Assembly (NCBI GenBank): GCA_009602725.1
Contig: WELB01000020.1
Coordinates: 443,068-480,465 of the forward strand
Origin: Spirogloea muscicola
Lineage: Eukaryota > Streptophyta > Zygnematophyceae > Spirogloeales > Spirogloeaceae
Reading direction: 5' to 3'
DNA: 37,398 nucleotides
Both the position numbers and the translations under genes were made by a program. Shown here in pieces: positions 1 to 37,398 of the stretch. The notes under the pieces are model-generated. The model did no database searches. It worked only from the letters and a program-made list of their open reading frames with translations, and was not told the origin of the DNA. Within the stretch, counting starts at the first letter, position 1, and each line of letters starts with the position of its first letter.

Positions 1-139
1 CCCCCCCCACTCTCCCTCCCCAACCCTTGCCCACTCTCCTCACGATCGCCATCCGCCAAACCCAACAGCCATCCGCTTCCCAGCTCCGCAAAGAGGTGCC
101 CGCCACGGGCGCCAGCCGCCCACCTCGGCCCCGGGCTCC
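1..139 (+). promoter_or_regulatory. 5' flank/5' UTR of the AUG5 gene
   Basis: This is a C- and CT-rich leader just upstream of the first ATG of the augmin gene. No TATA box is evident. It is probably core promoter and 5' UTR, cut by the window edge. This rests on position only. Confidence 0.35.
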
Positions 140-3100
140 ATGGTGGGCAGCGGCAGCCTGGCCGAGGACGTCGCGCGGTGGCTCACCGCCGAGATGCACT
201 GCCGGTATGCGGCCGCTGCAACCGCCACAAGGCCGAGGCTCCTCCTCGAAGCCCAATGTCCTAACCTGCCGTCGAACTCGAGGCCTTCACAACCGCAAGC
301 TGCCCCCGTGCGCCGCTGCAGGCCGCCCACGTTATCACCAGAGGACGTTGCGCCCCTCTGCCGGGGGAACATGCAGGCTGTGTGGCGCTTCCTCACGCAG
401 CGCGTCCGCTCGGAGCAGACGGTGCAGCATGTCAGGTGCGCGCGTCGCAGGAGCAGGCAGCCTTGCACGTTCGACGATGCCGTCTATAACGTCATCTGCA
501 AATTGCATCTTGTACTTGAGCAGGCGCAAGCTCAGTCCTGTGAGGCGACGCTCCCAGACCCTCCTTGCTCGTCGGGATAGCGAGCCGCCTATGCTGATGG
601 GCGACCTGCAACATTGTCGGTGGTCAGGAAGAACCTGGTCGTGCACGGGAGGCCCGCTGCCACCACTGCCGCTGCGCTTAGTCCGGCGGTGCATTGTGCC
701 ACGGGGCCCACGAGAGAAGTGGCCGCCGCCGAAGTGAGGGCCCTACGCGGCCAGGTGGCCGACGCTGAGAGCCAGCTGCGGCAGGCGATGTCGTTGCTGC
801 TCCAGGAGGATGTCTGCCGCCGGGACAACCTTGCAGAGACCAACCGCATCAAGTCAGGCCTCGCATTGGCTGCTGCACTGCTGCCAGACCTGTGCCTATG
901 CCTAAGCCGGATGCCCGCAAGTTGCAGTCCCACTTCGGCATCCACGAAGGCTCACATCCCGCATCACAGGAGCGAGGCGCTACTGCTGGAGGCCTTCCAG
1001 TCGCGCTGCCGGCTGCTGTTCCATGTCCTCAGCGAGTACCTCGATGGCCTGGCGACAAATCTGAGGGCTGCTGCAGGCTGCACGGCGGACAAGAGTGAGC
1101 AGGTGAAGCTGCACTGCAAGCCGCCTGGCCGCCAAGCCGCAATCATGTGCAACTAAACAACGCGCCATGTGGCTAATCATCTCGGACAATTAAGCATTCC
1201 ACTGTGTACTAGCGCCCAACTGGCTATTGGATCATAAACATCTTAACAAGTTCATGAATACATTACTGTAATGCAGGAGGAGGCCTTGCTGTACTGCTTG
1301 CCAGCGCCCGCTTTGGGGGCGGGGCCAGCCGAGCGCTGCGAGACGGCTTCACAGACGGCCGTGCGGGAGGCCTGCGAGGCGTCAGCTCGGGCGATTTTTG
1401 ATCACCTCCGAGAGGCATACCCTGACAACGAGTCAGCGGACGGCGCTGCAGCCTGCGGCAGAGGCGTGCAGGTAGACGAGCTCTTCCACCTGGGCGGCCT
1501 GGAGGAGCGGCTCGCGGCCATGCGGATGGAGCCCCGAGCACTGCTGGAGGCGCTGGCTTGGGACGCTGCCGGAGCGGCCGCGCAGCTGCAGAAGGCAGCC
1601 AACAACTCCGCCAACATACAACAGTATGATGACAGTCTGAGTCATGGCAGTCCGATGTATGCTCCCAGTCACACCCTTGCATGGTACGTCACTCTGCTGT
1701 TCCTTTCACTGTTTGGAAAAGCTTAAGGGCACGTGTTTTGACGTCACGACACAGTGCATCAGAGCTGAGGGCTTACAGCTGTAAATCAGTATGTTCAAGT
1801 ACTGCAACATTCCTGGAATACAAACCCAGACATGTGATCCCCAGATTTTGTCCTTTCCGTGTCTCTCTTGTGGCACGCAGCTAGGGCTTGAGGAATAATG
1901 AGCTCAGAGGGTTGTAGCCGTGCACTGCTGCTGAGCTAGATAGGAGCTCTACTCTGACAGGGTCGGCGGGAGCTCTTCAAGTCTATGCGAAATTAGGCCA
2001 GCAGCCTGTGCCAGCAGAGCTGCTGCCGAGTGTGAGCAGAGGGTGACAAAGTCGACGAAGGAGCTGCTACAAGAGCGACAGGTGACTGGTCCGCTCAGGG
2101 CTTCTCACGACCTGAATTCAAACCACCTGTATCGGCAGGAATTGTCATGTAACAATGTCAGGAACTCATAGATTGCAGCGTCTGCTGGCAACACCTTGTG
2201 CAGAGAGCCCATGTTCAGCAGTTCATGGAGGCCGAGGGAGCGCGCAACGAGGCCGCCGAGGCTCAGGCTACGCTGGACCGGGTGGTCAAGGAGCTGGAGG
2301 AGTCCACAGCTACAGCCGGCTGTCAGCCTGGCGAGGGTGTCACACTGGTCGACAGTGCCAGCGTTTTGCAGGTCTGAGTAAAGCAGATCAAGGCCAAGAG
2401 CTGCACTATTGACATCGTGGAACTCAACCACACTCTGCGCTAATGACTTAGTTCATATCTGAAGTGCGTGTGACACCTCTAGACCACAGCTCCTACATGC
2501 TGTGAAGCAAATGACAGCTTCCTTACTCACACAGGTCCAAGTCTGGGAGCTAGAGAGGAAAATTGCGTCCAGCAAGGCGGCAGCAGATTGCCTCGCCAAG
2601 GAGCTGGCTAGCCTCATCCAGCTGAGGCGGGAGCGAAAGGAGGCGCAGGACATCGTGCAGCAGAAGTGGCGGCAAATTACCAGCTTTGACGCTCGGAGAG
2701 CCCGGCTGGAGCAGCTCTACCTTGACCTTACAGAATCCGCCAATGCAAGAGCCCATCAGATATTCACCCGCTTGTAGCAGCTTGTGGCTCCAACGTTTAT
2801 TCTTCTTAAGTCCAACTTCTTCATATTGTAGGATGATGTATTAAGAGCTTTACAGTCAAATCGATGCCTTTCACTTGGTGCACTTGTGCCAGCAGGCTGC
2901 TGCAGCAGGCTGGCCCAAGTACGTGGAGGACATGGCCATTGCTTCAGAGCACGACCATAAGTCCATCTTCCAGCAAGTGGGCATCCAGGCTGACCTCATG
3001 CGGGGACTCATTGAGAATGAGGCAGTCGCCTTCACAGCATATGTGAAGCGCAACGGTGAAGCCCAGCTCGTCCTTTATCAGCCGATTGTCACTCTGTTAT

Positions 3101-4062
3101 TGCTGCGCATGATCCCTGCACAAGGGTGCAAGGTCTCCGCAAGGGCAGCAGCTATATCTTATTATTGGCAGAGCTTCCAGCTGTCATAAAGTTCATCAAT
3201 TATCTGGGGCCTTAACTGTGGCATGGCTCCAGTGATTGAGCTAGTCGCAAAGTACGAAGTGCACGGCCATGTTTAATATGATTGATGACAGACACAGGGG
3301 CGTGGCTCGATGCTTTGATGGCAGGTCCCAAGCCTGAGGAGGCATTGCTTGAGCCACTGCTGGGGGAAGTGAAAGCACGCTTCCCCTGCTGCTCTGCTCA
3401 GCGCATTGTGCCGCACACTGAGGCTGCTCTGAGAGAAAGGGAGTCGCTGCAGGACATTGTGACTCAAGGCTGGGAAGCAAATGCAGCCTCACGGACAAGC
3501 TCTGGACGGTTGCACAGGTCAGCCTCTGCTTGCCGCTCATATTGAGAAGTCTTGCATAAGCAGATGCGATCCGCACGCACGGTTTCCTTGGTGGAGGGAC
3601 CATTTAAATGCAAACTACCTTATGAAATGGTGCCGCAAGTGACCTCCGGGTGGTTTGCTCCAGGGAGGCCGCACAGTGCATAAGAGCCATTGCAGAGCAG
3701 GAAAAAGAAATGGAGGAGAGGTGGCTCCCAAAGATGGAGGCGGCCATGGGCATGGCTACCAGTGCGCAAGAGAAGGGGCAGATCGTCCATGCCATGGTCT
3801 GGACTCTGCCACTCTTGGAGCTAAATATTTAAGGCTCTAGGATCCAGGATGACAGGACTCAAATATTGCTCAATGACCACGCCCACTGCAGATGAAGAGG
3901 CCAACGTGCCAACGGTCTCATGCTGTGTTGTGTCTCTATGGCCAGGTGGATGACTGGTGGAACCAGCCCGCAGCAACTGTGGTGGACTGGGTCAAGGTCG
4001 ACGGCAAGGATGTATGCACGTGGCTGAATGACATCAAGCAGTGCTGCGAGCGCCTGCGATGA
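140..4062 (+). CDS. AUG5: Augmin complex subunit 5 (AUG5/HAUS5-like), multi-exon
   Basis: Augmin is an eight-subunit complex that recruits gamma-tubulin to the side of existing microtubules. I recognise the plant AUG5 type from collinear motifs: an N-terminal start [30 protein letters not shown] with [39 protein letters not shown] with [12 protein letters not shown]; and the C-terminal WLPKMEAA and [19 protein letters not shown]. Best-supported exons are 140-204, ~321-435, 628-852, 970-~1100, 1277-1683, ~2179-2371, 2535-~2750, 3664-3796 and 3946-4062 (stop TGA 4060-4062). Several joins are in phase, for example HVR|KNL (435/628) and AM|VDDWW (3796/3946). Segments around 2875-3057 and 3290-3520 are probable further exons with weaker similarity. 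Coiled-coil composition ([16 protein letters not shown]) fits the family. The start ATG at 140 gives the expected N-terminus. Family assignment is secure; middle exon borders are approximate. Confidence 0.88.
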
Positions 4063-5300
4063 TATCCCACTTTGTCCTGCATATCTAGCTGCCAGCTCCT
4101 CTTGGTCTCCATCAGGATTCCTCGAGAGCAGGCGACATCGCCAAGGTCTTTTGCATTCATTCTCGTGCATTCATTTCAGTAGGAAGTGGCCTTTTTGCCT
4201 GCTTCTTTGCCAACCTGCTGTATCCAACGGATGGAGCACGGAGTCGGCCAGCGGCGGCAACTGCTAGCCGTTGCTGGTACCGAAGCATGGGAGACAATTA
4301 ATGCAATGTCAGGGCCAGTCGCCTAAGAGCCGGCATTTGCACCCGGCATTCTCCCTCTCTCCTCTCCCCTTACCCAGGTCAGTCCCTTCCACCGGCCTCC
4401 TCAGCGGCGTCTCTCCTCCCCTTCTTCCGCTTCAGCACCCAAGTCCTTTGCATTCAGTTCTGGCTGACTGCTCACGACCACTCTCTTCCAAGAGCCCAGA
4501 GCTCTGTGTGCGCGCCCAAGCTTCTTGACGCCCAGATGCATTGGTGTGGTTCTTTCACGCTGGCCACTCAGCCTTGCCTCTTTTAGGAGCTTGCATTCTT
4601 TCCTTCAGGACCTCGATGCTGACTATGTCAGCCCGACCGCGCCTGCACGACCTGCCGTGCTCGAGTCCCTTGGGCTCCTGGTACAATCCCGAGTCCGTGT
4701 GGCAGCCGCTTAGCTACTCACATGCAGACGGACGACCTCAATTTCAGGAGAGGTAAAAGGAAGGGTTATCCTTGTTGGAGATTTGCCTCCAAGCAGCCAT
4801 GAAGACGGCGGGACTGCTGGTTAACGGGCTGAGAGGCTCGAGTACAGATACACAATGCCCTTTCTCTCTGTGTTATGCGATCTGGGCATATTTCCAAGCA
4901 GCAACATGCAAACGAGATTCTTTTCAGATCCTGCACATGCTTCAGATCCTGCACATGCTTACAATCCTAGAGGGACTGGTCATGACTCACTTTTGTCAAT
5001 AGTACATTGCAAGGCAACAACTTGCACAATGCATGCCTTTGAGTTACTTTGATCCATGCGTGGAGAGCAAAAATTTCCAGATTGACGAATGCAATCCTTG
5101 TGAGTGGCACGGCGCCCGGTGGCCAGCTGAAAGGCATGTCACATTGAGAAGGCTGTACATGCGAGCTTGAGAAAGTCGCAGTGTAGGCTTTCTTGGGCCC
5201 TTGGGCGCCACTGCTCATCTCCTACTATGTGTTCTTACTTTGTCGTGGGCATTCAATGCCGCAGCCATTGTTGGGCGCGCTCCTGACGCTCTACTTGCCT
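4063..5300. other. Intergenic stretch, no supported gene
   Basis: This is the 3' flank of AUG5. Short open frames at 4271-4528 and 4525-4756 have no recognisable family. One exon-like stretch (DLDADYVSPTAPARP, about 4610-4655, after a CTTCAG) could belong to an unrecognised gene. A perfect 18-bp tandem pair lies at 4925-4960. Confidence 0.4.
4925..4960. repeat. 18-bp perfect tandem duplication
   Basis: The unit CAGATCCTGCACATGCTT occurs twice head to tail (4925-4942 and 4943-4960). It is probably slippage; no function is visible. Confidence 0.9.
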
Positions 5301-5310
5301 GTGAGTTTTC

Positions 5311-5572
5311 CGGATGCGCCTGGCCGTCTCTTTGCAGCGGTCCCTAGCTTTTGCGGTCCACTTGCGCGCAGGCCGCGCTCTGGCGGCGGCCTCCGGCTTC
5401 CGTCAGGGCGACGTCTTTCCACCTGCTAGCTATTCAGATTTGCATCTACTGACGAGAGGTTACTGAGAGTTCGCTTACTGCTGTCTCAGTCCTTAGCACT
5501 CCGACTCCTTCAGACCTTGTCCATTCTTTTGGGCTGGCCTCTCCCAGCCACCAGTTATTCTGGCCGCGCTTG
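5311..5572 (+). mobile_element. 5'-truncated retroelement tail T1 with its 3' UTR
   Basis: An open frame 5311-5466 encodes the conserved end of the retroelement polyprotein (RMRLAVSLQRS, then HLRAGRALAAASG, then SDLHLLTRGY and TGA). The following 3' UTR carries a GGGCTGG hairpin (about 5531-5550). The 3' terminus is placed at 5572, because the 58-bp insertion at 35114-35171 is the reverse complement of exactly 5515-5572 with one mismatch. The copy lacks the reverse transcriptase and nuclease parts, so it cannot move by itself. Confidence 0.8.
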
Positions 5573-5627
5573 CTTTCCTGTGACCAAAGGTCCGCCTGAT
5601 CTGGCAGCTCTAGGTTCAGAGAAGTGC

Positions 5628-5850
5628 GCGCCCATAGAGAAGAGGGGCTGGCAAAGCCAGCCCAAAAAAGCATGGACAATGTCCAAAGCCAAAGAAACAG
5701 GAGCCGGAGAAAGGACTACACTACAAAACACTGCAGAACACAGAAACGATGCAGAGGGAAGCTCAGTACCCACGAGTGAGCAACAGGTCTGAGTAGCTCG
5801 CTGCAGGGAAAGAGGCACTCCGCCGGGACCCAGAGGCGGCGGCCAGAGCC
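5628..5850 (-). mobile_element. 5'-truncated retroelement tail T2, reverse orientation
   Basis: Read on the minus strand this matches the tail and 3' UTR of the copy at 28720-28920: the end of the coding tail (frame disturbed), a stop at about 5790, a UTR with TTTGGACATTGTCCAT, and a perfect hairpin GGGCTGGC-TTT-GCCAGCCC (5645-5663), ending CTCTTCTCTATGGGCG. It lies tail to tail with T1. Confidence 0.75.
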
Positions 5851-5884
5851 TCTTCTTAGCGCTTCCCTTGGCCCCCTTCTCGTA

Positions 5885-5950
5885 CTTTGTTCCTTCCTTT
5901 TTGCTGGATTTTCCAGCACCTATCCTCAATGGGCGAGCCCTTTCTTCTGC
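5885..5950 (+). repeat. Isolated 3'-UTR hairpin copy with compensatory changes
   Basis: A variant hairpin TTGCTGGA-TTT-TCCAGCAC (5901-5919) is followed by the family's CTCAATGGGCGAGC end. Compared with GGGCTGGC-TTT-GCCAGCCC, two stem pairs are replaced by other Watson-Crick pairs (G-C to T-A and C-G to A-T), and the outermost pair is lost. Confidence 0.75.
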
Positions 5951-6049
5951 CCCTGTTCCTACTAGTATTCTCTCTCCTTTGACTACTAGCTAGCTTGTAG
6001 CCTCTGTTACCAGCTACTGCCCCTTGGGAGCTGCCAATCCCTCTGCCCT

Positions 6050-6174
6050 TTCCATTTTTCTGCCCTCCTGTGCACCGTCTATGTGTTTTGCAGTCTTTTG
6101 TAGTGTAGTCCTTTTTCCGGCTCCTCTTTCTGTGGCTTTGGACATTGTCCATTCTTTTTTGGGCTGGCTTTGCC
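6050..6174 (+). mobile_element. Resident retroelement 3' UTR, left part (interrupted)
   Basis: Sequence related to the UTR at 28800-28900 (TTTTGTAGTGTAGTCC, then GGCTTTGGACATTGTCCATTC) runs into the hairpin left arm GGGCTGGC (6161-6168) and TTTGCC (6169-6174). There it is broken by another insertion. The missing right half resumes at 6790. Confidence 0.8.
6169..6174 (+). repeat. Target-site duplication, left copy (TTTGCC)
   Basis: TTTGCC spans the hairpin loop and the first bases of the right arm. It is repeated at 6790-6795, on the other side of the inserted element. Confidence 0.75.
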
Positions 6175-6789
6175 TGGTGGCGTCCACGACGGGCGGTGGC
6201 GGGCGCATCATTGCCGATGTGGTCACCACTGATGTGGTCGACCGCTCCAACCCGGGGCTTTCTGCCTCGCGGGCTGGCCACGCTGCGGCAAAGGCCGCTC
6301 GCAGCAAGGCGGCCAAACACGCCGACCACCCGGCTGCCGACGAGTTCGTCCCCCTGGCTGTGGACGTGCATGGGGCTCTTGGATCCCACTGGCTCGACCT
6401 ATTGGCCAGGCTTGCACGGCGCGCTGTGTCCCGCAGGCGCGGTGAGCCGGCTGACTTCAACGCCGCTGGCTCGTGGGCTCAGGCGTATCGTATGCGCTTG
6501 TCCGTCTCCCTCCAGCGGTCCATGGCTCACGCCTTGCATCTGCGTGCTGGCCGTGCTCTCGCTGCGGCCTCCGGCTTTCGTCAGGGGGATAGTTTACCGG
6601 CAGCTAGTCTGTCGGATGTGAGGCTCCTCACTCGTAACTACTAAGTGGTCCATCCTCCCCCGTTCTGCCATAGCCTCTTCAGGCCCCGCAGTCGCTGCTT
6701 AGCTCGTAGTTTGGCCCCTTCGAACCTTGTCAATTCTTTTCGGGCTGGCTTCTCACAGCCCTTGCCCCCATTGGGAGAGCCACTTCTTC
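6175..6789 (+). mobile_element. Retroelement copy A, 5'-truncated, inserted in another copy
   Basis: A 615-bp insertion begins within the nuclease-like domain. Coding 6175-6644 reads GGGGRIIADVVTTD, VPLAVDVHGALGSHW, then RMRLSVSLQRS and LSDVRLLTRNY with TAA. The 3' UTR holds CTTGTCAATTC and a GGGCTGGC/CAGCCC hairpin and ends GAGCCACTTCTTC. There is no poly(A). The 5' end joins directly to the TTTGCC duplication with no filler. From 6329 it is collinear with copy B, without gaps over 462 bp including one base of each duplication. Confidence 0.88.
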
Positions 6790-6855
6790 TTTGCCAGCCC
6801 CTCTTCTCTCTGGGCCACTTCTCCTCTCTATGGGCGAGTACTTACTTCCTGTGCC
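6790..6855 (+). mobile_element. Resident retroelement 3' UTR, right part
   Basis: TTTGCC (6790-6795, second copy of the target duplication) is followed by AGCCCCTCTTCTC and, after a small duplication, CTCTATGGGCGAG. This is the expected continuation of the hairpin broken at 6174. Confidence 0.78.
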
Positions 6856-6869
6856 CTCGAGCACTAGCA

Positions 6870-7349
6870 AGTCTGATTTCCAACAAGGAGCGGAGGGGTT
6901 AATCTCTTAGCAGGCCAGCAAGTTTTCTTGTGGCCAAGTGGCGCACGTCGACGACGCCGTGTGGCAGCCACAGCCCAGAGCTCACTTGGCTGGCTGGCCG
7001 ACCGTGGTCACCGCCTTTCGCCAACAGTAGCCATTTATACCTTCACGCCGTCCCGCTGAAAGAAAGGCTTTCTGAAGCGCCGGAGCCTCCGCCGCCACCT
7101 GCGGCGCCATCGCCGCCGCAGACCGCGCACCCGGCGAGGTGCGCTCATCATCGGACGGACCGCGTGCGGGGCCGCTGGTGCTGATGCGGCATCGATGGCG
7201 GTCGCGGAGAAGCCTCGGTGACCTGACCCTCGCCGGCAGGCGGTGCCTCACCGCTGCCATTTCCCCGTGCTTCGCAGCCGCTCCGACGACCGACGGGCGA
7301 GCAGGACCCGAGCTTCCGCGACGTACTTGACAAAGCGAGGACTCGACAA
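6870..7349. other. GC-rich stretch upstream of the lyase gene
   Basis: The segment is CpG-rich (about 6940-7420). Open frames on both strands are low in complexity and match no family. It may be promoter or 5' UTR of the gene that follows. Confidence 0.3.
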
Positions 7350-7604
7350 GTGATGGCTTTCGCGAAGCCGCCAGGCGGCGGGACGGCGGGGCCACACGTG
7401 CAGCTTCAAGATGGACGCAAGGAGGTGATGCCTCTGCCGCGTATAGCTCCTTGGAAACGACCTACAAAGAAGTTTGCTTGTTGCTCGGTTCTGCTTTTAC
7501 AAGCTCTCTATGTTGCATTGTCAAAATCAAGCCCCTGCAGCAATAATGGACTGATGATCCAAGATGGCCGGGATGATGAACAGCTGTCGCTGTGTAATGG
7601 TTGA
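7350..7604 (+). CDS. Possible first exon (membrane anchor) of the lyase gene
   Basis: This open frame contains a basic stretch (WKRPTKK) followed by a hydrophobic run (FACCSVLLLQALYVAL), which resembles a signal anchor or signal peptide. It lies on the same strand just upstream of the PL4 core. I cannot find a convincing donor site joining it to the next exon, and no family is recognised. It could equally be a chance frame in GC-rich DNA. Confidence 0.25.
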   Translation: MMAFAKPPGGGTAGPHVQLQDGRKEVMPLPRIAPWKRPTKKFACCSVLLLQALYVALSKSSPCSNNGLMIQDGRDDEQLSLCNG

Positions 7605-7787
7605 AGGCAAACAGGCTTAGGTCTTTCAGGTCGACCTCCTGAGTCAATCAAGCAGATGATTATATCGTCTCACTTATACTGTCAACAACATTGCGTCTGA
7701 TCTGACCGAGGAAGTGACGGAAGCATGCACATATCTGACAACTGCTGATCGGCGCGAATGTGCTCGTGGGCGTGCTCTTGACCAGGT

Positions 7788-10700
7788 CATCATTGAGAAT
7801 GGAATTGTCAGGCTCACAATACTGAAACCGTCGGGCATTGTCTCGGGCCTGGCCTTTGGGGGCCTTGACAACTTCTTCGAGGTCGCAAATCCGGAGACCA
7901 ACAGGGGGTACTCTCCAGCCTTCGCCAGCAAGTGACAGAAAGTTGTGCAGAATAGAAAACAGTGGTCTATTGCGTAGAGAGGGGCGCAGAAATGCGTAGA
8001 CAATAATGCTGCGAGCTCTACGACGAGGTCGTAGACCCTAAACCCTAAACCTTAACCCTCTACACTAAGAATTGCTCCTAGTCAAGCTGGATAAAGCCCC
8101 AGCCACTTTGCAGATGAGCTCCAATCGTGCAGCCCCGCAGGTACTGGGACCTGAATTGGTGTCCTCCTGGAGCAAAGGACATATTCGATGTGTAAGTGTC
8201 ATGCGGTTGTCTGCTTTTGACCCCTACAGTTAGCCTGCATCTAGTTCGACCATTGTCCAGGCTGTATGCGTGATGGTTTCTCCTGGTGAAGCTAGTACAA
8301 TCTCTGCACCTTGATATTTGCACCTTGATCAAAATTTGTGGATGTTGTCCAATATTAAGCCAAAATGTACTAGGTTTTGCTGCTTACGGCTCTGCTAAAT
8401 CCTAAACTCTAAAATCTCAACACACTCTACTGTGTGCAGTATTCATGCTACAGAGTACCACGTCATCAGAAAAGATCATGAGTGCGTGGAGGTTTCTTTT
8501 GTCAGACCGTACAACCCCCATGCTCAGCCTCCTATGGTCCCTATGACAATAGACAAGAGGTACGAGACTGATGAAGTAGGCACAAGGTATCTGTAGAGAT
8601 TTAGGGGTCTGTCCATGAAGACAATACCCTATTGCCTGTCTTGACCAAGGACAATACAAGAACAGACTTCCAGTCAGTTCTGCTCCATTGTTTGCAACAT
8701 TACCCAGACTCACAGATGTGATTCATAGCTCTCCACTTCCTTGCGTGCAGCAGACAACAAGGGTATCTGCTCAAAGTTTATGCTTCAGACTGAGGAGTTG
8801 ATGACTGATGTAGCTCAGGCTTTGGTCTCAGGTTTCTTATGCTGCGAGGAAACACAGGCTTTTACACATATGCCATCTACCATCGACCGCAGGGTGTGCC
8901 AGACATGACAATGAGTCAGACCCGCTTCTGCATCAAGCTTCGAGATGACAAGTCAGTAGGCAGAGCTCTGACCAACTGCAACATCAATAATGTGGTCCCT
9001 ACTTGCCAGGAAATTGGTATATCCGCATCACCTAGGACAGCTATGGCAGAAGCATCACCTCACCTTGTCAGTTGCTTCACAGGTTTCACTACATGGCACT
9101 TGCAGACGACAGGCAGAGGTTGATGCCAGGTGGCAAAGACCGCGCTCCGCCTCGTGGCAAGGCTCTTAGTCCCGTTGAGGCTTGCCTGCTTGTGAACCCT
9201 GTGAATCCAGCCCTCAGAGGGGAGGTGAGAAGTCTGTGCTGCTGAGTAAAGGTTTTTTCGTTGGTCAGTAGAAGGCCATAGACTGAGCAAGACCTTGCTC
9301 AGTCTATGTCAGTCTATACAAAAAAAGTAGGGTTGCAAGTCCACGTTGTGCCTGGCTCATGATACTGTCAAGCAGAGCTAAGTCAAAAGTGTTAAGGCAG
9401 GGCAATAGTGTCAGGGGTCATCGTAGTACAACTGTGATTGGCAATAATGTGTACTTAGATTGTATGTTATGGGTTGTCTCATTCTTGGGCCAGATTGATG
9501 ACAAGTATCACTACTCCTGCGACAATAAAGACAACCGAGTCCATGGCTGGATTAGTGATGCACCGCCAGTAGGCTTCTGGGTTATCAATGCCAGTGACGA
9601 GTACCGCAACGGTGGTCCCGTGAAGCAAAACCTCACATCACACTGTGGCCCCGTCTCTCTGTCAGTGAGTATGGTGCAGTCACACTTCTGTATACATAAC
9701 AAAGTCAGCCACAAGATGTTGCTGCTCTGATGTGGTAACTTCATGATCACCCTTACTCAGAAGAGTGCTTGGCTAGCAAGAAGCATGATGGTGCGCATTG
9801 ACTTTCTGTTATTGATGACGGGTCATCAGATGTATCACAGTGGACACTACGCCGGGCCTCCCTGTTGTCCCACGTGGACTGGCGGTGAACCGTGGACCAA
9901 AGTTTTTGGGCCTACTTTCATACATGTCAATTTTGCACCAAGAGGAGTTGAACACCGGTCATTCTTGTGGCAAGATGCCAAAGCGCAGGTTCTGTGTTAA
10001 TCTATTGTTGACAACATTGCTCATTTCTGCCAGCAATTGGCGGCAAGCTAATCTCCTCGTTGTTCATCTCCTTTGATTCCTAATTCAGTAGCTTGATCCT
10101 ACATTCTTGCTACAAATAGACACCTTACGTGGTGGCTTCAATTGGTAGGCTGATGATGCCCTGTTTTATATGGATGACAGATGCTAGCAGAAGTAGGAGC
10201 ATGGCCATACAGTTTCCCAGCTTCGGCTGACTTTCTGAAAGCAAACCAGCGAGCAAATGTTGCCGGGCAACTTCTTGTGAAAGACAAGTACGTACCTTGT
10301 CAAAGTATAACAATTGGTAGCAGAAGGAGTTGCTTTGCATGACTTTCTAAGCATAATAGCTACCGAGCCCTACAGATCATCACAACAGATGGACTCTTCA
10401 ACAAGCACCCAACAATCAGTATTTGAACATGTAGATAATGGAGGCACTTCTCCAACTCTTTCTTATCTGCATAGCTTAACTCTCTCTTACTCGAGCGCAG
10501 CTTCCGAAGTCCAGGCCCCTATCCTGCCAAGTATGCCTTTCTGGGGTTGGCGCCACCTGGGGCGCAGGGGTCTTGGCAAACAGAAAGCAAGGTAGATGTG
10601 ACATGTGGAGCAGTCTAGCACGCGTGCTCTTAGCCAAGCTTTGGCCAACAGATCAGATTGGTATGCCTTCTTGCAGCAAGCGTTGCTAGTGTGTAAAGCT

Positions 10701-12204
10701 ACATAAAGCCGCTCTGTGTTCTTGGACATCTCATCTTTCTCATCTTGAGGTTGTGTTGATGTGTTGCAATAGGGCTACCAATTCTGGTCCCAGGCAGACT
10801 CCAATGGCAAGTTTGTGATCAACCATGTCAGGCCGGGAACGTACGATTTGTATGCCTGGGTTCCGGGGGTGTACGGCGAGTACAAGCGGGAAGGCCAGAG
10901 CATCACGCTCGGCCCGGGCCAGGCAGTTGACTTTGGGCAGCTCATATTTGAGGCTCCTAGTCAAGGTCCAACTATCTGGGAAATTGGAGTACCTGATCGC
11001 TGTTCCTCGAAATTCTATGTACCTCCACCTGACCCGCAGCACAACAATCGCCTGTACCTCAACAATTATCCACACAGGTGACTATAAAAGTCTATTAACC
11101 CCCCATTCAAGCCCCACCAACTCTCCAGTGCTCCCCCCCCCTTCCTAATGGCTTTCGTCAGCAGCCGTGTTGAGGCCCAGACAAGGAAGCTGGTATGCCA
11201 CCTAGATCATGAGGCTTTCGTGCAGGGCAACATTTTGTCCTCTTAGCATCTGTGTTCTCCTGCCTTCAGACTTGCTATAATAATTTGTTTCTGCATATGT
11301 GTGTCTCAGATTCCGGCAACATGGCTTGTGGGAGCCCTATTCAAAATTGTTTCCAACACATGACCTTGTCTATACCGTTGGGTCCTCGGACTGGAGGAAG
11401 GACTGGTGGTGGGCCCACGTACCAAGGTCAGCAGTTGCCAGCTACCACTAGCATCTGAAGTGCAAAGACATACTGCGTTCCCGCGTATGGTTGATAGGTT
11501 AGGCATACCTGACTGAATCTGTTCATGCTGATTAGCCTACTGCCTTTTATACAGGATCGATGCCAAGGGAGCGACCAGCCCAACAACATGGACAATCCAG
11601 TTCCATCTGGCCAACGTGCAATCTGCTGGCAGCTATGTGCTCCGTCTGGCTTTTGCTGCAGCATCAAATGCTGCTATACAGGTAATATATGCGATGCATG
11701 TGCACACGGGATTGCCATTATTACAATGTGCGGTAGCAGTGTTTTGAGGAGTAACTCTTACAGAGCAAATAGGAGGGTTGTGATTATTCCTGGTGCATGT
11801 GCTTGTCAATGGTAACAGGCAAGAGACATTTGACCCTTGACCTCTAACTACATTTCCTAGATTCCAAGAGAAGTACCTGTATGTTGTTGCTTTACGCTTG
11901 ATACTGTGACCCTCGTTGTCTTGATTTCAAATATGAATTGCTTTGGCAGGTCTTTGTTAACCAACCTGACCGAACAAAGCGACCTACATTCGACACTATG
12001 CAGATGGGCAAAGACAACGCCGTCGCAAGAGCCAGCCACCACGGCTTGTATCAGGCCTTTGATGTAACCTTATCACCTAAAGCACTGAAAGCAGGCGAAA
12101 ATAATATCTACCTATGCTCAAGGAAGGCGAGCAACAGTTTTGTTGCTGCCATGTACGACTATATTAGGCTCGAGGCCCCTCCACATCCGGTAGCAACTCA
12201 TTAG
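7788..12204 (+). CDS. Rhamnogalacturonan endolyase, polysaccharide lyase family 4
   Basis: PL4 enzymes cut the rhamnogalacturonan-I backbone of pectin by beta-elimination and are usually secreted. Exons splice in phase: 7788-7907, 8141-8191 (YWDLNWCPPGAKDIFDV), 8440-~8562, 8832-8949 (MLRGNTGFYTYAIY), 9083-9224, 9494-9664 (DNKDNRVHGWISD, GGPVKQNLTSH), 9830-9988 (YHSGHYAG), 10181-10287, 10501-10591, 10773-11078, 11310-11426 (FRQHGLWEPYSKLF), 11555-11681 and 11950-12204 (stop TAG). The order is catalytic domain, then a fibronectin-III-like middle domain (FVINHVRPGTYDLYAWVPG), then a C-terminal jelly-roll domain ending AAMYDYIRLE. Length, about 600 residues, suits plant PL4 proteins. The core begins IIENGIVRLTILKP. 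The 5' end is unresolved: the frame continues to about 7660 without ATG, so upstream exon(s) with the signal sequence are missing. Confidence 0.88.
8036..8059 (+). repeat. Interstitial telomere-like motif in an intron
   Basis: Two perfect CCCTAAA units (8036-8049) and a degenerate third (CCTTAACCCT) lie in the first recognised intron of the lyase gene. A weaker echo (CCTAAACTCTAAAATC) is at about 8401-8416. Confidence 0.75.
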
Positions 12205-13300
12205 TGAAATCAGCCACGTCTTCTCAGTCGCCCTTAAATGACGGTCAGCCTGCCACATGATAGACATCTTGAGATTGATTACTGCATCCCCCTCTGCTCA
12301 CAAAACTGGCTTGGAGACGAAGTAAATGCACCCTGTTGCTGCACCATAGTGCAAGGGGTGAAATTTTAGAGCAGGATGTGGCTCCTCTGCTATGGTAGGA
12401 AATCGCACTTCTGTCACTGCAGTAAGGCACATGAGATTGACGCGGCCGCCAGTCAGAAGAGTAAATGCAAGATCAGTGCAAACCTGGTGTGTCAAGTATG
12501 AATTCCAGGGTTTATCTCATCGTGGTGGCCCAAGGAAGTGCTTGGGCAGGGAATTTGGATCGGGCAAATATCATTGACGGCTTACTGACTGTCGACTTGG
12601 AAGCTCTGGGGGCTGTGCTCATCTTGGTTGATATAGACGTAATTGCATATGAGACGAAGTTCAACGCATCCAACATCTATCATTTATGTATATGATGCTG
12701 AGCATCACATGCAGCAGTCCTACTACACTTCCTGTCAAGTCTCCTTTGTGTAGCACATAGCGAGTCGCAATCAAGATGTGTCAGGGTGGTGCCAACCTTA
12801 TGGTAAATCTTTGTCACCCATAAGCCCAAGCCAGACCTCGAACATGTTCCTGCCTTTTGGCATATGTTATTTCGCCACACGCATGGCGTGGCAAGTTGCC
12901 CGTAGCTAGCAATAGCACCCTGTGCGCCACGCTTTGAATGGCGCGTTGGCATTACTGCAAAGCTAAGGTCAAGCTAAGCACTGCAGGCCACTGCACCGCT
13001 GTGGACCACCTCGGCATGTATGCAGTGCGAAGTGTAAGAGATCGGCTATGAAAGGCCAGTGAGATTTGTAAGGACATAGGTAAGGGTTGTCATGCGTTGT
13101 TGTATCGTCGGCTAGAGGGCAGTCGGGCGGGCCGGAGAGCCTTGAGGCGCCGGACGCGTTGTGTCTGTACCGACTGCCTTGGCCCCCCTTTGCGGGTTGG
13201 GCCCTGATGAGATCGGACGGCGGAGAGACGCCATCTCTCCGCAAGTCCCACCGGAAGTTGGAGAGCGACCGCCGGCGAGGGTTCGGAGGGTTCGATAGCG
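12205..13300. other. 3' flank of the lyase gene, no supported gene
   Basis: Short open frames on both strands (for example 12465-12695 + and 12680-12952 -) match nothing I recognise. GC content rises toward 13100, where retroelement sequence begins. Confidence 0.4.
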
Positions 13301-13310
13301 CAGGTGGTAC

Positions 13311-13580
13311 CGGATGCGCTTGGCCGTCTCGCTGCAGAGGTCTATGGCCCGCGCGCTGCACCTGCGTGCCGGCAGAGCCCTCGCTGCTGCCTCTGGCTCT
13401 GGCCAGGGGCCCCACTTCCAGGAGCCTAGCTTCTCTGACCTGAGGCTGCTTAGCAGGGGTTACTGAGTAATACGTAGCTGCTTCGCTTGTTGTTGTGCTT
13501 GTATTTTCTTAGCGCTCCCCTGATTCATTCTTATGTGGGCTGGCTTTTCCAGCCCCTATCCTCGATGGGCGAGCCCTCCC
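13311..13580 (+). mobile_element. 5'-truncated retroelement tail T3 with 3' UTR hairpin
   Basis: An open frame 13311-13466 encodes RMRLAVSLQRSMARALHLRA, then SFSDLRLLSRGY and TGA. The UTR has a GGGCTGGC-TTT-TCCAGCCC hairpin (about 13541-13560) and CTCGATGGGCGAGC. Just upstream, a GCGCAGGTGG resembles the AQVYRMR context with one extra base, a likely frameshift. The same tail subtype is found inverted inside the copy at 28562-28663. Confidence 0.78.
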
Positions 13581-14400
13581 CTGCGGGTCGCGAGTAGGCC
13601 AGCGCTCCAGGTCAGGGTGGCCAGGGGCCCGAAGCGGGCGGTGAGAGATCCCCGGGCGCGGGTGACCACGCGGGAGAGAGTGAGGCGAGGAGACAGTCTT
13701 CACCTGCGCGAGACACCTTTGTGTGTGGTGATGCTTCTTGCCACATTCTTTGCATGCCTGCTGACCTGGTAGTGAGGCCATGCAGGGCAGGCTGCTGCCA
13801 GTCAGGCAGAGCCCTGGTCTGTAGGTGGAGTCCCAGGTGTGGACGACGCGTGGTGGGCGCTATACGGGCAGGCACGACAGGGTTTCTCTACGTTGGTAAG
13901 CCTTAAGCGACAAAGGGGGGCCGCTCGTTACTTCAGCAGAACGAAGTTGGATGCGGCCAAGATGGGTGCAAGATGTGGCCAAGATGGGTGCAAGATGCAA
14001 GCGAGAGGCAGCTGCTAATTCGCGGCCAGCACCGCAAGAGCTTGGGAGCGTTGGAGAGGCACAGACAGCCGCACCCACTATCACACCGGGAAGAGGCACT
14101 CTGAAAGTAGGGAGCCCCAGCCAGAGACTTCTTCAGCAGAAAGTTTAATTCTGCCTACCGTCACGCCAACATCACACTCATCATTTGACTGAAACCGGTT
14201 GAGCAATATGTCTTACATGAAGCGACCTGGCTGACCATATCTTGGTCAATAGAAAGCTTGTAAGCCGCTTTATTCGCTGCTTAAGTTATTAAGCTGTGCT
14301 ATCATTCTGCTGTGCTCTGATGTCGTGATATGCATTGGTATACATGGCACACACAGCAGTAGTCAGGCAGCTGTCAAGTGGGCGGAAATTAGAGATTGAC
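13581..14400. other. Intergenic stretch with a short tandem repeat
   Basis: No gene is supported. The GC-rich first part gives way to AT-richer DNA after 14150. A 22-bp tandem pair lies at 13955-13998. Confidence 0.4.
13955..13998. repeat. 22-bp tandem duplication
   Basis: GGCCAAGATGGGTGCAAGAT plus TG occurs twice in a row, with the last base differing (T or C). Confidence 0.85.
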
Positions 14401-15060
14401 TCATCTAGTCAGGCTTGATGCTCTACTCTTTATTGACTAGAGAGCCTACAAGATCACTGTAATCTATGCCTCCTGTGGCTCTTGTGCCAACCTGTGGTCC
14501 CGGTTTGAGGCTTGATGATTTGTAGCTGTGGACCAGAACACATTCATGCTGACCTCCGAACAACTACTGGTACTATGCTCTTGATATGGTCCTACACTGT
14601 ACTCCTTGAACCATGTCGGCTGCTTTTGCGCCAACACAATTGCAATAAGACTCCTTGAAAGCAGTGGGCAGCACAAAGAAGAGATATGACAGTAATATAT
14701 TGCATCTTTGAGCAGCAGCGACAGCAGTGCTTGATAAAGCAAAAGAGACTGAGTCATTACTGCAGCAGATTACTAAGCTGTATAAGAAAGACGATTATCT
14801 GGCATGTAAGACCTCATTCCCTCTTCTCTAGCTACGATGCAGAAGATATTGAACTCCACTTCGAAGTCGCAAACTCATCTGAGAAAGCAAAGCTGGTCTC
14901 TCCTCTACAGACCTCTGAGGACGACAAGAGAGCACTCTTTCAAGAGGAGGGTGGATGATGGATGCCAGCAGAAGAATGTGGGACTTGGATGAGCAACACA
15001 CCGTGCATAAGAGCTCAGTGAAGGATACAATCAATGTGTAGCAGCACCAACAAGCACATC
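14401..15060. other. Unassigned region with one exon-like frame
   Basis: The segment 14833-14958 reads YDAEDIELHFEVANSSEKAK and runs open to a TGA, with acidic, soluble composition. It could be an exon of an unrecognised + strand gene continuing at 15690-15890, but no domain is recognised and no splice chain could be built. Confidence 0.25.
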
Positions 15061-15572
15061 ATTGACGGCGTATTTGCATTGGTGGGTTTCCTGTGACCCA
15101 CTTGATATAGCAGAAATCTTACTCCTTCGGCAGCGGCGCTTATCAACCAGCCGAGCCAGGCGTCCTTAAAGATAGAAAAGCACATATAAGAGAAGGCAGT
15201 GGATGTGAGAAGCCAGCCCAAACACGGGCATGGACATGTTTCAGAATTCCAGGGAACCCCATTTGATGTTGTTGGCCAGGCTACCGTCCCACGGAACTGG
15301 CAGTTGTAGCGATAAGCGCTGGGGTCGCGAACAGATATGGTCATCAAGAAGAAGGGGTTATAAGATCTGAATACAGCCGTGGACCACTGTAGGGGGACGG
15401 CTGAGCAACGTGCCGGTCCTGGCGCAGACCTGGGCCGTTCTGTAAAGCGTACATAAGCATCATAACCAGGGTGTGAAACAGCTTCGGGTGAAAGTTGACA
15501 TTGTCGCAAAGTGCATAAGCGTGAGATTAGACATGAATGACTTCGTCTGAGAAAATCTTGGACTGCAGACAC
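15015..15572 (-). CDS. Unrecognised minus-strand open frame, partial
   Basis: This 185-codon open frame includes YDAYVRFTERPRSAPG and DPSAYRYNCQFRG. It reads into a retroelement-type 3' hairpin motif (TTTGGGCTGGC on the minus strand, about 15210-15222), so it may be the remains of another mobile element. There is no known domain. Chance is possible. Confidence 0.25.
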   Translation of the reverse strand: MSAVQDFLRRSHSCLISRLCTLRQCQLSPEAVSHPGYDAYVRFTERPRSAPGPARCSAVPLQWSTAVFRSYNPFFLMTISVRDPSAYRYNCQFRGTVAWPTTSNGVPWNSETCPCPCLGWLLTSTAFSYMCFSIFKDAWLGWLISAAAEGVRFLLYQVGHRKPTNANTPSMMCLLVLLHIDCILH

Positions 15573-15689
15573 TTACCTTATATGCTTTTCTGGAGGCAGT
15601 GCTTTAGAGCAACAGCTGCGGCGGCCAGCGACAGCTGCAGGTGCCGTGACAGCTTCAGAGGCGTGGACGTGCACTTGTCCAGCTTTCAA

Positions 15690-15887
15690 GTACGTGTCAC
15701 CTCTTACTCGTCGCTTGTTGATCTTCAACTTTCCAATGAGATGCCTGTCTACCTAAATTTGGAGGACACGCTGTCCAAGGTGGCTCATGATCCATATAAA
15801 GACGTGCCAAAGGTCTGCAGTAATGAACTGTCTGGAAACTACCTCGGTTACCACGACCCAAAAGGGCCACGGAGAAGTATCCTCTGA
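15690..15887 (+). CDS. Possible exon of an unrecognised gene
   Basis: The frame VRVTSYSSLVDLQLSNEMPV, then YLNLEDTLSKVAHDPYKDV, ends at TGA 15885-15887. Composition is protein-like and it follows a CAG/GT-rich context. No family is recognised and it cannot be joined confidently to other exons. Confidence 0.25.
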   Translation, partial: VRVTSYSSLVDLQLSNEMPVYLNLEDTLSKVAHDPYKDVPKVCSNELSGNYLGYHDPKGPRRSIL

Positions 15888-16620
15888 GTTCCCAGCTGAC
15901 CCTTTCCCCTTTCCCTGCACGAGCACTGTCGGCTCCGCATGGCCTCACCATTGATTCAACCGTTTCGCTTCCCTGCTCGTTGGGCCCGCTTTGGATGCCT
16001 AGCCGGGGGCCATTGGTTGCGGCTACGGTGAGGCTGGGGCGCTTCAAATGTTGCTCAATTGTGGCCCCAAAATGGCTGCATAAAGCACAAAAGAAATCAG
16101 GGCTTAGAAGTGCAGCAACGGTTGGCAAGCCTAAGAATCGCCAGAACAGAAGAAGCTTAGCAGCTGACATGTACTCATGCTCCCCCGTGACGCATCTTTC
16201 TTGGCCTTGACGACATCAAGTTTCCTTGCAAGCAAATAGATGCTCAGAGTCCTCACAAGCTCACATGGTCGTACAAGCTCCTCACGGCATGTCACGGCAT
16301 ATCACGGTCTGCAGTCAAGGTATTGCAGGTATCCTCAAGGCGGCTTTGGGGTGGGGGGCGGTTGTGCACGGTAGTCCATGCAGTAAGCGTGGGCATGAGC
16401 TTCTGCACCACCTACCTCCTCTTTGCATGAGCTATGACCTCTGCCACAGCAGCGAGAGCTAGCTCTCCTTGGACGGCGGTGACTGTGAAGGGCCAGCTAC
16501 GAAAACTGTCAATAGGAGGCCCCAATCTGTATGGGTCAAAAGGATAGCACAACAAGTGGTTGCCAAGATGAACTCTTAGCACTTTCTATCATTCGTTTTT
16601 TAGCATACAACAGGCATATG
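15888..16620. other. Intergenic stretch, nothing recognised
   Basis: Short frames only. There are small imperfect repeats of CACGGCAT at about 16282-16306. Confidence 0.4.
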
Positions 16621-16634
16621 TATGAAAAAGTCGC

Positions 16635-16710
16635 AGCAAGGAAGTAAGCCTATCCAAAGGGGGCGAGGGCTGTGAGAAGCCAGCCCGAAAAAGAAATGGA
16701 CAAGGAGTGG
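16635..16710 (-). repeat. Isolated retroelement 3'-end hairpin copy (reverse)
   Basis: GGGGGCGAGGGCTGTGAGAAGCCAGCCC followed by AAATGGACAAGG is the reverse complement of the type II tail (CCTTGTCCATT, GGGCTGGC, CAGCCC). No coding tail is attached. Confidence 0.65.
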
Positions 16711-16754
16711 TGCCGCTATAACAAAGGCATGGCCAGCAGGCATGGCTTTGCATG

Positions 16755-17219
16755 CAGATGCAAAGCGAACATCTGAGGATCCTGCAGCAAAAGATTGGGC
16801 GCATAGCGGTCCTCGGGCAAGCTCTTCTACAGGAAGACATTGCCCAAATCCAAGCGCGGCCTGTCCTTCCGCCAGAATATGCTCTCTAACGCCACCAGAA
16901 AACTTTGGGTCGGCAGTGGGGGGATAATGCACGAAAGGGCGGAGCAAGCGAGAAGTCAATCCCAGCTTCGATGGCATGTCGCATCCGAGAGGAAGCTGCG
17001 CTTGGAAGCGGACATCATAGCATTCCAGAAGGCCGCGGCCCCCTGTACTCCTCCCCCACACGCTCTCCTCCCTACGTTACACTTACTCCTCATCCGCTAT
17101 CACCATACGCCCAAGTTCCATTCCCACCTGCTCCAGTACGACCTCCCTATCGACCGCAGAACCCCAGTATCCGCTTTTGGCCGCCGTGGCAGAGTGTCAG
17201 CTCCAGGTACGTCACATGA
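16755..17219 (+). pseudogene. Interrupted open frame with a Pro-rich C-terminus
   Basis: From ATG 16755 a frame reads MQMQSEHLRILQQKIGRI, then QALLQEDIAQIQARP. It meets a TAA (about 16890) and continues in the same frame to 17219 with a Pro-rich segment (YSSPTRSPPYVTLTPHP, PFPPAPVRPPYRPQ). This might be a decayed ORF1/Gag-like reading frame of a mobile element. That is speculative, as no zinc knuckle is present. Confidence 0.25.
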
Positions 17220-17277
17220 GAAGACGACATGAAGAAGACATGTCCTTTCAGACCTGTAAGTTCCTTTGGTCTTCCTT

Positions 17278-17345
17278 TTACTCTGGGCTGGCCTTGGGCT
17301 GGCCTCTCATAGCGATTGCCTTTAAAGCTGAAGAGCTATTTTTTC
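17278..17345 (+). repeat. Retroelement 3'-end copy, partly duplicated
   Basis: CTGGGCTGGCC is immediately repeated as TTGGGCTGGCCTCTC, followed by the type II context (TAGCGATTGCC, then GAAGAGC). No coding tail is attached. Confidence 0.6.
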
Positions 17346-17879
17346 TGACGAAGCAGCAGCTCTGCGGAAGAGAGAAGGCGCGCGGAGCGATGATATAATA
17401 TTCAGGCAAATTCAAGCCACTACATGTTTTAGGCAGAATCTTGTGCAGGATGAACAAGGCTACGTATAACGGAGCCCTATGCTAAGGTGCAAAGAAGGGG
17501 GCGATGGGCTTCAGGCCAGCCCAAATGAGAAGGCGCGCATGAAATAAAAGGAGATGAATGAAAAAGACGAGGAGTGCTCCTGCCTGGAGGTGGCGGTGAC
17601 TGGATGGCCAGCCCAAGTTGCTTGGACAACGTTCAGAGAAGCGCCAAGCTTAATATCTGCTCATCAGACAGATGAGCAGATACTACGGACAGAGGCACGC
17701 GACGCAGGAGATAGCGGTAGTAGGAGAAAGACGCTTCCAGGAGAGGGCTGCCTCGATGGACTCATCCAGCATCTGAGGGAGGATACGTCAGACGAGATGG
17801 GAAGCTGGCCGGGAGGAGATGGGGACGCATGTAAAAGCAGCTTATCTCTTCTGATGGTTCAATGGCCCCTACTTTCACT

Positions 17880-17940
17880 CTTTTGTCCAATTTTTCGGAG
17901 CTGGCCTCTCACAGCCATCGCCACCTCTCGGAAGAGCTTT
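17880..17940 (+). repeat. Resident type II retroelement 3' end, target of copy B
   Basis: AGCTGGCCTCTCACAGCCATC and CTCGGAAGAGCTTT are the usual type II 3'-end signals. Copy B is inserted just downstream. Continuation of the resident sequence is expected from 18443 (AGGGGCCATGGCC). Confidence 0.6.
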
Positions 17941-17949
17941 TCTATTATC
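17941..17949 (+). repeat. Target-site duplication, left copy (TCTATTATC)
   Basis: The 9-mer TCTATTATC recurs at 18434-18442, directly after the end of copy B. Confidence 0.8.
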
Positions 17950-18433
17950 CCCCCCGGGAAATAATTGAGAAGCCCGGCTGCCGATGAGTTCGTCCCCCTG
18001 GCTGTGGACGTGCACGGGGCTCTCGGATCCCACTGGCTCGACCTGTTGGCCAGGCTTGCACGGCGCGCTGTGTCCCGCAGGCGTGGTGAGCCGGCTGACT
18101 TCAACGCCGCTGGCTCGTGGGCTCAGGTGTATCGTATGCGCTTGTCCGTCTCCCTCCAGCGGTCCATGGCCCACGCCTTGCATCTGCGTGCTGGCCGTGC
18201 TCTCGCTGCGGCCTCCGGCTTTCGTCAGGGGGATAGTTTTCCGGCAGCTAGTCTGTCGGATGTGAGGCTCCTTACTCGTAACTACTGAGTGGTCCATCCT
18301 CCCCCCTTCTGCCATAGCCTCTTCAGGCCCCACAGTCGCTGCTTAGCTCGTAGTTTGGCCCCTTCGAAGCTTGTCAATTCTTTTCGGGCTGGCTTCTCAC
18401 AGCCCTTGCCCCCATTGGGAGAGCCACTTCTTC
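17950..18433 (+). mobile_element. Retroelement copy B, 5'-truncated, with target duplication
   Basis: A 23-nt filler (17950-17972) with no counterpart in copy A precedes retroelement sequence 17973-18433. Coding to 18288 reads DEFVPLAVDVHGALGSHW, then RMRLSVSLQRS and LSDVRLLTRNY with TGA. The UTR ends GAGCCACTTCTTC like copy A, then TCTATTATC. Against copy A I count 13 differences in 462 aligned bases and no gaps. Confidence 0.88.
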
Positions 18434-18442
18434 TCTATTATC
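18434..18442 (+). repeat. Target-site duplication, right copy (TCTATTATC)
   Basis: Matches 17941-17949 exactly. Confidence 0.8.
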
Positions 18443-19075
18443 AGGGGCCATGGCCGTGAAAGGAGAAGTAAGCCCTTCTAGCAAGATAGAGAAGTGCTCT
18501 TCCGAAGGGGGCGAGGGCTGTGAAACTGCAGCCTTAAGAAAGAAAAACTGATAAAACCAGATTGAAAGTCACGCAAAAACCCTGCGCCGCCCTCCTCAAG
18601 GGGAAGGGCCCGCCCAGGGCTGCGGCACAGCTGCCCGGCATCTTGGGGACGGCATCTCTCCCGCGCAAGGCCCCGCGCCGGACGGGCAGCATCTTCCGCG
18701 CCTGGGCCCCTTGCCGAGATGCCATCCCGGCCAATGAGAGGAGGTTTCGGGGAGAAGTTACCGCCCTGGGGCAACGTGGCGCCTCGCGCCGCGACGCGCG
18801 CCGTATCCCGCGGCGGGCATCTCCGCGCGGGGAGACCGCGGTGCCTCGGCGGCTCCGCGTCCTGCCATCTGGCTGGGCAGCTGGTCCCGCCGCCGTCCTC
18901 GCTCCCCATCTCTCTTTCAGTCTCCCCTCTCAGTCCTTCCCTGTACATTCCTTTGAGTTGGCCTCTCACAGCCATTGCCTTAAATCTGGAAGAGCTGATT
19001 CACCGTCCATTCTTTCTTCTGTGGGCTGGCTTTTCCAGCCCCTGCCCTCGCCCCCTTCGGGAGAGCTTCTTAATC
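18443..19075. repeat. Cluster of retroelement 3'-end hairpins around a GC-rich block
   Basis: A reverse copy at about 18495-18545 (GAAGGGGGCGAGGGCTGTGA) and forward copies at about 18955-18995 (TTGGCCTCTCACAGCCATTGCC) and 19015-19070 (GGGCTGGCTTTTCCAGCCCC, then CCCTTCGGGAGAGC) are visible. Between them (18580-18900) is a CpG-rich block whose long open frames look like composition artefacts. Confidence 0.6.
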
Positions 19076-19585
19076 TGAGAGAGCTGCTTCTTCATCTCTT
19101 TCAGGGGGATCCTGGCCAAAGAGACGAAACGAGGGCTTCGTCTCTTTTGGTTGATCTATACATTGTTCTCGCCTGCTTGCAGCCCGTTCTTCTTACTTTC
19201 TCACTCCCCCTCTCTCTGCCCTCTCTTTCCCCAGCTTTTGTTTTGACCCTTGCCCAATCCTGGGAAAAAGCTTACACTTGACTAACGCTGCTTCCTTCCT
19301 GGCCTGTCACAGCTTACTTCAAGAATATCTTGCACACCCGTCGCCCCCTTGTGATTAGGTGTACACCTCCATTGGCGGCCCCGCCCAGTCTTGGCAACAC
19401 CCACCCCTGCCCAGCCCCGGCGGCGCGCTAGCAGCCAGCCAGCCCCCCGCCCGGGGCGGCGGCACAGCCGATACGCCGCTTGGGCTCGAAGCGGCGGATC
19501 TCGGCCCGCACCGAATTTACAAAATTTCCTGGGGCTGCTGGCTGCAGAGGGAAGGTGGGCCCGCCATGCTCCCCCGGCTGCGGGG

Positions 19586-19675
19586 AGGAGGAGAGAGGGA
19601 GGAGGGAGGGGGGAAGGCGGCGCGGAGGAGAGGGAGAGAGGGAGGAGGGAGGAGGTAGGAGGGCGGATGGAGGGG
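19586..19675 (+). repeat. Polypurine (GGA-rich) tract upstream of the nuclease gene
   Basis: Almost 90 nt consist nearly only of G and A on the + strand (GGAGGAGAGAGGGAGGAGGG and similar). It lies 100-190 nt before the nuclease start codon, so it may be a promoter element or form unusual DNA structure. Confidence 0.7.
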
Positions 19676-19701
19676 ACGGCGGCGGGGAGCGAACGTTGGG
19701 T

Positions 19702-19707
19702 CTATAA
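19702..19707 (+). promoter_or_regulatory. TATA-like box of the nuclease gene
   Basis: TATAAG stands 68 nt upstream of the start codon ATG 19775, a plausible core-promoter spacing. The start context GCCAGCCATGGCG is a good eukaryotic initiation context. Confidence 0.5.
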
Positions 19708-19774
19708 GCTTGAGAGCCCGACTGAGCTGCCCAAGTGTCACTTCCACCAGCCCCGGGAAGGCCGAGCGCCAGCC

Positions 19775-22700
19775 ATGGCGCCCAGCCGCCTGCTGCTGGC
19801 GGCGCTCGCGCTCGCCGCCCTGCTCGCGCCCGCCTTCGCCGTCTCCACCACGCTCGTCATCAACGAGATCGATGTCGACCAGGTTACTCGCGCCCGCCGT
19901 CTGTGCTGTGTGCCCTCTGGCAACCCACAGGGCTTTGTGTCCCGTGATGCTATCGCCGCAGAGGCAGTCGCTGGCAGCTCCGCCTGCACTCAGCACTCAG
20001 CAGCAGCAGAAGCCCTTCAGTAGGGTGGAATTGCTGACTTGGCTGGCTGGCAAAACCTTCCGCTTTCGCAGCCAAGCACTGACTACACGGAGTTTATTGA
20101 GCTCGCAAACGCGGGCACAACTCCCATCCAGTTGAGCGCGTACACATTCAAGTTGATTGACAAGAGCGGCGTCGTGTACAACACTGTTCCACTCCCAAAC
20201 TTCGTACTGACTCCTGGCCAGTACTATGTCATATGCTCCAACAACGCCCAGCACGTCACGCCCTGCAACTTGCCCATCGCAGTAAGGCACACCCACCCAC
20301 CTGCTAAGATTGAAGCGAGCACATTGCAGTTCGAAAGTGAGACTGGTATATTGGCCTAACACAAAAGTGTATCCAGTGGCATTGTATGCAGTACAGTCTA
20401 GGCATGAGCTGCTTTCACAACCGATGCTTTTGCTTTGTTGCATGGCCAGTTGTGCTTGCAATTGGCATTGACAGCTGTGCATCAGCAGCTCCGTCACCAG
20501 CCATGACCTCAGTATGCAGGCTGAGACCTCGCAAGGCAAAGTTTGTGACTGCAGATAATGACATCGTGGCTCTGTTGATGCAGTCTGATGGGAATGCGGG
20601 GGGAACTGATCTAATCCGCAACAGCGGAGGTGGTGGTGCTGGCATCTACCTGGTATGGTGCGCAGACATTTTGACCATCCTTGCCCGCCAATGGGAGCAC
20701 TGACTTGAGGGCTGCAACATCATGATGTTCTTCTGGTCTGGTTGTGGGGATTGCAACAGTGGGTGCTAAGTCTGGCTGCTGGATGTGCAGGGCTCTGTGG
20801 TCGTAGATTCCATGTCCTACGGGGGTGCCACAATCTCTGGCGTAACTGAGGGCACCCCTACCGGCTCTGACAGCTCCACCTTGGTTGTCAGTTTCCAGCG
20901 CTGCCAAGGTAGCTGGCCTTCTGGATTAGCTCAGGAGGAGTCCTTCAAATCAGAAGTATTTGTAAATATTGCTGAAGTCAGGACATAGCATTACAGGTCT
21001 ATTGATACAGAAGAAATCATGCTCTTCCACGCTGGATAAAAGTTTGAAATGTGTGTTCCCCAAAAAGGTCTTCCACTTCTCTTGGGAGCAAAGGACACTA
21101 ACGACTACATGCTGTATGTAAAATTGTTTGTGTCAACTTCCGCGGCAGATGCAAAGGACACTGACAACAACAGTGCTGACTTCAAACTCTACGCGCCGAC
21201 TCCTGGGTCTGCGAATCTTTGCGGAGCTTCACCCTCACCTGTCACCAGCCCGCCTCCCCCGATTGCCGCCAGCCCGCCTACCCCAGTTGCCGCCAGCCCG
21301 CCTCCACCTCCGCCCCTGGTCGCCAGCCCGCCTCCGCCCCCGGTCGCCAGCCCGCCACCCCCGCCTGCTGTTGTCCTGACCAGCATTCATGACATCCAAG
21401 GCCAGAACCACACCTCCCCATACACAGGCAAAAGTGTGACAACCCAGGGCATCGTCACAGTCACCCTTTCCACAGGCTTCTACCTCCAGAACCCTGAAAG
21501 CCAGTATGACAATCTGGATGGCACATCGGAAGCAGTATTTGTGTTCACCTCAAACAAAGTTAGGTATGCACCCTCCGTGGGGGACAGGGTCCAAGTAAAT
21601 GGCAAGATTCAGGAGTACTTCCCAGGCTCTGGCGGCTTGTCGGTCACTGAGTTGGCTACGGGCACAACCGCCACATCTGGCTCCGTTACAACACTTTCCA
21701 CAGGGAACACACTGTGAGAAGCTGATACACTCCTCACCAGCATGAGATTGCCCATGTTTTTGAGAAAAGCTAATGTAGATTGTCCAACACAGGCTACTGG
21801 CTCACAAGAACATGTTTTTTCGGTTGCTTGCAGGCCTTCTCCAATCATATTGGGAGACGGAGGCCGGACGATCCCCACTCAGAACATCAGTGGTCCAGGA
21901 GGCTTCTCCGTATATGACCCTGTCAACCGTGGGATTGACTTCTATGAGAGCCTGGAGGCCATGCTCGTGCAGATTAACAATGCGTGAGTGCTTAAAATTG
22001 CCTGCTGCATTTATTGCTCACTTCTGCTATGTGACAAGTTGTTTCGATACTCCTACTATAAGGTATCTTGTGGCGCATGTTGTCTTTGAGATTCTGAAGC
22101 AGAAGTGTAGCGTGGGATGGGAGTGCGACTTATTGCTGTGCTTTTCCACGGTTGCAGAGTTGTCTCTGGCCCGGCAAACAAGTTTGGTGAATTGCCAGTG
22201 CTGGCTGACAATGGCTCAAATGTGAGCCCTGGTGTTCGTACGCCTCGTGGTGGCATTGTTCTGCAGCCAGACAACTACAACCCTGAGATCATCACTGTGA
22301 CGGATGCACGCTTCTATAACGCTGCTGCTGGGAAAGTGTTCCCTCCCTTTAATGTTGGTGACAACTTTGGGGGTCCCATTATTGCCTATGTTGACTACGA
22401 CTTCGGACAGTACCAGTGAGTGCTTATATCGAAGCCTAGACCCTGAATTCACATCCTTTGCCCTTGAGGATGCTTTTGATCTCAACCCTATGACTACTTG
22501 TTCTAACTGATCTGCTCACGCTGCAACCAGGTTTCCCATCACCAATGGAGTGCCAACCCGCATTGATAATAACCTGGCCAAGACGGTGGCAACTGCTCCA
22601 ACATCCACAGAATTCAGCATTGCCAGCTTCAACATGGAGAACTTTGGAGGCCAAGCTCCGCAGTCCAAATTTGATGCAGTTGCAAACATCGTGGTCAACA

Positions 22701-24550
22701 ACATGCTTTCTCCATATATCATCATCGCTGAGGAGATCCAGCAGAGCCAAGCAGCTCCTAACGCAAATGATATTCCCAATCCCGCCGGCGTGGTGGATTG
22801 TAACGTCACCATGGCACGCCTGATTGCTGCCATCGCAGCCGCAGGTGGACCCATTTATGATTATCGCGAGATTGACCCTCAGAACGGCACAGACGGTGGG
22901 CAGCCAGGTGGCAACATCCGGCAAGTTTTCATGTTCCGCGCGGATCAGGTTACTTTTGTTGACAGGCCATACAATGGCTCCTCCAGCCCCACGTATGATG
23001 CTGTTTCGGTTGTCACATCTCCTTCAGGCGAAGTCCAGCTCTCTTGGAGCCCTGGCAGGATTGACCCTGGCAACTCTGCCTGGGTTTCATCTAGGAAACC
23101 TCTGGTGGGTGAGTTCCTCATCGACGGCGAGAAGATATTTGTGTGCGGGAATCACCTCAACAGCAAGGGCGGCGACGACTACCTCTTTGGCATTGACCAG
23201 CCGACCCCAGTCCTCAGCTCCGAGGTGCAGCGCAACAAGCAGGCCACCGTTATCACGAACTTCCTCTCAACGCTGGTGGCGGCAGATCCAAATGCCAACG
23301 TCATCCTGGGTGGTGATCTCAACGACTTTGCCTGGTCCAACCCGCTCCAGATACTCCAGTCCCCCATCGCACCGAACTGGCGTCTGACGACGCTGGCAGA
23401 TTATCTCCTCCCTGTCAACCAGCGTTATTCATATGTCTATGAGGGCAACAGCCAGGAGCTGGATCATCTCTTGGTGTCGACACCTCTGCTCAGCCGCGTC
23501 ACTGGCATTGAGCCCATTCATGTGGACTCCGAATTTGCGATATCGGATCCTACCGTCGTCTCGGACCATGACCCCACAGTCGCCAGCATTACAAAGAGAG
23601 GTACACTCTTTTCCTGGCAGTCAGGCTGTGTTCACCATTTCTCTGAACTCTGGATTCTACCTGCTGCAATTGTGCTGCTGTTTGCGCTTACAATGTAGTG
23701 TCCGCCTGCTGACAAGCTGCATCTCTGCTATTATCTGCAGCGCGCTCCCCTCCTCCCCCCCACTCGCCGCCACCGCCGCCGCCTCTCTCACCACCGCCGC
23801 CGCCGCCTCTCTCACCGCCGCCCCCGCCGCCATCTCCCTCACCTCCGCCTCCCTCTCCCCCTCCCCCGCCTCCTCCCTCCCCACCTCCTCCCTCCCCTCC
23901 TCCCCCGCCTCCTCCCTCCNTGCAACGAGCTCAGGCGTATGCTCTGCATCAGAAAGCTGGTCGAGCCTTAGCTGCTGGCACAAGAGCTAGTCAATTGCCG
24001 TCCGGTATTCGAGCGTCAGCTAGCGACCTCTATGTGCTGACTCGTGGTTACTGAGCGGGTCAGCTTAGCAGCAGGTGACGTACATTTGTCCAATGTGCTT
24101 GCCTTCGTACTTGGCCACACATGGCCTCCCCATCTCTTAATATACACGCATTTCCTCCGCCCGCCTCCCCCTCCTCGCCCGCCGCCGCCGCCTCCCCGCC
24201 CCCCTTCTCCGCCGCCCAACTTCCGATGCGGCAGTGGATCTTGCCCTGCCTTCTCCACCTGCAGCGCCATGTCACCCACTGACTTCCAGTGCACTTGCAA
24301 CACTGGCTACATCCCAGTCGGCGGCACGGCCATGCAACCCAAATCCTGCCAGCCAGCGCCCCCGCCTCCACCAAGCCCCCCTCCTCCACCACCGCCCAAC
24401 TTCAAATGCGGCAGAGGATCTTGCCCTGCCTTCTCCACCTGCAGTGCCACGTCAAGAACTGACTTCCAGTGCACTTGCAACACCGGCTACACCGCAGTCG
24501 GCGGCACGGCAATGCAACCCGACTCTTGCCAGCCAACAAGTGAGGCCTGA
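19775..24550 (+). CDS. Secreted ExeM/NucH-like nuclease with SPPPP and EGF-like modules
   Basis: Exon 1 (19775-19882) encodes a signal peptide (MAPSRLLLAALALAALLAP) and the start of a lamin-tail domain (LVINEIDVDQ), continued in 20072-20281 (TDYTEFIELANAG), ~20542-20652 and ~20791-20907. Then come ~21147-21715 (APTPGSANLCG, a Pro-rich linker, and an OB-fold-like segment starting IQGQNHTSPYTGKSVTTQG), 21833-~21985, 22158-22418 and 22532-23600. The last holds a complete endonuclease/exonuclease/phosphatase domain: FNMENF, AEEIQ, GNHLNSKGGDD, GGDLNDF, ELDHLL and SDHDPTVA. From 23741 the next exon joins in phase into an SPPPP tract up to N 23920. Downstream (about 24150-24550) further Pro-rich spacers and two six-Cys EGF-like repeats end at TGA 24548-24550. 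The enzyme probably degrades DNA/RNA outside the cell or in the wall. That the EGF part belongs to this gene is inferred from matching Pro-rich style and position. Confidence 0.8.
21235..21370 (+). repeat. Pro-rich linker repeats (ASPPPP type)
   Basis: Repeated AASPP, VASPPPPP and similar units within the nuclease gene separate the lamin-tail domain from the OB-fold. They resemble hydroxyproline-rich wall-protein linkers of green algae. Confidence 0.8.
23741..23919 (+). repeat. Low-complexity SPPPP-coding tract
   Basis: CCG/CCT/TCC-rich DNA reads in the frame spliced from 23600 as SPPPP-type repeats with HS and LS interruptions. It ends at the unresolved base 23920. Length in the true genome is uncertain because such tracts collapse in assembly. 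Confidence 0.75.
23920..23920. other. Unresolved base (N)
   Basis: The only N of the window. It stands exactly between the SPPPP tract and a retroelement tail, so it may mark an assembly join. Confidence 0.9.
23921..24054 (+). mobile_element. Divergent retroelement tail T5 inside the nuclease gene
   Basis: Reads LQRAQAYALHQKAGRALAAG and then SASDLYVLTRGY with TGA at 24052-24054. It is closest to the tail at about 34700-34847 (QRAGRALAQANG). It separates the SPPPP tract from the EGF-coding part, so it is either an insertion in an intron or a misassembly. Confidence 0.72.
24222..24528 (+). repeat. Two EGF-like coding repeats
   Basis: The units CGSGSCPAFSTCSAM...C-T-C...C and CGRGSCPAFSTCSAT...C-T-C...C each have six cysteines in EGF spacing and share most residues (DFQCTCNTGY, VGGTAMQP). 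They are separated by PPPPSPPPPPPP. They probably arose by a recent internal duplication and may bind matrix or wall partners. Confidence 0.82.
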
Positions 24551-25670
24551 TTCCTTCAACATTCTAGACTGCTGGTTTCATTGCACTGCAAAGATGATTG
24601 CGGTAATGAAGTTCGCAATGCTAGTTTTGTTGTGCTTCCAATGTGTTCTGCTGTGAAAATGTCAAGCAAGCCTAACTCGAGCTTGTGTTTGCTGCACAGG
24701 TTGAAGCATGGTGTAGTACACATTTGCTGCACAAGAATATTAGCTCTTTGCTTTGACATCTCAGAGAGCCTCTGATAGAGCAATAAGAGCAACTGCAGAA
24801 TCGCAAACACATTCCTGCAAAGCCTATTGGGCTATCTCAATTTTGTAGTTTCTCACTATTTAGAACTCTCTCTAATCTGTTGGAAGTATACTTTGGCGTA
24901 TTTTGTAAGCTGGAGATGGTATGGAATGAGAGTATATTCATTTCATTCATTACATGTTTACCTTCAGTTTGTTACATGAACAACTTCGGTGATGTAAGAA
25001 TTGCAACATGATATATGGTCGTTGAGAGTGCACAAAGAATTGCACCAGTATGTGTTGTACCTAAAAACTATTATCATGTGTTTGGCTGGGACCATCTTCT
25101 TTCAGCAGTCACTATCACGTACTCACCTCAAAAGAGGATGTGAGACAGGGAAACCACCTCACACTTGCACCTTGACTTTTCTGATACGTAGTTATTGCTC
25201 TGTTGTACTATGACCAGCTAAGAGGAGTTAAAAGTATATATATTATATATATGCCTATTGTCAGAAAAATGCTTAAGCTGTACACATCCAGAACTGTTTG
25301 CTAACTTCTCTTTATACAGTTTAGCAAATCTCCCTTCCGAATATCTCAAACGACCGAATTAGTATCTGCTATAGATGAACACTGTTGAATTTGCCCACAA
25401 CTTATGGAGGAGATATATGCAAGACAACTGTTTGGGAGATTGTCACGCTAAGCTTCCTGATGATATGTAAAAGCATCATAATACAAGAGATTGCTGACGA
25501 AAGTAAACCACTGACCAAAGTAAACAACACAAATAAGATGCTACAGCTTATGCGGAAGCTAATCTTGAACAACTACCGTTGAAGAACTTCCCCTTTGCCT
25601 GAGATGCCCTGAGATCTCTGTAGTGTTAATGGTTGATTCCATTGCTACCACCAAAATCGATAATGATAAC
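24551..25670. other. AT-richer 3' flank, no gene recognised
   Basis: TGTAA-type polyadenylation-like signals occur (for example about 24904). An AT repeat TATATATATTATATATATAT lies at about 25235-25252. Open frames are short and not recognisable. Confidence 0.4.
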
Positions 25671-25772
25671 CGATGCCAGCCCGCAGGAATCGTAGCTTAG
25701 CCTTCATGAACTTGCAGGGATAGTAGCAATGGTCATGAAGGCCTAAGCTATGATTTCTGCAGGCTGGCATCG
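25671..25772. repeat. Long imperfect inverted repeat (hairpin, ~40-bp arms)
   Basis: The left arm 25671-25710 (starts CGATGCCAGCC, ends TTCATGAA) pairs with the right arm 25732-25772 (starts GTCATGAAGG, ends GGCTGGCATCG) with only a few mismatches, leaving a ~21-nt loop. The transcript would fold into a long hairpin. It could be a foldback transposon, a MITE or a small-RNA precursor. Confidence 0.85.
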
Positions 25773-26990
25773 ATTACCAATTTGAACGAGCTCAGCACTC
25801 AGCAGAAATGATTCTTCCCCAGTCCTCGGAAGCATGCCACTATCTGAAAATCATAGGCTTTGCTCACAAGTGCCTGCTTATTAGGTAAGCTGAGCTGAGG
25901 TGAGCTTGACATATTTTGGCTATCACCTCCGTGTAGTTGTCCTAATCTCATGTTGCTTACTTGCACAAGTGAAGGTAAAGCAGCTTAAGAGATTGAGCAA
26001 CATGGGACCAAGACAAGTATCCAGCAGAAGTGATAGCCAGAGGGAAGTGCGTCTATTCAAGATTAACACATGCCCGGTGGAGAAATTTCGTGTACGGAGG
26101 TATAGGCAAAAAGCACTTCACGATCTTGAGTCCTATGTACAATTGGTACTCCCACACGTCTTGAACCCCTTACGTAGACTCGTAATCTTCCATTCCTAAT
26201 ACCTAAATGCCATTCACCATTACAATCAACATTGCCCACGGCGTGCTTTTATTGTCAGTAAAAGCTGACAATTGCTCTAAGTACAGCAGTCCGCATATTA
26301 AGGTCATTGATGTTCACATTATGCAATGTGAAGCTGATGCTTGCCTTGGTCGACACAGCAGATGCAGAGTTGCACATTTGACCTTTGTGGTGATTGAGCG
26401 TAATATGCTGGCTACGGTTCAATACAAAATGGCAACATAGACCATACATTGTCCTCCCATTGTGGACAACGTGCACACAAGCAGCAGTCCTCACTGTCTC
26501 CTCTCCAAGGATTAAGTGCAATCATAGCAATCGTGCCAGCATAAAAATTTGTCAATTGCGGTATGGCGGACCGGGGTGATTGTGCAAGTGAATGTGGTGT
26601 ATACTCTTTTCCTACGGCAAAGACATTGTCTACTCCCTAGTATAGCTGGCGACTGTCCTGTTTATCGCAATGCAAGTAATAGGCGTTGAGCATATGAAGC
26701 TAGGGCTCGGAAGGAGCAACCCTCAAATCATGACCCTCAGCATGGCCTTCTCGAGCATTTGTGTAGTATCATGCGATTGCCACTGGCCGACTTCTCTACC
26801 AAAGCCACTGGCTGGGCCTTGTCGACACAGAGATCTTCTCTTATGTCTTCTTTCTTCCTCGGCTAGCATTTCACGGCCATCGGCCTTGAAGCAGCCACAG
26901 CAATCTCCTCTTCAGAGGCTTCTCATTAATGTCTCTACATGGGCTTACTGGGTGGTCATCCATAGCTACTAGTGCTGAGGTGGTTAGTCA
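25773..26990. other. Intergenic stretch, no supported gene
   Basis: Short frames on both strands (for example 25900-26199 +) show no recognisable family. Retroelement sequence begins near 27010. Confidence 0.4.
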
Positions 26991-27009
26991 GTCAAATCCG
27001 TATAAAGTC

Positions 27010-28560
27010 ACTCGTCAGTTACTGGTGGGGAAGCCAGAGGACGGCGCGGCAGTATTTGCCACCCTCGAAGTGCAGCTGCGTGCGATCGGCCTGGACATTC
27101 GGGCGGGCAAGTGCAGCGCCTGGTCCCCTCAGGGCCTGCCAGCCCACCTGCGCCTGCCCTTGGGCTGCCAGACACCAGCCGGGGGCCTCACCCTCCTCGG
27201 CGTCCCCCTTGGCGCACCTGCCTTTGTGGTGGAGCAGCTGCAGGCGCGGCTGCAGGAGCACCTCCGGCCGGCGGACCGTCTTCACACGCTGCAGGACATG
27301 CAGCTGGCGACCGCTACGCTGACGCGGTACATTGCGCAGCGGCGGAACTACCTGGCCCGCACCCTCTCCCCCTCATCGGCGGTGAAGGCAGCGTATGCGG
27401 CATTCGACTCTGGCATCCTGGCGTCCGCGGCCACCCTCGTCCAGCACCCCGCGTTCCTCACCTCACCAGCTGCACTGCTACAGGCTAGCCTGCCGGTCAG
27501 CCGTGGCGGTTTGGGATGCCGCTCAGTTGCCCGCGCCTGCGAGGCGGCCTACCTGGGCAGCTGGGCTCAGGCTGCAGCCCCCATATGCCAGCGATTCATC
27601 GTCCACAGCCAGCGCGCCCTGGAGCGGGCGGCAGCTGAAGTGGAGATCGGCCAGTTGCCCTTCCAGGCTGCCCTCCGCTCTGCCCGCGACGGGCTCCTGA
27701 CGGTCCACCCCAACATGTCGGTGCAGGCCGTCCCTTTCATCCACCTCGCCCACACCCCTGACCTGCGTGCCCAGGCACGCTACACGGCGCTGGTCGAGAA
27801 AGCGGCTGACCAGGTGGTGGAGCCTCTCCCTTCGCCTTTCCTTCGCGGGCGCAGCGCGCACGGCTCCTCTCAGCCTCCTCCCTTGGGGCGGCGGCGTGGT
27901 AATCGGCGCTCCCACGCTATGCGGCGCTCATCATGCCAGATGAGGTCTTCCGGACGGCGGTCCACCGGCTCTCGGGCCTAATCCCTCCCTGCCTCGTGGG
28001 CGTCACTCAATGCGAGTGCGGTGCCCGTTACGCCGACCCTGCGGAGCTGGCTGCGCACATGCTCCGTTGCGCGCACGGGGGCGAGAGGACCGGTTCCCAC
28101 GACCTCCTGCGAGATGGCATGCAGGGGGTGTTCATGGAGGCCAGCTACAAGGTGGCCGTGGAAACTACCTCAATTATGCCCATCCAGCAGGGTGCGGACG
28201 GCCAGCTCCGTGCCCGTCGCGCCGACCAGGTGGCCATCCCGCCCGGCGGCGGTCCCCGCATCATCGCCGATGTGGTGACAACTGATTGCGTCGACTCCGC
28301 CAATCTCACCAGATCGGCGTCGACTGCAGGGCACGCGGTCGTCCTGGCGGCCCGGGGCAAGGAGCGCAAACACGCGGATCACCGGGTTGGTGATGACTTC
28401 GCGGGTCTGGCAATCGATGTCCACGGGGCTTTCGGCAGCCGCTGGCTGGATCTCCTCCAGCGGCTTGCCCGTCAGGCCATTGACCGGCGGCCCGGTCTGC
28501 CAGGGGCACTGCCCGGCTTCAACGCCGCCGGTTCGCTCGCCCAGGTCTTCCGTATGCGCC
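27010..28560 (+). pseudogene. Longest retroelement copy T6: RT end, zinc knuckle, nuclease
   Basis: The copy begins after the RT active-site box. It shows the later RT motifs (LVGKPEDGAAVFATLE, IGLDIRAGKCSAWSPQG, LTLLGVPLG) typical of non-LTR reverse transcriptases, then a long thumb/connection region to about 27830. After a frameshift near there (with a TAA in the other frame at about 27899) the second frame, 27933-28601, contains FRTAVHRLSG, a zinc knuckle C27-x-C29-x12-H42-x3-C46 and an RxAD...ADVVTTD...KERKHADH series. The latter suggests a PD-(D/E)XK-like nuclease, followed by LAIDVHGAFGSRW. The frame is lost at 28561, where an inverted fragment follows. Inactive copy. Confidence 0.8.
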
Positions 28561-28561
28561 G

Positions 28562-28663
28562 GAAACAAAGCAGCAACGTATTACTCAGTAAACCCTGCTA
28601 AGCAGCCTCAGGTCAGAGAAGCTAGGCTCCTGGAAGTGGGTCCCCTGGCCAGAGCCAGAGGCA
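28562..28663 (-). mobile_element. Inverted T3-type tail fragment inside T6
   Basis: The reverse complement of this segment matches about 13386-13490: the end of the coding tail (SGQG, FQEPSFSDLRLLS), stop (plus-strand TCA at 28585-28587) and a few UTR bases. It breaks T6 between RMR and the rest of its tail. No clear target duplication is visible. Confidence 0.75.
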
Positions 28664-28945
28664 GTCTCGTTCCAACGCTCCCTTGCCTATGCCGCTGCGA
28701 GCAGGCCGTGCTATGGCTGCTGCCTCTGGGTCTCGGCGGAGTGCCTCTTTCCCTGCAGCGAGCTACTCTGACTTGATGTTGCTCACTCGCGGGTACTGAG
28801 CTATTCTCTGCATCGTCTCGTTTTTGTGGTGTAAGTCCTTTTTCGGCACCTCTTTCTTTGGCTTTGGACATTGTCCATTCTTCTTGGGCTGGCTTTGCCA
28901 GCCCCTCTTCTCTATGGGCGAGCACTTTCTTTCTTTCTTTCAAGG
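28664..28945 (+). mobile_element. End of T6: coding tail and 3' UTR with perfect hairpin
   Basis: Coding resumes as VSFQRSLAYA, has a small deletion, then continues RAGRAMAAASGSRRSASFPA and SDLMLLTRGY with TGA at 28797-28799. The UTR carries GGCTTTGGACATTGTCCATTC and a perfect hairpin, left arm 28886-28893, TTT, right arm 28897-28904. It ends CTCTATGGGCGAGC with a short (CTTT)n run. Confidence 0.78.
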
Positions 28946-28949
28946 AGAG

Positions 28950-28990
28950 GGGGCGATGGCCGCGGACGGCCAGCCCAAAATGACTAGACA
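28950..28990 (-). repeat. Reverse retroelement 3'-end copy
   Basis: GAGGGGGCGATGGCC, then GGCCAGCCCAAAATGAC, matches the reverse complement of the type II tail. Confidence 0.55.
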
Positions 28991-29145
28991 GTGGCCGACC
29001 TGGTGCGGAAAGAAACAGCTCAACCCATAGTTAGCACCCAGTGGCCAAATTGAGTCCCAATTGAGTCGCTGTGGGCTATAGCGCTTTTCTCGCCGCTTCG
29101 AAGTTCATTCAAATTTAACCTGGGCTAGCCAATCACCGTGACGCC

Positions 29146-29398
29146 CGTCTCGCTGCAGAGGTCCATGGCTCGCGCGCTGCATCTGCGTGCCAGTCGTGCC
29201 CTAGCTGCAGCCTCTCGGCCTGGCCAGGGGACCCGCTACCAGGAGCCCAGTTTCTCTAATTTGCGGCTGCTTAGCAAGGGTTACCGAGTAAGTCGTAGCT
29301 GCTTGATTCCATTTGTGCTAGCTTTTGCGCTTTCTGGGCTGGCCTCTCCCAGCCACCGCCCCTCTCCTGCAAGTGTCTTTCTTCTAAAAGAGTCTTGA
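29146..29398 (+). mobile_element. Retroelement tail T7 with lost stop codon
   Basis: Coding tail VSLQRSMARALHLRASRALA, then SFSNLRLLSKGY, is followed by CGA (29285-29287) where sister copies have TGA. The frame therefore reads into the 3' UTR. The UTR has GGGCTGGCCTCTCCCAGCCACC and a CCCCTCTCCTGCAAGTGTC end. Confidence 0.75.
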
Positions 29399-29469
29399 TT
29401 AAGTGAATGGCTGTGAGAGAAGAGAAGTCAGCTCACTCGTGAGGGCTGTAGAAAGAGGAACAGCGCTTC

Positions 29470-29690
29470 CAAATTGACTGGTGGCTGTGATAGGCCAGCC
29501 CAAAAGAATGTACAAGGTCGGGAGGGGCCGGATGGCGGAAAGACAGCCCGAAGTGGCAAGGTCCGACGGGGTCAGAAAGCGCCGGAAAGCGCTGTGAGAA
29601 GAGGAGAAATCAGAAGAAAGTGCGCGTTCATTGAGAAGAGGGGCTGGCAAAGGCCAGCCCGAAAAGAATGGACAAAATGCAAAGATCCAA
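29470..29690 (-). repeat. Two reverse retroelement 3'-end copies
   Basis: About 29475-29520 (GGTGGCTGTGATAGGCCAGCCC, then AAGAATGTACAAGG) is a type II end. About 29630-29675 (GAGAAGAGGGGCTGGCAAAG, then GCCAGCCCGAAAAGAATGG) is a type I end with a perfect stem. No coding tails are attached. Confidence 0.65.
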
Positions 29691-31082
29691 GAAGATGCCG
29701 ACAAGAAAGATGAGGAGAAATTCGTCTGCACATCAGATGTGGAGGATGACCAGTCGGGCCCGCTCCGGGCCTGCCGCTCCGCCTCCCCCCGGCAGGCAGA
29801 CCGCCGCCTGCAGCTGGGCGCCCCTTCCTACGACCCCTCTCCATGCCCCCTCGCTTCGCCTGTCCCCACTCAGCTCGCGCGCCTCTCCATCCTTAGCTGG
29901 CCCTCTCAAGAGCAGCTTCCAGCTGCCTCGGCCCTGCTGCCTGCCGCCCACCATTGCCAGCGTCCTGTCCACCTGCTGCTGGAGACGAGGGACTCACCTT
30001 CAGTCCACTGCAACCTGCTGTGTGAGGCTAGCGGAGAAACATTGATACTGAAGCTCATCAGCTCGACCGAGGTGTTACCAGAACATATTAGCCGTGAAAC
30101 TACACCGCAGACAGCTGGCTGTGCTGCTCGCGGATAAGCGAGACGCCAGCTGCAGATGCTTGATTGATCACAAGCTGGTGCTTGGATTCTGGTGAGTCCA
30201 CGGCCTGCATGTATATAGTGTGGTCATACTCCTGTGCTACTATATGCACCACCTACCACGTCGCAGGCTTCAGAGTGCTGCTGCTGTGTCTTCAGCTTAA
30301 TTGGACACTGCAGCTCCTTGAGAAGTCTTGCCATGGGAGACAGTGTGTGTATAAGCGGCGGCACGTAGTTGGTATTCTCTCCTGATATTGAGCTTAAGTC
30401 TGCAGGCTACATGGCTGACCCTCAGTGCCTGCAGCGGAGGCCCTTGACGAAGTAGGAATATGTCGGCAGCACAGAGACTAACATGTGAAATCCTGGCAGC
30501 ACAATCCACTTATGCGAGAGTCAGCTTCTTGTGATGTGCGGATAAGGAGATCTGTCTACATGACAGATCACAATATGTGCACCAATATTTATTCAAGTCT
30601 GACGTACTTGATGCATTATGTGGTGTAGTAGGTGGCTCGAGTGCAAATCAAGCTTCAAGCAGATATACCTGAGAGTCTGCATTCACTTGAGGTCTATGCG
30701 CAATCTCGTCTGGCATTGCATGGATGAGTACGTTGTTGCTTCAAGCAATCAGATGTCCTGCAGAAATAATTCCAAGCTGCATCAAATTTGACAGTGGAAC
30801 TGCAACTGCCTGTGAACCTGCTTCAGCAGATGCAATCGACCCACTGGACTGAATGCAGGATTTGCACGGCTTGCTTCCCTATGCAGGAGCCTGTCAACAT
30901 GGTCAGTAGCGACCAAGGCCAGCTAGTTGATATGCTGGTGGTGCATCAATCATGAAACAATTGATATTGTTGTTAACGGCAAAGACTAAGCAAAGATGCC
31001 AGGTTAGGATTGCCAGCTAAGCTGACTACCTGACCCCTATTCTTGATGCCCGTGCCGATGTGACAGATATCACATTTTTCAG
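29691..31082. other. Upstream region of the kinase gene; possible N-terminal exons
   Basis: Candidate exons on the + strand are about 29930-30137 (HLLLETRDSPSVHCNLLCEA), about 30631-30726 (VQIKLQADIPESLHSLEVYA) and about 30790-30954 (TVELQLPVNLLQQMQSTHW). Each looks protein-like but I recognise no domain and no splice chain is proven. They may form an N-terminal region of the kinase. Confidence 0.3.
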
Positions 31083-33380
<2,298 letters not shown>

Positions 33381-33551
33381 CGGCCCGAAGCAACTCGCTT
33401 ACACTTCGACCTGCAATGCTTCCATATGAGAGCCCGACTTTAAAGCAAGCAGTGCAGACAACCTGAAAAGTGAATCAGGCTTGTTGACTTCCGTCAATGC
33501 GTAGTCATTGCCACTGCTCGTTCTCCTGAGTAGGCCTCATCCTGCGTGCTT

Positions 33552-33556
33552 GTAAC
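33552..33556 (+). terminator. TGTAA polyadenylation signal candidate of the kinase gene
   Basis: TGTAA, the usual poly(A) signal of chlorophyte nuclear genes, lies about 170 nt after the kinase stop codon. Confidence 0.4.
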
Positions 33557-33809
33557 CACTCCTATTGTATCAATTGCATCCTACATTGGCCAGTCGTAAA
33601 CTCGGCCCTTTAAGTAGCAATAACTTCCTCAAAAGAGCTGAAAGAGCGTACGTTGTTGATGTGTGATGGCTTCACTTACCCTGCTCAAGGCTAGGGCCTG
33701 CTATTTGTAATTGTCCGTGTTAGATTGGGTGACAGTCGACTTCGACAGATTAAATTCAAAGACGATCACACGTTTAAAGTACTGGCACCAGCAATAGCTG
33801 GCGTGGCAA

Positions 33810-34847
33810 ATGGGACCCTGCCCTTTCAAACTTCCCCTCTCTGACGTTCGCAGAAACCTTCTTCGCTCCTTCCCATCACTTGCGGCAGATCAGGTCGACT
33901 TTGCAGCGTGGGCAAGATGCTCTGACCTGAAGGCTCAAGCTCGCTTCTCACGCGCAGCCAATGAGCGAGCCATGAGCCACCTCAAAGCTTTGCTCAAGGA
34001 GGATGGACGTGGGCTCTCTCGTCTCCACTCCATCAGCTCTCCGGGGGCGTCGGAGTGGCTCAACGCTTTGCCGATTTATGAATCCCTCCGGCTCTCCGAC
34101 AACCTCTTCCGGACGGCTGTCCACCACCATCTCGGATTCCTCCACTTTGTTTGGCTGGCATTAGACAGTGTGAATGTGGCCATCGTTCGGAGGATGAGAT
34201 ATCTTTGGCAGCCCACATGCTTCGATGTTTTGAGGGAAGTGACGTAATGCCTCCCACAATCTTCTCAGAGACGCTATGTATGGCTTGGTGCGCGAGGCAG
34301 ATTATCATGCGGCCATGGAGGTGCCGGGCATCATGCCGGTGCTCCAGAAGCGTGGCAGGCCTTACGTCAGGCGTCTGGATGTGGTGGCCACCCCCCGGAG
34401 TGGTGCGCCTCGTCTTCTCCTCAACGTCGTTCTCATCGACGCATTCCAAGCAGGGCACAGACACCGACTGTGCCAGGTTGGGCGACACATCATGCAGAGA
34501 GGAAGAAGGAGAGGCACTACAATGACCACCCCCGGGGCGACCACTTCTTCCCATGCGCCATGAACATCTTTGGCGGCTATTGAACGAAGTGGTCTTCCCT
34601 CCTCCATCGCCTGGCACTGCATGTCGATGCCCGCCGACGTAGTCGGGCGGGTAGCTTGGGGCATTCTAGCGTCCCGCAAGCCGCATGCTGTAGAATGAGA
34701 CTATCATTGAGTCTACAGCGCTCCCAGGCACTCGCGATACACCAGCGTGCTGGTCGTGCATTAGCGCAGGCTAATGGCTCCCGTGGTGGTGGGTTGGCGC
34801 CTCATTATAGCTTGTCAGATATGCATGTGCTCACTCGGGGATATTAG
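33810..34847 (+). pseudogene. Retroelement copy T8, divergent lineage, broken
   Basis: Homologous to T6 from its thumb/connection region on: LPLSDVRRNLLRSFPSLAAD, SEWLNALPIYESLRL, LFRTAVHHHLG, the zinc knuckle CECGHRSEDEISLAAHMLRC (about 34160-34222), VREADYHAAMEVPGIMPVLQ, VRRLDVVATP and LLLNVVLIDAF. Further reading needs at least three frame changes and passes a TGA, then gives CRMRLSLSLQRSQALAIHQR and LSDMHVLTRGY with stop at 34845-34847. It belongs to a different subfamily from T6, with less GC and lower identity. Inactive. Confidence 0.8.
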
Positions 34848-35103
34848 TGTCCCCCTTAGCCAGCTCATTACCCATTACCCAGTTAACAGGACATTTGTAA
34901 GGCTAGAATTGGCCTCCCTTTCAATTTTATGCGCACCGCGCGCCCTCTCTCTTACCGAGTCAACGATTTCAGGCTGGCGGCCTTTGGCCAGGTTGCAGAC
35001 CGCCACGCGCGCTGCATCTGCGTGTCGGTCGTCTTGGCTGCAGCCCCTGGCCCTGGCCCAGGGACCCGCTAGCCGGAGACCACTTTCTCCGACCTGCGGC
35101 TGC

Positions 35104-35113
35104 TCAACAGGGG
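35104..35113 (+). repeat. Target-site duplication of the micro-insertion, left
   Basis: TCAACAGGGG recurs exactly at 35172-35181. Confidence 0.85.
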
Positions 35114-35171
35114 CAAGCGCGGCCAGATTAACTGGTGGCTGGGAGAGGCCAGCCCAAAAGAATGGACAAGG
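35114..35171 (-). mobile_element. 58-bp micro-insertion: only the 3' end of a retroelement
   Basis: Its reverse complement equals 5515-5572, the end of tail T1, with a single mismatch (57 of 58). It starts CCTTGTCCATTC, includes the GGGCTGGCCTCTCCCAGCC hairpin and ends GGCCGCGCTTG. It is flanked by the 10-bp duplication TCAACAGGGG. It is an extremely 5'-truncated integration in reverse orientation. Confidence 0.88.
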
Positions 35172-35181
35172 TCAACAGGGG
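35172..35181 (+). repeat. Target-site duplication of the micro-insertion, right
   Basis: Identical to 35104-35113. Confidence 0.85.
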
Positions 35182-35364
35182 TTACTGTGTTTCGTAGCTA
35201 CTTGATTCCCTGTGTGCTTTAGCGCTTTCCCTGGCCACTTCGAACTTTCTGGGCTGGCCTCCCACGTCCACCGCCCTCTCCTGGAAGCGTCCTTCTCTCT
35301 TGCAGAGATTGGTAAGACTTAGTAAGCTAATTGCCAGGCGGACCAGAGATGGGCCTGTGAACAA

Positions 35365-35440
35365 GAAGAGACGCTTCCAGGAGAGGGCGATGGTTTTGAG
35401 AGGCCAGCCCAGAAAAAGTATGAATAAAGTTCGAAGGGGC
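35365..35440 (-). repeat. Reverse retroelement 3'-end copy
   Basis: GACGCTTCCAGGAGAGGGCG, TGAGAGGCCAGCCCAG and AGTTCGAAGGGGCC form the reverse complement of a type II tail (as at 35240-35300). It makes an inverted pair with the forward copy just upstream. Confidence 0.65.
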
Positions 35441-36080
35441 CACAGAAATTGCTAAAGCACACAGGAAATCAAAGTAGCCACGAAACACTCGATAACCCCT
35501 GTGAACAAGCGCCACCATGTACATGTGCAGGGGAAAAGAACACCGTCGTTGACAAATCAGGCGCTTGGAAGTGGAGGCTAACAGCATCTTTACTGAGGGA
35601 AGCATGAGGACAGATCTAGAGATTGAAGCTGAGCAGTAAGCTGTGGGCCACCTTGCCCAACGTACAACCTGCCTTCTACGCAGGCATGTGTATTCCAGAT
35701 TGCTCCTGCTGAAATTGCACACGGAAGTGCATGCAGGCCATCTAAGACGTGCGTGTTCCTGTGCGTTACATAGCTACCAGAACGTCAATCAGAGGCCTCG
35801 TCCTGCCACTATGCCCCTGCACTTGCGATGTGGCCTTGCTCTTGCTGCTCCTTGGCGACTAGTTTCTTGCTGCTTTCTGACTGCTTGGGCTGCCTGTTCA
35901 CAGACACAATATCATTGGCAAGCTCCAAAACCTTGGAGATAGTCTAAAGCGTCGAAGATTGCCTTGTTGCTGGCTTGGTACATATAAAGTCAGGATGGGA
36001 AGAAGCTCAATGCTTTGCGTGGGCTTGATCGTTAGCGTCAAAGTCTTGGCTAAGTCTAGCGCAAAATCAAGGGAGAAGAA
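35441..36080. other. Intergenic stretch, nothing recognised
   Basis: Only short, unrecognisable frames on both strands. Confidence 0.4.
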
Positions 36081-36084
36081 CCTC

Positions 36085-36135
36085 TTCCAATGGGGGCAAT
36101 GGCCAGCCCAAAAAGGTATGACAAGGTTTGAAGGA
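36085..36135 (-). repeat. Reverse retroelement 3'-end copy
   Basis: CTCTTCCAATGGGGGCAATGG, then GCCAGCCCAAAAAGGTATG and ACAAGGTTTGAAGG, match the reverse complement of the 3' end of copies A and B. Confidence 0.6.
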
Positions 36136-36290
36136 GCTGGAAAGAGCAAAAGTGAAGCTACTACTAATGATGCCCTAGTCAACATCCGCAAATAAGAGTG
36201 ACTTGCAGCTGGATCGGAGTGCTGCGTTGAAAACCAGAGGCTGCAGGGAGGGCGCGATCTGCTCGCCTTTGCACAGCGACAGTATGAAGA

Positions 36291-36600
36291 CGGTGGAGCG
36301 AACTAGAATAGCGACAAGGCGTCGTGAGCAGTGCCTCACCTTCTCAACCAGGCACAATAGCGGCGGGACGCTTTGCAGCTGCCAATCACACGTGTTATGG
36401 GAAAGCTCCAGCTCCTTGCGATAACGTCTTGATCTTGACAGCCTGGGAACGGTGGAGCGAACTAGGATAGCGACCACCAGGCGTCGTGAGCAAGTGCCTC
36501 ACCTTCTCAGTCAGCCACAATAGCGACGGGACGCTTTACAGCTGCCAACCACAGTCACATGTTACGGGGTAGCTCCGGCTCCTTGCGATAACGTCTTGAT
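36291..36600. repeat. Tandem duplication, two ~150-bp units (159-bp offset)
   Basis: Unit 1 (36291-36433) and unit 2 (36450-36600) both start CGGTGGAGCGAACTA and end GATAACGTCTTGAT. Scattered substitutions and small insertions separate them, so the duplication is not recent. No coding frame spans both units. Confidence 0.85.
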
Positions 36601-36920
36601 CCGACCAGAACACGTATTCGGGCAGTTCTACACCCTTCACCGGCAGTCCTTCAATCGCCTTGTTGTGGAGACGTGCACAGGAGGCAGGTGGCAGAACCTC
36701 GACGATTTGCAGAAGTGGCCTGAAGGATCTGTATGAGCTCACTCGTAAGAAGTTCAGTTGTGCTGTTGCCCTGGTATCTTAGCCCCTCTTAGCGGCTTCG
36801 CTTTGTGATGCCCCATCTTCGAAATTGCCAGAGTACTGGCTCTGCTTGGCCTCTATCTCAACTCGGTGCACCGCACGCCTCCTCAGTTGCCGAGGTTTTA
36901 GAATGTAACAGCTCTTACTA
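36601..36920. other. Intergenic stretch, nothing recognised
   Basis: No gene, RNA gene or clear repeat visible. Confidence 0.35.
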
Positions 36921-37200
36921 TGTAAGGCGATGGCTGTGAGAGGCCAGCCCAGAGGAATGCACACAGCCATCGCTTTCACAGCCCAGAAAACAGCCTCTCC
37001 TGTAAGCGTCCTTCTCCCTTCTGGAAGAGTCCGCCTTCTTCTTGGAAGGAATGTACAAGGTCTGAAAATGGCCGGAAGCCGCAAAAAGCACGCAACTACT
37101 TTCCGTACTTCGAGAGAGAGAAATTTTTCCAGTAGAGGGCGATGGCTGTGAGTAGCCAGCCAGCCCCGAAAAATTGGAACAAACAGACTTCCAAGGGGCC
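36921..37200. repeat. Cluster of retroelement 3'-end fragments
   Basis: Reverse copies at about 36925-36960 (GGCGATGGCTGTGAGAGGCC) and 37130-37190 (AGAGGGCGATGGCTGTGAG) flank a forward-like piece (CAGCCATCGC, CCTCTCCTGTAAGCGTCC, CTTCTGGAAGAGTCC). Confidence 0.6.
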
Positions 37201-37353
37201 AGAAAAGCGCTGACGCACACGGACTCAAGCGGCCACGGGGTGCTCCATACCCCTTTTTGGGCTTAGGGCTTGGAGTCCCCAGATTAGGGTGGCGGCTAGG
37301 TCTAGCGTCACACCAGGACCTAAGCGCAGGTGGCTCGCCCCCTCAGCGCGGCC

Positions 37354-37398
37354 ATGGCGGCGGGCGCGCCGCGGCCGCCGCCGCCGTCGCCGCTGCCG
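37354..37398 (+). CDS. Possible start of a gene cut by the window end
   Basis: ATG in a good context (GCGGCCATGGCGGCG) opens a frame MAAGAPRPPPPSPLP to the window end. It follows a GC-rich, promoter-like stretch. Only 15 codons are visible, so this may be chance. Confidence 0.3.
   Translation, partial: MAAGAPRPPPPSPLP

Follow-up and report, generated by a model that had tools for sequence, protein, structure and literature searches.

The window, by which we mean the whole stretch of 37,398 nucleotides analysed here, contains a 615-bp copy of a non-LTR retrotransposon (LINE), truncated at its 5' end and lodged within the 3' hairpin of another LINE; we call this insert copy A (Table 1). Checked base by base, the junctions read, in order, the left hairpin arm GGGCTGGC, TTTGCC, the insert, TTTGCC again, and then AGCCCC. 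The duplication can also be read as seven bases, CTTTGCC, the last C of the insert being equal to the C that precedes the left TTTGCC. This arrangement had been proposed in a sequence-only reading of the stretch and is confirmed here: with the insert and one TTTGCC taken out, the rejoined host hairpin equals the intact one further downstream without any difference, and the wider flanks, joined in the same way, are identical to window 28790-28945 at 97 of 102 aligned bases (5 mismatches, 6 gap positions) and align at 125/136 with an antisense copy of the host family (window 5600-5760). Part of that antisense copy (5650-5757) forms a 108-bp inverted repeat with 6067-6174. Copy A is 99.35% identical across its 615 bases to another copy, L014. 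Among the matches listed (the first 100 of 472), the same TTTGCCAGCC junction is present at other copies (C12:467701, C20:125397), which makes a local misassembly at the window site unlikely.

A second copy of the same family lies elsewhere in the window. Its duplication, read by eye and not scored by our script, begins 24 bp downstream of another LINE hairpin, and 23 filler bases stand at its 5' junction. When four 3' ends were folded as RNA, that of the host type alone was clearly better than shuffled sequences. A further 3' end family, of the GGGCTGGCCTCTCCCAGCCACCAGTTA type, occurs at 5504-5573, 29462-29532 and 35113-35182; it has the hairpin and is repeatedly a host of insertions. Fragments of a more distant LINE of the restriction-like endonuclease (RLE) type, with C-terminal parts 45% and 49% identical to the host-type element L125 described below, occupy 33798-34844. 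Ordinary gene candidates recognised with Pfam lie at 581-1156, 22511-23698 and 24041-24550: a HAUS5-like ORF, an Exo_endo_phos ORF, and an EGF-repeat ORF with a proline-rich stretch.

Table 1. Features of the nested locus and of related copies, in window coordinates
Feature	Position	Strand	Basis or remark
Inserted LINE copy A, 5'-truncated, 3' UTR complete, terminus CCACTTCTTC	6175..6789	+	sequence; 99.35% to L014
Left target-site duplication TTTGCC, end of the interrupted left half	6169..6174	+	
Right target-site duplication TTTGCC	6790..6795	+	
Host 3' hairpin, left arm GGGCTGGC	6161..6168	+	
Host 3' hairpin, right arm GCCAGCCC; overlaps right duplication	6793..6800	+	
Host LINE 3' UTR, left part, family H1 (3'-end type behind the L125 ORF)	6096..6174	+	repeat family D8, alignment, L125 end
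Host LINE 3' end, right part up to alignment limit	6790..6820	+	alignment
Copy A C-terminal coding fragment, most of the predicted restriction-like endonuclease domain	6175..6644	+	fold taken from a homologue
Copy A's own 3' hairpin, GGGCTGGC-TTCTCA-CAGCCC	6742..6761	+	predicted stem no better than shuffles over 74 nt (z -0.33)
Intact H1-type hairpin, uninterrupted counterpart	28886..28904	+	z -2.39 over 81 nt
Antisense H1 copy, head-to-head with the host copy	5622..5757	-	repeats I1, I8, D10; alignment
Second copy of copy A's family	17973..18433	+	duplication TCTATTATC at 17941-17949 and 18434-18442, by eye

The host 3' UTR is of the type that follows a 1433-aa ORF on contig C176 (element L125, family H1). 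The host had been taken for another copy of the insert's own family; sequence comparison points instead to sister families, the family of copy A (reference L014) and L125 being 70.7% and 75.8% identical in two stretches of coding DNA and aligning, past the coding region, solely over a 44-base stretch at the hairpin (81.8%). On these alignments, the 3' end that copy A has entered is that of a relative.

Copy A's family is known from its C-terminal part only, and the full-length protein studied is that of L125, of the sister family to which the host belongs. Its ORF matches RVT_1 (E 2.5e-13), the sole Pfam domain match up to E 0.5, with no APE-type hit. By eye, the translation has zinc-finger-like motifs at the N terminus and a CxC..HxxxC knuckle at the C terminus, without a Pfam match up to E 0.5. 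A model of the last 243 residues, built from 24 sequences including copy A's family (L010), reached moderate confidence (pLDDT 66, pTM 0.65); an earlier one from six sequences (pLDDT 36.6) was useless. In structural comparisons with this model, chains of R2 hold ranks 1 to 7 (Z 10.9 to 8.8 over 155-169 residues; best Foldseek E 4.2e-4), followed by spliceosome chains (6ahd_A, Z 6.7; 3zef_E, titled as a Prp8:Aar2 complex, Z 5.2); PMC5678591 deals with the resemblance between Prp8 and RLE LINEs. Sequence searches of the PDB gave no hit at E 1 for the full ORF, and one irrelevant hit (E 0.58) for the C-terminal profile. Because the modelled nuclease fold matches that of R2, the superfamily is placed among RLE (R2-like) LINEs, apart from Zepp and not as a relative of it.

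To characterise the family, the assembly (153.1 Mb, 471 contigs) was searched with a 190-base query from the 3' end of the insert, which gave 49 matches among 40 scored of 2,054 first-look candidates. Thirty-four of the 49, the window copy included, are identical across all 190 query bases, and the family is therefore young. Exact copies of the terminal 17 bases number 2,069 in the assembly, a count of ends and not of insertions, since duplicated tails are counted more than once. From these we drew a sample of 101 copies (41 + 60), made up of 38 regions from the 190-base matches, the remaining exact ends on C1-C4, and both window copies; two copies on C5 were omitted. The sampled inserts are mostly 5'-truncated, to varying lengths, and seven in the second set (n=60) align to the reference over at most 32 bases. 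Their common 3' end is partly a product of how copies were picked. Copies end in CCACTTCT or CCACTTCTTC, which abut the flanking DNA directly, with no poly(A) 3' tail.

Inspection by eye added several observations. In seven loci (L009, L131, L132, L139, L140, L142, L145) about the last 37 bases are tandemly repeated at the 3' end and joined at a shared CTTCT word, a pattern suggesting that the reverse transcriptase slipped on its template or jumped at the pyrimidine tail. At L030 the element's own coding region lies reversed to the left of the insert, resembling the twin priming of L1, in an RLE-type element. Insertions are stacked at two loci: at L025 a single LINE 3' end carries two copies in adjacent parts, and at L146 a copy lies at the junction formed by an H1 copy that apparently occupies the loop of another family.

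Target-site duplications of at least 5 bases, the lower limit set for scoring, were found in 44/101 copies, some of the short repeats possibly being chance; they measure 5-16 bases, and 23 in one copy. The remaining 57/101 have none that is clear under the scoring criteria: seven have N upstream (L003 first copy, L007, L013, L037, L060, L071, L086), and others have fillers or inversions. The target-primed integration proposed for copy A is supported by the varied 5' truncation and the duplications, together with the inverted 5' part at L030 and the fillers at some 5' junctions, both seen by eye. An alignment of the 44 sites at their 3' junctions yields a weak motif, (C/G)C|CTTYC, also written (C)C|CTTYC, with 70% C at position -1, 66% C and 25% T (91% C or T) at position 0, and 59% T at +1 and +2. 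In a leave-one-out test, 46% of the 35 non-loop sites ranked among the best-scoring 10% of their neighbourhood. The duplication begins with bases similar to the CTTCTTC tail of the element, which is what pairing between tail and primer would predict. Motif-like words are also carried by LINE 3' ends, both in the loop (GGCC|CTTTC, GGCC|TCTC, GG|CTTTGCC) and in the tail (GAGCC|CTTTC).

Are insertions then enriched in family 3' ends over random positions, as the self-targeting suggested for copy A would have it? The hairpin pattern GGGCTGGC-N3-9-CAGCC has 28,005 exact matches in the assembly, symmetric hairpins being scored on both strands, against 14 for the reversed pattern, and hits by chance are therefore not rare. 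CAGCC, the right arm of the hairpin, starts within 25 bases of 472/2,069 ends (22.8%), against a background of 6.7-7.2% at positions in the window and 20 control loci and 259/2,069 (12.5%) at 90-115 bases from the ends (p 3.5e-18); among the first 100 of these 472 ends, a spacing of 4-5 bases is the commonest (31/100). The enrichment is thus present, part of it being tandem duplication of the element's own tail. In the sample, 26/101 copies have CAGCC at 0-25 bases, and 22/87 after removal of 14 own-like flanks. An intact hairpin in the same orientation (at most 2 mismatches) lies within 100 bp downstream of 23/101 copies, or 15/87 without own-like flanks (background 6.3%; p 3e-4 for 15/87), a preference of about three-fold; for antisense hairpins the figures are 10/101 and 6/87 (background 5.1%), the latter not significant. 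Control words (CCGAC, CCACG, GGCTG) and distance controls were run as well, and GGCTG in the first interval gave 1/41 and 9/60, near its background of 6.9%. Self-targeting thus stands as a statistical preference for LINE 3' ends and falls as site specificity: nearly all copies of a target-specific LINE would lie in one target sequence, and here CAGCC is found within 25 bases of 472/2,069 ends. The host family H1, taken as a second case of loop targeting, showed no excess in the fetched loci (4/52 against 13, 6 and 5 further out).

Could the excess be regional, with copies gathering in LINE-rich or gene-poor DNA and nesting as a result of density and selection? Copies are indeed clustered, 23 neighbour distances among 63 copies on C1-C4 being below 20 kb (mean 9.0, maximum 19 in 2,000 uniform draws), and CAGCC is still raised at 90-115 bases. 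However, the excess peaks at the junction, where the 22/87 without own-like flanks compare with 8, 8 and 12 of 87 in the three intervals that follow (p 0.0014), and it also appears within neighbourhoods, so that a purely regional effect is very improbable. The clustered copies are spread over C1-C4, and not confined to one place per contig; on C2, 23 of 26 ends fall between 1.53 and 2.07 Mb.

The loop itself deserves closer attention, as it had been pointed out as the insertion site of copy A. Same-strand loop sites make up 5/44 duplication sites at up to 2 mismatches (L005, L014, L053, L066, W1) and 9/44 at 3 mismatches, L026 and L091 being weak by eye. A motif derived from the non-loop sites predicts global loop shares of 1.1% and 2.7%, respectively, and, within neighbourhoods, 1.84 ± 1.24 sites against 5 observed and 3.54 ± 1.65 against 9. 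Loops are thus hit about 2.6 times above the motif prediction, and something beyond the motif may be acting. This residual excess is what one would expect if the element recognised the conserved LINE 3' end as such, its arms GGGCTGGC and CAGCC being read as DNA by the zinc fingers or the RLE, in a true targeting of kin that would make relatives safe harbours. The same-strand bias of downstream hairpins agrees with this reading, as does the share of junctions with TCTC, present at 229 ends, that continue with MCAGCC (65/229, where the weak motif predicts 5-8%). Yet the word GCCTCTC is followed by MCAGCC as often in the background as the 28% observed (8/28 in controls and window; 35/93 with LINE-rich fetched loci added), and GGCCTCTC in 8/14 background cases. 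Most sampled insertions, moreover, lie outside loops, and H1 lacks the excess; overall we consider this explanation unlikely.

TCTCMCAGCC junctions were also tried as a clean count of loop insertions, a use that inspection by eye weakened. Twenty of the 65 were fetched: both arms surround the insert in 8/20 (L127, L128, L130, L135, L136, L138, L141, L142), a repeat of the element's own tail is found in about 8, to the right in L131, L132, L133, L139, L140, L142 and L145 and to the left in L143 (L142 belonging to both classes), and 5/20 are ambiguous (L129, L134, L137, L144, L146). These tail repeats also speak against kin-targeting as the source of the MCAGCC share. Another 24 TCTC junctions, 4 of them from the sample and 20 new, do not continue with MCAGCC; by eye, both arms are present in L147 and L156, and the right half only in L149, L154 and L162.

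A different cue would be structure, if the RLE, a relative of junction resolvases, preferred extruded hairpins or cruciforms and cut in the loop. R2 cleaves open 4-way junctions (PMC6895275), the loops of several different LINE hairpins have been entered (W1, L005, L014, L028, L029, L053, L066, L089), and stems of at least 6 occur at 4 of the 44 sites against 1.5 expected. That excess comes from the LINE hairpins, however: without the 9 LINE-hairpin sites, stems of at least 6 number 1/35 against 1.3 expected, and stems of at least 5 number 2 against 3.6. Arms are also degenerate at several of the loops hit (L014, L029, L066). Hairpin structure is therefore unsupported as a cue, and we hold this alternative to be hardly credible; with no preference for hairpins outside LINEs, the data favour sequence as the cue over structure and leave a residual loop excess. 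The insertion point of copy A does lie in a loop, but the loop as such is not supported as the cue: the weak motif and the abundance of LINE ends explain a large part of the pattern.

The explanation we prefer, at roughly two chances in three, is recurrent, kin-biased insertion by an R2-like LINE of relaxed specificity that prefers words frequent in LINE 3' ends; the explanation builds on the anatomy of the locus, the duplications, the motif, the enrichment, and the RLE fold of the sister family. The bias towards LINE 3' ends most likely stems from a short preferred target word, and not from hairpin recognition. Copy A, truncated at its 5' end and very young, would have arisen by target-primed reverse transcription from an element with the R2-like plan of one ORF, zinc-finger-like motifs, reverse transcriptase and RLE. 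The RLE would nick the bottom strand at the weak motif, (C)C|CTTYC on the top strand, the order of strands being the one we infer; the freed purine-rich 3' end (GRAAG) would probably pair with the CUUCUUC tail of the element and prime cDNA synthesis, and a second-strand cut a few bases off would leave the duplication. With suitable words in the loop and tail of LINE 3' ends, new copies would pile up in or beside older LINE 3' ends, sequence and presumably not structure being read at the target.

RLE LINEs are mostly strict site specialists, R2 being an example. With R2, the non-specific R2-like elements (R2NS), HERO and other RLE non-LTR retrotransposons, the element shares a single ORF, a reverse transcriptase and a C-terminal RLE, whose model matches R2 structures; RLE members without strict target specificity are described in PMC4640811 and PMC5035012. 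Unlike the R2/R2NS/HERO group, it has a weak motif and no single target, is enriched in the 3' ends of its own superfamily, and ends in a CTTCTTC tail; R2 proper occupies one site in 28S rRNA genes, and the 101 sampled junctions lie in many different sequences. Tx1L of Xenopus, which inserts into Tx1D, is likewise a LINE that targets another mobile element, differing in its site specificity. Transposons are among the known LINE targets, and the Tx1 clade carries an APE-type endonuclease, a further difference (PMC4640811). The RandI/Dualen LINEs of Chlamydomonas and their SINEs are similar as algal LINEs with 3' repeats other than poly(A), such as (ATT)n (PMC3747384); Dualen carries an RLE (PMC4640811) and also encodes an APE, unlike the 1433-aa ORF, which has no APE-type hit.

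The comparison with Zepp made in the sequence-only reading fits the outcome: Zepp and ZeppL of green algae also leave 5'-truncated copies nested in existing copies, in arrays made mostly of 3' ends (PMC8226300). It does not extend to the family level, Zepp being an L1 element (PMC8226300) with (A)n as its 3' repeat (PMC3747384), whereas the element here has a restriction-like nuclease and a pyrimidine tail, CTTCTTC, and is clustered without being confined to one place per contig. In the open-licence literature searched, we found no RLE LINE described as nesting in the 3' hairpins of LINEs. A bolder proposal, which we regard as doubtful, is an RLE LINE lineage with evolved kin-targeting, in which the protein would read a 3'-end sequence common to the LINE superfamily and relatives' ends would form a renewable safe harbour, giving nested arrays and an RLE counterpart of Zepp.

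A very young family that has left about 2,000 exact 3' ends in one genome and combines relaxed specificity with a measurable bias towards its own kind would show how target specificity can shift from a gene to other mobile elements, and would supply many recent junctions at which target choice by an RLE can be measured. Repeat annotation, too, can be led astray by nested 3' ends. Should kin-targeting be no more than a by-product of a motif that matches the tail, then self-nesting can arise without dedicated targeting.
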